From a virus: 64,000 bases of DNA. Below, one piece after another: positions 1 to 64,000 of the stretch. Numbering within the stretch: the first letter of the stretch is position 1; every line of letters starts with the position of its first letter. The notes under the pieces were generated by a model. That model was not told the DNA's origin, searched no databases, and was given only the letters and a program-made list of their open reading frames with translations. Position numbers and translations under genes: made by a program. Location of the stretch: positions 1-64,000 of the IMG/VR virus record IMGVR_UViG_3300017917_004426; one strand, written 5' to 3'.

Positions 1-8500: not shown

Positions 8501-10290
8501 TAACATTAAGTGGCAGTTACGGTGATTCAAATGTTGTATCATTGATGGGGGCATTTGGTAGCAACGCCATATCCACCACAGGTAATGTGTCGGCCAATAA
8601 TTTGATTGCTACAGGTAACGCCAATGTGCTGACCCTGACCACTCGCAACGGTGATTCAAACAACAGTTATGCCAGTCCACAGATCATCATGGGCTATGCT
8701 GGTACGGCAGACTACCCATCGTTCATACATACCACACACAATGCTGGAACTCCAGTAGACAACACTATTGAATTTTGGACTAACGATGGAACTCAATTTG
8801 GCACATTCCCAGCCAATGCTGTATTGGGCCTCACAGTTACCAATGGCAACATTGAAACTGGTGGCATACTAACTGACAACTATTATTATGCCAATGGCAC
8901 ACCAGTGAGTTTTGGTGGCGGCGGTAGCGGAACAGTAACCAACATTCAAGGCAATGGCGTAGTATCTGGCCTATCACTCACAGGCAATGTGTCAACCACA
9001 GGCAATTTGACATTAGGTGGCACATTAAATCTCTCCAATGTGTCTGGCAATATCACAACAACTGGCAATATCACCAGTGGCAACATCATTGCCACGGCTA
9101 ATGTGTTGGGCAATGGTTACGCAAGATTTGCTGGAACTTTTGATGAGTCACAGGCTGCAACCGCAGGCTTATATTTAGGTTATGCGGGCGGCACTCCTAG
9201 AATGATGTTTGGCACAGGCAACACACTACAAACATTTGAAATTGACAATGACGGCGGAAATCTGCGATTTTACCAACCCGGCGTAACCAAGGCCACACTA
9301 AATTCAAACGGTAATTTCTCGGCAGTAGGTAACATCACCGGTAATTATATTCTTGGTAATGGTAGCCAACTGACTGGATTACCAGCCACATATGGCAACT
9401 CAAATGTCACAACCTTGTTAGGAGCCTTGGGCAGTAATAACATTTCTACCACAGGCACAGTGTCAACTGGTAACATCACAGGTGGCAATGTGTTAACAGG
9501 TGGCCTGGTATCTGCCACAGCCAATGTCACTGGCGGTAACATTTTGACAGGCGGATTGATCAGTGCCGCAGGCAATGTCACAGCACAAAATTTTATTGGT
9601 AACATTTCTATCACTGGCAATGTCACAGGTACAAGTGCCAATGTCACACTAGTTGCCGGTAGTTATTCAACGGTTGTCAGTAACGATGGTAATGTTACAG
9701 CACCATCAACAGGTTATTTGCAGGGCGGAACATTAAAATCAACCAATTCAACTGGCAATGAAGGCGGCGAGTTACAATTGGCCTTGGCACCAAACGCCAC
9801 TATATCTGGTAGCACTGTCAGTTTTGATAGCTATGTAAACAGAGTTAGAATTTTTGAAGGCGGCGGAAATGCCCGTGGCGTCTATATTGACTTGTCCAAA
9901 GCACCAGATGGTGTCGGTGGCGAATTATCTTACAAAGCCAGTGGATTTGTTGACGCAGGTGTCGATGTTACATTAGGTAATCTACGAGCACGGATACCAA
10001 CATCAGGTAATCGTAGTTTACAGGTGTCAACAGTGTCAGGCACTTACAGTATAAGTGGTAGTGAAGTATATTATGCTGGTGGTGTTGGCGGTTCTTATAT
10101 TGATGGTGGAGGTCCGCTTAGTGTTACTACTACACCAACATACTTACGAGCATCAAACAGTTTTAATGCCGCCGGTCAGGTTGACACTTGGAATATTATG
10201 GATACATCCGCTGGTCTTGCTTGGAGAATAACTTGTATCATTGGTGTTAGTTACAATAACAATATGATCTCTATCGAACGGTTGGTCTAA
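5530..10290 (+). CDS. Giant tail-fibre/adhesin protein
   Basis: 1,586 residues from the ATG at 5530; an in-frame TTG at 5470 is upstream of the promoter box and was rejected. The N-terminus (INVGEVANDGTGESLRDAF.AVNNNFANVW) is a recurrent virion-anchoring module of phage fibres. The body is built of repeats of the type W(T/N)FD-x-x-GNLTLPGN (at least five copies), a glycine-rich stretch near residues 540-680 (GGSGGDIKIRGGQGMAGGEGG) and NVTGN/GNGSQLTGL spacers, all typical of trimeric beta-structured shafts. The segment at 7561-7840 is repeated almost unchanged in the fibre gene at 12182. It is probably a long fibre or part of the host-recognition apparatus. Stop and next start overlap (TAATG). 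Confidence 0.8.
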   Translation: MSEPQQIINVGEVANDGTGESLRDAFNAVNNNFANVWAAGPVNSQVVISNNRISTNETNLDLVLAGNGIGTVTVASTTVPSIDAVYDLGQANRRFDEVHAVYYYGNGAYLTGINANGGSGGNVYFSQGAPDDASIGDIWIESDTGVQYLYFNDNTSNQWAEMEAYQSFSSTSANADTGNWAFTNNVIYNINGGSIDNSDLTHGPTALLSIPTNGNAITPVTVLNYYGNITLVAAASPGNTKSWTFDSSGNLTLPGNTFSVNYANGTQVNIGGGSYGNANVADFLADFGANNISTTGSVTANTFQTNGNLVIGDIGFTPGSAIINNGNSFLVFAQGVNAAASMGWAENIFAPGNLAYIDFNTNQTGNISIITGNNVGNTYQWTFDKDGTLYFPVSDTNIQQQRYGMGNLAAYLDGGWTIGEYNGTNSGTEGIRINPGIEGPADIILPADAANVPVSVNNYIGGVIVNAGNGTVQLSAGANSWLLNSDASVQFPQIYTARGDTTSGNIYGYTLVMGDGENEAIITTPNGIGGDSVRLVINPGKGADGTSGEGGDIYLWAGRGGSGDVANLIGGGSGGDIKIRGGQGMAGGEGGYIRIEAGDGDNQNSPGGYPGFIEITGGQGGNAAPGGYVRILAGTGDIIGGDANISAGTGLNGPGGNVNISSGGGATAGNVNVTSAGNTWTFDNSGNLTLPGGGIVYGNPYTPSGAPGNTITLQPAGSGTVTDQRLLIYPTAADGDHIHLTSGNLYQTELFLGSDNLYVKLANTGNVVVNANDNNGNSFQYVFGADSTITFPDSGLSIDSGYYSGNAGFVAGSGVAAVMTELYSSGNTAAQILLNRPQIDHTIQLSLYPDSADPATTWTFDDTGNLTAPGNIMANTFVSNAFNVVTAGNLSITSQYGLGFTGTILEDNGTLELLANGTGGCVIVGWDSSYGNGLGNIAAISFNQVAGGEGNVVVRTGNIAATEYNWNFDSTGNLTLPGNSFAVNYANGNPVTLSGSYGDSNVVSLMGAFGSNAISTTGNVSANNLIATGNANVLTLTTRNGDSNNSYASPQIIMGYAGTADYPSFIHTTHNAGTPVDNTIEFWTNDGTQFGTFPANAVLGLTVTNGNIETGGILTDNYYYANGTPVSFGGGGSGTVTNIQGNGVVSGLSLTGNVSTTGNLTLGGTLNLSNVSGNITTTGNITSGNIIATANVLGNGYARFAGTFDESQAATAGLYLGYAGGTPRMMFGTGNTLQTFEIDNDGGNLRFYQPGVTKATLNSNGNFSAVGNITGNYILGNGSQLTGLPATYGNSNVTTLLGALGSNNISTTGTVSTGNITGGNVLTGGLVSATANVTGGNILTGGLISAAGNVTAQNFIGNISITGNVTGTSANVTLVAGSYSTVVSNDGNVTAPSTGYLQGGTLKSTNSTGNEGGELQLALAPNATISGSTVSFDSYVNRVRIFEGGGNARGVYIDLSKAPDGVGGELSYKASGFVDAGVDVTLGNLRARIPTSGNRSLQVSTVSGTYSISGSEVYYAGGVGGSYIDGGGPLSVTTTPTYLRASNSFNAAGQVDTWNIMDTSAGLAWRITCIIGVSYNNNMISIERLV
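7561..7840 (+). repeat. Duplicated fibre module A, copy 1
   Basis: Encodes WTFDNSGNLTLPGGG followed by GNPYTPSGAPGNTITLQPAG, PTAADGDHIHLTSGN, ELFLGSDNLYVKLANTGN. Copy 2 at 13268-13545 encodes nearly the same residues with scattered silent changes. Confidence 0.8.
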
Positions 10291-10976
10291 TGATTATTCA
10301 AGGTGTAACCCTTAATGGTGTAAGAGTTGTTGATGCTAGTATCATCACACAAAACTTGGCCATATGGATTGATGCTAACAACAGTTCCAGTTATTCAGGC
10401 ACTGGCACAGCCATAACAGATTTGTCAGGTAATGGCCGCACACAGAATTTAGTAAGTGCTACACAGTTTGTTACCCTAAGTGGCATTGAGTGTTTTGACT
10501 GCACATCGACCAATGCTATATCAGCCGCCAGTATAGGACCGGTGTTGCCTACTACGGGGTTTACCTACATTGCCTGGGCTAGAATGATTGCCAGCAGTGC
10601 AGGCTATCGCACATTGTTTAGAACTAGCCCTAACGATCATCCTTTGTTGATCAATATTGGTACCAATACTTTAGGTATGTGGGATAACAACGGTACTAGT
10701 TTCAACTCAGCAGGTTATAATGTTGCTGGTTTGGCCAATGTGTGGGCACAGTGGGCAGTATCTGGTAGCAGTAGTGGACAAACATTTTATATCAATGGCC
10801 AACAGGTAGGAACTACTACACAATCTGCCGCAGGTAACAGTCACAACTACACAGGCAATATTCCCCCAAGCCAGCCCTTTGGTTACATAGCCAATATGTT
10901 TTTGTATACTACCATACTCACACAAGAACAAATACAGCAAAACTACTACGGACTAAAAGGGACATTTGGCTTATGA
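10290..10976 (+). CDS. LamG/concanavalin A-like lectin-fold fibre protein
   Basis: 228 residues. The opening LAIWIDANNSSSYSGTGTAI.DLSGNGR and the closing GYIANMFLYTTILTQEQIQQNY are characteristic of LamG/concanavalin A-like jelly-roll domains that bind carbohydrate; TFYINGQQVG is the usual middle strand. It is translationally coupled to the giant fibre gene (TAATG), so it is a likely tip or receptor-binding subunit. No catalytic residues were recognised. The specific receptor cannot be inferred. Confidence 0.72.
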   Translation: MIIQGVTLNGVRVVDASIITQNLAIWIDANNSSSYSGTGTAITDLSGNGRTQNLVSATQFVTLSGIECFDCTSTNAISAASIGPVLPTTGFTYIAWARMIASSAGYRTLFRTSPNDHPLLINIGTNTLGMWDNNGTSFNSAGYNVAGLANVWAQWAVSGSSSGQTFYINGQQVGTTTQSAAGNSHNYTGNIPPSQPFGYIANMFLYTTILTQEQIQQNYYGLKGTFGL

Positions 10977-11002
10977 TCTTTTGAGGCCTAAATCTCAAAA
11001 GA
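10977..11002 (+). terminator. Hairpin after the lectin-fold gene
   Basis: TCTTTTGAG / CTCAAAAGA, a perfect 9-bp stem with an 8-base loop, begins right after the stop codon. It lacks a T run, so it is a weak or RNA-processing/stability element rather than a textbook terminator. Confidence 0.45.
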
Positions 11003-11012
11003 CCCACTGCAC

Positions 11013-11018
11013 TAAATA
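11013..11018 (+). promoter_or_regulatory. Late-promoter-like TAAATA box
   Basis: TAAATA, seven bases, then ATG 11026. Predicted +1 at 11024 (2-base leader); no Shine-Dalgarno. Confidence 0.55.
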
Positions 11019-11025
11019 TTAAGAT

Positions 11026-12162
11026 ATGGCAACTACACTGAATTTTCCCACCAACCCCACGGTAAATCAACTGTACAGCTTTGGCGGCAAAACTTGGATT
11101 TGGACTGGACAAGCCTGGCGTTTAAATCCACAGGGTGCTATAAACGGCATTGTTATCGGAAATGCTCAACCTGCTGCTGGCACTTTTACCACGCTCACAG
11201 CCAATACCCTAAATGTAACCAACGAAATTGTATATGCTAACTTGGCAGTGGGAAATCTGGCAGTAAGCAATGTCAGTGTAACAGGCAATGTAAATTCGGC
11301 ATTGAATGTGCGTGGAAATGTTACAGGTACCAATGTTGTAACAGGTGGAGAAGTTGTTGCGTCAGGCAATATCAGCACACTGTCTGAGATCAGCGCATTA
11401 GGCAATATAACAACTAGTGGGTACTTTGTTGGCGATGGTAGTCAACTGTCAAATGTCACTGCTGGGTCGCAGATTGTGTCAGGCAACAGCAATGTGGCTG
11501 TTCAGGGCGCAGGCGGAAATGTTTCTGTAGGCGTTCATGGTGTTGCAAACGTAGCGGTGTTCACTCCCACAGGCGTACAAACATCCAATGTCAATGCCAC
11601 AGGTGCAATTAGTGCTGTAGGCAATATTTCTGGACAGTATTTTGTTGGTAATGGCAGCCAACTTACTGGCATTGTAACGTCTGGTGGCAGTTCAATTAAT
11701 AACGGCAATAGCAATGTAACAATTGCTGGTACCAATGCCAACGTCACAGTCAGTGTTAATAACATTGCAAATGTGGCAGTTTTTAGTCCCACACAACTCA
11801 GCGTGGCAGGCAATGTTGTGGCCAACAACTTTGTGGGCAGCGGACAAGCACTTACGGGTGTGCTGGCTGATCGTGGCAGCGACACAAATAACTGGAACAC
11901 GCTGACTGAAATGGGTGTGTATACGGTAAATAGAATAAGTTGGTCAGGAACCAGTGGCACTCCGTTGGACAGCCAGGTTTTTGTAGGATTATTGGAAGTG
12001 ATAAACAGCACAAACACTGCTATTACACAGGTATTTTACCCAGGTACAACACAGCCAGGAGATCAAAAAATACAGTGGAATCGCAGCAATTGGGCAGGAA
12101 CATGGACCGATTGGATCAAAATTGTTAATGATTTTCAAGTGGTCACCGGTGGTGAGTTTTAA
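11026..12162 (+). CDS. Tail-fibre protein with pyocin-knob-like C-terminus
   Basis: 378 residues. The N-terminus TLNFPTNPTVNQLYSFGGKTW followed by GQAWR is a common fibre opening. Residues about 30-280 are GN-rich shaft repeats (NVTGTNVVTGG, GNGSQLTGI). The last 90 residues (RGSDTNNWNTLTEMGVY..., then IQWNRSNWAGTWTDWIKI) match the pyocin-knob/carbohydrate-binding tip found in many phage fibres: paired tryptophans and a terminal W-x-x-W-x-K. Likely a short receptor-binding fibre. The gene has its own late-type box and appears leaderless. Confidence 0.75.
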   Translation: MATTLNFPTNPTVNQLYSFGGKTWIWTGQAWRLNPQGAINGIVIGNAQPAAGTFTTLTANTLNVTNEIVYANLAVGNLAVSNVSVTGNVNSALNVRGNVTGTNVVTGGEVVASGNISTLSEISALGNITTSGYFVGDGSQLSNVTAGSQIVSGNSNVAVQGAGGNVSVGVHGVANVAVFTPTGVQTSNVNATGAISAVGNISGQYFVGNGSQLTGIVTSGGSSINNGNSNVTIAGTNANVTVSVNNIANVAVFSPTQLSVAGNVVANNFVGSGQALTGVLADRGSDTNNWNTLTEMGVYTVNRISWSGTSGTPLDSQVFVGLLEVINSTNTAITQVFYPGTTQPGDQKIQWNRSNWAGTWTDWIKIVNDFQVVTGGEF

Positions 12163-12181
12163 GGCAAAATAGGAAAATAAA

Positions 12182-15100
12182 ATGTCGAATACAATTTTAA
12201 TCAAACGCTCAGGTACAGCAAACTCTGTTCCTGCCAGTGGTAATCTAGCATTAGGTGAGTTGGCAATCAACTACCAAGACGGCAATTTATTTTACAAAGA
12301 TGCCGGCGGTACAGTTCAAACCATTGCCAGCAAGCAGTTTGTGTCAGTGTCTGGCAATATTACAGGTGGCAATGTCAATGCTGCTGGATTGAGTCTTAGC
12401 GGCAATGTGCTCAGTGCAATCAACAGCACTTCAAATATTACTACTTCGGCCAACGTATCCGGCAACTATATTTTGGGTAACGGTTATTTCTTAACTGGTG
12501 TTATCACTTCAGTTGCCAACATCAACAACGGTACATCAAATGTAACAGTTGTAAGTTCGGGAGGTAACGTCACAGTTGGAGTAGGTGGAACTGGCAACGT
12601 AGTTGTGTTTGCCTCAACTGGCCAGTATACAACTGGTTTGATCAGTGCCAATGGAAACATAACCGGCGGCAATATTTTAACTGGTGGTGTGGTCAGCGCA
12701 AGCGGCAATGTTACCGGCAACTACTTTATTGGTAATGGTAGTCAGTTAACTGGAGTTGCAGCCAGCAGTGTTGACGCAGGCAATTTGGTTGGTAACACAC
12801 TTAGCCCAAATGTAATATACTCAAGTTTGACATCAGTTGGCACACTCAGCAGTTTGAGTGTAAGTGGAAACATTGACGGCGGTAATCTCAACACAGGTGG
12901 TGCAATCAGTGCAACCGGCAACATCTCTGGTGGCAACATTGTTACTACTGGACCCAATGGCAATATTTTTGGTGCTAATGTAATCAGCGGCGTAACACTC
13001 AGTGCTTCCTCGTCTGTTGTTACAGTTGGTATCAGCGCCACAGGCACAGTGGATTTTGTTAGTTCTGGAAATATCAGTCTGGGCAACTTGGGTAATATTC
13101 ATATTGGCGGCGGATCAAATGGATATTTGTTAACCACTGATGGCGCCGGTAATTTGACATGGACCGCAACTGCATCTACCACCGAAATTTACAATGGTAA
13201 CAGTAATGTAACTATTCCATTTGCTAACGGCAACGTGTATATCAATGCCAATGCTGCTGTAGATCAGCAATGGAACTTTGATACCACTGGCAACTTGGCA
13301 TTCCCAGGTGGTGGTATTATCTATGGTAACCCTTTCACACCAAGCGGTGCTCCGGGCAATACAATTACTCTTCAGCCAGCCGGATCTGGAGTCACAACCA
13401 CTCAGCAGTTGTTGATATACCCTACAGCAGCTGATGGTGACCACATACACTTGACCAGCGGCAATCTGTTACAGACAGAATTGTTCTTGGGTAGCGATGA
13501 TTTTTATGTAAAGTTGGCCAATACTGGTAATATTGTACTCAACAGCAGTGGCAATACTGGTCAATGGGTATTTGACACAACTGGCAATTTGTCAGCATCG
13601 GGCAATATCATAACCACAGCCAATGTTAATGGTGCCAACTTTAATGGTAATGTTTTTGGTACTACTGTAAGTGCAAGTGGCAATATAACAAGCGGAAATG
13701 TCAACACCAGCGGATTGAGTTTGAGCGGTAATGTGCTCAGTGACCTTAATTCAACCAGCAACATTACCACATCAGCCAATGTAACTGCTGGAAACTTTGC
13801 AACAACAGGAGCAAGTGGAAACATCACTGGTGCTAATGTAATTTCAGCAGTGACTTTGTCGGCCACTTCGGGTGTGCTCACAGCCAACTTGAGTTTGAGT
13901 GGCAATGTACTCAGCGATCTAAACTCAACCAGCAACATCACTACATCGGCCAATATCACAGGTGGTAATGTACTGTTTGGATCTGGTGTTGTCAGTGGTA
14001 CAGGCAACATCATCAGTGGTAATTTGAATGCAGCCGGACTGAGTTTGAGTTCGAATGTTTTGTCAGAACTGAATTCCACCTCAAACATCACTACAACTGC
14101 CAACATTACAGGTGGTAATATATTAGGCGGTTCTGGTATAATTTCTACTTCTGGTAATATAACAGGTGGAAATCTAAACGCTGCTGGATTGAGCCTAAGT
14201 TCAAATGTTGTATCGGCACTGAATTCAACCAGCAACATCACCACAACTGCCAACATTTCTGGCGGCAATGTGCTGTCGACTTATTTGTCAGCCAGTGGTA
14301 ATGTTGATGGGTCAAATGTCAATGTTGGCACAACATTGTATACTCCGAGCATTGTTGGTAATACTGCAATCACTATCACAACCACGGCCAATGCCAACAT
14401 TAATTTGCAACCTAATGGCACTGGTAATATTGTTCTGTCTAACACTGTCATTAACGGTTTGGCAGAACCGCAGCAGAATCAAGATGCGGCCACCAAGTAC
14501 TATGTTGACAATTTAGCAACAACTGGTTTTGCGTTCCACCCACCAGTTTTTGCTACCACAAACACAGATTTGGCCACAGCCACAGGCGGCTCAATTACCT
14601 ACACACAACCTAACGGTGCAGGTAATGGTATTGGTGCTGTACTGACCACAACCGGCTCATTCAACTTAATTGACACTGCTAACATTCAAACCATTGGTAC
14701 CAGAGTGTTGGTCAAGAACGAAGCCAATGCAGTATACAACGGTGTGTATACCTGGGCTAATACCACAGCCATTGTGCGTTCCACAGATGCTGATGAGTAT
14801 GGCCCAGACAGTACACAAGCATTGAGTATAAACGATTACTTCTTCACACAAAGTGGTAATGTAAACGCTGGCGCTGCGTTTGTTGTCAGCGCACCAGCAG
14901 GTACCATTACATTTGGTACTTCAAATATCACATTCAGTCAGTTTAGCAGTACACAAGTTTACTCAGCCAATACCAATGCTGGTCTAAGCCTTACAGGCAC
15001 AGTGTTCAGCGCCAAAGTTGACAACGATACCACAGCATTTGATGGCGGTGGTAATATTATTGTCAAAGCCAGTGCCAACTTGGTAACACCAAACATTGGC

Positions 15101-16147
15101 AATGCAACTGGTCAGACTTTGAGCGTAACAGGAACTGTAACCGGTGGCAATGTTAGTGCTGGATCTGGTTACATCACTACAACTGGCAATATTACTGGTG
15201 GCAATTTAATAACCGGTGGCATAATCTCAGCCACAGGCAATATTACTGGTGGCAATTTAAGCACTACAGGATCTGGTGGTAATATCAGCGGTGCCAATGT
15301 AATCAGCGGTGTGACATTATCGGCCAGTGGTAATCTTATTGCTGGTAATATAAATGCCGCAGGATTGAGTCTCAGCTCAAATGTTGTGAGTAACTTGAAT
15401 GTTACTGCCAACATTGCAGGCGGTAATATTTCAACAGTTAGCTTGTTGACCACAAACAACTTCAGTATTACTGGTGATATAACTGGTAATTTGGTACCAT
15501 CAGCTAACTTAACTTACAACCTAGGTAATGCAAGTAATCTCTGGAAAGACTTGTACCTATCAGGCAACAGTATTTTCCTGGGCACTCAAACCATCAGTTC
15601 TAATGTGTCTGGAGTCAGTGTTGGATCAGGTGATTTTGCAGCCGGTAATATAAACACCACAGGCAACGTATCGGCCGCTGGCAATTTAATTGCTGGAAAC
15701 GTAGAATTTGGTTCAGGTGTTGTAACCGGAACTGGCAATATCACTGGCGGTAATTTGTTGTTTGGAACAGGCATTGTGTCTGGCTCGGGCAATGTGATCG
15801 CGGGTAATGTGCTATTTGGCACAGGCGTTGTAAGCGGCACTGGCAATGTGCTTGGCAATAATTTTGTTGGTAATGTATTTGCCACATTTACAAGTGCTAC
15901 CGGAAACGTCACAGCCGGTAATGTACTGTTTGGCTCAGGAATTGTATCTGGTTCAGGCAACATCACTGGCGGCAATATACTTGCTGGTTCCGGTATTATT
16001 TCGACTTCTGGTGACGTTACAGGTGGAAACATTTTGTTTGGCTCAGGCATTGTGAGTGGTACTGGCAATATCACAGGAGGCAATATCTACCAAGGCATTT
16101 ACCAGGTGTTAGATACAGCATCAACAGTAGATGGCGGACTGTATTAA
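12182..16147 (+). CDS. Large tail-fibre protein with GN-rich repeats
   Basis: 1,321 residues. The N-terminus ILIKRSGTANSVPASGNLA followed by LGELAINYQDGNLFYKD is a widespread fibre/tropism-determinant N-terminal module. The body contains six copies of a roughly 30-residue unit (AAGLSLSSNVVSALNSTSNI, then TTTANISGGN), one copy of module A (13268-13545) and one copy of module B (14460-15120: KYYVDNLATTGFAFH..., then IQTIGTRVLVKNEANAVYNG). Module B looks like a globular knob within the shaft. It ends with 16-residue GSG(I/V)VSG-type repeats. The start has a weak Shine-Dalgarno (AGGAAA). Confidence 0.78.
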   Translation: MSNTILIKRSGTANSVPASGNLALGELAINYQDGNLFYKDAGGTVQTIASKQFVSVSGNITGGNVNAAGLSLSGNVLSAINSTSNITTSANVSGNYILGNGYFLTGVITSVANINNGTSNVTVVSSGGNVTVGVGGTGNVVVFASTGQYTTGLISANGNITGGNILTGGVVSASGNVTGNYFIGNGSQLTGVAASSVDAGNLVGNTLSPNVIYSSLTSVGTLSSLSVSGNIDGGNLNTGGAISATGNISGGNIVTTGPNGNIFGANVISGVTLSASSSVVTVGISATGTVDFVSSGNISLGNLGNIHIGGGSNGYLLTTDGAGNLTWTATASTTEIYNGNSNVTIPFANGNVYINANAAVDQQWNFDTTGNLAFPGGGIIYGNPFTPSGAPGNTITLQPAGSGVTTTQQLLIYPTAADGDHIHLTSGNLLQTELFLGSDDFYVKLANTGNIVLNSSGNTGQWVFDTTGNLSASGNIITTANVNGANFNGNVFGTTVSASGNITSGNVNTSGLSLSGNVLSDLNSTSNITTSANVTAGNFATTGASGNITGANVISAVTLSATSGVLTANLSLSGNVLSDLNSTSNITTSANITGGNVLFGSGVVSGTGNIISGNLNAAGLSLSSNVLSELNSTSNITTTANITGGNILGGSGIISTSGNITGGNLNAAGLSLSSNVVSALNSTSNITTTANISGGNVLSTYLSASGNVDGSNVNVGTTLYTPSIVGNTAITITTTANANINLQPNGTGNIVLSNTVINGLAEPQQNQDAATKYYVDNLATTGFAFHPPVFATTNTDLATATGGSITYTQPNGAGNGIGAVLTTTGSFNLIDTANIQTIGTRVLVKNEANAVYNGVYTWANTTAIVRSTDADEYGPDSTQALSINDYFFTQSGNVNAGAAFVVSAPAGTITFGTSNITFSQFSSTQVYSANTNAGLSLTGTVFSAKVDNDTTAFDGGGNIIVKASANLVTPNIGNATGQTLSVTGTVTGGNVSAGSGYITTTGNITGGNLITGGIISATGNITGGNLSTTGSGGNISGANVISGVTLSASGNLIAGNINAAGLSLSSNVVSNLNVTANIAGGNISTVSLLTTNNFSITGDITGNLVPSANLTYNLGNASNLWKDLYLSGNSIFLGTQTISSNVSGVSVGSGDFAAGNINTTGNVSAAGNLIAGNVEFGSGVVTGTGNITGGNLLFGTGIVSGSGNVIAGNVLFGTGVVSGTGNVLGNNFVGNVFATFTSATGNVTAGNVLFGSGIVSGSGNITGGNILAGSGIISTSGDVTGGNILFGSGIVSGTGNITGGNIYQGIYQVLDTASTVDGGLY
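13268..13545 (+). repeat. Duplicated fibre module A, copy 2
   Basis: Partner of 7561-7840. Same residue order (GNPFTPSGAPGNTITLQPAG, PTAADGDHIHLTSGN, ELFLGSDDFYVKLANTGN), pointing to recombination or duplication between adjacent fibre genes. Confidence 0.8.
14460..15120 (+). repeat. Duplicated fibre module B, copy 1
   Basis: About 220 residues (TTGFAFHPPVFATTNTDLAT through ITFGTSNITFSQFSSTQVY to LVTPNIGNATG) repeated near-identically at 18765-19430 in the next large fibre gene. Confidence 0.85.
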
Positions 16148-16150
16148 TAG

Positions 16151-16156
16151 TAAATA
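16151..16156 (+). promoter_or_regulatory. Late-promoter-like TAAATA box
   Basis: TAAATA, six bases, ATG 16163; predicted +1 at 16162. No Shine-Dalgarno. Confidence 0.55.
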
Positions 16157-16162
16157 TGATCA

Positions 16163-16669
16163 ATGACAAATACAGTACAGCTCAAACGGTCAAGTGTACC
16201 TAATTCAGTTCCTAGTGCCGGGAATTTAGTTCCGGGCGAGTTGGCCATCAACTACGCTGATGGTAATTTATTTTACAAAAATTCCAGCAATACTGTTACA
16301 GTTATTGCCAGTAACCAGTTTGTAAGTGTCACTGGTAATGTAACTGGAAATTACATACTAGGTAATGGTAGCCAACTTACTGGAATTAACGCTACATCGT
16401 CCCAAATATCCAATGGAACCAGCAATGTAGCAATTATTGCGGCCAATGGCAATGTTCAAGTTGCTGTGGCCAATGTGGCAAATTCAGTTGTGATGGGTGC
16501 TGGCAGTTTGTTTGTACAAGGCCCAATCTCAACGCCAAAAGTCATAAACACCCTAGCTCTTGTGCCAAATGCAGTAAATTCTGTGATGATCAGCCCCCTG
16601 ACCATATCAGCAGCGGGCAACATTTTTGTGCCTACAGATTCTACACTCACAATCTTTACACCAACATGA
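16163..16669 (+). CDS. Short tail-fibre protein
   Basis: 168 residues with the same N-terminal module as the preceding gene (VQLKRSSVPNSVPSAGNL, then PGELAINYADGNLFYKN) and one GNGSQLTGI spacer, but only a short C-terminal part (NTLALVPNAVNSVMISPLTI). It is a compact relative of the flanking giants and may be an alternative or accessory fibre, or the remnant of a longer one. Predicted leaderless start. Confidence 0.65.
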   Translation: MTNTVQLKRSSVPNSVPSAGNLVPGELAINYADGNLFYKNSSNTVTVIASNQFVSVTGNVTGNYILGNGSQLTGINATSSQISNGTSNVAIIAANGNVQVAVANVANSVVMGAGSLFVQGPISTPKVINTLALVPNAVNSVMISPLTISAAGNIFVPTDSTLTIFTPT

Positions 16670-16672
16670 TGC

Positions 16673-16678
16673 TAAATA
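16673..16678 (+). promoter_or_regulatory. Late-promoter-like TAAATA box
   Basis: TAAATA at 25-20 bases before ATG 16698; the predicted leader of about 14 bases includes ACGAGGA as Shine-Dalgarno. Confidence 0.55.
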
Positions 16679-16697
16679 TCAAATACGAGGATAAATC

Positions 16698-19600
16698 ATG
16701 GCTATTCAACTAGACGGCACAACAGGCATTTCAACAACTGGCAACATTGTTGCTGATGGCTCTCTTACAGTTGGAACTTTTGCGCCAAGTTCGTTGAGTG
16801 CTCCAGGTAACGTAACTGGAGCAAACTTAAATACTAGCGGGCAATTAAGCGTGGGTGGAAACGCCATTGTTGCTGGTGATTTAACAGTTACTGGTAATGC
16901 TTCGTTAAGTGGTAATATTGTTGGTGACAAAATTACCAACGGTACCACATCTGTAGAAATTCAAACTCCTAACGGTAATGCCAATATCACAATTGGCGGA
17001 ACATCAAATGTGGCAGTGTTTTCTACAACTGGTGCTTTTATTACTGGTGTTGTGAGTGCAAACGGAAATATCACAGGCGGTAATATAAATGCAGCAGGTT
17101 TGAGTTTGAGTTCAAATGTTGTATCTGCATTGAATTCAACCAGCGACATCACAACCACTGCCAATATCTCTGGCGGCAATTTGTCAGGTACCAACATAGT
17201 TGGTACGTTGACCACTGCCAGTCAAACCAACATCACTTCAGTTGGCACACTTGGCAGTTTAAGTGTGTCTGGTAACACAACAAGTGGTAATCTTATCACC
17301 TCAGGAGTGTATAACTCTGCTGGAAACAGTTCAGTATTTTTTCAAAACAATAATACAAATTCTGCTAATGTTGTTGTGTCTCAAGCAGGCGCAAACGGCA
17401 GTATTGTTATTAGAATAGGCGAAAGCACAGTAACACCTGGTACATTTGGATTGTTTGCAAACGGAGTCATTGCAACCACCAGCAATCTTACTGGTGCAAA
17501 CATTTCAACTGGTGGAGTGGTCAGTGCTTCGGGCAATATCACTGGGGGCAATTTAAATGCAGCAGGTTTGAGTTTGAGTTCAAATGTTGTGTCTGCACTC
17601 AACTCAACTTCTAATATTACTACCACCGCCAACGTTCAAGCAAATTATTTTGTTGGAACATTTGCTGGTAATATTTCAGGTAACATCACTGCTCCAGGTT
17701 CAAACACACAAGTTGTTTTCAACAATGATGGAAACGCTGCTGCATCATCAGCATTCACATTTAATAGTACCTCCAATGTTGTCAGCGTATTTGGTAACGT
17801 AATTGGCAACAATATTTTGGCCAACAGTGTAATCAGTGCTACTGGCAATATAATTTCTAACACAGGCCTGTATGTAGGTGCTGGTGCTACCACCAGTGGA
17901 TTGACCAATCCAATCATTGTGGCAGAAGCCACTGGACTTGCTTATGTTCAGGTAGCAGCAAGAAACACAGCCAATACTGGGTCTGCTGACATGGTTACTT
18001 ACGCTGACAACGGCGATGATACCAGAGCCTGGACAGACATGGGCATGGCTGGTTCAGGATTCAATGACACCGCATATACTATAACCAATGCCAACGACGG
18101 CTATGTGTTTGTGCAAGGCAATGCTGACGGTACAGGTGGCAATTTGGTATTGGCCACAGGCAATCTTGGCAATGCGGCAGACATTGTGTTTGCCACAGGC
18201 GGTTTCCTTGATGCCAACGAAAAAATGCGTTTTATCAACGCAACTGGACAGTTTTGGATTGAAACAGCCACAAATGCAACCAGTGCCACAAGCGGGGCTT
18301 TGAAAGTTAGTGGTGGCGCTGGCATTGCTGGCAATGCGTATGTGGGTGGATTAATTTCAGCTGCCGGTAATGTTACTGGTGGCAACTTGTCTGGTACAAG
18401 TATTACAGGATCTGTGGTTAGTGCAAGTGGTACCATTACTGGTGGTAATTTGGCCACAGGTGGCACTGCATCAGCAGGTGGCAACATCACTGGTGCCAAT
18501 ATCTTAACTGGTGGATTGATTTCAGCCGCAGGCAACATTACCGGTGGTAACATTTTAGGTGGGGCGAATGTTAATGCTACATCATTAACTGGTACAACAG
18601 TAAGTGTAAGTGGCAACATTACTGGCGGTAATATCAGCAGTGTGGCTAACATCACTGGTGGCAATGTCAACACCAACAAAATTGTTGGCACTGCACTTAC
18701 ATTAATATCAACTGGCGATTTAACGCTTAGTACTACCGGTAATATTAATGCCAATAACGAATATATTAACAATGTTCCATCACCAGTTCAAGATGGCGAT
18801 GCAGTCAACAAACTGTATGTTGACGGATTGGTAACAACTGGATTTGCTTTCCATCAGCCAGTTTATGCTGCTACAAACACCACATTGGCTAGTGCCACAG
18901 GTGGTACAATTACATATACTCAACCCAATGGCGCAGGTAACGGTATTGGTGCCACACTCACAACCACTGGATCATTCAACTTAATTGATACAGCCAATAT
19001 TCAAACCATTGGTACTAGAGTATTGGTCAAAGACGAAGGCAATGCAGTGTACAATGGTGTGTATACTTGGGCTAACTCTACAGCCATTGTTCGTTCAACT
19101 GACACTGACGAGTATGGTGCAGACAGCACCCAGGCATTGAGTCTTAATGACTACTTCTTTGTACAGAGTGGTAATGTCAACGCAGGATCAGCATACATCG
19201 TGAGTGCGCCAGCAGGTACTATTACATTTGGCACCTCAAATATTACATTTGCTCAATTCAGCAGTTCACAAGTTTACACTGCCAATACCTCAGCGGGTAT
19301 TAGTCTCAATGGCACAGTGATCAACGCATTGGTTGACAACGTTACCACAGCATTTAGTAGTGGTAATATTGTGGTTAAAACTGGTGCTCAACTCACAACA
19401 CCAAACATTGGTGCAGCCACAGGTACCAGTTTGAGCACAACTGGCAACGTTACTGGTGGTAATATTCTTACTGGTGGAATTGTAAGTGCAACAGGCAACA
19501 TTACAGGAAATTACTTTTTTGGTAATGGATCCCAACTCACAGGTATTGATGCTACAAGTATTCAGAATGGCACATCAAACGTTCGAGTGGTAAGTTCAGG

Positions 19601-20750
19601 CGGCAACGTTGCAGTCAGCATAGGCGGTACAAGCAATGTGGCTGTGTATGCTACCACAGGTGAATATGTAACTGGTTTGATAAGTGCCAGCGGTAACATT
19701 ACCGGTGGTAATTTATTGACTGGTGGATTAATCAGTTCAACTGGAAACATTACCAGTGCTGCTAACGTAGCAGGCGCCAATGTGATTTCTACTGGTTTGG
19801 TCACAGCCACCGGCAACATTGTGACTACTGCCAACGTGTCTGGCGGCAATGTGCTGAGTTCAGCATTGATTCAAGGTGTCACATTGAGTGCCAGTGGCAA
19901 CGTGAACGGCGCCAATATAACCACAGCAGGATTAATAAGTGCCACTGGCAACATTACAGGCTCAAATATTCTAACTGGTGGCCTGGTCAGTGCCACAGGT
20001 AATATTACCAGTGCTGCTAATATTGCAGGTGGTAACGCAATTATTACAACTTTGGTGCAAGGCACGACACTATCTGCTACAGGTAACGTTAATACAGTGG
20101 GCATAGTTGGTACTGGTAACATCTCTACAACTGGTAATATCTCTGGTGGCAACTTGTTGGCAGCAGGTTTGAGTTTGAGTTCAAACGTATTGAGTGCTAT
20201 TAACTTAACAAGCACTATTATCACAACTGCTAACATTACTGGTGGTAATTTGAGTGTTGGCACTGGTACAATCACTGGTGGTAACATTGTCAACTCGAAC
20301 GCCAATGGTGTTGGTAATATTGGAAGTGCAACCGTTTACTTCAATACTGTTTTTGCTAAAGCCACATCAGCACAATATGCTGACTTGGCAGAAAGTTATG
20401 CTGCTGATGCAGAATATTCACCAGGTACTGTGTTGACATTTGGCGGCACAAAGGAAGTCACTATTTCAACTGCGTCTAGCGACGCTAGAGTGGCCGGTGT
20501 TGTGTCTACTAACCCAGCTCATGTAATGAATGCGGGACTAGATGTTGAGCATGTGGCGGTAGTGGCTCTTACAGGTCGTGTGCCAACTAGTGTTGTGGGC
20601 ACAGTACGCAAAGGAGACATGATGGTATCAGGCGGCAACGGCTATGCACAGGCATGTGCTACACCTGCTATGGGCACTGTAATTGGCAAGGCGCTTGAAG
20701 ACTTTGACGGTGAGTCTGGTGTTATTGAGATTGTTGTTGGTAGATTATAA
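16698..20750 (+). CDS. Large tail-fibre protein with conserved C-terminal processing/knob domain
   Basis: 1,350 residues. The N-terminus IQLDGTTGISTTGNIVADGS leads into GN-rich shaft repeats (three AAGLSLSSN units) and module B near residues 690-910. The last about 140 residues (SAQYADLAESYAADAEYSPG, FGGTKEVTIST, RVAGVVSTNPAHVMN, ALTGRVPTSVVGTVRKGDMM, GTVIGKALE) form a distinct domain found at the C-terminus of many marine T4-like fibres. Its order (ADLAE, G-x-V, RVAGVVST) is reminiscent of Peptidase_G2-like self-processing chaperone domains; that link is inference. It ends the fibre cluster and converges on the Nudix gene, with the two stops overlapping by six bases. Confidence 0.78.
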   Translation: MAIQLDGTTGISTTGNIVADGSLTVGTFAPSSLSAPGNVTGANLNTSGQLSVGGNAIVAGDLTVTGNASLSGNIVGDKITNGTTSVEIQTPNGNANITIGGTSNVAVFSTTGAFITGVVSANGNITGGNINAAGLSLSSNVVSALNSTSDITTTANISGGNLSGTNIVGTLTTASQTNITSVGTLGSLSVSGNTTSGNLITSGVYNSAGNSSVFFQNNNTNSANVVVSQAGANGSIVIRIGESTVTPGTFGLFANGVIATTSNLTGANISTGGVVSASGNITGGNLNAAGLSLSSNVVSALNSTSNITTTANVQANYFVGTFAGNISGNITAPGSNTQVVFNNDGNAAASSAFTFNSTSNVVSVFGNVIGNNILANSVISATGNIISNTGLYVGAGATTSGLTNPIIVAEATGLAYVQVAARNTANTGSADMVTYADNGDDTRAWTDMGMAGSGFNDTAYTITNANDGYVFVQGNADGTGGNLVLATGNLGNAADIVFATGGFLDANEKMRFINATGQFWIETATNATSATSGALKVSGGAGIAGNAYVGGLISAAGNVTGGNLSGTSITGSVVSASGTITGGNLATGGTASAGGNITGANILTGGLISAAGNITGGNILGGANVNATSLTGTTVSVSGNITGGNISSVANITGGNVNTNKIVGTALTLISTGDLTLSTTGNINANNEYINNVPSPVQDGDAVNKLYVDGLVTTGFAFHQPVYAATNTTLASATGGTITYTQPNGAGNGIGATLTTTGSFNLIDTANIQTIGTRVLVKDEGNAVYNGVYTWANSTAIVRSTDTDEYGADSTQALSLNDYFFVQSGNVNAGSAYIVSAPAGTITFGTSNITFAQFSSSQVYTANTSAGISLNGTVINALVDNVTTAFSSGNIVVKTGAQLTTPNIGAATGTSLSTTGNVTGGNILTGGIVSATGNITGNYFFGNGSQLTGIDATSIQNGTSNVRVVSSGGNVAVSIGGTSNVAVYATTGEYVTGLISASGNITGGNLLTGGLISSTGNITSAANVAGANVISTGLVTATGNIVTTANVSGGNVLSSALIQGVTLSASGNVNGANITTAGLISATGNITGSNILTGGLVSATGNITSAANIAGGNAIITTLVQGTTLSATGNVNTVGIVGTGNISTTGNISGGNLLAAGLSLSSNVLSAINLTSTIITTANITGGNLSVGTGTITGGNIVNSNANGVGNIGSATVYFNTVFAKATSAQYADLAESYAADAEYSPGTVLTFGGTKEVTISTASSDARVAGVVSTNPAHVMNAGLDVEHVAVVALTGRVPTSVVGTVRKGDMMVSGGNGYAQACATPAMGTVIGKALEDFDGESGVIEIVVGRL
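18765..19430 (+). repeat. Duplicated fibre module B, copy 2
   Basis: Partner of 14460-15120 with the same residue order; differences are mostly conservative (HPPVFATTNTDLAT versus HQPVYAATNTTLAS). Confidence 0.85.
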
Positions 20751-21239
20751 ACTGGTCAATTCTGTGCGCTCTACAGAAACCAATTTTTGTTGAACAGCGT
20801 CAATGTTTACAGTGTTCCACAATCCAGGATGCATGGGCTTGGGCCATACGCCGGCTTGAATCCATGCATGTCCAATGTGCTCGTCATTTAGCACAGGCAC
20901 AAATTCTCTATCTAATACACAAACCCAAGTGTGATATTCAAACACACCATCTGCTGATGTAAACTTTTCTAACGGCACAAGTCTGTGATATTCAGGAAAA
21001 TGCCCTAATTCTTCCATGCATTCTCTTTCCATACCACCTAACAACGTTTCGCCTGATTCAACCTTGCCCCCAGGCAAGCCCCAGGTTTCTGGATGCTTGG
21101 TATCATTGCGTAGCAGATACAGGTAACGGCCCGTACTCCGGGATAAAAACCAAACGCCTACTGCTTTTACAGTACTAAACTCCAGGCTCCGGGTGGGTAG
21201 ACTCCTTGATAACTTTTTATCCATTGTTGACCAGTCCAT
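20745..21239 (-). CDS. Nudix hydrolase
   Basis: 164 residues. Residues 58-79 form a complete Nudix box: G58-x5-E64-x7-R72-E73-x2-E76-E77-x-G79 (GGKVESGETLLGG, then MERECMEELG). It would hydrolyse a nucleoside diphosphate linked to another group, such as an oxidised dNTP, a sugar nucleotide or capped RNA; the substrate cannot be told from sequence. The longest frame overlaps the end of the gp15 gene by 73 bases; M6 at 21224 is an alternative start. It follows gp14-gp15 on the same strand and may be translated from that message. Confidence 0.85.
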   Translation of the reverse strand: MDWSTMDKKLSRSLPTRSLEFSTVKAVGVWFLSRSTGRYLYLLRNDTKHPETWGLPGGKVESGETLLGGMERECMEELGHFPEYHRLVPLEKFTSADGVFEYHTWVCVLDREFVPVLNDEHIGHAWIQAGVWPKPMHPGLWNTVNIDAVQQKLVSVERTELTSL

Positions 21240-22585
21240 TCATATTGTGTACCAGTAGTTATGTTTGTAACATACTGAGTGGCAGTTTCGTCGGCAGCCA
21301 CAAATACCACACGCCAGCGTGTGCCATTCCACTCAATGATGTCGTTGGCATAAGCAATCAATGGCTGTCCACCTGTACCGTCCCAAGCATTGGGGTTATC
21401 GACGTTGTCCCAATTGCCGGTATCCTCAGTCAATAAATATCTAACACCCACCACAGGTGCGGGCAATCCAGTGCCGGGCCCGCTGGCCAATGGATTGATA
21501 ATAGCATCAATTGGTGCCAGGGTGTTTTGTGGTGCTGTGTCTGGGTCGGGAGTAAAAATTACCAATCTGTCATCGTCGGGGTTGATCACTATGGTACCAA
21601 CAATAGGATTGGCAGTATCTGGTGCGGCTATCGGGGGACGATTCAGTCTAATTTGGCTGATACCAGGACGCAACACGCCATATGCTGAAATCACAGCAGG
21701 CCACAGTAGTGGTGAATCGGCCACAATAGCAGTGGGATCTAAATCTTCATAGCCACCATTGGGCACAATTGTAGGGTTGTATAACACTTGAATCTGATTG
21801 TCAATCACAACCAGTTTATAGTTCCATGGTGTGAACATTTGTCTTGTGCCCAACAACAAGTCATTGTTGGTGATAGCATCGATAGCATCACCGCTGGCAT
21901 CAAAAATACCAGCAATAATTCTTTCTACCACACCCAGTTTCTTGATTTTAGCCGGTGACGAAATCCATATTGGCATGGAAAATTTGATGCTGGCAATATC
22001 AATGGGATTTTCTGTGCCCATTGGTATGGTTCTTGAACTCCATGATAACTGATCCAAATATAACACACTCAAACTTGACCAGTCAATGTAGTTGTCAGTG
22101 CTTTGTAATTCCAGTGAAGGATTGAACAGTGTTAAAATCTGTTCGAGTATTTGCAATTTCTGATTGGTGTTAGAAGTCCAAATGTCCAAAGTGACACTGA
22201 GCTTGTAAGGCACAGGCATCAAGCGTTCGATAGTAAACGCATTGCCTTGTGTGGTCTCGTAAGTTTCGGTGTTGGAATCATAAGTGCGTTGGCGCACACT
22301 GAATCGGTCTACAAATGTGGGATCTTGAATGCGCGGACGATCATATTCAAGATTGTTGATGTAGAACGTCATTAGCGGTGTTGATGGTAATGAACTTGCA
22401 GAGTTTTCTTGAATGATGGTTTGAGCATTGCGACTGGCATCACCATAGCGCACAGGCACACGCAACAGGGTGGCTTTATTCACTCCGTCGGTTTCATTGC
22501 CATACTCAACTTGGAACCCTGAAAAAATTCTGGTAAATTGCAGTAGGAACCTGCGTATTTGTGCATCGTAAAAAAATTGTTGCAT
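21167..22585 (-). CDS. gp15: Tail sheath stabilizer/completion protein, gp15-like
   Basis: 472 residues, longer than T4 gp15 (272). The order matches gp15. It opens FFYDAQIRRFLLQFTRIFSG, then has RVPVRYGDASR, a P-L-M-T-F-Y strand, and RLMPVPYKLSVTLDIWTSNT, followed by QKLQILEQILTLFNPSLEL. Later comes the WSSRTIP...IKFSMPIWISSPA strand pair. gp15 caps the tail end and contacts the neck. The C-terminal extension (about residues 270-472) contains P-rich linkers and a W-rich IIEWNGTRWRVVF module not in T4 gp15. It starts 2 bases after gp14, an expected neck/tail-terminator pair. Confidence 0.85.
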   Translation of the reverse strand: MQQFFYDAQIRRFLLQFTRIFSGFQVEYGNETDGVNKATLLRVPVRYGDASRNAQTIIQENSASSLPSTPLMTFYINNLEYDRPRIQDPTFVDRFSVRQRTYDSNTETYETTQGNAFTIERLMPVPYKLSVTLDIWTSNTNQKLQILEQILTLFNPSLELQSTDNYIDWSSLSVLYLDQLSWSSRTIPMGTENPIDIASIKFSMPIWISSPAKIKKLGVVERIIAGIFDASGDAIDAITNNDLLLGTRQMFTPWNYKLVVIDNQIQVLYNPTIVPNGGYEDLDPTAIVADSPLLWPAVISAYGVLRPGISQIRLNRPPIAAPDTANPIVGTIVINPDDDRLVIFTPDPDTAPQNTLAPIDAIINPLASGPGTGLPAPVVGVRYLLTEDTGNWDNVDNPNAWDGTGGQPLIAYANDIIEWNGTRWRVVFVAADETATQYVTNITTGTQYEWTGQQWIKSYQGVYPPGAWSLVL

Positions 22586-22587
22586 GT

Positions 22588-23946
22588 TTATCTTGAAAAA
22601 GGTGGCGGTGGGTTAGGTGGCAAAAAGCCGCCTTGGTCCCCGTTGTCTGCTTTGGGTTTGAGAGCCTGACTCAAACTCTGACGCTGTGGTATAGCACCCA
22701 AGTCAGTGGTATTGGTAGTGTATGTATTGTTCACAAAGCCTGAGCGTTGAGTTTGATTGGTTGGTCCATTGTCTAATTGTGTTCTGACTTTTTCTTCAAT
22801 CTTGATCCACATACGACCGTTGAAACGGAACAGTCTGTTGGGCTTGTAATCCAATCTCAAACAGTAATCTCCAGCCACTGGATTTGGCGGGAAAGTTACA
22901 CCTGGAGTAACAGGCAAGCCGTTGGGAGCCTTGCCATCACCAGTGAGATAGCCCGCAGTGTATCCATCTGCTCGTGGTGTGACATTCATACCACCTTGTG
23001 TGCCATCCACGGTGGTGCCACCCATGGTGTACAAACTGCTGGGGTTGGCAGGTTGACCATTTTCTAAAGTAGCCACAACATAAAACTTTTCAACATCATA
23101 GCCACTTAGTGGCACTTCCACATTGGCCTGCGCAAGAATATCGTCATTGATCTGTTGATCTTTGGGACGAGTACTCTGCATGTCTGATATTGTAGGTGGA
23201 GTATATTCACGCCAGAATTCAGTGTTGGTAATGTCTGTGCCAGCAGGTGTGTTCTTGATGGCTTGATAATAAACATCGCCATAGTTTACAATGCTGCCAC
23301 CAGGATAGAAATCGCCCGGATCCCAGATGTATTCAGCCACAAAAGGCTTGTTTAAAATGTTGCTGTATTCTTGTGCGTTTGTGAGTGGTGTGGCTTTCAC
23401 ACGCCACAAGTGCGGCAACCAAGTTTGGCTAAAACCTTCTGACGCAAAGTTGGCATCTTGAATCACATAGTATCTGGGCAGGGCCAGCGGCAAGGCCGGA
23501 TTCAACGGATTGTAATCTTTCAAATTTGGCACTTCAATCACATCACCGTTCATGAGCTTGCGACCAAATGTGTCAATCATGTCGTTGTAGTGAAAAGTGA
23601 TGAACAGTGTGTCAGAGTTTAGGAATAATCCAAATTGTGTTAGGTCAAAGTCCACATCCTGCACACGATAAACACCGCGCATGACGTAAATGTCTGGATC
23701 GTAAATTCTGTCGCGATTTTCCAGCAACAGCAAGTCTTGTATGTTTAATGGACTTTGTGTGTCATAAATGGGCTGTGTGACGTCATAGTTGCCTGACAGC
23801 GCAGAGTCGTCGCCGCCAGTTTGCGGGCCCAGGTATTTGTGAACGTAGATATCCAAGCCGCCCACAGTGTACATTTCACTGATGGTACGATCCATGAATT
23901 GATAGTCTCGTGTGCGATTTGGGCGGTATAAACTTAGGCGTGGCAT
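22588..23946 (-). CDS. gp14: Neck protein gp14-like
   Basis: 452 residues, longer than T4 gp14 (256). The opening RPNRTRDYQFMDRTISEMYT, then GGLDIYVHKYLG, LLLENRDRIYDPDIYVMRGV and DFDLTQFGLFLNSDTLFITF match the gp14 family of T4-like marine phages. GDVIEVPNLKDY and YYVIQDANFASEGFSQTW continue the match. gp14 joins gp13 in the head-tail neck. The C-terminal 200 residues are an insertion-rich tail (YNGDVYYQAIKN-like segment, then P-rich end). Its TAAATA box lies six bases before the ATG with no Shine-Dalgarno, so a leaderless late mRNA is predicted. gp13 is encoded separately on the other strand at 25775. Confidence 0.88.
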   Translation of the reverse strand: MPRLSLYRPNRTRDYQFMDRTISEMYTVGGLDIYVHKYLGPQTGGDDSALSGNYDVTQPIYDTQSPLNIQDLLLLENRDRIYDPDIYVMRGVYRVQDVDFDLTQFGLFLNSDTLFITFHYNDMIDTFGRKLMNGDVIEVPNLKDYNPLNPALPLALPRYYVIQDANFASEGFSQTWLPHLWRVKATPLTNAQEYSNILNKPFVAEYIWDPGDFYPGGSIVNYGDVYYQAIKNTPAGTDITNTEFWREYTPPTISDMQSTRPKDQQINDDILAQANVEVPLSGYDVEKFYVVATLENGQPANPSSLYTMGGTTVDGTQGGMNVTPRADGYTAGYLTGDGKAPNGLPVTPGVTFPPNPVAGDYCLRLDYKPNRLFRFNGRMWIKIEEKVRTQLDNGPTNQTQRSGFVNNTYTTNTTDLGAIPQRQSLSQALKPKADNGDQGGFLPPNPPPPFSR

Positions 23947-23952
23947 AGTGTA

Positions 23953-23958
23953 TATTTA
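23953..23958 (-). promoter_or_regulatory. Late-promoter-like TAAATA box for gp14-gp15
   Basis: Minus-strand TAAATA, six bases, ATG 23946. Predicted +1 is 23947, a one-base leader. The box occurring on this strand at a known late gene supports its promoter role. Confidence 0.65.
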
Positions 23959-23966
23959 TGGGCAGG

Positions 23967-23995
23967 TTGACCAATAAATCCTGATCTGCTACAAT
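23967..23995 (+). promoter_or_regulatory. Sigma70-type promoter TTGACC-N17-TACAAT
   Basis: -35 TTGACC (23967-23972), 17-base spacer, -10 TACAAT (23990-23995). The expected +1 at about 24002 is one base before ATG 24003, and no Shine-Dalgarno is present. Divergent from the late box of gp14. Confidence 0.75.
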
Positions 23996-24002
23996 TGGCA
24001 TT

Positions 24003-24281
24003 ATGAAAGTGGTAAAACTCAATCGCAGATTCAAACAATTTAGGGAAAACGGGCACACCGTTGCCCTGCGTTTTCCCTACTACACCCCCGACGTTGACAG
24101 GGTAGAGAACATAGTTAAACAACGACTGGGTGGCGCAGGCTACGATCGCCAAGCAGATTGGTGCAGTTATTTTGGTGCCGCAAACGGGCACTCAGACCGT
24201 AAAACTTTTTGGATCACATTCCGCAGGGAGTCTGATCTTACTTTAGTATTACTTTCTGCCAACTTGACCAAAAATTCCTGA
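24003..24281 (+). CDS. Small basic early protein, unknown function
   Basis: 92 residues beginning MKVVKLNRRFKQFRENG, rich in Arg/Lys, then TVALRFPYYTPDVDRVENIV and ADWCSYFGAANGHSD. No known family recognised. A host-type promoter directly in front implies expression early in infection, and the start appears leaderless. Small basic early proteins of phages often target host machinery, but nothing in this sequence proves that. The stop codon lies within the spacer of the next promoter. Confidence 0.65.
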   Translation: MKVVKLNRRFKQFRENGHTVALRFPYYTPDVDRVENIVKQRLGGAGYDRQADWCSYFGAANGHSDRKTFWITFRRESDLTLVLLSANLTKNS

Positions 24282-24292
24282 CGTGCTATAAT
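24264..24292 (+). promoter_or_regulatory. Sigma70-type promoter TTGACC-N17-TATAAT
   Basis: -35 TTGACC (24264-24269), 17-base spacer, perfect -10 TATAAT (24287-24292); expected +1 near 24299 gives a 21-base leader with AGGAG before ATG 24320. Spacer sequence resembles that of the promoter at 23967 (both contain an ATTCCTGA/AATCCTGAT-like stretch), suggesting duplication. Confidence 0.85.
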
Positions 24293-24319
24293 ACACACTT
24301 GTTCACTACAGGAGTCTGT

Positions 24320-24607
24320 ATGAAAAAGGCAGCAAATTTTGTTGCAAAGTACTCTACTGCCAACAAGTCTAAGGCTGTTCTGCCCTATGACAGAATAAAA
24401 GCCACAGAAAAATGGCTGGAGTACAGTCTGGACATTGTTGACATGAATAAAATTTTAATGACGTCAGACTTTAACACCAAATGGCAGTTAATGGAGGCTT
24501 TAGACATTGCAGAGCGCAAACGCAAATACATGTATAATCACAAAAACTTTAACCTCAAACGTGCCATGCAATTGTTTGAATTGTGCAAAGATTTACCTGT
24601 AAAATAA
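24320..24607 (+). CDS. Small early protein, unknown function
   Basis: 95 residues from ATG 24320, chosen for its AGGAG Shine-Dalgarno seven bases upstream and because an in-frame TTG at 24299 would sit on +1. Lys-rich, helical (IKATEKWLEYSLDIVDMNKI; WQLMEALDIAERKRKYMYNH), no membrane segment or cysteine motif. Not recognised. Cotranscribed with the next gene, 12 bases downstream. Confidence 0.65.
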   Translation: MKKAANFVAKYSTANKSKAVLPYDRIKATEKWLEYSLDIVDMNKILMTSDFNTKWQLMEALDIAERKRKYMYNHKNFNLKRAMQLFELCKDLPVK

Positions 24608-24619
24608 GTAAGGACACAC

Positions 24620-25753
24620 ATGAGCACCACATTTAAAATCAAACTGTTGAACCCCCGCAGTTCTGACACCAACATTCTGGGCCTGGAGCCAACCTGGCAC
24701 ATTCAGCCCACTGAGTACCGTGCTAGTAGGTTGAGCAAAGCATTTTCTTGGTACAACTATTTCTACGGCAAAAAAGATGCCCGGGACATGATTGTGAACT
24801 ATTTGGAAGCACATGATCGCAGGGCAGATGTGCGACTGCTCAAAGGCATTCCAGATTCAGCAATTCGTTTAACCACAGGTTGGCTGTGCCGCATGACCAT
24901 GGTGGGCTTGGAACTTTCTGATGCTGAACAGGTAAAACTGCAAAGGCAACTGAGAGAAATACTGGACAGCAAGCAGACTGAAGTCACAGAAGTTGTAGAA
25001 GAGCCTGTGACAAACAAGCCCAACATCCAGGATCGACTGCGTGAAAAAGCGTCAGAGTGCAATGGCGAACTGGACGGCATGTTTGACGAGTTCATGTTGA
25101 GCGGCGCCAAAATGACTGCGGACTTCAAACCTGTCACAATCATGCGTGGATTGAATGTAGCACCGCAAATGATCAGCCAAATTGCTGACAACTGGAAACG
25201 CAAACTCTCAGAGTTTGAAGCAGTAGCGGAAGGCAAGGACCCGCAACTGGTGGAAGCATACAGCCATCTTTCCAAAATACAACTGCGGAATGTTGTGAAG
25301 TTTTGCGAAGCAGTGGTAAATGACTGTGGTGCTTATGTGCAGATCAAGAAAGTGGAACGCAAGCCACGCAAAGTCAAGGCAGTACCACCAGAGAAACGTG
25401 CGGCCAAGTTCAAGATTCTCACAGAATTTGCTGAACTCAAACTCAAGAGCCAGCCCGCCGCAAGCCTTGTGGACAAAGCAGAAGCATGGTTGTATGACAG
25501 CAAAAAACGCAAACTGATCCACTTGGTTGCTGACAGCCATACACAGTCTTTCACAGTAAAAAATAACTCAATCATTGGATTTTCAACTGTGGAAACAGTG
25601 CAAAAAACTCTGCGCAAGCCAGCAGAACAACTCAAAGGCATCATAGGTGCAGGCAAGCCAGCCGCTCGCAAAGCATTCAAAGATATCAAAGCCACAGAAA
25701 CTGCTTGGAATGCTCGTGGCACAGAGAACTTGATCATCCTCAAGAGTTGGTAA
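24620..25753 (+). CDS. Conserved phage protein of unknown function
   Basis: 377 residues. The first half (FSWYNYFYGKKDARDMIVNY, RLTTGWLCRM) is helical. Residues about 230-377 are basic (KKVERKPRKVKAVPPEKRAA) followed by a beta-type region: AEAWLYDSKKRKLIHLVA, FTVKNNSIIGFSTVETVQ, KTLRKPAEQLK. The WLYDSKKRKL.........V......I.GF......KTLRKP pattern recurs in phage hypothetical proteins as I recall; no function is known. The stop codon TAA forms the start of the TAAATA box of the gp13 gene. Confidence 0.65.
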   Translation: MSTTFKIKLLNPRSSDTNILGLEPTWHIQPTEYRASRLSKAFSWYNYFYGKKDARDMIVNYLEAHDRRADVRLLKGIPDSAIRLTTGWLCRMTMVGLELSDAEQVKLQRQLREILDSKQTEVTEVVEEPVTNKPNIQDRLREKASECNGELDGMFDEFMLSGAKMTADFKPVTIMRGLNVAPQMISQIADNWKRKLSEFEAVAEGKDPQLVEAYSHLSKIQLRNVVKFCEAVVNDCGAYVQIKKVERKPRKVKAVPPEKRAAKFKILTEFAELKLKSQPAASLVDKAEAWLYDSKKRKLIHLVADSHTQSFTVKNNSIIGFSTVETVQKTLRKPAEQLKGIIGAGKPAARKAFKDIKATETAWNARGTENLIILKSW

Positions 25754-25756
25754 ATA
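25751..25756 (+). promoter_or_regulatory. Late-promoter-like TAAATA box containing a stop codon
   Basis: The TAA of the upstream gene is the first half of TAAATA. Predicted +1 is 25762, inside the 5' arm of the hairpin that pairs with the gp13 start region. Confidence 0.6.
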
Positions 25757-25776
25757 TAGGGACACGGAGTCCCTAT
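25756..25776 (+). promoter_or_regulatory. Hairpin covering the gp13 start codon
   Basis: ATAGGGAC, loop ACGGA, GTCCCTAT: an 8-bp stem whose 3' arm contains the first two bases of ATG 25775. RNA starting upstream can form it; RNA starting at the late box (+1 about 25762) would lack six of the eight 5'-arm bases. Confidence 0.6.
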
Positions 25777-26542
25777 GGCAGAACAGCAAGACACACTATC
25801 TCAGCTCAAGCAAAATCTCATCGAGTATGTACAGCTTCAACTGGGCAGTCAAATCATTGACTTGGAATTGGATCCAGCACACTACGAAGCCGCATATACC
25901 AAAACAATTGGCACTTACCGCCAACGAGCACAAAACGCCTACGAGGAAAGTTATAGTTTTTTCACCTTAGTAAAAGATGAAAACATCTACACACTGCCCC
26001 AAGAGGTGGTAAGTGTGCGCCAGTGTTTTCGCAGAACTTTTGGCGATGCCACTGGTCCTTATGCGTCAAACTTTGATCCGTTTGCTCAAGCAAGTTTGAA
26101 CGTTTATTTGATGAACTTCAACGTGGCTGGCGGTCTTGCTACCTACGACTTTTACAGCCAGTATGTTGAATTGGCCGGCAGAATGTTTGGTGCCTATTTC
26201 AACTACACATTCAACCCTGTGACCAAAAAATTACAGTTGATTCGTGATCCTAAAAACACCGGCGAGGCTGTGCTGATTTGGACTTACAATTTGAAACCCG
26301 AAATCAACTTGTTAAGCGATTTTCAAATTTCCCAATGGATTCGAGATTACATGGTTGCCAACTGCAAAATGATAATCGGTGAAGCACGTGAAAAGTTTGG
26401 CACCATTGCTGGACCACAAGGTGGCGGCACCCTAAACGGCACTGCCATGAAAGCAGAAGCCAAAACAGCCATGGACGAACTGATTGGTCAATTGGTCAAC
26501 TATGTGGATGCCAGCCAACCCTTGACCTGGGTAATTGGTTAA
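25775..26542 (+). CDS. gp13: Neck protein gp13-like
   Basis: 255 residues (T4 gp13 is 309). The opening LSQLKQNLIEYVQLQLGSQI followed by IDLELDPAHYEAAYTKTIGT matches the gp13 start, where a helical opening with LGS precedes the D-x-x-(H/Q)-x-x-x-A repeat. It is followed by NIYTLPQEVVSVRQCF and a C-terminal helix with MVANCKMIIGEARE. With gp14 it closes the filled head and accepts the tail. Start codon and possible Shine-Dalgarno (CGGAG) lie in a hairpin; see the separate entry. Stop overlaps the next start (TAATG). Confidence 0.82.
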   Translation: MAEQQDTLSQLKQNLIEYVQLQLGSQIIDLELDPAHYEAAYTKTIGTYRQRAQNAYEESYSFFTLVKDENIYTLPQEVVSVRQCFRRTFGDATGPYASNFDPFAQASLNVYLMNFNVAGGLATYDFYSQYVELAGRMFGAYFNYTFNPVTKKLQLIRDPKNTGEAVLIWTYNLKPEINLLSDFQISQWIRDYMVANCKMIIGEAREKFGTIAGPQGGGTLNGTAMKAEAKTAMDELIGQLVNYVDASQPLTWVIG

Positions 26543-27660
26543 TGAATTTTTATCATCGCGATATTGATTGGGTATTTTCGCCAGATTTTGATTTAGAACT
26601 CAGTGTCGACAGGACCATACGTGCCTGTCGTGGACACAATGCCAACCTAATGGTGGCCATGCTGTTTTGGGAACCACATCAGGTTACGCCAGATGTTGAA
26701 TATAGAATGCACTATTTGGTCACCCAGTTACAAAAAGCAGGAATAGACACAGTAGGCTTGATGCATCACAGTTATGGGGATTTAACAACAGTTCCCTTTT
26801 TAGAACTGCTCAAAGTTGATTGGTGCTTGTGGAAAACGTGGAACTTAATCAAGGTACAGCAAGTTAGCAAACAAAACACACGTTGGAACGAGCAAGCAGA
26901 CAAATTTTTATTTCTAACTGGCAAACCCTACAGACGCAATCGAGCGCGGCTGTTATGGAAGTTGATCAATGCAGGACTAAAAGATCGCATGACATGGAGT
27001 TTGTTTTGCCACGGAACAGACATCGAACACACATATGACATCATTCCTGAATTGCCAAAGGCAGAATTACGTGCGTGGGTCGACGAACATTTGTCTAACC
27101 CAGACAACATAGAACTAGTGATAAGAGACACTCCAACTATGAGTGCTCACTATCAAGGATTTCCTTACGATCACAAATTATTTGAGAATACACTATTTAG
27201 GCTGGTGTCCGAAACCAGTTTCCGACATGACAACGAAATAGCAATTCATCAGTACCCCACAGAAAAATTTTATGTCACAGCATTCAACAGCCAACCATGG
27301 ATTCTGGCAGGAGATTCGGGCCTGTTAGATCATTTGGAAGAAGTGGGATTTGATGGGTTCCGTTGGGCTTTGAGCGAACAGTATGATCACATTCATCATG
27401 CAGAAAACAGAATGGATGCCATTGTGAGATGCACAAAATCTTGGGCAGAGTCTGGTATTCCAGACCACAGTAAAATACGCAAAGGCGTAGAACACAATGT
27501 TCGACATGCTGAAGCAATGGCGCAAGACCTTTATGCCAAATTAGACTCATTGAACCAACGGTACAAGTTGGGTTTTGATGATTTAACCGATCTGTTTCCT
27601 GTGTTAGATAGAGATCCTTATGTGGTGAAATATCACGGTTTTCTTCCAGAATACATGTAG
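26542..27660 (+). CDS. Glycosyltransferase-like protein
   Basis: 372 residues. N-terminal two thirds unrecognised (QADKFLFLTGKPYRRNRARL resembles a short motif of the paralogue-like protein at 44781, where RIGCLNRHNSPHRL occupies the same place). The C-terminal part LVSETSFR...HQYPTEKFYVTAFNSQPWIL followed by GLLDHLEEVGFDGF matches the TE-x-n-TEK-P-GF order also seen at 1031 and 44781. Its position between gp13 and the exonuclease is outside the structural order, typical of cargo genes. Role inferred: sugar transfer to host or virion surface. Ends in UAG, one of four genes here that do. Confidence 0.5.
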   Translation: MNFYHRDIDWVFSPDFDLELSVDRTIRACRGHNANLMVAMLFWEPHQVTPDVEYRMHYLVTQLQKAGIDTVGLMHHSYGDLTTVPFLELLKVDWCLWKTWNLIKVQQVSKQNTRWNEQADKFLFLTGKPYRRNRARLLWKLINAGLKDRMTWSLFCHGTDIEHTYDIIPELPKAELRAWVDEHLSNPDNIELVIRDTPTMSAHYQGFPYDHKLFENTLFRLVSETSFRHDNEIAIHQYPTEKFYVTAFNSQPWILAGDSGLLDHLEEVGFDGFRWALSEQYDHIHHAENRMDAIVRCTKSWAESGIPDHSKIRKGVEHNVRHAEAMAQDLYAKLDSLNQRYKLGFDDLTDLFPVLDRDPYVVKYHGFLPEYM

Positions 27661-27686
27661 ACAAGTTTTGAAATATAGTCTATAAT
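27658..27686 (+). promoter_or_regulatory. Sigma70-type promoter TAGACA-N17-TATAAT
   Basis: -35 TAGACA (27658-27663, beginning with the UAG stop of the upstream gene), 17-base spacer, perfect -10 TATAAT (27681-27686). Expected +1 is 27693, the A of the next ATG; no Shine-Dalgarno. Confidence 0.75.
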
Positions 27687-27692
27687 ACAGTT

Positions 27693-28214
27693 ATGGACTT
27701 GATGATTGATTTAGAGGGCTTGGGAACCGGCCCTGACACTACTATTCTTACCATTGCCGCCCAAGCATTTGATCCGTTTGGCTCTGGTTATTACGATCAG
27801 TCATACTATGCCAGAGTCACACTGGAAAGTCAAGAAACTCGTAGCATACAACAAGGAACTATTGAATGGTGGGCCACACAACCTGCTGTGGTGCGTGACG
27901 AGGCGTTTGCTGAAGAAGACCGTATACCGTTAGATGAGGCATTGGACGGACTGGGCCGGTTAATTTGGCACTCCAAGCGCATTTGGGCTCAAGGCCCAAC
28001 TTATGACATGAACATACTTGAGCATGCCTATAAGAGTTATAACAAACCCTTGCCTTGGCAGTACTACATGGTGCGTGACAGCCGTACAGTGTTTTCACTG
28101 TGGCCTGATCAACCCATCCCGCCTACCAGCCACCATGCACTAGAAGATTGCCGCAGACAAATTGACATGCTACAAAACACACTTCGATACCTTAATGTTT
28201 GCGAACTAAAATGA
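27693..28214 (+). CDS. DEDDh 3'-5' exonuclease, DexA/Rv2179c-like
   Basis: 173 residues. DEDDh catalytic pattern: D6 and E8 (MIDLEGLG), D105 (TYDMNILEHA), and H147-x4-D152 (HHALED). The RSIQQGTIEWWATQ segment is typical of the phage 3'-5' exoribonuclease family that includes T4 DexA. It would trim RNA or single-stranded DNA 3' ends with two metal ions. T4 DexA is 227 residues, so this is a compact form. The start sits at the predicted +1 of a sigma70 promoter, implying early leaderless expression. Coupled to the radical SAM gene by ATGA. Confidence 0.82.
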   Translation: MDLMIDLEGLGTGPDTTILTIAAQAFDPFGSGYYDQSYYARVTLESQETRSIQQGTIEWWATQPAVVRDEAFAEEDRIPLDEALDGLGRLIWHSKRIWAQGPTYDMNILEHAYKSYNKPLPWQYYMVRDSRTVFSLWPDQPIPPTSHHALEDCRRQIDMLQNTLRYLNVCELK

Positions 28215-29305
28215 GTCACTCAAAGTTCTTATGCAAAGCTCCTTGGGTGAGCATGGCATTTCAGCCCAGTGGGCAAGTTGGCCCTTGTTGCGTATTTGGG
28301 CTTGACAATCTCAAAGATATAGCAACGCCGGTAGAAACTACTTTTCAGCAAGAACGCCAAGATTTTCTTGCAGGAACAGTACCACAAGGTTGTCAAAAAT
28401 GTTATCAAAGTTTTTTTGAAACTGGAAAAAGCGCAGCAGATTCGTTTAAGCAATACAAAACGGATTTTGCTACAGTTCGTCTGCAAGAAATAAATGTAAA
28501 GTCAAACAACATTTGCAACCTAGCCTGCAGAAGTTGTGGACCGCATTTTAGTTCCAAATGGGAAGAAGAGTTTGGGCACACCATAACAATAACCAGAGAC
28601 AGTTTGGTATTAGACAAGTTGAAATTAATAGACTTGTCCCAACTCAAAACTGTGGTTATAGCCGGCGGCGAACCCACCTTGACACAAGAGCACGTAGAAG
28701 TTTTACAAAAACTGTTAGAAATTGGACATACTGATGTGGCTATTCGTATTTCAACAAATCTTACAAGTTTACGATACAAACACATAGATTTGATTTCGCT
28801 ATGGAAAAAATTTCCAAAACTTTATTTACAACTCAGTATTGATGCTGTAGAAGACCGTGCTAGAACCATACGCTCAGGAACCGACTGGCAAGTGGTAAGC
28901 GCAAATCTAAAAACCATAGTTGCCAGCAACATCACATATTATGTAAATGTCACTGTGAGTGCATTAAACATTTGGTTTCTTGAAGAAACGTTAACGCACT
29001 TAACTTCCAACTTTGGTATAAAAGTCAAAGACATTAATTTCAATATTGTTTTTGGTCCAGAGCAGTTGAGCATACAAGTTATACCATCACAATACCGACA
29101 AGATCTTAATCTCATGTTGGATAGATGTGTAAAAATGGGCTACAATCTACAGCAAGTGAAAACTTACTTTAACGGCACAGACAAACAAGATCTTTGGCCA
29201 AATTTTTTAATATATAATCTTATGTTAGACAATTCGAGGAAAGAAAATTTCTTCGAACAGTTGCCCATAAAAAAAGATCTAACAGATCAATGGCTTAAAC
29301 TTTAA
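28211..29305 (+). CDS. Radical SAM protein 1 (twitch-type)
   Basis: 364 residues from ATG 28211 (ATGA overlap with the exonuclease stop). The 4Fe-4S/SAM motif CNLACRSC has Cys at 102, 106 and 109; the SAM-binding GGEP is at 152-155. An N-terminal cysteine module precedes the barrel: C8-x-A-P-W, C26-C27, C61-x2-C64, which looks like a SPASM/twitch-type auxiliary cluster placed before the barrel. The enzyme would cleave SAM to a 5'-deoxyadenosyl radical and modify an unknown peptide, sugar or base. Best motif conservation suggests it is active. It is one of six such genes here. Confidence 0.82.
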   Translation: MSHSKFLCKAPWVSMAFQPSGQVGPCCVFGLDNLKDIATPVETTFQQERQDFLAGTVPQGCQKCYQSFFETGKSAADSFKQYKTDFATVRLQEINVKSNNICNLACRSCGPHFSSKWEEEFGHTITITRDSLVLDKLKLIDLSQLKTVVIAGGEPTLTQEHVEVLQKLLEIGHTDVAIRISTNLTSLRYKHIDLISLWKKFPKLYLQLSIDAVEDRARTIRSGTDWQVVSANLKTIVASNITYYVNVTVSALNIWFLEETLTHLTSNFGIKVKDINFNIVFGPEQLSIQVIPSQYRQDLNLMLDRCVKMGYNLQQVKTYFNGTDKQDLWPNFLIYNLMLDNSRKENFFEQLPIKKDLTDQWLKL

Positions 29306-29316
29306 CAGGAAAAAAT

Positions 29317-29979
29317 ATGATCATAGGTATTTGTGGATTCATTGGGTCTGGCAAAGACACCATTGCTGACTATCTTGTAAATTTGCATCACTTTCGCAGA
29401 GAAAGTTTTGCTTCCACACTGAAAGATGCCGTGAGTCAAGTGTTTGGGTGGGACAGAACCATGTTGGAAGGGCGTACCAAACAAGCCCGCGAATGGCGTG
29501 AACGTGTGGATCCTTGGTGGGCAGAACGGCTGAACATGCCCACACTAACGCCACGCTGGATCTTACAGTATTGGGGTACAGAAGTTTGCAGAGCAGGATT
29601 TCATGACGATATTTGGATTGCAAGTTTGGAAAACAAACTGCGCCACAGCCAAGACGATGTGGTCATATCAGACTGTCGTTTCCCCAACGAAATTGCTGCC
29701 ATCAAAAACGCAGGTGGGCGTGTGATACGTGTGGTGCGTGGGCCCGAACCTGCTTGGTACAGTGCGGCAGTGAGTGTGAACCGTGGACCAAATGGCAATG
29801 CTACCTGGGCATTAAGTCAGCGCAAACTGGAAAAGATAGGTATCCATGCGTCAGAAACTGCCTGGGTGGGCACAGACTTTGATGCTGTGCTCGACAACAA
29901 CGGCACCTTAGATGACCTGTATCAGCAGGTTAAAAATCTGGTTCAAGATCGCCCTGGCGCCACGGAAGATCGCTCTTAG
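29317..29979 (+). CDS. gp1: Deoxynucleoside monophosphate kinase, T4 gp1-like
   Basis: 220 residues. P-loop GFIGSGKD at 7-14, followed by the family order FASTLKDAVSQVFGWDRTML, W-R-x-R-VDPWW, TPRWILQYWGTEVCR, DDVVISDCRFPNE and a ...GGRVIRVVR strand. Matches the phage dNMP kinase that phosphorylates dGMP, dTMP and 5-hydroxymethyl-dCMP in T4. Substrate range here unknown; whether modified cytosine is involved cannot be told. Shine-Dalgarno AGGA. Its 3' end overlaps the convergent HNH-like gene by 50 bases. Ends in UAG. Confidence 0.88.
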   Translation: MIIGICGFIGSGKDTIADYLVNLHHFRRESFASTLKDAVSQVFGWDRTMLEGRTKQAREWRERVDPWWAERLNMPTLTPRWILQYWGTEVCRAGFHDDIWIASLENKLRHSQDDVVISDCRFPNEIAAIKNAGGRVIRVVRGPEPAWYSAAVSVNRGPNGNATWALSQRKLEKIGIHASETAWVGTDFDAVLDNNGTLDDLYQQVKNLVQDRPGATEDRS

Positions 29980-30274
29980 ACAGTTCTACTTCACAATTCC
30001 TACAAACTGATTTGAGATTCTTTAGTCCAGCATTGTTCAAGTTTCCGTCAATGTGATACACAAAGATCTGACCGGCATATTTGGCTCGGAACCCACAACG
30101 GTCGCAAATCATCTTCTTTTTGTAACCTGCTGACTTCCAGCGTGGTTCTCTGGGTTTAAGTCCACGACCTTTCCTAGCACAAGTCTCGCATCGCGACCGA
30201 TAGTGTGTGATGTCTTCACGAATGTAGTTTACCGCACAAGGGCGTTGGTGGCAGGCTTGGCAAATGGGTCTCAT
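29930..30274 (-). CDS. HNH-like zinc protein
   Basis: 114 residues from ATG 30274 (MRPICQACHQRPC), chosen because TAAATA lies five bases upstream; an in-frame ATG at 30304 is behind that box. Four CxxC pairs (ICQACH, RCETCA, ICDRCG, VCRNCE) surround the segment YHIDGNLNNAGLKNLKSVC, which has the layout of an HNH/zinc-ribbon nuclease core (H, N-N, then NLK-x-VC-x-NC). The HNH histidine pair is incomplete, so it may be a nuclease relative that only binds DNA. Similar small proteins occur in T4-like phages. Confidence 0.65.
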   Translation of the reverse strand: MRPICQACHQRPCAVNYIREDITHYRSRCETCARKGRGLKPREPRWKSAGYKKKMICDRCGFRAKYAGQIFVYHIDGNLNNAGLKNLKSVCRNCEVELSKSDLPWRQGDLEPDF

Positions 30275-30279
30275 ATGGG

Positions 30280-30285
30280 TATTTA
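30280..30285 (-). promoter_or_regulatory. Late-promoter-like TAAATA box
   Basis: Minus-strand TAAATA, five bases, ATG 30274; predicted +1 is the A of the ATG. No Shine-Dalgarno. Confidence 0.55.
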
Positions 30286-30340
30286 GCGCCTGGACCTTTG
30301 ACAAAGGTATTCAAAACGGCTGTTTTTTTCAAGGTCTCAA

Positions 30341-30346
30341 TAAATA
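30341..30346 (+). promoter_or_regulatory. Late-promoter-like TAAATA box for the sheath gene
   Basis: TAAATA 25 bases before ATG 30371; the predicted leader of about 19 bases carries AAAAGGA as Shine-Dalgarno. Confidence 0.65.
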
Positions 30347-30370
30347 TTAGAACTTGAAAAGGATTCAACC

Positions 30371-33300
30371 ATGGCTCTCACATCACCCGGCGTACAAGTA
30401 ACAGTAATTGACGAAAGTCAATATATTCCATCAGCAGTCAATACAGTACCATACTTTTTGATTGCCACAGCGCAGAACAAAGTTTCTGGCACTGGCGTTG
30501 GAGTAGCAGCTGGTACTACAGCGGCTAACGCTAACAAAACATATTTAATCACCAGTCAGCGTGATTTAACAGCCACTTTTGGTGTGCCATTCTTCTATAA
30601 CACAACTACTGGTACTCCAATTAATGGTTACGAACTCAACGAATATGGCTTGTTGGCTGCTTACAGCTCATTGGGCATTTCCAATCGCGCTTATGTTCAG
30701 CGTGTGGACATTGACTTGACCGAACTCACAGCCAGTTTGACCCGTCCAACTGGAACGCCTGTTGATGGTGCTTATTGGTTAGATACTTCAACTTCTGTTT
30801 GGGGCATTCAAGAATGGAACCAAGAAACTGGTACATTTGAAGTTATGACACCAATGGTGATTACAAGCGCAGCAGATGTTGTGGTTAGCACCAGTGGAAT
30901 TACAGGTTTGCCAATTTACACTCCATTGAACACAGTGGGCAGTATTGGTGATTATGCAGTAGTAGCATATGCCGATGCTGGCGATGATGCACATAATGTT
31001 TGCTGGTATAAGAATTCGGCAAATGTCTGGGTGGCAGTTGGCAGTGCAGAATGGCAAGTGTCATATCCTACAATTCAAGGTTCAGTGGTTAATCCCACAC
31101 TCACAGCAGGACAAAGTATTTTTATCAATGGAACATCTGTTGCTGTGCCTGCTTCGCCATCTAATACTTTGGCAGGTTTTGTTGCTGCTATCAATTCAGC
31201 AACCATTGCAGGTGTGACAGCGGCGGCTGTAGGTGGTAAGTTTACTATCTATGCTGACGATACAGCAACCAATGATGGTAGTACCGCCAATGGTGGTATT
31301 GTGAGCATTCAACCCAATGCTAGCGGTTCTGCATTGTGTACTGCTCTTGGTATTTCTGCCATTGAGTATCTAACACCCATATACTTCCCAGGTTACAGTT
31401 ATCAAGCACCACGCTGGAGAACCACCGATACCACACCAAGACCAACTGGATCTGTATGGAACAATTTGAGTCCTGCAAACAATGGATTAAATTTGATTTT
31501 GAAAAAATACAGTGCAACATTGGGCGAATGGGTAGCACAGTCAGTGCCAGCATATCAAAACACAAACTATGCTCTGAACGCATTAGACCCTACTGGTGGT
31601 GGAAAAAATATTCCTGTGGGAACCACATGGTGCCAATATAATGCCAACTTCAATGAAACTACTCCTTTGAATTCCATGGGATTTGAAATTTATGAACAAG
31701 TGGTGTTTGGTCAGACCATCATTGCAGGAACAACCACACCAGGACAGAATGCCGATCCGTTGTTCACAGCAGGAAATCGTTTTATACTTTATGGTTCGGC
31801 TGCTGGATCGAATACTGGTAATTACGCCACAGTTATATTGACTGGTACTAGCATTGCCAGTTTCATCGCCGATGTTAGCGCAGCCAATGTACCTTATGTG
31901 TCGGCTAGTGTAAACAGCGCCGGAAACATTGTGTTTACTCACACTCAAGGTGGATCAATTGGATTACAAAATGTTATTGGTACTCCAGCTGCAACCGCCG
32001 GTTTTACAACTGCTACTCCATATTGCAGACAGAGTGTAACAAATCAAAATATTTTGTTTTTAAGCAATTTCTGCGGTGTGCCTGAGTTCAATTACACTGC
32101 TTCAAGCACAGCACCTTATCAAGATCCTGCTGATGGCAGACTGTGGTACTACTCAACACCAAGCCAAGTTGACATCATGATTCAAAACAATGGATCTTGG
32201 CAAGGATATCAAAACGTCAGCAATGATGTTCGTGGATATGATCTCACACAAACCAATCCTTCTGGACCAATCTGTGCTGCCACAGCACCAACATTGCAAA
32301 CCGATGGTATTACAGATTTACAATTGGGTGATTTGTGGGTGGACACTAGTGATTTGGAAAATTATCCAAAACTGTATCGTTGGTCACAGGTAGATGCCAT
32401 TCAACAATGGGTGGCGGTAGATACCACTGACCAAGTCACACAGAATGGTGTGTTGTTTGCTGACGCACGTTGGGCACCAAATGGCACAACAGATCCTGTT
32501 GCTGATCCAATTCCAACTATTGTGAGTTTGTTGACCAGCAACTATCTCGATTTGGATGCTCCAGATCCAGCACTATATCCACAAGGTATGTTGTTATGGA
32601 ACACACGTCGTTCGGGCTACAATGTTAAGAGTTATCAAAGCGATTACTTTAATGCTACTTCATTCCCTGATCAAGCACTGCCGCCGGTGACCAGCACTTG
32701 GCTCACAGCATCAGGCAACAAACAAGACGGCAGCATGTACGCAGGTCGCTTGGCACAACGTCAGATGGTTGTGGCTGCAATGAAGTCAGGCTTGGATACC
32801 AGTTTAGGCGCTAGAGAAGATACAGCACAGTTTACACTGATTGCAACACCTGCATACCCTGAACTGATTCCTAACATGATTGCACTCAGCAACGAGCGCA
32901 ACAACACCTTGTTTGTGGTTGGTGATACTCCAATGCGCTTGCCAGCCAATGGTACTGATATTACAGCATGGGCTACTAACAATGGCGGCGTTGGCTTACC
33001 AGCAGGCGATGGTCAATCAAGCACCAGCAACTATGCTGCCACATTCTATCCAAGTTGTACAACCACAGACTTGAGTGGCAATACTGTGGTAACAGCACCA
33101 AGTCACATGATGGTTAGAACCATAATCCGCAGTGACGAAGTAAGTTATCCATGGTTGGCACCAGCAGGCACACGCCGCGGTGTGGTAGACAATGCCACAC
33201 AAATTGGCTATATTGATGGCGCTACCGGCGAGTTCCAGCCAATTGGTGTGAACCAGGGCCTGCGTGATGTGTTGTATGCTTTGAACGTGAACCCAATCAC

Positions 33301-33688
33301 ATTCATTCCAGGTATCGGTATTACCAACTTTGGTAACAAAACAAGCACCACAACTACCACAGCATTGGATCGCATCAACGTTGCACGACTGGTTGCATTC
33401 TTGCGTGGACGCTTGGAAGAAATTGGTAAATTGTATCTGTTTGAACCTAACGATCAGATCACACGCAATGAAATCACCAACACCTGCAACAGTTTGATGG
33501 TTGACTTGATTGCTAAACGTGCTATCTATGACTACTTGGTTGTTTGCGACTTGAGCAATAACACACCGGCTCGTATTGACCGCAATGAATTGTGGGTTGA
33601 TATTGCTATTGAACCAGTCAAGGCTGTGGAGTTTATCTACATTCCTCTGCGTATCAAGAACACTGGAGACATAGCAGCAGGACTGTAA
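30371..33688 (+). CDS. gp18: Tail sheath protein gp18
   Basis: 1,105 residues; T4 gp18 has 659, so about 450 residues are extra. The N-terminus ALTSPGVQVTVIDESQYIPS is the sheath opening. The C-terminus (ALDRINVARLVAFLRGRLEE, LFEPNDQITRNEITNTCNSL, DLSNNTPARIDRNELWVDIA, EPVKAVEFIYIPLRI) is the conserved polymerising domain. The extra material lies between about residues 130 and 690 as Gly/Thr/Asn-rich beta domains, expected on the sheath exterior. It contracts to drive the tube through the envelope. Strong Shine-Dalgarno, own promoter and terminator. Confidence 0.93.
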   Translation: MALTSPGVQVTVIDESQYIPSAVNTVPYFLIATAQNKVSGTGVGVAAGTTAANANKTYLITSQRDLTATFGVPFFYNTTTGTPINGYELNEYGLLAAYSSLGISNRAYVQRVDIDLTELTASLTRPTGTPVDGAYWLDTSTSVWGIQEWNQETGTFEVMTPMVITSAADVVVSTSGITGLPIYTPLNTVGSIGDYAVVAYADAGDDAHNVCWYKNSANVWVAVGSAEWQVSYPTIQGSVVNPTLTAGQSIFINGTSVAVPASPSNTLAGFVAAINSATIAGVTAAAVGGKFTIYADDTATNDGSTANGGIVSIQPNASGSALCTALGISAIEYLTPIYFPGYSYQAPRWRTTDTTPRPTGSVWNNLSPANNGLNLILKKYSATLGEWVAQSVPAYQNTNYALNALDPTGGGKNIPVGTTWCQYNANFNETTPLNSMGFEIYEQVVFGQTIIAGTTTPGQNADPLFTAGNRFILYGSAAGSNTGNYATVILTGTSIASFIADVSAANVPYVSASVNSAGNIVFTHTQGGSIGLQNVIGTPAATAGFTTATPYCRQSVTNQNILFLSNFCGVPEFNYTASSTAPYQDPADGRLWYYSTPSQVDIMIQNNGSWQGYQNVSNDVRGYDLTQTNPSGPICAATAPTLQTDGITDLQLGDLWVDTSDLENYPKLYRWSQVDAIQQWVAVDTTDQVTQNGVLFADARWAPNGTTDPVADPIPTIVSLLTSNYLDLDAPDPALYPQGMLLWNTRRSGYNVKSYQSDYFNATSFPDQALPPVTSTWLTASGNKQDGSMYAGRLAQRQMVVAAMKSGLDTSLGAREDTAQFTLIATPAYPELIPNMIALSNERNNTLFVVGDTPMRLPANGTDITAWATNNGGVGLPAGDGQSSTSNYAATFYPSCTTTDLSGNTVVTAPSHMMVRTIIRSDEVSYPWLAPAGTRRGVVDNATQIGYIDGATGEFQPIGVNQGLRDVLYALNVNPITFIPGIGITNFGNKTSTTTTTALDRINVARLVAFLRGRLEEIGKLYLFEPNDQITRNEITNTCNSLMVDLIAKRAIYDYLVVCDLSNNTPARIDRNELWVDIAIEPVKAVEFIYIPLRIKNTGDIAAGL

Positions 33689-33689
33689 A

Positions 33690-33715
33690 AATAGGGTCCG
33701 AGGACCCTATTTTTT
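33690..33715 (+). terminator. Rho-independent terminator after the sheath gene
   Basis: AATAGGGT / ACCCTATT stem around CCGAGG, followed by six T residues, starting one base after the sheath stop. Confidence 0.88.
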
Positions 33716-33731
33716 GACCTCAAGTCTAAGA

Positions 33732-33737
33732 TAAATA
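33732..33737 (+). promoter_or_regulatory. Late-promoter-like TAAATA box for the tube gene
   Basis: ATAAATA ends 19 bases before ATG 33757; the predicted 14-base leader contains TAGGAG. Confidence 0.65.
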
Positions 33738-33756
33738 AAACTAGGAGATACATATA

Positions 33757-34392
33757 ATGCCAAGTTCATCATTAAACAAAATGACAGTGCCGCTTGCAAG
33801 CGATCAATCAGCAAGCACCCAAGGTCTGTTAATGCCAAAACTTAGATATCGCTTTAGAGTGATGTTTGAGAATTTGGGAGTTTCAACACCAACTACAGAG
33901 TTGACCAAGCAGGTTGTAAGTTTTGCTCGACCTAACTTGACATTTGAACCAATTACATTGCCAATTTACAACTCAACATTGAAGTTGGCCGGTCGTCACA
34001 CCTGGGCAGATGTTGCTGTTGAGATTCGCGATGATGCATCTGGTAACGTCAGTAAGTTGATTGGCGAGCAGATCCAGAAACAAATGGACTTCTTAGAAAT
34101 GAGTTCTGCTGCATCTGGTATTGACTACAAGTTCTTGACCAAGTTGGAAATTCTTGATGGTGGCAATGGTGCCAACGAACCAGTAGTACTTGAGTCATGG
34201 GAACTGTATGGTTGCTACATTGTGAGCGCCGACTATGGTCCAATGAACTATGGCACCAACGAAGCTGTTTCGATTACTATGAACATTTCTTATGACAACG
34301 CCAACCAAGGCAATCAAGGTGGCGGCGGTATTGGGGCTGTTATCGGCCGTACTGTTAACGATGTGGTAACAGGTATCGGCACAGGACCTTAA
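33757..34392 (+). CDS. gp19: Tail tube protein gp19
   Basis: 211 residues (T4 gp19 is 163). MPKLRYRFRVMFENLG, QVVSFARPNLTFEPITLPIY, GRHTWADVAVEIRDDASG and EILDGGNGANEPVVLESWEL are the strand-loop landmarks of the T4 tube fold, followed by GCYIVSADYGPMNYGTNEAV and a glycine-rich tail. It stacks in hexameric rings to form the inner tube. Directly after the sheath, the usual T4 order gp18-gp19, but with its own promoter and a terminator between them, allowing separate dosage. Confidence 0.92.
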   Translation: MPSSSLNKMTVPLASDQSASTQGLLMPKLRYRFRVMFENLGVSTPTTELTKQVVSFARPNLTFEPITLPIYNSTLKLAGRHTWADVAVEIRDDASGNVSKLIGEQIQKQMDFLEMSSAASGIDYKFLTKLEILDGGNGANEPVVLESWELYGCYIVSADYGPMNYGTNEAVSITMNISYDNANQGNQGGGGIGAVIGRTVNDVVTGIGTGP

Positions 34393-34402
34393 GGTCTAAT
34401 CA

Positions 34403-35539
34403 ATGTCTAGCTTCGGCCAGGACTTTCTTAAAGGTTTTACTGCGACAAATAGCTTGCGTGATTACACTCACGCAAGCAAAACTTTTCGCACCAACGCCTA
34501 CGAACTCAAACCTAGATTTAAATTTTTATTTCACGTGCAGTTCACACTCAACGTGGAAGAAATTCAAGCACTGAAAAATTCCAAGATATTTGGCCCAACA
34601 CAAATTTCAACATTGAGCTTGGCAGTAAAAACTGTTGACTTGCCCAAATATAACATTGATGTTGCTACACTTAATCAGTACAATCGCAAGCGTCTTGTTC
34701 AAACCAAGATCAACTATGAACCAGTGAACGTCACATTTCATGATGATGGCGGCGACAACATTCGCGAGATGTGGTATCAATACTATTCTTACTATTACAA
34801 AGATCCAGCACAACAATACATCAGCAATGCGCCAACGTCTTATGGTACAGTTGGTAATGTAACAAACAAACAAAATGGATTTAGTTATAACAATAGAGAC
34901 ATTTATTCACAAAACCGCATTGGTAGTGTGAATGATTGGGGCTTCATCGGTGAAAACTTCATGGATGGTACCAGCACCGCAAGTGGTAAGCCTCCATTCT
35001 TCAAAGACATACAAATCATTGGTTTTGATCAGCACAAGTATGCACGATACATCTTGATCAATCCACTAATTACCAATTGGAATCATGACACTTACGATTA
35101 CTCGCAAGGCAATGGCACCATGCAGCACACCATGACCATACGTTATGAAACTGTGAAATATTTTAACGGTGGTCTTGGCAAACCTGATGTCAATGTCAAT
35201 TGGCCAGATTATGCGCACTATGACAACATTCCCAGTCCGTTGGCTCGTGCAGGATCTACTGCTAGTATATTTGGGCAAGGTGGTTTATTATCTACGGGAG
35301 AAGGCATATTGGCAGATTTGGAGTCTGGATCAGTGGCAGGCTTGATTGGTGCCGCACAAAAAGCCGGTGCTGCCTACAATACATTCAAAGGCAAAAATTT
35401 GCGTTCTATAGTAGAAAGCGAAGCAGTGTCTTTAGGTAAACAGACCATTGGTCAATATGGTCCTAATGCAACTAGAGCAGTTATAAACAAAGCCGATGGC
35501 TGGTTTTTTCCAACTGCACAAACTAATAGAAATCCTTGA
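34403..35539 (+). CDS. Tube-like structural protein, candidate gp48/gp54-type tube initiator
   Basis: 378 residues with tube-like landmarks: LKPRFKFLFHVQFTLN, STLSLAVKTVDLPKYNID, QTKINYEPVNVTFHDDGG followed by MWYQYYSYYYKDP, then a late QHTMTIRYETVKYF strand. These resemble an enlarged gp19 fold, as in T4 gp48 and gp54 that start the tube at the baseplate. The C-terminus (VAGLIGAAQKAGAAYNTFKG) is Ala/Gly-rich and helical. Structural role confident, precise T4 equivalent inferred. Stop overlaps a possible TTG start of the next frame. Confidence 0.65.
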   Translation: MSSFGQDFLKGFTATNSLRDYTHASKTFRTNAYELKPRFKFLFHVQFTLNVEEIQALKNSKIFGPTQISTLSLAVKTVDLPKYNIDVATLNQYNRKRLVQTKINYEPVNVTFHDDGGDNIREMWYQYYSYYYKDPAQQYISNAPTSYGTVGNVTNKQNGFSYNNRDIYSQNRIGSVNDWGFIGENFMDGTSTASGKPPFFKDIQIIGFDQHKYARYILINPLITNWNHDTYDYSQGNGTMQHTMTIRYETVKYFNGGLGKPDVNVNWPDYAHYDNIPSPLARAGSTASIFGQGGLLSTGEGILADLESGSVAGLIGAAQKAGAAYNTFKGKNLRSIVESEAVSLGKQTIGQYGPNATRAVINKADGWFFPTAQTNRNP

Positions 35540-35547
35540 GCAATAGT

Positions 35548-35913
35548 ATGAGCACAGGTTCAGTAAATTACACTAACACCAATCTTGATCAAACTGTAAG
35601 AATCTTTGACAAGTTTTACAAGTATGAGGCCAATGTTCCAGCGGCTGAATATGATATTGTGTTGAGTTTCTTTAAACAACAAATGGGCGATGCTAGAGTA
35701 GCAGGTAACTTTACAGTGAGTTTGTTTCAGGTAGCAGAACAAACTGGTATTCCTGCACTCACACTGTTGGATAGTTTTCAAGGCAGTGACTTGATGACCA
35801 TAAACATCAACATGGCCTACTATTTGAACAACATACGCAGCAGAGCCACGCTACTGGGTGTGAATGCACAACCAGTGCCCAACTATTATGCTGCCAGAAC
35901 AGTGTTACAATGA
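35548..35913 (+). CDS. Small conserved phage structural-region protein
   Basis: 121 residues from ATG 35548; an upstream in-frame TTG at 35536 overlaps the previous stop and is possible. The sequence TVRIFDKFYKYEANVPAAEY, ARVAGNFTVSLFQVAEQTGI, AYYLNNIRSRATLLGV is helical and resembles a short protein found beside tail-tube or baseplate genes in T4-like marine phages, as far as I recall. Function unknown; probably a virion assembly factor. Coupled to the next gene by ATGA. Confidence 0.6.
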   Translation: MSTGSVNYTNTNLDQTVRIFDKFYKYEANVPAAEYDIVLSFFKQQMGDARVAGNFTVSLFQVAEQTGIPALTLLDSFQGSDLMTININMAYYLNNIRSRATLLGVNAQPVPNYYAARTVLQ

Positions 35914-36341
35914 GCAAGTGGGCACAAGGCGTATATCAAGTAATTAACCCTAAGAAATATGTGGGCCAAGGCATGCCCAGGTATCGATCAGGGTGGGAAC
36001 ATTCATTCATGCGTTTTCTCGACGAAAATAATAATATCATGCAATGGGCCTCAGAAAGTGTTCGCATACCTTACCTTCATCCACTAACTGGCAAAATGAC
36101 TACCTATGTGCCAGACTTTTTGATCACCTACAAAACTCGCGATAACACTATGCGAGCAGAGTTAATCGAAATCAAACCCAAAGGCCAAAGCGCCATAACA
36201 GAAGGTCAAAAACCCAGAGACCGTGCTGTTGTTGCTGTGAATTATGCCAAATGGGACGCTGCCACAAAATGGTGTAGAAATCAAGGCTTGACTTTTAGAG
36301 TCATAACTGAAGACGATATGTTTAAGAACGGTAAAGCATAG
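35910..36341 (+). CDS. gp4: Head completion protein gp4-like (nuclease-fold)
   Basis: 143 residues. NPKKYVGQGMPRYRSGWEHS, FLDENNNIMQWASESVRIPY, HPLTGKMTTYVPDFLITYKT, RAELIEIKPKGQS follow the order of T4 gp4 (gp50). There W-E, an N-x-x-I-x-x-W/Y strand, Y-x-x-P-x-x-G, P-D-F-L-I and E-I-K-P build a TnsA-like restriction-endonuclease core. gp4 helps finish packaged heads and may trim DNA ends. D-E-K residues of the PD-ExK pattern are visible (PDF, then EIK). Ends in UAG five bases before the TAAATA box of the small terminase. Confidence 0.82.
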   Translation: MSKWAQGVYQVINPKKYVGQGMPRYRSGWEHSFMRFLDENNNIMQWASESVRIPYLHPLTGKMTTYVPDFLITYKTRDNTMRAELIEIKPKGQSAITEGQKPRDRAVVAVNYAKWDAATKWCRNQGLTFRVITEDDMFKNGKA

Positions 36342-36345
36342 CCAC

Positions 36346-36351
36346 TAAATA
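36346..36351 (+). promoter_or_regulatory. Late-promoter-like TAAATA box
   Basis: TAAATA, four bases, ATG 36356; predicted +1 within a base of the start codon. No Shine-Dalgarno. Confidence 0.55.
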
Positions 36352-36355
36352 TGGC

Positions 36356-36847
36356 ATGACCCGTAAACTTGAAGAACTTTTTGATTTACCGCCCTCCACT
36401 GAAGAAGTGGACGCTGCTGTTCCTTCAATAGCAGAAAATCGCACCATAATCCAAAACTTAGATGCTGCTATCGACAAGATAGATGCTGCCTTGCCGGCTG
36501 TGCGAGGCTTGGAATCAACAGATCAAGAAATGGACGAACTGGCAGGCCTAGCCACCGGCAGTTACAAGGACCTTATGGATCTTGGCATGCAAGTGGACTC
36601 AAGATTCGCCAGCGAAATTTTCTCAGTAGCATCTAACATGCTGGGGCATGCTATCACAGCCAAAACAGCCAAGTTAGACAAAAAATTAAAGATGATTGAC
36701 TTGCAGATGAAAAAAATGCGACTGGATCAACAGCAAGCAGAAAAAGATCCAGAAGGCGCAGCACAAACAGGGCAAGGCCATGTGCTCAGCCGCAATGAAT
36801 TGCTGGAAAGAATCCTCGGTAAGAATCAAAACAGTCAAAGAGAATAA
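36356..36847 (+). CDS. gp16: Small terminase subunit gp16-like
   Basis: 163 residues, matching T4 gp16 in length (164). Disordered N-terminus, then central helices (YKDLMDLGMQVDSRFASEIF followed by SVASNMLGHAITAKTAKLDK) and a charged coiled region MIDLQMKKMRLDQQQAEKD. The end SRNELLERILG matches the MDEI/ELLE C-terminal motif. It regulates DNA recognition and packaging by the large subunit encoded 12 kb downstream. The separation of the two subunits is a departure from T4. The TAA stop is part of the next TAAATA box. Predicted leaderless start. Confidence 0.75.
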   Translation: MTRKLEELFDLPPSTEEVDAAVPSIAENRTIIQNLDAAIDKIDAALPAVRGLESTDQEMDELAGLATGSYKDLMDLGMQVDSRFASEIFSVASNMLGHAITAKTAKLDKKLKMIDLQMKKMRLDQQQAEKDPEGAAQTGQGHVLSRNELLERILGKNQNSQRE

Positions 36848-36850
36848 ATA
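36845..36850 (+). promoter_or_regulatory. Late-promoter-like TAAATA box containing a stop codon
   Basis: The gp16 stop TAA starts TAAATATA. Predicted +1 is 36856, leaving a 12-base leader with AGGA before ATG 36868. Confidence 0.6.
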
Positions 36851-36867
36851 TATCACAGGAACCTGAC

Positions 36868-37476
36868 ATGAAACCATTTGCCAAATATCTAGCAGAAAGC
36901 GAACGCACATACGATTATCGTATTAAAATGTGTGGTCGAATTCCAGACGATCTTGTGCGTCAACTCAAATCCAAACTGGACCAATTTGATCCAGCCAAAT
37001 TGGGCGACGTCAAGACCACTCCCATACAAAAAATCCTCACAGACTTTCCCAACAATCAGAACGACGCTGTGACAATGTTTGATGTGAGTTTCAAATATCC
37101 AGCAATTGAACCACAGATTAAACAGTTGTTTCAAATGCTAGGTGGTGATCCCAATCTTATTGTAATGCAAACACAGCAACATGTGGATGGACTAGTAGAT
37201 GAGATAGATCGCATTGAAACTGAAAACAAAGACCTGTTGGCTGATACAGATTATCCTGCAGACAACGTTGAACAAAAGGTATTGAAGAAAGATTACTCTG
37301 CTGATCCATATGATCATGCTGTGTTGAAAAATGCCTATCGCAGTGATTTCACAGTGGCTGGTGGTAAGACACCTCCTGCTAAGACCACTAACCAACTTCC
37401 CCAGGGCAACAAGAGCCCTATGACCAATATCAAGCGTCAACCCAAGCCTGCTACCGGCGCACAACCTCGAGGATAA
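36868..37476 (+). CDS. Putative internal head protein with capsid-targeting-like N-terminus
   Basis: 202 residues. The first 11 residues MKPFAKYLAES parallel the T4 internal-protein capsid-targeting sequence (MKTYQEFIAEA), including an L-A-E site of the kind cut by the gp21 prohead protease ((L/I)-x-E). Next come TYDYRIKMCGRIPDD, FDVSFKYPAIEP and an acidic mid-part, then a basic proline-rich tail (NIKRQPKPATGAQPRG). A prohead-core or ejected internal protein is the working inference. It sits between the small terminase and a very large charged protein. Confidence 0.55.
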   Translation: MKPFAKYLAESERTYDYRIKMCGRIPDDLVRQLKSKLDQFDPAKLGDVKTTPIQKILTDFPNNQNDAVTMFDVSFKYPAIEPQIKQLFQMLGGDPNLIVMQTQQHVDGLVDEIDRIETENKDLLADTDYPADNVEQKVLKKDYSADPYDHAVLKNAYRSDFTVAGGKTPPAKTTNQLPQGNKSPMTNIKRQPKPATGAQPRG

Positions 37477-37481
37477 TTGAA

Positions 37482-39866
37482 ATGACATTTTTTTACGACT
37501 TAAACAAAAAACTGGATTCCATTCGTGAGAAACCAGAGACCACTCACAAGCAATTGAACGAGCGTGACGAAGGCAAGCCAGGCAAGAACTTTGCTAAGAT
37601 TGCCAAAGACGCTGGTGAGCGTTATGGTAGCAAGGCTGCTGGCGAGCGTGTGGCTGGTGCTGTGCGTAACAAATTAAAAGCACAAGGCAAGTTGGAAGAA
37701 GAAGGCATGAGCCGTGCAGCCAAAGGCTATGAAAAATACGGCAAAGAAGGCATGGAGGCCTTGGCCAAGGCCGGACGTGAAGGCAAAGCATTAGATCCAA
37801 TTCGCAAGAAGTACAACAAGTATGATGAAAGCATGGGTGACATGGCCAAGAAAGTTGGCAGCATGGCCAAGAAAGTTGGCGGTGCTGTGTTGAACAAATT
37901 GGGTCATGGCGACGACGAAGCCATGCGCAAAGATCTGCAACGCAAGATGGGCTTGCCACAAACTGGCAAGAAGCCAGGCACCACAGAAGATTATGGTCCG
38001 ATGGAAAGCGAAGGTGGCAAGCCAATGACTGCCAAACAAAAGTCATTTGCCAAGTTAGCACCGCCCACAGACAAGATCACTTTTGCCGACAAGATTGCCG
38101 GTGCCAAAAAAGAAGTTGACGAGATGCTGGGCGATGTAGCTGCTGAAGCCATCAAGGGTGCTTTGAGCCCCAAGCAAAAGAAACTGGATAAGAATCATAA
38201 CGGCAAATTAGATGCTCAAGACTTTGCTATGTTGCGTGCCGGCAAAGGCAAGCAAGAAACTGACGAAGGTTGGGATGACATGATCAAAGACGTAGAGCGC
38301 CGTCGCAGCCAACCCAAAGTTGGTGATGTAACTCGTGGTCACAAGCATGATATTGAAACCACTGCCACAGGCCGTAGAGTAACTCGCAGAGTGGATGACC
38401 AAGGTCATTCAGTGGGTGCTGATGATGCTGATGATGCTCAACCAGTCAAACGCGGTCGTGGTCGTCCTGCTGGTACAGGCAGCAAGATGGGGGCCAAAGG
38501 ACCATCAGGCCGTTCAAAGTTAATGACCAAAGAAGGAGACATCGATCCAGCAGATCAAGGTGAGTACGATCGCGAAGGCGAAATGGCCAAAGATCAAATT
38601 GGCACTATTGTGCGTCATGCTCAAGCCTTGGAAAAGATCTTGGGCGACAATGACAACCTTCCAGAATGGGTACAATCCAAGTTGGCCAAGATCGAAGGTA
38701 TGATGACTGCTGTGGACGACTACATGCAAAATCAGTCCGGCGATGAAGAAATGGCCGTGGGCGAAGAAAAAACTACCAAGCGTGACAACCGTGCCGAAAA
38801 GGCTGGTAAGAAGGTAACCAAAGACATTGAGTACGACGAAAAGAAGAAAGATCATATTCACGGCAAAAAGCGTGGTGCCGAAGATGCCAAGGCCGAGAAG
38901 GCTGGCAAGAAAGTTGCCAAGGATATCGAGTACGACGAGAAGAAAGATAAAAAGAAAGACAAGCCTGAAAAAGTCAAAGAACAAGGCGGAGCAGAAACTC
39001 CAACAGCGTCAAGTGGCTTCTCTTTTGGCAAAGGCATTTACGACTCAATGAATCGTGAACTGGAAAAGATGATTGCTGAATCAATGAGCGTGAACATGAG
39101 CGACTCGACAGAAGGAGGCAAGAGTTTGACCATCACTGCCACAGACGAAGATGCACTGAAGTTGGCCGGCTTGTTGAAAAATGCAGGCTTGGGCGGTGGC
39201 GATCAAATGGCACATGATCACGAAGGCATGAGTCACAGTCACGAAGGTGGTGATCAAGCACATGATCATAGCGAAGAGTCATGCCCAACTTGCGGTATGA
39301 GTGACTGCGGTTGCGGCGATATGCAAGAAGCATTGGATGAAAACAATCCAGATTGGCCCACAGACACAGAAACCAGTGATGATGCTCTGCAATATTCAGG
39401 TGGCTTGAATGGCCCTAAGTCAACTGGACAAACTACTATACCTGTTATTGCCAGCCAAGAAAATCGTCAACGCACATTTGAAGAAGATGAAGAACTTCGC
39501 AGAATGATGGAAATGGCCGGTGTTCAACAAGACAATCTCAAGCCATGGGAACGCACCATGAAAGAAGATGCCGAAGAAGAACTTGATGAAGCCAAAACAG
39601 AAGAACTTGATGAAGCCAAGAAGTGCCCAACATGCGATTGTGATCCGTGCGAGTGCGACGAGTCTGTGACAGAAAGTTTTGAACAGATGTTGAGTCGCAT
39701 GCGTGACATTGCTGGCATCAAAGAAGCCAAGAAGCCAGACTTCTTAGACATGGACAAAGACGGCGACAAAAAAGAGCCAATGGCCAAGGCCATCAAAGAC
39801 AAAGAGAAAAAAGTTGAAGAAAGTATCTTTGCCTTGACCAACCAATGGCGAGCCTACAAGGGGTAA
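37482..39866 (+). CDS. Large charged protein with AT-hook and EF-hand-like motifs, possible head-core protein
   Basis: 794 residues, strongly Lys/Glu/Asp/Ala-rich, largely disordered or coiled. Visible elements: an EF-hand/dockerin-like loop LDKNHNGKLDAQDF (about residues 230-243); an AT-hook core KRGRGRPAGTG (about 325-335); two copies of an (A)EKAGKKV(T/A)KDIEYDEKK repeat; a His-rich patch (MAHDHEGMSHSHEGG) and cysteine pairs (CPTCGMSDCGC; CPTCDCDPCEC). Near the end is FLDMDKDGDKKEPMAKAI, a second D-rich loop. Nucleic-acid and metal binding are suggested. The composition and its neighbours point to a prohead core or packaged protein; no enzymatic domain seen. Confidence 0.6.
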   Translation: MTFFYDLNKKLDSIREKPETTHKQLNERDEGKPGKNFAKIAKDAGERYGSKAAGERVAGAVRNKLKAQGKLEEEGMSRAAKGYEKYGKEGMEALAKAGREGKALDPIRKKYNKYDESMGDMAKKVGSMAKKVGGAVLNKLGHGDDEAMRKDLQRKMGLPQTGKKPGTTEDYGPMESEGGKPMTAKQKSFAKLAPPTDKITFADKIAGAKKEVDEMLGDVAAEAIKGALSPKQKKLDKNHNGKLDAQDFAMLRAGKGKQETDEGWDDMIKDVERRRSQPKVGDVTRGHKHDIETTATGRRVTRRVDDQGHSVGADDADDAQPVKRGRGRPAGTGSKMGAKGPSGRSKLMTKEGDIDPADQGEYDREGEMAKDQIGTIVRHAQALEKILGDNDNLPEWVQSKLAKIEGMMTAVDDYMQNQSGDEEMAVGEEKTTKRDNRAEKAGKKVTKDIEYDEKKKDHIHGKKRGAEDAKAEKAGKKVAKDIEYDEKKDKKKDKPEKVKEQGGAETPTASSGFSFGKGIYDSMNRELEKMIAESMSVNMSDSTEGGKSLTITATDEDALKLAGLLKNAGLGGGDQMAHDHEGMSHSHEGGDQAHDHSEESCPTCGMSDCGCGDMQEALDENNPDWPTDTETSDDALQYSGGLNGPKSTGQTTIPVIASQENRQRTFEEDEELRRMMEMAGVQQDNLKPWERTMKEDAEEELDEAKTEELDEAKKCPTCDCDPCECDESVTESFEQMLSRMRDIAGIKEAKKPDFLDMDKDGDKKEPMAKAIKDKEKKVEESIFALTNQWRAYKG

Positions 39867-39870
39867 CAGC

Positions 39871-40041
39871 ATGATGGCACCATATCAAAATCTTGTGAAT
39901 GATGTAGCACAAATTCGCAACAATGGATATGTGCCGCCACCTGCGCCTCTACGCCAGGAAAGTCATGTGCCACCTGTGTTACAACAAACCACACAGTTAT
40001 ACAAGCCTTACACACCTGCAACCGAGAAAGACAACAAATAA
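39871..40041 (+). CDS. Small proline-rich protein
   Basis: 56 residues (MMAPYQNLVNDVAQIRNNGY, then a PPPAPLRQE stretch and QLYKPYTPATEKDNK). It starts four bases after the preceding stop and its TAA overlaps the next ATG (TAATG), so it is locked into the operon. No family recognised; short enough to be missed by length filters. Confidence 0.6.
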   Translation: MMAPYQNLVNDVAQIRNNGYVPPPAPLRQESHVPPVLQQTTQLYKPYTPATEKDNK

Positions 40042-40328
40042 TGGCCAATGTTTATACCACACTCAGCAACACTACAGTGTACACTGACAAATTACAGGTT
40101 GTCACAGGTAATACAGCAGTCACTTATCAAGTTTATGCAACTGCCTTGGGCAGTGCAAGCCCAGTAGGCAATTTGTATTCTGCACCTATCAATATTCCTG
40201 CCAATGCAGTTTATGAAACATATTCTGGTGTTGGTAACAAAGTTACTGTCTCTGGAAGCAATTGGACGGCATTAGAACTTGGAACAGCCAGTTCAGCACA
40301 GGCTGGTGTAATTGGTTACGGAAGCTGA
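40041..40328 (+). CDS. Small beta-rich virion-type protein
   Basis: 95 residues (ANVYTTLSNTTVYTDKLQVV, YQVYATALGSASPVGNLYSA, SGVGNKVTVSGSNWTALELG). Alternating Ser/Thr and hydrophobic residues suggest a beta sandwich, as in small head-decoration or fibre-attachment proteins. Unrecognised. Coupled upstream by TAATG and followed by the first of three CTS-like paralogues. Confidence 0.6.
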   Translation: MANVYTTLSNTTVYTDKLQVVTGNTAVTYQVYATALGSASPVGNLYSAPINIPANAVYETYSGVGNKVTVSGSNWTALELGTASSAQAGVIGYGS

Positions 40329-40333
40329 CCGCA

Positions 40334-40720
40334 GTGAGAGCCCGTGAATTTATAGCCGAAGGCAATGGTGTCCGCGGAGGCCAAAGAGCCACTGTGAACC
40401 ATGAGTTTGAACGAGCTCACCCTGGTATGGTTGGTCCCACCAATCACGGCGACTTGTACATTGGTCGATACTATGATTTCTATAGAGTCAGCAGTTTGGC
40501 AGGTATGAGCCTTGAGCAACTGGAAAATGCTGACGACATTTCGTTCTTCGGCAACTTGCCTATCTTTAGTGCCTATACTGAACATGATCGCAAAAAACTC
40601 AAAGCCATCATGAAAAAACTCAAGATGAAACCATCGGACTACATTGGTCATGGCAGTCACGAGCCTGACGGTGTAAATAATGCCAGCCCGGTTAAGTCCT
40701 TCATAGGCTATGCGAGATAA
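40334..40720 (+). CDS. CTS-like paralogue 1, putative internal head protein
   Basis: 128 residues using GTG 40334, chosen because it yields VRAREFIAEGNG, aligned with MRAKEFVAEAKYG and MRAREFLREQAAG of the next two paralogues. The opening resembles T4 capsid-targeting sequences with an I-A-E protease site. Centre: GDLYIGRYYDFYRVSSLAGM; C-terminus: SPVKSFIGYAR, nearly identical to the other two. The bulk between the termini differs, so the conserved ends probably carry a shared targeting or assembly role. No enzyme motif. Confidence 0.6.
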   Translation: MRAREFIAEGNGVRGGQRATVNHEFERAHPGMVGPTNHGDLYIGRYYDFYRVSSLAGMSLEQLENADDISFFGNLPIFSAYTEHDRKKLKAIMKKLKMKPSDYIGHGSHEPDGVNNASPVKSFIGYAR

Positions 40721-40722
40721 GC

Positions 40723-41601
40723 ATGTGCATCATTATTGCAAAATACTTTCCAGGTGTTGGCTGGGCAGGTGCCAAGAATCGTGATCGCAACTACACACCT
40801 GAATTGGATTTTGTTGAGTCTGAGAGCCATGGCATTGATCGAATGATGATGCACGATCGCATCACTGGCTATAAAGAAGGTATCAACAGCAATGGTATCA
40901 GTATCTTAAACACCAGTCTTGATGTTTACGATGATGAAAGCGAAGTGGATGCTGGCACAGCCAAGACCAGTCCAGATGGTAGAATCATTGCCCATGCACT
41001 GATGCAGAAAAACGTGCTGAACGCTGTAAAAGTGTTGATCAAAAGCAAACTCGGCGGCTGCACCATTGTGTTTGATAGAGACAATCTCTACTTGATAGAA
41101 GCCAGTGACTGGGATGGCACCAAACCATTTAAGTGGGTGGCTAAGAAAATACCTAAGACTAAAACCATAGTGAGAACCAACCATGGCATTTGGCTGCCAG
41201 ATGCTGGTTATCAGAAAAAAGCCGACAATCACAGTGAAACTGCCAGCAGAGTGAGTAGTGATGCGCGGCTACTACAAGCACAACTGGTGGCAAAACATGC
41301 CAAAACACCCGAAGATTTGGTGGATGGCATGTGTCAAGTTTATATCAATCATCCTCAACTAAATATTATGAGGACCAGTACCGAAGGCAAAAAAATGCGT
41401 ACTACTAGTCAGCAATTGTGTGTTCCCAGTGAGCGCACACTGTATTGCAGACCAGTCAGTAGTCATTTGCAATTTGACTTTTGGCGCTTGAACAGACCCA
41501 AGACCAATGTATGGGTAGAGATATTGAGCAATCGAGCACTGTGGCAAAATGTCAAAGGTGATCCACCGTTTGGGCAAATGAACATGAAAGATGTAGAATG
41601 A
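40723..41601 (+). CDS. Ntn-hydrolase (NRDE/C45-like linear amide hydrolase)
   Basis: 292 residues. MCIIIAKYFPGVGWAGAKNR has Cys at position 2, which becomes the N-terminal nucleophile once Met is removed; KNRDRNY supplies the conserved Asn-Arg-Asp after the first strand pair. Later GINSNGISILNTSL, GGCTIVFDRDNLYLIEASDW and IVRTNHGIWLP fit the NRDE/choloylglycine/C45 Ntn fold. It would cleave or transfer an amide bond (for example an acyl-amino acid); substrate unknown. It sits between two CTS-like paralogues and is coupled to the second by ATGA, so virion packaging or processing of those neighbours is possible. Confidence 0.72.
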   Translation: MCIIIAKYFPGVGWAGAKNRDRNYTPELDFVESESHGIDRMMMHDRITGYKEGINSNGISILNTSLDVYDDESEVDAGTAKTSPDGRIIAHALMQKNVLNAVKVLIKSKLGGCTIVFDRDNLYLIEASDWDGTKPFKWVAKKIPKTKTIVRTNHGIWLPDAGYQKKADNHSETASRVSSDARLLQAQLVAKHAKTPEDLVDGMCQVYINHPQLNIMRTSTEGKKMRTTSQQLCVPSERTLYCRPVSSHLQFDFWRLNRPKTNVWVEILSNRALWQNVKGDPPFGQMNMKDVE

Positions 41602-41996
41602 GAGCAAAAGAATTTGTAGCAGAAGCAAAATATGGCAGTGCTGCCGATGTACCTGCTTCTGCTGCCAAACTGCCAAAGTCGCATCAGTCTGCTCTCAAGG
41701 GTGCTATTAGCATGCCTGATATCAGTCAAACCAAACAAGGCGGCAGTCCTTACACACAATGGCGATTTGGTATTGCAATGGCCGGTGCCCCTGATTTCCC
41801 TACACCACCTGCTGGCGCTTTTGCTGGCGATCCACTGTTGGCAACTTATTCAGATGTAGACTTAGAAAAAGTCAATGCAGCGGCCAAGGCAGTTGGTGCT
41901 GGTGAAGTAAAAAAATTAACAGACAATCGCTCAACTGAAGCAGATTGGGTACAAAAAATCAGTCCTGTAAAATCATTTGCGGGGTATCCACGATGA
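41598..41996 (+). CDS. CTS-like paralogue 2, putative internal head protein
   Basis: 132 residues. N-terminus MRAKEFVAEAKYG (V-A-E site), middle YTQWRFGIAMAGAPD, C-terminus WVQKISPVKSFAGYPR. Same ends as the proteins at 40334 and 41993. Both borders are ATGA overlaps, so it is translated in series with the Ntn-hydrolase and paralogue 3. Confidence 0.62.
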   Translation: MRAKEFVAEAKYGSAADVPASAAKLPKSHQSALKGAISMPDISQTKQGGSPYTQWRFGIAMAGAPDFPTPPAGAFAGDPLLATYSDVDLEKVNAAAKAVGAGEVKKLTDNRSTEADWVQKISPVKSFAGYPR

Positions 41997-42382
41997 GAGC
42001 ACGAGAATTTCTTCGAGAACAAGCAGCCGGATTACCTCCTGAAGAAGCAGATCCCATGCGTTACACTTATGTGATTCCAGGACTCAGTGCTGCTGATCCT
42101 TATCGCAATTACAGATTTGGTGTGGCCATAGCACGAGCCAGAAGTGATCACAGCACAGATGGTCTCAATGATCACATACCGGCTTGGCACTCCGAAACAG
42201 CATTTGGTGAACATGGGGTTGTGGCCGGTATGGTTCCCAGCATTGATAAAATAATTGACGCTGCATTAAAAATGACCAACACACCTGGCGGCAAAAAAAT
42301 GGTATCTAGTCCTACCAGTACAGAACCTACTTTTGTAGATAAAACAAGTCCTGTAAAGGCATTCAAAGGATACCCTAGATAA
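41993..42382 (+). CDS. CTS-like paralogue 3, putative internal head protein
   Basis: 129 residues from ATG 41993. MRAREFLREQAAG (L-R-E site), PYRNYRFGVAIARARSD in the middle and FVDKTSPVKAFKGYPR at the end. The NYRFGVAIA/QWRFGIAMA core shows it is closest to paralogue 2. Likely tandem duplication followed by divergence of the central part. Confidence 0.62.
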   Translation: MRAREFLREQAAGLPPEEADPMRYTYVIPGLSAADPYRNYRFGVAIARARSDHSTDGLNDHIPAWHSETAFGEHGVVAGMVPSIDKIIDAALKMTNTPGGKKMVSSPTSTEPTFVDKTSPVKAFKGYPR

Positions 42383-43959
42383 TGGCATACCCTGAACCAA
42401 CCCAAGTAGCGCCATGGTATTTGCGCAATATTACACAGGCACTTGAACTAGATGAAGCCACAGGCAATGTTTTTGTTCGTACTAACGCTGCGATCATTGG
42501 CAATGTGACTGTGAACAATGTGTCTATTGGGTCATTGGGCAATGTTGACATAACAGGCAACAGTTTACCTGTCACAGTTCAAAGTGGTAATGTCACAGTG
42601 TATCAAGGCACTGATCCTTGGAACGTTGCTGGCAATGTTGGCATCATTGGAAATATTGCTGGCATCACAGCCAATGTTACAATAGTAGATGGGGGCGGCA
42701 GCATCACAGTTGATGGTTCTGTAAATGCCAATATTACCGGTGGTAATATTACATCCAGTTTTTTACCCTCTGCAACAGATGCATTTGGTCGCTTGCGTGT
42801 GAGCGAGCCATACACACTGTTTGATACCCAGGCTCTATATTTTGATCACAGGCAGTTTGCTAATTCTATTTCTGGAACTGGTAATGTTGTGTATGTTCAA
42901 AATCAAAGTTCATACCAACTGAATGTGGGAAACACGTCTGGTGATTCGGTCATACGTGAAACAGTCAAAGCATTTCCTTATCAGCCGGGCAAAAGCCAAC
43001 TCACACTAAACACATTTTGTTTTTCAGCGCCCAAAACTGGCCTGCGACAGCGAGTGGGTTTGTTCAGTGCTGACAATGGAGTGTTTTTTGAAAACGATGG
43101 CACATACAATTACTTTGTGATTCGTTCTGCATCAACAGGTGTGGAAGAACGTGTTCGTCAAGATGCTTGGAACACCAACACTTTGAGCAATTCATACGGC
43201 CCTAACCCATCGGGACAAGTGCTGAATGTAGCACTTACACAAATCATGTTTGCTGACGTAGAATGGTTGGGAGTGGGGTCTGTGCGTGTGGGTTTTGTTA
43301 TAAACGGTGCGTATGTGATTTGTCACCAATTCAACCACGCCAATCAGACGGGCAATACCAAGGTATACATGACCACTGCCACTTTGCCCATACGTTATGA
43401 AATAACCAACACCGCCAACACCACCAGTGTCAGTATGATGACACAGATTTGCAGTTCGGTTATATCTGAAGGTGGCTATCAACTGGCAGGGTCAGGCAAC
43501 CCTCGTGCAGCATCGCACACACTGGCCACTCCAGTTAGACTGCCAAACGACAATAGTTTCAAACCATTGATTTCGATCAGACTGAAAAGTACCAATCTGA
43601 ATGCTGTGGTCATACCCATAAACTATTCTTTGGTTCCAGCAGCACAAAGCACATTCCAATATAGAGTTTACAAGAAAGCCATCACATCAGGCGGCTCATG
43701 GGTGAGTTCAGCCGCAGACAGTTCTGTGGAATACAATCTAGCACCCACTGCCTTAGTGTCAGGTGATATTGCCGAACAAACATTTTTGAACAGTTCAAAC
43801 CAAAGCAGCCAAGCACCCACACAAACATCATTCACATTTACCTATCAACTGGAGCGTGATCCATTTACTGCCACAGCATATGAATATGTAATAACAGCAG
43901 CCACCATTGGTACCAACCAAGATGTTTATGCCAGTATAGAATGGCAAGAATTGACATAA
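42382..43959 (+). CDS. Virion structural protein of marine-phage type
   Basis: 525 residues. The N-terminal YPEPTQVAPWYLRNITQALE leads into a GNV-rich shaft-like region, then a long globular part from residue about 135 (ATDAFGRLRVSEPYTLFDTQ, GLRQRVGLFSADNGVFFEND, WLGVGSVRVGFVINGAYVIC) ending in YASIEWQEL. I recall similar proteins in structural regions of marine T4-like phages, without a defined role; a head-fibre or adhesin is plausible. TAATG overlaps couple it on both sides. Confidence 0.6.
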   Translation: MAYPEPTQVAPWYLRNITQALELDEATGNVFVRTNAAIIGNVTVNNVSIGSLGNVDITGNSLPVTVQSGNVTVYQGTDPWNVAGNVGIIGNIAGITANVTIVDGGGSITVDGSVNANITGGNITSSFLPSATDAFGRLRVSEPYTLFDTQALYFDHRQFANSISGTGNVVYVQNQSSYQLNVGNTSGDSVIRETVKAFPYQPGKSQLTLNTFCFSAPKTGLRQRVGLFSADNGVFFENDGTYNYFVIRSASTGVEERVRQDAWNTNTLSNSYGPNPSGQVLNVALTQIMFADVEWLGVGSVRVGFVINGAYVICHQFNHANQTGNTKVYMTTATLPIRYEITNTANTTSVSMMTQICSSVISEGGYQLAGSGNPRAASHTLATPVRLPNDNSFKPLISIRLKSTNLNAVVIPINYSLVPAAQSTFQYRVYKKAITSGGSWVSSAADSSVEYNLAPTALVSGDIAEQTFLNSSNQSSQAPTQTSFTFTYQLERDPFTATAYEYVITAATIGTNQDVYASIEWQELT

Positions 43960-44774
43960 TGAAAAAACTATTCTTATCTTTATTACTCTTAGCCACACAG
44001 GCCTTTGCCTGGGACCAACGACCACCACTGCCTCCACAGGCCTGTCAAGTGCATTCGCCTTGGGGCTGGGCACAAACAGCAAGACCAGCACAACCAATCT
44101 GTAGAGAAGCATATCTAGTAGCCTATGATGCACCTGCAAAAATTCCTGTATATGTAAGTTACACTCTGTTGCCACAAAATGCACTAGGCTGCTTTCCACG
44201 AACCAATGCTTTTGTTGCAGACCAATCGGTGCCAGGCGGTGCTAAACCTGACGACTACGCTGGCACAGGCTACGACAAAGGTCATGCTGCTCCAGATGGC
44301 GACTTGAGTTGGAGCCAACAAGTAGAATACGAATCATTCTTAATGACCAACATGTATCCACAACATGGAAGTCTCAACAGAGGCATTTGGAAACTGTTGG
44401 AAACATCAGTGCGTGGCTGGGCTGTGCAACTCAACCAGCCGTTCACAATCTTTGTGGGCGCAATGTATGGTGCCAACAACCCCACAATTGGCAACGGTGT
44501 TGTAGTTCCCCATGGCTATTACAAACTGGTTGTTAATCAGGCCACAGGACATACAGCAGGTTGGATATTTCCACACACCAAACCCTATGTTAACTTGGGC
44601 AACGACCTTACCAAGTTCCGTGCTCCTGTTGCACAAATACAAGAATATGCTGGTGTACGATTTGCACTACCAGCCAACGCACGTGAATTACCACCAGGCC
44701 AAGAATGGCCGGTAAACTTTGGCCAACTAACCACAGCAAAACGAGCCAAATGCGGAGCCAACGCCGCTGAATAA
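43959..44774 (+). CDS. Exported DNA/RNA non-specific endonuclease (NUC/EndoG family)
   Basis: 271 residues. A signal peptide is clear: MKKLFLSLLLLATQAFA, then WDQ. Catalytic signature YDKGHAAPDGD (His109 in a D-K-G-H variant of DRGH), then the metal-site asparagines in TNMYPQHGSLNRGIWKLLE (Asn131, Asn140). These define a beta-beta-alpha-metal nuclease that hydrolyses DNA and RNA with Mg2+. Secretion to the periplasm is unusual for a phage nuclease inside a structural operon. It could destroy incoming DNA from competing phages or act as effector on lysis (inference). Four cysteines after the signal peptide could form disulfides. Confidence 0.85.
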   Translation: MKKLFLSLLLLATQAFAWDQRPPLPPQACQVHSPWGWAQTARPAQPICREAYLVAYDAPAKIPVYVSYTLLPQNALGCFPRTNAFVADQSVPGGAKPDDYAGTGYDKGHAAPDGDLSWSQQVEYESFLMTNMYPQHGSLNRGIWKLLETSVRGWAVQLNQPFTIFVGAMYGANNPTIGNGVVVPHGYYKLVVNQATGHTAGWIFPHTKPYVNLGNDLTKFRAPVAQIQEYAGVRFALPANARELPPGQEWPVNFGQLTTAKRAKCGANAAE

Positions 44775-44780
44775 TCTAAA

Positions 44781-45815
44781 TTGAAAGTTTTTGATTTTGT
44801 AAATCCCAATGGGGTTCAAACAGTTGAGGGACCTACCAACGCATACAGGATGTTGCCAGACAATTCAATTGTGCTGATGGGAACCCCTTATACCATTGTT
44901 GATCGGAACTCATGGCAAAACTTCTATAAAAATTTGCAAACTCTTAAGGATCAGTCAATAACTGACTCTTTTGTATTTGTTGATGCTGCCTGGGACCCAG
45001 TGTTGGTATCCACATCAGAATGCTTGGATCATCTTGCCGCAATTAAAGAATTTTTTCCCGGTGCCAAAGTTGCTGTGTTAAGCAGTAGATGCCAGCATTG
45101 GTTTGATAACATTCCAGGATTGATCTACTATCCCAGTTTTGGAGCCATAGTTTACGATCATCCAGTATTCCGCCCTAGATCAAAACGCATTGGATGTCTC
45201 AACAGACACAATAGCCCGCACAGGCTGTGGCTGATGCATTCCTTACTGAGCGAGCAGTTGATCGATCCTAACAGAGATATCTACAGTGTGGGCTTTACCA
45301 ATCCATACGACCTAAGTTCCTATGGAAAAATCAGCCAGTTGATTCCCTCTAGACGTGATTTGGACGAAGAAATAAAAAAGTATCCGCCACAAATAGCCAC
45401 ACATCCTGACAATTTTCCCAACGATTATACCATCAATCATCCTGCCTGGCATACAGCAATTGCTATTGTAACAGAAACACGCCCAAATGATTCAACCATA
45501 ATCAGTGAAAAAACAGCCAAAGCCATAATAAGTCAGAGTTGTTGGAGCATTTACATGGCAGAAGTTGGTTATCAAGTGCTGGAAGAACTAGGGTTTGAAC
45601 CACGACTGTTTGCCGACCATGCCAGCGAGGACAACATTGAACCTATCAAACAAATTTGCAGACAGTTTGACACTGAGAGTGCAGCCATGGACTACCGGCA
45701 AAGCCAAATTGACAAAATCAATCACAATTTTGAATGGTTCAGCAAAGGTCCAATAATGGGGCCTTGGTACAACATATACAAACCAAAATTCCAACAAGCA
45801 TTAGAACGCCTGTAA
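44781..45815 (+). CDS. Glycosyltransferase-like protein
   Basis: 344 residues with a TTG start at 44781; no closer ATG gives the full N-terminus KVFDFVNPNGVQ. The middle RIGCLNRHNSPHRLWLMHSL and the late IAIVTETRPNDSTIISEKTA followed by KAI, VGYQVLEELGF have the order of GT10/fucosyltransferase-like donor domains (VTET, SEKT-x-KAI, GF). Related in pattern to proteins at 1031 and 26542. The likely role is surface-glycan modification (inferred). It ends in TAA embedded in TAAATA, four bases before the next radical SAM gene. Confidence 0.55.
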   Translation: MKVFDFVNPNGVQTVEGPTNAYRMLPDNSIVLMGTPYTIVDRNSWQNFYKNLQTLKDQSITDSFVFVDAAWDPVLVSTSECLDHLAAIKEFFPGAKVAVLSSRCQHWFDNIPGLIYYPSFGAIVYDHPVFRPRSKRIGCLNRHNSPHRLWLMHSLLSEQLIDPNRDIYSVGFTNPYDLSSYGKISQLIPSRRDLDEEIKKYPPQIATHPDNFPNDYTINHPAWHTAIAIVTETRPNDSTIISEKTAKAIISQSCWSIYMAEVGYQVLEELGFEPRLFADHASEDNIEPIKQICRQFDTESAAMDYRQSQIDKINHNFEWFSKGPIMGPWYNIYKPKFQQALERL

Positions 45816-45818
45816 ATA
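45813..45818 (+). promoter_or_regulatory. Late-promoter-like TAAATA box containing a stop codon
   Basis: TAA stop of the upstream gene is the first half of TAAATA; four bases later is ATG 45823. No Shine-Dalgarno. Confidence 0.55.
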
Positions 45819-45822
45819 CTGC

Positions 45823-46971
45823 ATGAGCAACTTCTACTGTGCGGCACCCTGGCGTGGTTTACATATCAATCCTCGTGGTGATGTCAAGACCTGCTGTGCA
45901 GGCAATCCCAACATGTTGGGCAATTTGAATACACAATCCATTGAGCAAATACTCAACAGCACGCTCATGGCAGACATACGCACCAGTTTATCCCAAGGCA
46001 TTCCACATGAGTATTGTTCAAACTGTGTGCGAGCAGAACGTTTTGGTGCGGATTCAGAGCGTCAATGGCATAACAATGTAAACCCTGGTTTTGATTATGC
46101 CACTGCTGGAGATCGTTATCATTATCCTGTGATTGTGGATGTGCGTTGGAACACAACATGCAACTTGAGTTGCAACTACTGTGGCGAAGCGTGCAGTTCA
46201 AAGTGGGCCAGTCTCAAAGGCATTCCATTCAAATCAGGAGCCAGACCTTACTATGATTCGGTTTGTGACTTTATTGAAAAACACTACGAACACATACATG
46301 AAGTGGCATTGGTAGGCGGAGAGCCGCTGTTGCTACCAGAAAACATTAGACTGTTGGAGGTCATACCCAAAGATGCTATTGTAACACTGATAACAAACTT
46401 GAATGTGGATTTAGATTCAAACAAGATATTTCAAAAGTTATCTACTCGCAATCGAGTAGGGTGGTCAATGAGTTTTGATAACACAGGCGAGCGAGTGGAG
46501 TATGTGCGCCACGGTGCTAGTTGGGAGTTGATCAAAGAAAACTTGAGTAAGATCAAACACCTGATGACCACCCAAGGCCAATGGGGCGGAATTCATGCTG
46601 TGTACAACATCTACAATGCCACACGCATTTGTGAACTGCGACAATTTGCTGAAGATACTGGTACCACAGTGCTGTGGCAAAACCTGTTTCAACCCGAATA
46701 CCTTGATCCATTCTTGCATGGAGCCGGTGTTGCAAAGGAAGCCATAGCAGAAATTGAAAAATTCTATGAGATGAACATTGCTACTCCCGCCGAACGTCAG
46801 TTCTTTGACAATGCAATAGCCACTTATAAAAACAGATTGAACCAAAACAAAGTTAGTACAATTGACATGGCATTTTTTAAGCACATACACGATAATGAAA
46901 ACAAGTACCACCCAGACAAGGCTGGAGAATTTCAACGCCTATGGCCAGAACTGGCATTCTTATGCAAATAA
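45823..46971 (+). CDS. Radical SAM protein 2 (twitch-type)
   Basis: 382 residues. CNLSCNYC with Cys113, 117, 120; GGEP at 165-168; W-S-M-S-F-D-N strand (SAM/substrate side) near 226. N-terminal module: C6-A-A-P-W, C24-C25, C65-x2-C68. Ends with LWPEL, also the end of the next protein, suggesting a common C-terminal contact. Together with the adjacent gene it forms a radical SAM pair between a glycosyltransferase-like protein and an SGNH hydrolase, which hints at sugar or glycan modification (inference). Confidence 0.85.
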   Translation: MSNFYCAAPWRGLHINPRGDVKTCCAGNPNMLGNLNTQSIEQILNSTLMADIRTSLSQGIPHEYCSNCVRAERFGADSERQWHNNVNPGFDYATAGDRYHYPVIVDVRWNTTCNLSCNYCGEACSSKWASLKGIPFKSGARPYYDSVCDFIEKHYEHIHEVALVGGEPLLLPENIRLLEVIPKDAIVTLITNLNVDLDSNKIFQKLSTRNRVGWSMSFDNTGERVEYVRHGASWELIKENLSKIKHLMTTQGQWGGIHAVYNIYNATRICELRQFAEDTGTTVLWQNLFQPEYLDPFLHGAGVAKEAIAEIEKFYEMNIATPAERQFFDNAIATYKNRLNQNKVSTIDMAFFKHIHDNENKYHPDKAGEFQRLWPELAFLCK

Positions 46972-48119
46972 AACAAATCACTAAAAGTCCTACATTTTGT
47001 CCAGCACCATGGACCAGTCTCAACATTGACCAGGCAGGCGAAACCAGTCCATGTTTTCACTGTGTGGACATGATTGGCAACAACAAACAAAACACCATAC
47101 AAGAAATTATAACAGGTTCCAAAGTGACCAGCATGCGAGAGGCCATGGCCCGTGGTGAATGGCACCCAGGTTGTAGTTGGTGTAAACGACTGGAAGAAAC
47201 CACAGGCACCAGCGGAAGAACAGTGAGGTCTGCCAGCCCGGAAACATTGGCAGCAATTGACAACGACATCAATTTCTTTAAACTAGAACATCTGGTAGTT
47301 AATTGGAGCAATCTCTGCAATTTGACTTGTGTGTATTGTAATGATCATACATCAACTGCCTGGCAAAGCGTTAAAAAAATTCCTATCAATCATGTAAAAA
47401 ATGAACATGCAGATCTAATTGAACTGGCTAGAACCCAAGGACATAATATACAAGGACTGAGTTTGGGTGGCGGCGAACCGCTGTTGCAAAAAGGTCTTGA
47501 TACATTTTTAAATTATATTGATTCTTCGCAAGTACGAGTGATGGTCACAACCAATCTCAGCATGGAAATAACTACCAATCCTATCTATCAAATTCTGAAA
47601 ACTTGGCCCAAGGTAGAATGGATGGTGAGTTTTGACAATGCCAACAAAGAAAAATTTGAGTATGTGCGAGACCGGGCCAATTGGGAACAGTTTGTAAAAA
47701 ATTTAAGACAGATGAAGCAAGACGGCCAACATGTGCTGGCACATCCAGCATACTCAATTTATTGTGCGCTAGACATCATGGAGTACTATGATTTCTGTGC
47801 GGAAGAAAATTTAGGCATCTACTGGTGCGAATTAAACAATCCTGGGGAATTGGATATACGAAGACATTCCTCACACTTGCGACAACTTGCCATTGAAGAA
47901 ATTGACCGTGTGGTAGACAAGTACGGTAATTGTGTGAGCATGGCTATTGACACTTTAAAAAGTTATCGCGCCACTCTTGAAGATAACAGTTATCTATCAC
48001 AAAAAAACAACCTACAACCTATTGATACGATATATTGGCATGAGAATACAGAAACTGTTCTAAACAAAACAACCAAATTTGTTGATTTGTGGCCGGAACT
48101 AGCAAAGGCAATGCAATGA
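46962..48119 (+). CDS. Radical SAM protein 3 (twitch-type)
   Basis: 385 residues from ATG 46962, overlapping the previous gene by 10 bases; an in-frame ATG at 46941 is an alternative. CNLTCVYC (Cys119, 123, 126); GGEP 170-173; N-terminal module C13-P-A-P-W, C31-x2-C34, C71-x2-C74. The W-M-V-S-F-D-N segment and YVRDRANWEQFVKNL match radical SAM 2, so the pair probably arose by duplication. C-terminal LWPEL shared. Coupled to the SGNH gene by ATGA. Confidence 0.85.
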   Translation: MQIKQITKSPTFCPAPWTSLNIDQAGETSPCFHCVDMIGNNKQNTIQEIITGSKVTSMREAMARGEWHPGCSWCKRLEETTGTSGRTVRSASPETLAAIDNDINFFKLEHLVVNWSNLCNLTCVYCNDHTSTAWQSVKKIPINHVKNEHADLIELARTQGHNIQGLSLGGGEPLLQKGLDTFLNYIDSSQVRVMVTTNLSMEITTNPIYQILKTWPKVEWMVSFDNANKEKFEYVRDRANWEQFVKNLRQMKQDGQHVLAHPAYSIYCALDIMEYYDFCAEENLGIYWCELNNPGELDIRRHSSHLRQLAIEEIDRVVDKYGNCVSMAIDTLKSYRATLEDNSYLSQKNNLQPIDTIYWHENTETVLNKTTKFVDLWPELAKAMQ

Positions 48120-48865
48120 CACACGATGTTAAAATGCCTTGGCATCCAGGGAAAAAGTCTGTGTCGTTTCAATGGTGGCCAACTGACACAGAAGCCAGAT
48201 TCAATGAAATGATGCAAGACCCTGTGCATCGTGCTTATTTCCAAGAAAAAGGATGGGACAAACCCGATGGCATCAGTTACCATTTTAACAACCAGGGATT
48301 TAGGGCACAATCAATCGATGATAATTTTGATCCTGAAAATAATAACTTAGTAGCACTAGGATGCAGTTATACTATGGGTATTGGGCTGCCATACAAGGAT
48401 GTTTGGCCAACTGTGCTGGCAACAGCATTGAATTTACGAGCATGCAATTTTGGATGGGGTGGCGGCAGTTCAGACAGATGTTTTAGACTGGCTGAATATT
48501 GGGTACCGCATTTAAAACCAAAACTTGTAGTGTTATTAAACCCACCTCGTGGTCGTATGGAAGTTATCATAAATCAAGATACTAGAGAACCCGAAGGCAT
48601 TATGCCAATGGACATTCATTCGGATGTATTTGTTAAAAAGTGGATGAGTGTAGATGAAAATCAACGGTTAAATAATCTAAAGAACAGATTAGCCATTGAA
48701 GCCTTATGTAATAGGCTTGGTATACCATTTTTACCTTACGAAGCAGATACATGGATGAGTCGCAGTAGAGAAGAAGCAGGCTACGCTAGAGATTATTTCC
48801 ATGCCGGCATCAAAGGCCACAAATCTTTTGTAGAAAGAATATTAGATGATTGGTCTAAAAAGTAA
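48116..48865 (+). CDS. SGNH-hydrolase-like esterase
   Basis: 249 residues from ATG 48116. LVALGCSYTMGIGLPYKDVW carries the nucleophile Ser84 in a GCSYT version of the GDS block. GWGGGSSD supplies the glycine block, and the C-terminal RDYFHAGIKGHKSF provides the D-x-x-H catalytic pair. Such enzymes remove acyl or acetyl groups from glycans. No signal peptide, so a cytosolic substrate or a virion location. It follows the radical SAM pair and its 3' end overlaps the large terminase start by 20 bases. Confidence 0.72.
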   Translation: MTHDVKMPWHPGKKSVSFQWWPTDTEARFNEMMQDPVHRAYFQEKGWDKPDGISYHFNNQGFRAQSIDDNFDPENNNLVALGCSYTMGIGLPYKDVWPTVLATALNLRACNFGWGGGSSDRCFRLAEYWVPHLKPKLVVLLNPPRGRMEVIINQDTREPEGIMPMDIHSDVFVKKWMSVDENQRLNNLKNRLAIEALCNRLGIPFLPYEADTWMSRSREEAGYARDYFHAGIKGHKSFVERILDDWSKK

Positions 48866-50429
48866 TTTAGAAACAGTGCTGGTCAAAGCACCACACAGGG
48901 TCGAAACATACACTGAACAAGAACTCACGGAGTTTGCGCTGTGTGCTGATCCTGTAAATGGCCCGCTGTATTTCATGGATAACTTTTTCTTTATCCAGCA
49001 TCCCACACGCGGCAAAATGCTGTATCATCCTTTTGACTATCAAAAGCGACTGATCCACACCTATCACAACTATCGTTATTCAATATCGCTAATGCCTCGA
49101 CAAACAGGCAAGTCAACATCGGCTGCTGGATACCTGTTGTGGTATGCTATGTTTGTACCGGATTCTACAATCCTTATTGCCGCACACAAATACACCGGCG
49201 CACAAGAGATCATGCAGCGTATTAGATATGCTTATGAACTGTGTCCCAACCACATCCGAGCGGGTGCTACCAGTTACAACAAAGGCTCCATAGAGTTTGA
49301 AAATGGCAGCCGCATCGTCAGTCAGACCACAACAGAAACAACAGGCCGGGGTATGTCAATCTCCTTGCTGTATGCTGACGAATTTGCATTCGTTCGTCCA
49401 ACTATTGCCAAAGAGTTTTGGACTTCCATTAGCCCTACCTTGGCAACTGGCGGTAAAGCAATTATCACAAGCACTCCCAACTCAGACGAAGATCAGTTTG
49501 CGTTTTTGTGGAAGGGTGCCAACAAGTGCGAAGATGAACATGGCAATACAACAGAACTGGGCATCAATGGATTTCGTGCATTCAGATCATATTGGCGCGA
49601 ACATCCTGATCGTGGCGATAAGTGGGGCGCCGAACAACTGGCGCAGTTGGGTGAAGAACGTTTTCGGCGAGAAATGGATTGTGAATTTGTTATCAATGAC
49701 GAAACACTGATTAATCCTATCAAACTGATGGATTTAGAAGGCATAGAACCCATACGCAGAACAGGGCAAGTGCGTTGGTATAAAAATCCTACCAAAGATG
49801 GTATGTATGTGGTTGCACTAGATCCCAGTTTAGGCACAGGCGGCGATCCTGCTGCCATACAAGTATTTGATGCTCGTACCACAGAACAGATTGCAGAATG
49901 GCGGCACAACAAAACTGATGTGCCCACACAAGTTAGGATACTTGCGGACATTGTGAAAGAACTACATTCAGTGGTTCAAGATGAAAAAAACATCTATTAC
50001 TCTGTTGAAAACAACACTCTCGGCGAAGCGGCCTTGATCAGCATAGCAGAATACGGCGAGCAGAACATTCCTGGATATTTCTTGAGCGACAACTCAGTGA
50101 CGGGCAGTTCAGGACGCAGATTCCGCAAAGGATTCAACACCACAAACAAAAGCAAAATCACAGCCTGCAACAAGTTCAAAATCCTGGTAGAATCTGGGCG
50201 TATGATCATCAATTCAAGACCCTTGGTCTCAGAACTCAAAACATTTGTGGCCCTGGGCACTAGTTATGCTGCCAAACCAGGCGAAACTGATGATCTAGTA
50301 ATGGCCAGTTTGCTGGCTGTGCGCATGCTTTTATTGCTACAAACATACCATGCGGACTTGGACACACACCTAAAAGACCATGGAGACATGATAATCGAGC
50401 CCATGCCGTTCATATCAATGATGCGCTAA
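48846..50429 (+). CDS. gp17: Large terminase subunit gp17
   Basis: 527 residues. Walker A SLMPRQTGKST at 81-91; Walker B LLYADE at 174-179 with the catalytic Glu; ITSTPN motif near 207-212; RNase H-type nuclease motif VVALDPSLGTGGD from residue 322 with Asp326, and the late ETDDLVMASLLA acidic site. It powers DNA packaging and cuts the concatemer. T4 gp17 is 610 residues; the shorter N-terminus is usual in marine relatives. The start lies inside the SGNH gene. TAA stop embedded in the next TAAATA box. Confidence 0.95.
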   Translation: MIGLKSNLETVLVKAPHRVETYTEQELTEFALCADPVNGPLYFMDNFFFIQHPTRGKMLYHPFDYQKRLIHTYHNYRYSISLMPRQTGKSTSAAGYLLWYAMFVPDSTILIAAHKYTGAQEIMQRIRYAYELCPNHIRAGATSYNKGSIEFENGSRIVSQTTTETTGRGMSISLLYADEFAFVRPTIAKEFWTSISPTLATGGKAIITSTPNSDEDQFAFLWKGANKCEDEHGNTTELGINGFRAFRSYWREHPDRGDKWGAEQLAQLGEERFRREMDCEFVINDETLINPIKLMDLEGIEPIRRTGQVRWYKNPTKDGMYVVALDPSLGTGGDPAAIQVFDARTTEQIAEWRHNKTDVPTQVRILADIVKELHSVVQDEKNIYYSVENNTLGEAALISIAEYGEQNIPGYFLSDNSVTGSSGRRFRKGFNTTNKSKITACNKFKILVESGRMIINSRPLVSELKTFVALGTSYAAKPGETDDLVMASLLAVRMLLLLQTYHADLDTHLKDHGDMIIEPMPFISMMR

Positions 50430-50432
50430 ATA
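50427..50432 (+). promoter_or_regulatory. Late-promoter-like TAAATA box containing a stop codon
   Basis: Terminase stop TAA begins TAAATA; seven bases later is ATG 50440. Predicted 2-base leader, no Shine-Dalgarno. Confidence 0.55.
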
Positions 50433-50439
50433 ACAAACT

Positions 50440-52707
50440 ATGGCTATAGAAAACATTTCCCAAGATTTGTCAGATTTGCTGGCTACCAAAGACTATGACG
50501 TCAAATACACTGATGGGCAAGGCAAAGACTCATCACCAGAAGAAGCCAAAACATTTGCGTTTGACTGGGTGGCTGGTTCGGGCAAAAACTACGGCACAGT
50601 GGTAATTGTGCTGGGAGATGACAACGACTTGCAATTGTTCTTTGGAGACAACTTGGGGCGGACCATGGAAAATCCTCAGGACAAATTGGACTGGTTTGGA
50701 TCAGAGCGCGAAACAGGTTTTTTGCCCGAACTAAAGAACTTTGCCACACAGCACAGATACACATTCAGTCCCAAGGATATTGGCCAACTCAAGCACACCA
50801 TGCAAGGCATGGCAGCAATCAAAGAAGGGTTGTTTGAAGGCTACTATGGCACACGCAGAGTAAGTTACATGGGCGAGCAGACTGATGCTCGACTGGTAAT
50901 CAAACACAACCGAATGATTGGCGAAGATGACAAACGCTATCGTTACGTGGAAAGTTTGTTTATTGAAACTGCTGACGGCGAGCGATTCAAACTCCCGTTT
51001 GTGAAACTGTCAGGTGGCAGAGCCATGTTGGAACATGTCCGCCAAGGTGGCAGACCCTATGACATTCGTGGACAGCACATTGCAGAGATTGTGAGTGAAA
51101 TGGCTGTGCTCAGCAGATTCAATAGAGCCAGTCAACAGCGAGTGTTTGAAGGTGTCACACAAGAACTGGTAGAAACAGCACAGCACTACTACTCAGAACT
51201 GCGAGAAAACCTACAGCACATGGCCACAGGTCGTGGCTACCAACAATATTTTGAATCATGGACACCAGCAGACATTGGAGATGAAACTGCCTTGGTGGAA
51301 GATCTCAAGACCATGTTTATTGAACAAACATTGGATGCCAGAATTGAGGCTGCACTGCCCACATTGGCCAAAATACAACAACGAGGAAACGCTATGAAAG
51401 AAGCACAAATTTTTGAAAACTGGGCGAACAGCATCATGGAAGGCACATGGGCCTTGCCAGACACCCCAGAAGCACAGGCCAAATTGAATGAACTAATGAG
51501 CCGAGAACTCATTGTTGGTCCTGATGCAACCAATGCCAAAGAACAACTGTATGATGTTGTGGGCGATGATCAGTTGTTTGACATCCTCAATGACTTGGCT
51601 GAACAAGATCCTCGTGCTAACTGTTGGGATGACACAGATGTGCAGGCCCGATTGCAAGAACTTGGTATTCAACTGAACACCACACCTGCTGCTGACCAAC
51701 AACAGCCAGTGGCACCTGCTGCCGGACAGCAAGCACCAGGCACTGCTCCTGAACAGGCTGTGGCGGAGGGCGTTATAGATTGGGCTAAAGAAAAATATCA
51801 TGACTATCAAACTGGTAGACAATGGAACAAGTTTGGTAAAGCACAGCGTAAAGGTGATGCTGCCGGGATGCAAGCCGCACAAGATGCCGCAAATTTACAC
51901 AAAGACAAATTACAAGTAGCACGTTTGAACAGAACAGGCAGCACATTGTCTAAAAATTCTAATTTTGGACAAGATCAAGATAGAGCAAATATTGCCTCCC
52001 TACAGAAAAGGGGATTGGTTCCTCAGAATTATGGTAGAGTAGAAGAAGAATCTAAAATGGCAGAAAACACAGAACTCAACACCATGCTGAAACATGCTGG
52101 CGTGCCAGTTCAGGAAAGTCGTATCCATGAAAATTCTGAATACACTTATGAAAAAGTTGCCAAAATTTTAGCACGTGAACAACCAGGAATGGAAACCAAC
52201 AGAGACAGCAATGATTTTTATGCTGCGGTATATCACGAATTGATCGCTATCGGTATGACACCAAAAGCCGCTCGCAATTTAATCTCCTATGACGAGGACT
52301 TTATGGGCGATGTAGCAACTGCTTACAGACACTATCAGGAAAATCCTGGATTGGATGAAAGCAACTCTGGAATGATCATGCCCGAAGGCGCAGCCGTAGA
52401 TGCATACATGGCAGGTAAGAGTCCAGCAATTGCTCACTTTGCTGATCAATTGGACAAGAACACAGAAATAAAAGAAGGTTCATGCAACATGACCGCAGAA
52501 GGCGAATACTGTCCAGAACACGGCTTGGCCGAATGTGGCTACATGGAAAGCATGGGCGGTACAGTGGCAGGCTCAGTTGCGCCAGTAATTGGCGAAGCAC
52601 CCAATGATCCAATCAACTACAATGCGGCCATTACCGGCTCTTACTATGAGTCAAAAGATGGTGACGCACTATTGGCAAGAATAAAATCACTGGCTTTGCT
52701 CAAATGA
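50440..52707 (+). CDS. Large conserved protein downstream of terminase, unknown function
   Basis: 755 residues. The first about 330 residues look folded (FAFDWVAGSGKNYGTVVIVL; KHNRMIGEDDKRYRYVESLF; GGRPYDIRGQHIAEIVSEMA). They are followed by helical segments, a Gln/Pro/Ala-rich linker near 410-440 (QQPVAPAAGQQAPGTAPEQA), basic helices, and a cysteine patch EGEYCPEHGLAECGYMES. The C-terminus DGDALLARIKSLALLK resembles ends of large hypothetical proteins of marine T4-like phages. A packaged or structural role is likely given the late-type leaderless start and position; no enzyme motif found. Confidence 0.6.
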   Translation: MAIENISQDLSDLLATKDYDVKYTDGQGKDSSPEEAKTFAFDWVAGSGKNYGTVVIVLGDDNDLQLFFGDNLGRTMENPQDKLDWFGSERETGFLPELKNFATQHRYTFSPKDIGQLKHTMQGMAAIKEGLFEGYYGTRRVSYMGEQTDARLVIKHNRMIGEDDKRYRYVESLFIETADGERFKLPFVKLSGGRAMLEHVRQGGRPYDIRGQHIAEIVSEMAVLSRFNRASQQRVFEGVTQELVETAQHYYSELRENLQHMATGRGYQQYFESWTPADIGDETALVEDLKTMFIEQTLDARIEAALPTLAKIQQRGNAMKEAQIFENWANSIMEGTWALPDTPEAQAKLNELMSRELIVGPDATNAKEQLYDVVGDDQLFDILNDLAEQDPRANCWDDTDVQARLQELGIQLNTTPAADQQQPVAPAAGQQAPGTAPEQAVAEGVIDWAKEKYHDYQTGRQWNKFGKAQRKGDAAGMQAAQDAANLHKDKLQVARLNRTGSTLSKNSNFGQDQDRANIASLQKRGLVPQNYGRVEEESKMAENTELNTMLKHAGVPVQESRIHENSEYTYEKVAKILAREQPGMETNRDSNDFYAAVYHELIAIGMTPKAARNLISYDEDFMGDVATAYRHYQENPGLDESNSGMIMPEGAAVDAYMAGKSPAIAHFADQLDKNTEIKEGSCNMTAEGEYCPEHGLAECGYMESMGGTVAGSVAPVIGEAPNDPINYNAAITGSYYESKDGDALLARIKSLALLK

Positions 52708-52715
52708 TATAAATA
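52708..52715 (+). promoter_or_regulatory. Consensus T4 late promoter TATAAATA
   Basis: The only full TATAAATA match noted in the window, beginning just after the stop of the preceding gene and four bases upstream of a sigma70 -35 box. Predicted +1 is about 52721. Confidence 0.65.
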
Positions 52716-52718
52716 CTC

Positions 52719-52747
52719 TTGACACCAAGGCAAATAGCGCATATACT
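52719..52747 (+). promoter_or_regulatory. Consensus sigma70 promoter TTGACA-N17-TATACT for gp32
   Basis: -35 TTGACA (52719-52724), exact 17-base spacer, -10 TATACT (52742-52747); expected +1 near 52754, giving a leader of about 90 bases before gp32. The -10 box lies within the stem of the terminator at 52737-52768. Confidence 0.85.
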
Positions 52748-52768
52748 ACATGGTGTATGCGCTTTTTT
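52737..52768 (+). terminator. Rho-independent terminator overlapping the gp32 promoter
   Basis: GCGCATATAC / GTGTATGCGC, a 10-bp stem (one G-T pair) with loop TACATG, followed by six T residues. It ends transcripts from upstream genes, while RNA begun at the embedded sigma70 promoter lacks the 5' arm and escapes. Confidence 0.88.
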
Positions 52769-52844
52769 GTTTGTGCGTCACAGGCAACAAAGATCTAATT
52801 TTAGATAGGCAACACATAGGCAACTTTTTAAGGAGAAATATACT

Positions 52845-53840
52845 ATGGCTAGTTTACAAGAAATCCGAGCAAGACTACAGGCAGCTGAAAACAAAGGCAA
52901 CTCAAACCAAGGTGGAGGCGATCGAGCAATTTATCCACACTGGAACATGGAAGAAGGTCAATCGGCCACACTACGCTTCCTACCTGACGGTAACACAAAA
53001 AACACATTTTTCTGGGTTGAACGTGCAATGATCCGACTGCCATTCAACGGCGTCAAAGGAGAAATGGAATCCAAACAAGTATTCGTACAAGTGCCCTGCG
53101 TAGAAATGTGGGGAGACGCCTGCCCAGTGCTGGCGGAAGTTCGTACTTGGTTCAAGGACAAGAGCCTTGAAGAAATGGGTCGCAAATACTGGAAGAAGCG
53201 TTCATACTTGTTCCAAGGCTTTGTGCGTGAGAATCCCATTGCCGAAGACAAGACACCGGACAATCCCATCCGCAAGTTCATCATTGGACCTCAACTGTTT
53301 ACCTTGATCAAAGGTGCGTTGATGGATCCTGAGTTGGAAGAATTGCCAACTGACTTGATGCGTGGTTTGGACTTCCGTATCACCAAGACATCCAAAGGTG
53401 GCTTTGCTGACTACAACAGTTCTAAGTGGGCTCGCAAAGAGTCAGCACTCACGGAAGCCGAACAGGCTGCAATTGAAACTCACGGCTTGTATGACTTGAG
53501 CACGTTCCTGCCCAAGCGTCCCGGCGACGTTGAACTGAAGGTGATCAAAGAGATGTTCGAAGCATCAGTAGACGGACAACCTTACGATACCGAGCGTTGG
53601 GGCCAATACTTCCGTCCTGCTGGCGTAGCCGCACCTGGTGCCGCAGCCGGCGATGCTGATGAAACACCAGCACCTGCTGCCAAGCCAGCACTAAAAGTGG
53701 CTGCCGCAACCGCACCAGTGGCCGAAGATTCTTTTGACGACGAACCAGCACCAGCAGCCGCACCTGTGGCCAAAGCCATACCAAGTGGTAATGCCCAAGA
53801 CATCTTGGCTATGATCAGGGCTCGTCAAAACAAGCAGTAA
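52845..53840 (+). CDS. gp32: Single-stranded DNA-binding protein gp32-like
   Basis: 331 residues (T4 gp32 is 301). Basic N-terminal protein-protein region (LQEIRARLQAAENKG), then the OB-fold core (WNMEEGQSATLRFLPDGN, FWVERAMIRLPFNGVKG, VPCVEMWGDACPVLAEVRTW, KKRSYLFQGFVRENP, FIIGPQLFTLI). The zinc ligands are reduced to a C-x7-C pair. An Ala/Pro-rich acidic linker leads to an IRARQNKQ end. It coats ssDNA in replication and recombination. AAGGAG Shine-Dalgarno; early-type promoter. It heads the recombination operon with UvsX. Confidence 0.92.
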   Translation: MASLQEIRARLQAAENKGNSNQGGGDRAIYPHWNMEEGQSATLRFLPDGNTKNTFFWVERAMIRLPFNGVKGEMESKQVFVQVPCVEMWGDACPVLAEVRTWFKDKSLEEMGRKYWKKRSYLFQGFVRENPIAEDKTPDNPIRKFIIGPQLFTLIKGALMDPELEELPTDLMRGLDFRITKTSKGGFADYNSSKWARKESALTEAEQAAIETHGLYDLSTFLPKRPGDVELKVIKEMFEASVDGQPYDTERWGQYFRPAGVAAPGAAAGDADETPAPAAKPALKVAAATAPVAEDSFDDEPAPAAAPVAKAIPSGNAQDILAMIRARQNKQ

Positions 53841-54466
53841 TGCTAACAGCTCTTGATCATGAGCTGTTTCCTAAAAATTGTGAAGTGGTTCATTTACCAC
53901 TTCACAATCAATGGATTTATTTGATTCAACGCAACGGAAGCAGCAGTTTACGACTACAACAACAGCAGGACAATCTGGCTGTGTTTGTCAATGAACAAAT
54001 TCAAACTCTTGATTATGTAGATGTTTACATACGCAAGCCAAAAATTCGCTATGTTGGCGGAGTAAATACCTATTTACAACATCTCAAAAGAGATCATCCT
54101 GAACTTGATTCAGACACTGCATTCTGGTTTGCCAAACGATATAAATTTCTAAATTCACACTATCTTCCGCAGTTTCATTGGATAGCAAATCTCAGTCAGT
54201 ATCTAAGGCCAAATGCCAAGATAAGATTTAGAAATTTTCAAGATTTTAGCAGTGTAACTGATTTTCATGATTTAACACAAATAGTTCGTTACAATCAGGA
54301 TTTTGTAAAAAAATTACTAGCAGATGATCCTGATTTAGAATTTTGGTTATACTTAGACCAAATTTTGCTAGATTTAGCAGGACAAAGTCTAACCTGGCAA
54401 GAATTATTAAATTACTATCAAACCAATTATCAGAACGTAATAAAATATGTATTGCCCGAGACTTGA
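53840..54466 (+). CDS. Sulfotransferase-like small protein
   Basis: 208 residues, coupled to gp32 by TAATG. WIYLIQRNGSSSLRLQQQQ resembles the PAPS-binding strand-loop-helix (K/R-x-G-S-S-S) of small phage and bacterial sulfotransferase-like proteins; later FHWIANLSQYLRPNAKIRFR could carry the 3'-phosphate contact. Only the first motif is convincing. Two strong hairpins lie within its first 70 bases. Location among recombination and radical SAM genes suggests it belongs to the modifying gene set. Confidence 0.45.
   Translation: MLTALDHELFPKNCEVVHLPLHNQWIYLIQRNGSSSLRLQQQQDNLAVFVNEQIQTLDYVDVYIRKPKIRYVGGVNTYLQHLKRDHPELDSDTAFWFAKRYKFLNSHYLPQFHWIANLSQYLRPNAKIRFRNFQDFSSVTDFHDLTQIVRYNQDFVKKLLADDPDLEFWLYLDQILLDLAGQSLTWQELLNYYQTNYQNVIKYVLPET
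53845..53868 (+). promoter_or_regulatory. Hairpin at the start of the sulfotransferase-like gene
   Basis: AACAGCTC / GAGCTGTT, perfect 8-bp stem with an 8-base loop, starting five bases after the ATG and the gp32 stop. It could mark the 3' end of gp32 mRNA by pausing or processing. Confidence 0.5.
53877..53908 (+). promoter_or_regulatory. Perfect 13-bp hairpin inside coding sequence
   Basis: ATTGTGAAGTGGT / ACCACTTCACAAT with a six-base loop TCATTT. This is the longest perfect stem noticed within a gene in this window and lies nine bases after the preceding hairpin. Confidence 0.6.
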
Positions 54467-55436
54467 CCATTTTGTAAGATTCAACCCCAATGGAACTGTG
54501 AGTCGATGTGGTCACATGGTCAATTTCCCACAGTTCAACACATTAGACGAAATGAATTCAAGCCTGTGGCTAGATACAATTCAAACTACAATGGCACAAG
54601 GTCAATGGCCAAACGAATGTGTAAGATGCCAGGACTCTGAACTTAACGGCAACAAAAGTGTCCGTCAGTATTTTCTAGATGAACACGATCATAATGTCAG
54701 TATCATGTGCGATTATCTGGTATTGGGCGGAGTACTAGACAATATTTGCAATAGTGCATGCCAAACTTGTAACGAAAATTTGTCTACCAAAATAGGTAGC
54801 CTGACAACCAGAGATTACATAAAAATTGATAACAGCAACAAACTCGATCTACTGCCACTAGATCGCATTATCAAAATAGACATTAATGGTGGCGAACCCA
54901 GTGCCAGTCTAAACTATGTTAAGTTGCTGGAAAATTTGCCACCAAATGTAAAAAACTTGCGATTGAACACCAATGGCAGTCGAGTATTAACATCGCTGAC
55001 CAAGTTGATCGATCGTGGAGTCAAAGTAACTGTGACAGTGAGTTTGGATGGCATTGGATCTGTGCATGACTATGTGCGTTGGCCTATCAAGTGGTCTGCT
55101 GTTGAACGCAATCTTTTGGCGTACAAAGGTATGAACTTGCATGAATTAAATACCTGGACCACAGTGTCTGCTCTCAACATAGGCAACCTCAAGCAAATTC
55201 AATCCTATGTCAAACAACACGATATCGATCACAGTTATGCACTGTTAGAACAGCCCAGTGTGTTGAGTGTGAAATACAGCAATCATTTTACAAGAACTGC
55301 TGATGTTCCAGATGAACTAAAAACCATTGTGGCACAAGATGAAGATAACACAGTTGAACTACAGTTGTTTACTTACAAGCAAGATAAGTTGCGAGATATC
55401 AAACTGTGGGATTACTACAAGGACACATGGAAATGA
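54447..55436 (+). CDS. Radical SAM protein 4 (twitch-type)
   Basis: 329 residues, the shortest of the six. CNSACQTC with Cys101, 105, 108; GGEP 148-151; V-S-L-D-G-I strand near 205. N-terminal module reduced to C3-P, C21 and C58-x2-C61, so the A-P-W and one cysteine are missing. The start overlaps the upstream gene by 20 bases. Coupled to the SDR gene by ATGA. Its place between gp32 and UvsX suggests co-expression early with recombination functions. Confidence 0.82.
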   Translation: MYCPRLDHFVRFNPNGTVSRCGHMVNFPQFNTLDEMNSSLWLDTIQTTMAQGQWPNECVRCQDSELNGNKSVRQYFLDEHDHNVSIMCDYLVLGGVLDNICNSACQTCNENLSTKIGSLTTRDYIKIDNSNKLDLLPLDRIIKIDINGGEPSASLNYVKLLENLPPNVKNLRLNTNGSRVLTSLTKLIDRGVKVTVTVSLDGIGSVHDYVRWPIKWSAVERNLLAYKGMNLHELNTWTTVSALNIGNLKQIQSYVKQHDIDHSYALLEQPSVLSVKYSNHFTRTADVPDELKTIVAQDEDNTVELQLFTYKQDKLRDIKLWDYYKDTWK

Positions 55437-55978
55437 AAATAGCAATCACGGGACACACAGCAGGTATTGGGCAAGCACTGGCCAGTCAATACAGTAGTCA
55501 TGGTCATGAGATTGTGGGGATCAGTCGTCGAGACGGCTATAATATCCGAAATATTTTAAAAATTTGTGATCTTATCGAACCGTGCGACATTTTTGTGAAC
55601 AATGCTCAAGCTGGTTTTGCTCAAACAGAGTTACTGTTTGAAATGAGCAAAAGATGGACTCGATCTCAAAAACACATCATAGTTATCAGTACCATGATGA
55701 CACAAGATCCAGTCAGTGTTTTACCGGGCATTGGCATGACTGAATATCGAGTGCAAAAAGTTACTTTAGAACATGCTGTGCAACAATTGAGGCATACCAG
55801 ACCAGGCATAAGATTCACAATTGTACGCCCAGGCAACATTGCTACCAGTGAAGATAAAACTGTACCACCAGCGGCCGATGTAAACAATTGGGCTGCTGTG
55901 CTGATACAAACGTTGAATATGGCACAATCTAACAATTTGGTCATTCCTGATATTTCTTTAGGTCCAGCGTATACATGA
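55433..55978 (+). CDS. Short-chain dehydrogenase/reductase (SDR)
   Basis: 181 residues from ATG 55433. NAD(P)-binding TGHTAGIG at 6-13, ISRRDG after the second strand (Arg suggests NADP preference), NNAQ at 56-59, VIST with Ser86, and Y105-R-V-Q-K109 (YxxxK). All catalytic residues are present although the protein is short (classic SDRs about 250). It could oxidise or reduce a sugar or base product of the flanking radical SAM enzymes (inference). ATGA overlaps on both sides tie it to radical SAM 4 and 5. Confidence 0.82.
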   Translation: MKIAITGHTAGIGQALASQYSSHGHEIVGISRRDGYNIRNILKICDLIEPCDIFVNNAQAGFAQTELLFEMSKRWTRSQKHIIVISTMMTQDPVSVLPGIGMTEYRVQKVTLEHAVQQLRHTRPGIRFTIVRPGNIATSEDKTVPPAADVNNWAAVLIQTLNMAQSNNLVIPDISLGPAYT

Positions 55979-57117
55979 CTCCAAAAGACATCCTAACCAA
56001 TCCATACTTTTGTCCTATGCCTTGGTCAGGCATGATGTATAACTTTGATGGCGAGGTAAAAAACTGTATCAGAAGTGCCGATACACTTGGAAATATTAAA
56101 CAACAACCAATACAGGAAATTTTACTTGATAACAATCAACTGAGACAAAGTCAAATTCTGAATCAAACTCCTGTGCCAACTTGTCATACTTGTTATGACC
56201 TAGAGCAAGGTAATAAAGGATTTGGTATAATTAGCGATAGAGTATTTTACATTAGAGAATTAAAAGATACTGTTGTTGATACATGCACTCAAGGTAATTT
56301 TAATTTACAAGCTATAGATGTGAGATGGACCAATCTGTGTAATTTTGCTTGTGTGTATTGCAGTCCTCAATTCAGCAGCAAATGGGCAAACGAATTGAAA
56401 GTTGTTGAACATGGTCCAACACAACAACAGGTTGACCAGTTCAAACAATATGTGTTTGACAAAGCCGCACAACTCAAACATGTATATCTAGCAGGTGGCG
56501 AACCACTGCTTATGAAAGAAAATTTAGAACTATTATTGCTGTTGCAAAAAGTTAACCCCAAAGTGAATCTGCGTATCAATACTAATCTAAGCAAAGTTAA
56601 TACACAAGTATTTGATTTGGTATGTGGATTTGAAAATGTTCACTGGACAGTAAGCATCGAAACTATAGAACAAGAATTTGAATATATTAGATATGGTAGT
56701 ATGTGGACAGATTTTCAAGACAATCTTAAAGTAATTAAAAACTTAAATCATAAGATATCTTTTAACATGTTACATTTCTTGCTAAATTATCAAAGTATTT
56801 TTGATTGTGTAAAATATCTAAAATCATTGGGATTTCACAATAACAGTTTTATAATTGGTGCCTTACTTGATCCACTGTACCTAAATATTAGACATTTGCC
56901 TGATCATGTGTTAAACTCAGTCAAACATATACTTGAAGAAAAAATAAATCAACAACCAAAGTATCTCTTAGAGCAAAGCTACAAAAATTTGTTAAACTAT
57001 TTGAATCAACCTTTTGAAAAAAACCTAGTAGGTGCAATAGAAAATTTGCAGATGCTGGATAAAAGAAGAGGGTTAGATAGTAAAGCAATTTTTCAACATT
57101 TATACAACTTAATTTAA
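55975..57117 (+). CDS. Radical SAM protein 5 (twitch-type)
   Basis: 380 residues. CNFACVYC (Cys122, 126, 129), GGEP 174-177, W-T-V-S-I-E-T strand. N-terminal module C13-P-M-P-W, C31, C70-x2-C73. The gene is visibly AT-richer than neighbours (for example 18 G+C in 56881-56940 against 29 in 57601-57660 within uvsX), pointing to a separate origin. Coupled to the SDR by ATGA; followed 13 bases later by uvsX with its own Shine-Dalgarno. Confidence 0.85.
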   Translation: MTPKDILTNPYFCPMPWSGMMYNFDGEVKNCIRSADTLGNIKQQPIQEILLDNNQLRQSQILNQTPVPTCHTCYDLEQGNKGFGIISDRVFYIRELKDTVVDTCTQGNFNLQAIDVRWTNLCNFACVYCSPQFSSKWANELKVVEHGPTQQQVDQFKQYVFDKAAQLKHVYLAGGEPLLMKENLELLLLLQKVNPKVNLRINTNLSKVNTQVFDLVCGFENVHWTVSIETIEQEFEYIRYGSMWTDFQDNLKVIKNLNHKISFNMLHFLLNYQSIFDCVKYLKSLGFHNNSFIIGALLDPLYLNIRHLPDHVLNSVKHILEEKINQQPKYLLEQSYKNLLNYLNQPFEKNLVGAIENLQMLDKRRGLDSKAIFQHLYNLI

Positions 57118-57130
57118 AAAAGGAAAAATC

Positions 57131-58186
57131 ATGGGCAAACCATTTGACGTAAGCAAGTTCCGCAAGGAAATTACCAAATCAATCGATGGATTGAGTATTG
57201 GCTTCAACGATCCAACAGACTGGATTAGTACAGGCAACTATGCCTTGAACTATTTGATTAGCGGAGACTTTAACCGTGGCATTCCACTGGGCAAAGTTAC
57301 TGTATTTGCTGGCGAGTCAGGTGCAGGTAAGAGTTATATCTGCTCAGGCAACATTATTAAGAATGCACAAGAGCAAGGCATCTTTGTAGTGCTGATTGAC
57401 ACAGAGAACGCCTTGGATGAGGACTGGCTCAAAGCACTTGGTGTTGACACCAACGAAAGCAAACTGCTCAAACTGTCAATGGCCATGATTGATGACGTGG
57501 CAAAAACTATTTCCACATTCATGAGTGATTACAAGGCATTGCCCGACGGCGAGCGTCCCAAAGTCATGTTTGTGATTGACTCGCTGGGCATGTTGTTGAC
57601 GCCCACTGATGTAAACCAGTTTGATGCAGGCGAAATGAAGGGTGATCTAGGACGTAAACCCAAAGCTCTCACCGCCTTGGTGCGTAACTGTGTGAACATG
57701 TTTGGTTCATACAATGTGGGCCTGGTTTGTACCAATCACACATACGCATCACAGGATATGTTTGACCCAGATGATAAGATCAGCGGCGGTCAAGGTTTCA
57801 TTTACGCCTCATCAATTGTTGTGGCCATGAAGAAGCTCAAACTCAAAGAAGACGAGGACGGCAACAAAGTAACTGATGTGATGGGTATTCGTTCAGCCTG
57901 CAAGGTCATGAAAACTCGCTATGCCAAACCCTTTGAAGGTGTACAAGTTAAGATTCCTTATGAAACAGGTATGAATCCTTACTCGGGCTTGGTTGACTTG
58001 GCTGAGAAAAAAGGCTTCCTCAAGAAGGATGGCAATCGTCTTGCTTACACTACCTTGGATGGCGAAATCATCAAGTACTTCCGCAAGGGCTGGGAAGCCA
58101 ATGAAGATGGTTGCTTGGATGTTGTGATGGCTGAGTTTGGAAAACGCAAGGAAGAGGTAAGTACGGTTGAGGAGGAAGCAGAATGA
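57131..58186 (+). CDS. uvsX: UvsX recombinase (RecA family)
   Basis: 351 residues (T4 UvsX is 391). Walker A GESGAGKS at 61-68; VVLIDTENALDEDWLKALG; Walker B-like KVMFVIDSLGML; then LGRKPKALTALVRNCVNMFG, LVCTNHTYASQDMFDPDDKI, SGGQGFIYASSIVVAMKK. All are UvsX landmarks. It catalyses strand exchange on gp32-coated DNA for recombination-dependent replication. Acidic C-terminus. Shine-Dalgarno AAAGGA. Coupled by ATGA to the acidic protein that follows. Confidence 0.95.
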   Translation: MGKPFDVSKFRKEITKSIDGLSIGFNDPTDWISTGNYALNYLISGDFNRGIPLGKVTVFAGESGAGKSYICSGNIIKNAQEQGIFVVLIDTENALDEDWLKALGVDTNESKLLKLSMAMIDDVAKTISTFMSDYKALPDGERPKVMFVIDSLGMLLTPTDVNQFDAGEMKGDLGRKPKALTALVRNCVNMFGSYNVGLVCTNHTYASQDMFDPDDKISGGQGFIYASSIVVAMKKLKLKEDEDGNKVTDVMGIRSACKVMKTRYAKPFEGVQVKIPYETGMNPYSGLVDLAEKKGFLKKDGNRLAYTTLDGEIIKYFRKGWEANEDGCLDVVMAEFGKRKEEVSTVEEEAE

Positions 58187-58443
58187 GCGAAACAATCGCA
58201 AGTGAAATTTGGGGCGAACTCAAGCGTTTTGTAAACACAGTGGATCGCGCCGAGGCCGCAGAAACTGTGGTTCAAATTTTGATGGACAATGATTCGGAAG
58301 TTGATGATATTCGTGACGCTTTCAAAGGCGACTCAGATATCAAACGAGCACTCACAGCATATCTTGACAACGACAAAGACTACTTGGAAGACGAAGAAGA
58401 TCCTGAAGAAGAGGATTATAACGAAGACGATTGGGAAAATTAA
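58183..58443 (+). CDS. Small acidic protein beside UvsX
   Basis: 86 residues, ending in a run of about 25 mostly Asp/Glu residues (YLEDEEDPEEEDYNEDDWEN). The N-terminal half is helical (EIWGELKRFVNTVDRAEAAE; IRDAFKGDSDIKRALTAYL). Unrecognised. The acidic tail resembles DNA-mimic or gp32-contacting tails, and its coupling to uvsX (ATGA) suggests a recombination accessory. TAATG overlap with the next gene. Confidence 0.6.
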   Translation: MSETIASEIWGELKRFVNTVDRAEAAETVVQILMDNDSEVDDIRDAFKGDSDIKRALTAYLDNDKDYLEDEEDPEEEDYNEDDWEN

Positions 58444-59600
58444 TGTCTGAACCTAAACCACTAGATTACTATTGTAGTCAAAAGTTCTGGTGGTTAAATG
58501 TTGATTTAGGAAAATTTCAAACTTTTAGTTGTTGCGCTGCCACGCCGCAACGGATAAATGTAAATTGGCTAAAAAATCATCCTGGCAATTTGTTCAATAC
58601 GCCTGAACTGATCGACGAACGTCAGTCAATGATTGATAATCGTTTGGTAAACAGTTGCAGTGCGTCCTGTTGGATTCCAGAGGGCCAAGACAAACCCAGC
58701 AGGCGTCTAAGCATGGGAACGCAACATCGAACTCATTTAGAGACAGTTGCCAGCCCAGAAGTTTTAAACATTGTTGTGGGTTCTGACTGTAACATGACCT
58801 GTGTGTACTGTTGTAAATTTTACAGCAGTGCCTGGACAAGAGACATAGCCAATGGAACCTATCCAATCGATACTGCTGATGATAGATTTTCAATCAGCGC
58901 CTTGGACAAAACACTAGCAAATGTCAGTCAGAAACAAATAACATCAACTGGATTGTATCAAACAATTGTAGATGAAGTGATTGCTTTGTCTCAATCTTCC
59001 ACGTTACGAGAAATTGTTATTACAGGAGGAGAACCATTTTTATTTTTGGATCTATCTCGATTGGTAGGGTCTATACCCAGTCATGTAACTGTAACTATTT
59101 GGTCAGGATTGGGAGTTGATGAACAGCGGTTTGCACGAGAACTGCAAAAGTTAACCAACAATGTTACGGTAATGATCAGTGCTGAAAACATTGAGTCTGC
59201 TTATGAATTTGTTCGCTATGGTAATACATGGCAACGATTCAATAATAATTTAGATCAACTAAAAATTCGTGGCATATCGTATAAGTTTAATGCCACAGTA
59301 ACCAATCTTACTGCACCGGGGCTGATGAAGTTTGTAGATTGGGCACAAGATGTTCCAATAAATTTCCAGCTGTGTAACGATCCAGATTTTTTATCCGTAA
59401 GCGTGTTAGACAATGCTACCAAACATTTACTGCGATCTGAACTTATTGGTGTTCCAGACTTTGTTTTGCAGGCATTAGAGATTGATCCTAGCAATCAACA
59501 AGTGTATAATTTTAAAACCTACGTGAAAGAATTTAGTAGTCGCAGATCTTTGTCAACTTTGGCATTTCCAGAAACCCTAGTAAGTTGGCTTGAACAATGA
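58443..59600 (+). CDS. Radical SAM protein 6 (twitch-type, divergent)
   Basis: 385 residues from ATG 58443. CNMTCVYC (Cys116, 120, 123) with an extra Cys124; GGEP 195-198; V-M-I-S-A-E-N strand. N-terminal module divergent: C11, C30-C31, C72-x3-C76, W-W in place of A-P-W. The barrel is longer between the cysteine motif and GGEP (about 70 residues against 45 in the others). Most distant member, but the SAM and cluster residues are intact. Confidence 0.82.
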   Translation: MSEPKPLDYYCSQKFWWLNVDLGKFQTFSCCAATPQRINVNWLKNHPGNLFNTPELIDERQSMIDNRLVNSCSASCWIPEGQDKPSRRLSMGTQHRTHLETVASPEVLNIVVGSDCNMTCVYCCKFYSSAWTRDIANGTYPIDTADDRFSISALDKTLANVSQKQITSTGLYQTIVDEVIALSQSSTLREIVITGGEPFLFLDLSRLVGSIPSHVTVTIWSGLGVDEQRFARELQKLTNNVTVMISAENIESAYEFVRYGNTWQRFNNNLDQLKIRGISYKFNATVTNLTAPGLMKFVDWAQDVPINFQLCNDPDFLSVSVLDNATKHLLRSELIGVPDFVLQALEIDPSNQQVYNFKTYVKEFSSRRSLSTLAFPETLVSWLEQ

Positions 59601-59619
59601 ATTTGATTGAAAGATAAAC

Positions 59620-60072
59620 ATGTGGTACAGTCGTGTTGTTGCTAGTCTTGGTGCTATTCCAGACTTTATAGCGCACTATGAACGTGAGCTTGAAGATGCC
59701 AAAAAAGATTGTCGCATCGGTGGACTTGTAGAAAAAAATATCACAGCACTACCGGGCATCACCGAGTTTAGATACAATCAACTGCAAGAAATTGAAGCAG
59801 TGCTAAACTATCTCAACATCCAACTGCGCAAGATTCGCAGAAAGCATTTCCAAAAGTATCTAGAAGGTTATGCTCGTGCGCTCACATCACGTGATGCTGA
59901 AAAGTATGTGGATGGCGAAGATGAAGTGATTGATTATGAAACCATAATCAACGAAGTAGCATACCTACGCAATCGTTGGCTGGGCATTATGAAGGGCTTG
60001 GACACCAAACAGTGGCAAATGGGTCACGTGGTACGCCTAAGAACTGCTGGTATGGAAGACATCCAGGTGTAA
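59620..60072 (+). CDS. Conserved phage protein, possible UvsY-like recombination mediator
   Basis: 150 residues, helical and charged: AHYERELEDAKKDCRIGGLV, a central LRKIRRKHFQKYLEGYARAL, SRDAEKYVDGEDEVIDYETI, LRNRWLGIMKGLDTKQWQMG. The K-R-rich helix followed by Y-x-x-x-Y, a D/E-rich turn and a long C-terminal helix resembles the layout of T4 UvsY (137 residues), and the gene follows the uvsX block. The match is by architecture only; it could be an unrelated conserved protein. The TAA stop lies in the TAAATA box of the next gene. Confidence 0.5.
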   Translation: MWYSRVVASLGAIPDFIAHYERELEDAKKDCRIGGLVEKNITALPGITEFRYNQLQEIEAVLNYLNIQLRKIRRKHFQKYLEGYARALTSRDAEKYVDGEDEVIDYETIINEVAYLRNRWLGIMKGLDTKQWQMGHVVRLRTAGMEDIQV

Positions 60073-60075
60073 ATA
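60070..60075 (+). promoter_or_regulatory. Late-promoter-like TAAATA box containing a stop codon
   Basis: TAAATA, five bases, ATG 60081. Predicted +1 is exactly the A of the ATG; no Shine-Dalgarno. Confidence 0.6.
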
Positions 60076-60080
60076 CCTGC

Positions 60081-60836
60081 ATGAAAATTGTACTTGTCAC
60101 AGGCGGGTTTGATCCCGTTCATTCTGGGCACATTGCCTACTTCAATGCAGCAAAAAAACTTGGAGACCTATTGGTTGTAGGTCTCAATTCTGATGCTTGG
60201 TTGGCTCGTAAAAAAGGCCGACCATTCATGCCTTTCCAAGAACGTTTTGCATTGGTAAGTTCTCTTAAGATGGTTGACGAAGTGATAGTATATAACGACG
60301 ATGATGGATCGAGTTGCGATGCTATTCAAGTTGTTAAACTACGATGTCCTGACGCACAAATTGTGTTTGCCAATGGTGGCGACAGAACCCGGGACAACAT
60401 ACCCGAAATGGTGTTTGACGATGTGGAATTTGTGTTTGGTGTAGGCGGCGAAGATAAAAAGAATTCAAGTTCTTGGATTCTTGAAGATTGGAAAAAGCCC
60501 AAGACTGAACGTGCATGGGGATACTATCGTGTGTTACACGAAGTTGGGGCAGGCACCAAACTTAAAGAACTCACAGTGGCACCTAAAACTTGCCTTAGCA
60601 TGCAAAGGCATGGCAAGCGAGCAGAGTTTTGGTTTGTGGCCGAAGGCGAAGCCACAGTGTACACACTAGATTCCAGCACTGACAGAGATATCAAAGACCA
60701 TATGACCATACATGAATCATGTTGGATCAATCGGAACGAATGGCATCAATTGTGCAATGAAACAGATCAACCACTCCGACTTATCGAAATACAATTTGGT
60801 GAAAACTGTGTGGAAGAAGATATCGAGCGCCAATGA
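60081..60836 (+). CDS. Nucleotidyltransferase-cupin fusion
   Basis: 251 residues. Residues 1-135 are a cytidylyltransferase-type domain: GGFDPVHSGH with H14-S-G-H17, then VVGLNSDAWLARKKGRPFMP, ERFALVSSLKMVDEVIVYND, as in RfaE-C/TagD-like enzymes that make CDP- or ADP-sugars. Residues about 150-251 are a cupin like the C-terminal domain of mannose-6-phosphate isomerase type II (WGYYRVLHEVGAGTKLKELT, GKRAEFWFVAEGEATVY, NRNEWHQLCNETDQPLRLIE, IQFGENCVEEDIERQ). The fusion would make an activated sugar for the transferases that follow. Coupled to GT8 by ATGA. Confidence 0.82.
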   Translation: MKIVLVTGGFDPVHSGHIAYFNAAKKLGDLLVVGLNSDAWLARKKGRPFMPFQERFALVSSLKMVDEVIVYNDDDGSSCDAIQVVKLRCPDAQIVFANGGDRTRDNIPEMVFDDVEFVFGVGGEDKKNSSSWILEDWKKPKTERAWGYYRVLHEVGAGTKLKELTVAPKTCLSMQRHGKRAEFWFVAEGEATVYTLDSSTDRDIKDHMTIHESCWINRNEWHQLCNETDQPLRLIEIQFGENCVEEDIERQ

Positions 60837-61519
60837 AACCAATTCCTATATTTGTAGGATATGATCCAAGAGAAGCGATTGCATATCATACCTGCGTAAA
60901 TTCAATTATCCGCAATAGCAGTCAACCTGTGGCCATTGTGCCTGTGGCGTTGAACTTGTTCAAAGAATACAGTGAAACGCACACAGATGGCAGCAATCAT
61001 TTTATCTACACACGATTTCTTGTGCCTTATTTGATGCAGTACGACGGCTGGGCGATATTCATTGACGGTGATATGATTGTGCGCGGCGATATTGTAGAGC
61101 TTTGGAACTCAAAACAATACAACAAAGATGTCATGGTGGTCAAGCACGACTACAAAACACGCATGACTGAAAAGTACCTTGGTGCAAAGAACGAAGACTA
61201 TCCACGCAAGAACTGGTCAAGTGTGATCTTATGGAATTGCAACAGCCATCCTAATAGACGTCTTACTCCGGAGTTTGTGCAAAAATCCACTGGGGCTGAA
61301 TTACATCGCTTTACATGGTTGGACGATGCTCGTATCGGTGAACTGCCACCTGAATGGAATTGGTTGCCCGATGAATACGGGCCAAACCCCGATGCCAAGC
61401 TCTTGCACTATACCTTGGGCACTCCATGCTTTCATGAGTTTGCTGACACGCCACAAGGTAACGAGTGGCACAGAGAACGCATGCTCACTGAATATTGCCA
61501 GCAAAGGTTGCCAGAATGA
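60833..61519 (+). CDS. Family 8-type glycosyltransferase
   Basis: 228 residues. IPIFVGYDPREAIAYHTCVN and YTRFLVPYLMQYDGWAIFID followed by the D-G-D metal motif (78-80) are the glycogenin/LgtC-type GT-A signature. The later WSSVILWNCN and LPDEYGPNPDAKLLHYTLG complete the family. It transfers a hexose from a nucleotide sugar using Mn2+. Acceptor unknown: host lipopolysaccharide, a virion protein or modified DNA are all possible. Adjacent genes share ATGA couplings. Confidence 0.8.
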   Translation: MKPIPIFVGYDPREAIAYHTCVNSIIRNSSQPVAIVPVALNLFKEYSETHTDGSNHFIYTRFLVPYLMQYDGWAIFIDGDMIVRGDIVELWNSKQYNKDVMVVKHDYKTRMTEKYLGAKNEDYPRKNWSSVILWNCNSHPNRRLTPEFVQKSTGAELHRFTWLDDARIGELPPEWNWLPDEYGPNPDAKLLHYTLGTPCFHEFADTPQGNEWHRERMLTEYCQQRLPE

Positions 61520-62511
61520 CAGATTGGGAACTTGAAGATGAATCAACATATATTCCACCCTCGCCGTCGGCGCCGCCTGATCCGCATGTGTTGGACCAGG
61601 TAGTCCCAGAGATTCGAGAACTGTTTCGTAACATATTGAAATATCGCGTGGACCCAGCAGGAACATATTACAGTATTACATTAGAGAGTCTACAGCAACA
61701 ATTGGCTGCAATACCAGTCAATCAAATTGTGGCACTGGACAGTGAATACAGATACGAAAGAAAAGGTCACATGTACGATCCTCTATTGCAAAGTTTTGTT
61801 CAAGGTGCCGGCGGGCAAATTTCAACTTGGGAGAAAGAGCAAAATGTTATGACTCCGGCTGTGTTGCGCGGTATAACCAAACGCAAACAAATGGAAGGAT
61901 GTCGCGCTGCTGGTAGAGATTTTTATTACATGGACACAGGATACTTTGGCAATGGCAAACGCAAACTGTATCACAGAATTACCAAAAATGATGTACAAAA
62001 CTTTGGGCCGATAATAGATAGGCCAAGAGATAGACTGGACCGCACTGGAGTCAAACTCACAAAGTTTACACCGGGCACCAACATTTTGTTGGCACCGCCT
62101 AGTCAAAAACTATTGAACTTGTATGATATCAATCTCGAAGAGTGGTTGCAGCAAACACAGGATGAAATACAAAAACACACAGATCGACCCATTGTAGTGC
62201 GCCTCAAACAAGGACGATCAACTAGGGTAAATGACGATACCATGGAAATGGCTCTGGCACAAGATGTGCATTGCCTGGTGACATTTTCCAGCATTGCGGC
62301 CGGAGAAGCATTGTTATTAGGCAAGCCAGCCATCACACTAGGACCCAACGCCGCGGCTGCATTATGCAGCCAATCACTAGCAGAAATTGAAGCACCAAAA
62401 ATTCCCACACTTGATGAAGTTGATGCCTGGGCAAGGCACATTGCCTACTGTCAATTTACTGAAGTAGAAATGCGTAACGGCACTGCCTGGCGGATCCTCA
62501 ATGATCATTGA
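61516..62511 (+). CDS. Capsule-polysaccharide-type glycosyltransferase 1
   Basis: 331 residues from ATG 61516. N-terminal acidic proline-rich start, then RAAGRDFYYMDTGYFGNGKR and the C-terminal RPIVVRLKQGRSTRV, DVHCLVTFSSIAAGEALLLG, KPAITLGPNAAAAL. This matches the KpsC/KpsS-like GT-B donor domain (capsule synthesis; S-S-x-A-x-E-A, KP-x-I). Likely sugar transfer in the same pathway as the preceding genes. Overlaps the next gene by 11 bases. Confidence 0.68.
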   Translation: MTDWELEDESTYIPPSPSAPPDPHVLDQVVPEIRELFRNILKYRVDPAGTYYSITLESLQQQLAAIPVNQIVALDSEYRYERKGHMYDPLLQSFVQGAGGQISTWEKEQNVMTPAVLRGITKRKQMEGCRAAGRDFYYMDTGYFGNGKRKLYHRITKNDVQNFGPIIDRPRDRLDRTGVKLTKFTPGTNILLAPPSQKLLNLYDINLEEWLQQTQDEIQKHTDRPIVVRLKQGRSTRVNDDTMEMALAQDVHCLVTFSSIAAGEALLLGKPAITLGPNAAAALCSQSLAEIEAPKIPTLDEVDAWARHIAYCQFTEVEMRNGTAWRILNDH

Positions 62512-63433
62512 TGCAGTAGTATACATTAGTTCTGTTGCTAACTATCAAAAACATTCTAGGAAAATTGAATGTTTAGAAAGTTTTGCTGCTGGCGTCAAGC
62601 ATCAGGGTGGCAGGGTAATAGTAGAATATGATTTCAAATACACACCCAGTAGATTGGCAGTGATGTTAGGTTGGGCCACAACCAATACCGGTGGTAGAAA
62701 CATTACTTTGAGAAAACAAATCATTGCTGAACAACAGCGCCGCAAATTGCATACTATGTGCATCGATGCCAGTTGCTGGAAATATCTAGATGATTACGGC
62801 ACCTACTTGCGCTACAGTCTCGGTGGTCCATTTTATGATCGTGCAGAATATGCCAATCACAACAGTAACAACACCAAATGGATGGAAATAAGCACAAGGC
62901 TTGGTATCACATTGAACGAACAGCCAGTTGTTAGACCTGATGGACATGTTTTGATTTGTATGCAACGTGATGGCGGTTTTGCTATGAAAACCCTAGACCC
63001 TTTGCTGTGGCTGGAGACCAAGATTCAACAGGTCAGACAGTATTCTAAAAGACACATCATGGTCAGACCACATCCAGGTGCATACAAATTACAAGACTTT
63101 GATAAGTTTCGATCATTATCAAATGTCACTGTGGTAGATCCTGCACAATCGTCACTGCTGGACAATTTGCAAACGGCTCATGCCGCTGTGTTTTTCAACA
63201 GTTCAGCTAGTGTGGCAGCAGCAATGGCCAACGTGCCAATTTTTGCTGACGACGAAAGTTGTGTGAGTTGGGCAGTGGCCAACAAAGATTTGGCCATGAT
63301 TGAAACGCCGCAAATGTTTGATAGGTCACAATGGATAAATGATCTAGCAGCCGCGCATTGGAGTGATGCAGATGGGCGGGCTGGACGAATTTATCAAAAG
63401 TTTTTGCCTTATTTGACCACAACCACGTCGTAG
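62501..63433 (+). CDS. Capsule-polysaccharide-type glycosyltransferase 2
   Basis: 310 residues, with GT-B-like elements: GHVLICMQRDGGFAMKTLDP, HIMVRPHPGAYKLQDFDKFR, AAVFFNSSASVAAAMANVPI. The RPHPG and NSSAS-x-AAA-x-x-x-VPI pairs correspond to the donor site of the same family as the preceding protein, so the two may act in tandem. Ends in UAG, converging on the methyltransferase with a 25-base overlap. Confidence 0.65.
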   Translation: MIIDAVVYISSVANYQKHSRKIECLESFAAGVKHQGGRVIVEYDFKYTPSRLAVMLGWATTNTGGRNITLRKQIIAEQQRRKLHTMCIDASCWKYLDDYGTYLRYSLGGPFYDRAEYANHNSNNTKWMEISTRLGITLNEQPVVRPDGHVLICMQRDGGFAMKTLDPLLWLETKIQQVRQYSKRHIMVRPHPGAYKLQDFDKFRSLSNVTVVDPAQSSLLDNLQTAHAAVFFNSSASVAAAMANVPIFADDESCVSWAVANKDLAMIETPQMFDRSQWINDLAAAHWSDADGRAGRIYQKFLPYLTTTTS

Positions 63434-63966
63434 TTTTGACCAAACACATTGGGCCATTTGTGTCGTTTGTCTACTACTGAAATATCTTCGTGTGCTATTG
63501 ACAGCCGCATGTTAGAAAGTATTTTATTGCGCCACCAGTCTGGTGACTCTACCACAAGGTGTGCGTTACGTCCATCGGGCAAAGTTTTCTTTGCTGGATA
63601 ACAAGCAATTCTAAACCATCCACACCGCTGTATTTTGCTGTCAATCAATTGCAGTGTGAGATTCAAGTATTGTGGTTCAATGTGTTCAAACACATCTGCA
63701 CTGATCACAGCATCAAATGACCGTTTGGGCATGCGATTGAAAGCAGGATTGCCAGGATCGTATCCATCCACTGCTATGTTGGGATAGGCTTCTTTGATTG
63801 CTGTCATCAATCCACCATGGCCGCAGCCGTAATCCAACACACTCGAGGGTTGATATTGAGAGAAAAAAGGCACAACAGATTGCAACAGTTTGCTACCGCG
63901 CATGAATTGTCCTTGACTGTGCATGGTCGCTAACTGTGCTTGATAAGCAGGATTTATTATGGTCAT
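63409..63966 (-). CDS. Class I SAM-dependent methyltransferase
   Basis: 185 residues. Motif I SVLDYGCGHGGLMTAIKEAY (44-52 core), VDGYDPGNPAF as the acidic second strand, FDAVISADVFEHIEP as motif IV. These define a small-molecule or sugar methyltransferase rather than a DNA methylase (no DPPY/PCQ motif). Last gene of the glycan cassette but on the opposite strand. M15 is an alternative start. Confidence 0.8.
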   Translation of the reverse strand: MTIINPAYQAQLATMHSQGQFMRGSKLLQSVVPFFSQYQPSSVLDYGCGHGGLMTAIKEAYPNIAVDGYDPGNPAFNRMPKRSFDAVISADVFEHIEPQYLNLTLQLIDSKIQRCGWFRIACYPAKKTLPDGRNAHLVVESPDWWRNKILSNMRLSIAHEDISVVDKRHKWPNVFGQNYDVVVVK

Positions 63967-63970
63967 CTAT

Positions 63971-63976
63971 GATTTA
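63971..63976 (-). promoter_or_regulatory. Late-promoter-like box, variant TAAATC
   Basis: Minus-strand TAAATC, four bases, ATG 63966. One mismatch to TAAATA but the same spacing as the leaderless set; no Shine-Dalgarno. Confidence 0.3.
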
Positions 63977-64000
63977 CCTCAACATATTGATACTTACCTT

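Follow-up and report, generated by a model that had tools for sequence, protein, structure and literature searches.

A conserved hairpin built around a T4-type late promoter probably silences the gp13-type neck gene of jumbo phage relatives until late infection

In bacteriophage T4, the lysozyme gene e is present on a long upstream RNA that forms an inhibitory stem and on a late RNA that lacks the 5' part of this stem (PMC3014915). In the T4 genes soc and 49, the Shine-Dalgarno (SD) sequence, the AUG or both are paired in a helix when the RNA is a long transcript from upstream (PMC3014915, PMC2988022). In T4 I-TevI, I-TevII, I-TevIII and segB, and in Aeh1 mobE, a late promoter leaves the late RNA without the hairpin-forming sequence (PMC2988022). 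The principle is thus already known from T4 e, soc, 49 and I-TevI and from Aeh1 mobE (PMC3014915, PMC2988022). For the jumbo phage CBB, the consulted passages of the published account describe an ATAAATA late motif upstream of structural genes together with a gp55-like sigma factor, and contain no mention of hairpins around that motif (PMC5259590). No earlier description of such an element at a neck gene was found in the literature searched, which left most subscription journals outside. Here we describe a hairpin at the start of a neck protein gene that we consider likely to act as a one-way gate on translation, assembled around a late promoter.

The gene lies in the window, by which we mean the whole 64,000-nt stretch of viral DNA analysed; it is part of a 64.6-kb virus record, a fragment without a sigma gene of its own. 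The open reading frame at 25775-26542 (plus strand) encodes a gp13-type neck protein or head-tail adaptor Ad2 (PHROG 211, E 8e-26) and aligns by tblastn with the annotated 'neck protein' of jumbo phages, in agreement with the identity proposed by the sequence-only reading. Judged by this protein, the cultured relatives are jumbo phages, with ~34-43% identity. A co-directional gene of 377 amino acids (PHROG 11903; 24620-25753, plus strand) precedes it, and its stop codon at 25751-25753 is followed after 2 nt by the hairpin's 5' arm and after ~21 nt by the gp13 ATG.

The junction between the two genes, 25751-25777, reads TAAATATAGGGACACGGAGTCCCTATG on the plus strand. TAAATA, a T4-type late promoter element, occupies 25751-25756, directly upstream of the ribosome site and 24 nt from the ATG, and the upstream gene ends with its TAA. 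The 5' arm ATAGGGAC (25756-25763), which holds the predicted late +1, pairs perfectly over 8 bp with the 3' arm GTCCCTAT (25769-25776) around the loop ACGGA (25764-25768). Because the ATG is located at 25775-25777, its A and T fall within the stem. Of the SD-like GGAG (25766-25769), three bases belong to the loop and one to the closing pair, a detail absent from the sequence-only reading, and this placement of the SD in the loop rather than in the stem counts against a gate. The isolated hairpin has a predicted energy of -11.0 kcal/mol (z -4.1), equalled by none of the dinucleotide shuffles, and the 8-bp stem that had been proposed over the gp13 start region is thereby confirmed. A 151-nt stretch folded whole is uninformative (z -0.7). 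Perfect hairpins of at least 8 bp number 20 in the window vs 10.2 +/- 3.3 in shuffles. Since such hairpins are enriched about twofold and are not rare, the hairpin alone is weak evidence, and the window-wide count was rejected as proof. The weight of the evidence lies in the position of the hairpin and in the homologues, not in the hairpin itself.

The start of the late RNA was approached through the TAAATA-to-ATG distances over ~0.84 Mb, comprising the window and eight related contigs. The distances fall into two classes, 10-13 and ~22-31, with nearly nothing in the gap, a pattern absent from fourteen permuted hexamers over the same ~0.84 Mb. An SD is found in 0 of 81 genes of the 10-13 class vs 59 of 80 of the ~22-31 class. 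The sharp lower edge at a distance of 10 suggests that transcription begins ~10 nt after the T of TAAATA, which corresponds to 25761. At T4 late promoters, +1 is at T+11. From the distance edge and the T4 geometry we infer a late +1 at about 25761-25762, so that the predicted late RNA would keep 2-3 of the 8 nucleotides in the 5' arm and lose 5-6. The distance edge thus gives independent support to the +1 at 25762 that the sequence-only reading predicted from TAAATA, and the loss of six arm bases that accompanied it becomes five or six.

Genes of the shorter class, whose ATG follows TAAATA by 10-13 nt, lack an SD, and their late mRNAs would consequently be leaderless. There are 81 of them in the window and the eight related contigs, including those with TAAATA at 11013, 16151, 36346, 45813, 50427 and 60070 on the plus strand of the window and at 30280, 23953 and 3900 on its minus strand; RaK2 and CBB have almost none of this class.

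The calculated cost of opening the gp13 ribosome site in the window is 15.5 kcal/mol on upstream RNA vs 2.7-3.0 kcal/mol on late RNA, with shuffles at 5.7-6.7 kcal/mol. The identical calculation for T4 gene e, used as a positive control, yields 14.3-16.8 vs 1.6-4.5 kcal/mol, and these like energies support the earlier suggestion that the locus follows the gene e principle. Five related contigs encode a gp55-type late sigma (PHROG 12791), as do all of the six cultured jumbo phages that were searched for it.

A comparison of homologous leaders reveals that the two arms have evolved together. The 80 IMG/VR loci kept and the window represent 49 distinct gp13 leaders; TAAATA is found in 49 of 49, and GGAG is retained in most homologues. 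In a swap test on the 43 distinct SD-type leaders with enough flank, each 5' part was folded against each leader. The opening cost was 10.28 kcal/mol with the leaders' own arms vs 7.98 kcal/mol (sd 0.31) when permuted, and none of 20,000 permutations was as high; with one leader per cluster, the values were 9.66 vs 6.98 (sd 0.49). Among 16 window-type stems, three pairs are changed on both sides, and the covariation score is higher than in any of 500 shuffles or any slid version. These stems were picked as window-type, which biases them toward pairing, a bias that the swap test does not have. The -11 kcal/mol fold, the covariation and the swap test together predict that the SD and/or AUG lie in a stable helix on upstream-derived RNA. 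Because relatives keep the pairing with changed letters, the hairpin probably silences gp13 until late infection.

The stems of the loci L043, L053 and L064 are unrelated and 10-13 bp long; their 5' arm is positioned at or ahead of TAAATA, and their 3' arm contains the SD. Their 5' arms are beyond the reach of RNA begun at their TAAATA, and only in these loci is loss of the 5' arm from late RNA certain. Counting against the gate, the hairpin is weak or absent despite TAAATA in L002, L024, L032, L040 and others. In the gp13 homologues L012, L021 and L065, the ATG instead follows TAAATA by 11-13 nt, and these genes would be leaderless. The sequence-only reading had named homologues that keep gene and promoter and lose the arms as evidence against its proposal; this pattern holds for a minority. 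Among the arm-less leaders with an identifiable upstream gene, nearly all have a gene between gp13 and the early-type operon.

The same arrangement is found in 13 cultured jumbo phages (RaK2, Muenster, 121Q, Munch, fENko-Kae01, Hallingskeid, GAP32, CBB, XbC2, SNUABM_19, Kaldavass, BF and XaC1), in which a long stem covers the SD and has TAAATA within or next to its 5' arm. These stems are longer than that of the window, with opening costs of 17-25 vs 3-8 kcal/mol (p 0.005-0.010 each) and covariation counts above all shuffles and slides. In both RaK2 and CBB, gp13 has the top z among all leadered late genes. The stem is followed by 5-8 U in GAP32, CBB, BF, XaC1 and 121Q, and the U-run stems of several cultured phages may also terminate upstream RNA. 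In the more distant relatives, no gate was found in Atu_ph07 and Phosso, and at most a weak one in PA5oct and Vibrio 2.275. In RaK2, the neck protein ORF038 (L090 941-953) probably starts 12 nt downstream of its annotated start, at the SD-led ATG at 953, which is the start in Muenster's annotation.

A further gene, located behind IF3 and ClpS-like genes and annotated as structural in CBB, also has a predicted gate in RaK2 and CBB. At RaK2 139479 and CBB 231666 (L199, L201), CTCCAAGG../..CCTTGGAG and CTCCAAAG../..CTTTGGAG surround TAAATA with a U-run after, which, judging from the sequence, is the same device with compensatory change. Another CBB gene with a predicted gate is a virion protein gene in the terminal repeat.

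The gate can be related to the transcription units that surround it. In the window, the operon at 24003-25753 leads into gp13. Two early-type promoter sites of the sigma70 type are found on the plus strand 1.5-1.8 kb upstream of the gene, both with TG before the -10: TTGACC-17-TATAAT at 24264-24292 (11 of 12 matches) and TTGACC-17-TACAAT at 23967-23995 (10 of 12 matches). No terminator was found in the window between this operon and gp13. A sigma70-type site is located ahead of the 380-aa upstream gene in 20 of 20 distinct loci with flank, and none of the distinct loci with this gene has an upstream TAAATA gene start. The late gene next after the 380-aa gene is gp13 with a closed leader in 20 distinct cases (opening 8.4-18.6 kcal/mol), an inserted leaderless gene in 19, and, in L023, an inserted gene that itself has a hairpin (opening 10.7 kcal/mol). 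The early-operon junction is therefore gated or leaderless in 40 of 40 distinct readable cases; the remaining loci have an inserted gene without TAAATA or without a clear start. The median opening cost of gp13 is 7.3 where the adjacent upstream gene differs vs 13.2 kcal/mol behind the 380-aa gene (Mann-Whitney p 4e-5, with loci counted regardless of shared ancestry). Over all late genes of nine contigs, gating correlates weakly with the nearest upstream promoter, with few early cases, and the tie of gating to the upstream promoter holds clearly only at the gp13 junction. The 380-aa gene/gp13 junction is also an insertion spot for varied genes (L002, L024, L027, L034), among them, as judged by eye, radical-SAM-like and SGNH-hydrolase-like genes; the entering gene usually brings its own TAAATA.

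That every leadered late gene is gated was considered and rejected, as in the window's clade p<=0.05 was obtained in 24% of these genes vs 4% of control genes and the median z is near 0. Some individual leaders of the window have related features. A strong predicted gate is located at 5480-5530, with the start at 5530 (1586 aa) and opening costs of 14.1 vs 2.1 kcal/mol (z 3.8). In the tail-sheath leader (30325-30371), TTTTCAAG before TAAATA (30341) can pair with CTTGAAAAGG over the SD; the stem TTTTCAAG/CTTGAAAA around this TAAATA is strong in three close genomes only, and not in others. A terminator-like 12-bp hairpin, AAAAATAGGGTCC/GGACCCTATTTTT, lies at 33687-33714 between the tail sheath and tail tube genes.

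In the mechanism that we propose, early RNA from the sigma70-type promoters would cross the 377-aa gene into gp13, and on this read-through RNA the hairpin would keep the gp13 start region closed. Once the gp55-type late sigma takes over, RNA would begin at 25761-25762, inside the 5' arm; such late RNA could not form the stem, and GACACGGAGUCCCUAUG would become accessible to ribosomes. A start closed on upstream RNA and open on late RNA, as the sequence-only reading had it, is supported computationally by arm co-evolution and replacement stems, by the gp55-type sigma and by early-type promoters without a terminator. The read-through RNA and the size of the repression stay predicted quantities of this scheme.

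The main rival is translational coupling, in which the ribosome that ends the upstream gene at 25751-25753 melts the 5' arm and gp13 is translated by reinitiation. On read-through RNA, gp13 would then be translated if and only if the upstream gene is, and the hairpin would link the two genes without silencing. The upstream stop is close enough to the 5' arm, and to the ATG ~21 nt away, that ribosomes ending there could melt the arm, and tight spacing is common among homologues. Coupling, however, needs no late promoter within the stem. The U-run after the stem in several cultured relatives would be a barrier to upstream RNA, and the gate is weaker where the upstream gene belongs to a late unit. 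We regard coupling as the unlikely explanation of the two.

The hairpin could also be mainly a transcription terminator or RNA-processing site of the upstream operon, with its overlap of the gp13 start incidental. Although the stem and 5-8 U of GAP32, CBB, BF, XaC1 and 121Q have this appearance, there is no U-run after the stem in the window, in most close homologues or in RaK2, and the conserved part is the pairing with the SD/AUG; we consider this reading highly improbable. An intrinsic terminator in the window was itself rejected, the stem there being followed by GGCAGAAC and no U-run. Marginally less probable still is that the inverted repeat serves as a DNA operator through which a repressor or activator acts on the late promoter, or is due to chance. 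The repeat does overlap about -6 to +2 of the promoter, and similar-sized hairpins are not uncommon in the window, but in relatives its sequence is replaced and the position of the stem on the DNA changes with SD/AUG pairing preserved, and arm co-evolution holds at cluster level. The unrelated stems with kept geometry provide the strongest argument for a role at the RNA level and against a DNA operator.

Returning to the one-way gate, we put forward, tentatively and with rather more doubt than for gp13 itself, a rule for T4-like jumbo phages: a late gene directly behind an early operon would be shielded from expression by upstream RNA, either by a hairpin or by a late mRNA that is both leaderless and SD-less, and unrelated stems would have arisen repeatedly at the same gene. 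The hairpin of this rule would be one that is destroyed by the late start and is sometimes fused to a terminator. The data suggest that promoter-in-hairpin timing, so far known for a few T4 genes, is also a conserved way of controlling a core virion gene in giant phages, where the stem has been rebuilt repeatedly and the gate thereby kept despite large divergence. This offers a testable reason why structural genes can adjoin early genes without a terminator, and RaK2, 121Q, CBB, GAP32 and BF are cultured phages in which it can be tested.

Compared with T4 e, the locus is alike in having a T4-type late promoter beside the ribosome site and similar opening energies in the same calculation. The sequences are unrelated, and the T4 gene functions in lysis whereas a neck protein is encoded here. 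The stem of T4 e contains the SD, whereas the present stem contains the start codon and leaves most of the SD to the loop. The T4 e system has been tested experimentally, whereas the present gate is predicted from sequence and computation. I-TevI, I-TevII, I-TevIII, segB and mobE share the placement of the late promoter and are embedded behind early or middle genes, but are homing endonuclease genes, by contrast with the conserved virion gene described here. The likeness to soc, which encodes a capsid protein, and to 49 is that of late genes with the SD and/or AUG paired on RNA from upstream; soc and 49 were compared through reviews. CBB, a relative, has the same late motif upstream of structural genes and a gp55-like sigma. 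What appears to be new relative to these systems is the gene, the phage group, the depth of conservation, the repeated rebuilding of the stem and the tie to an early-late junction.
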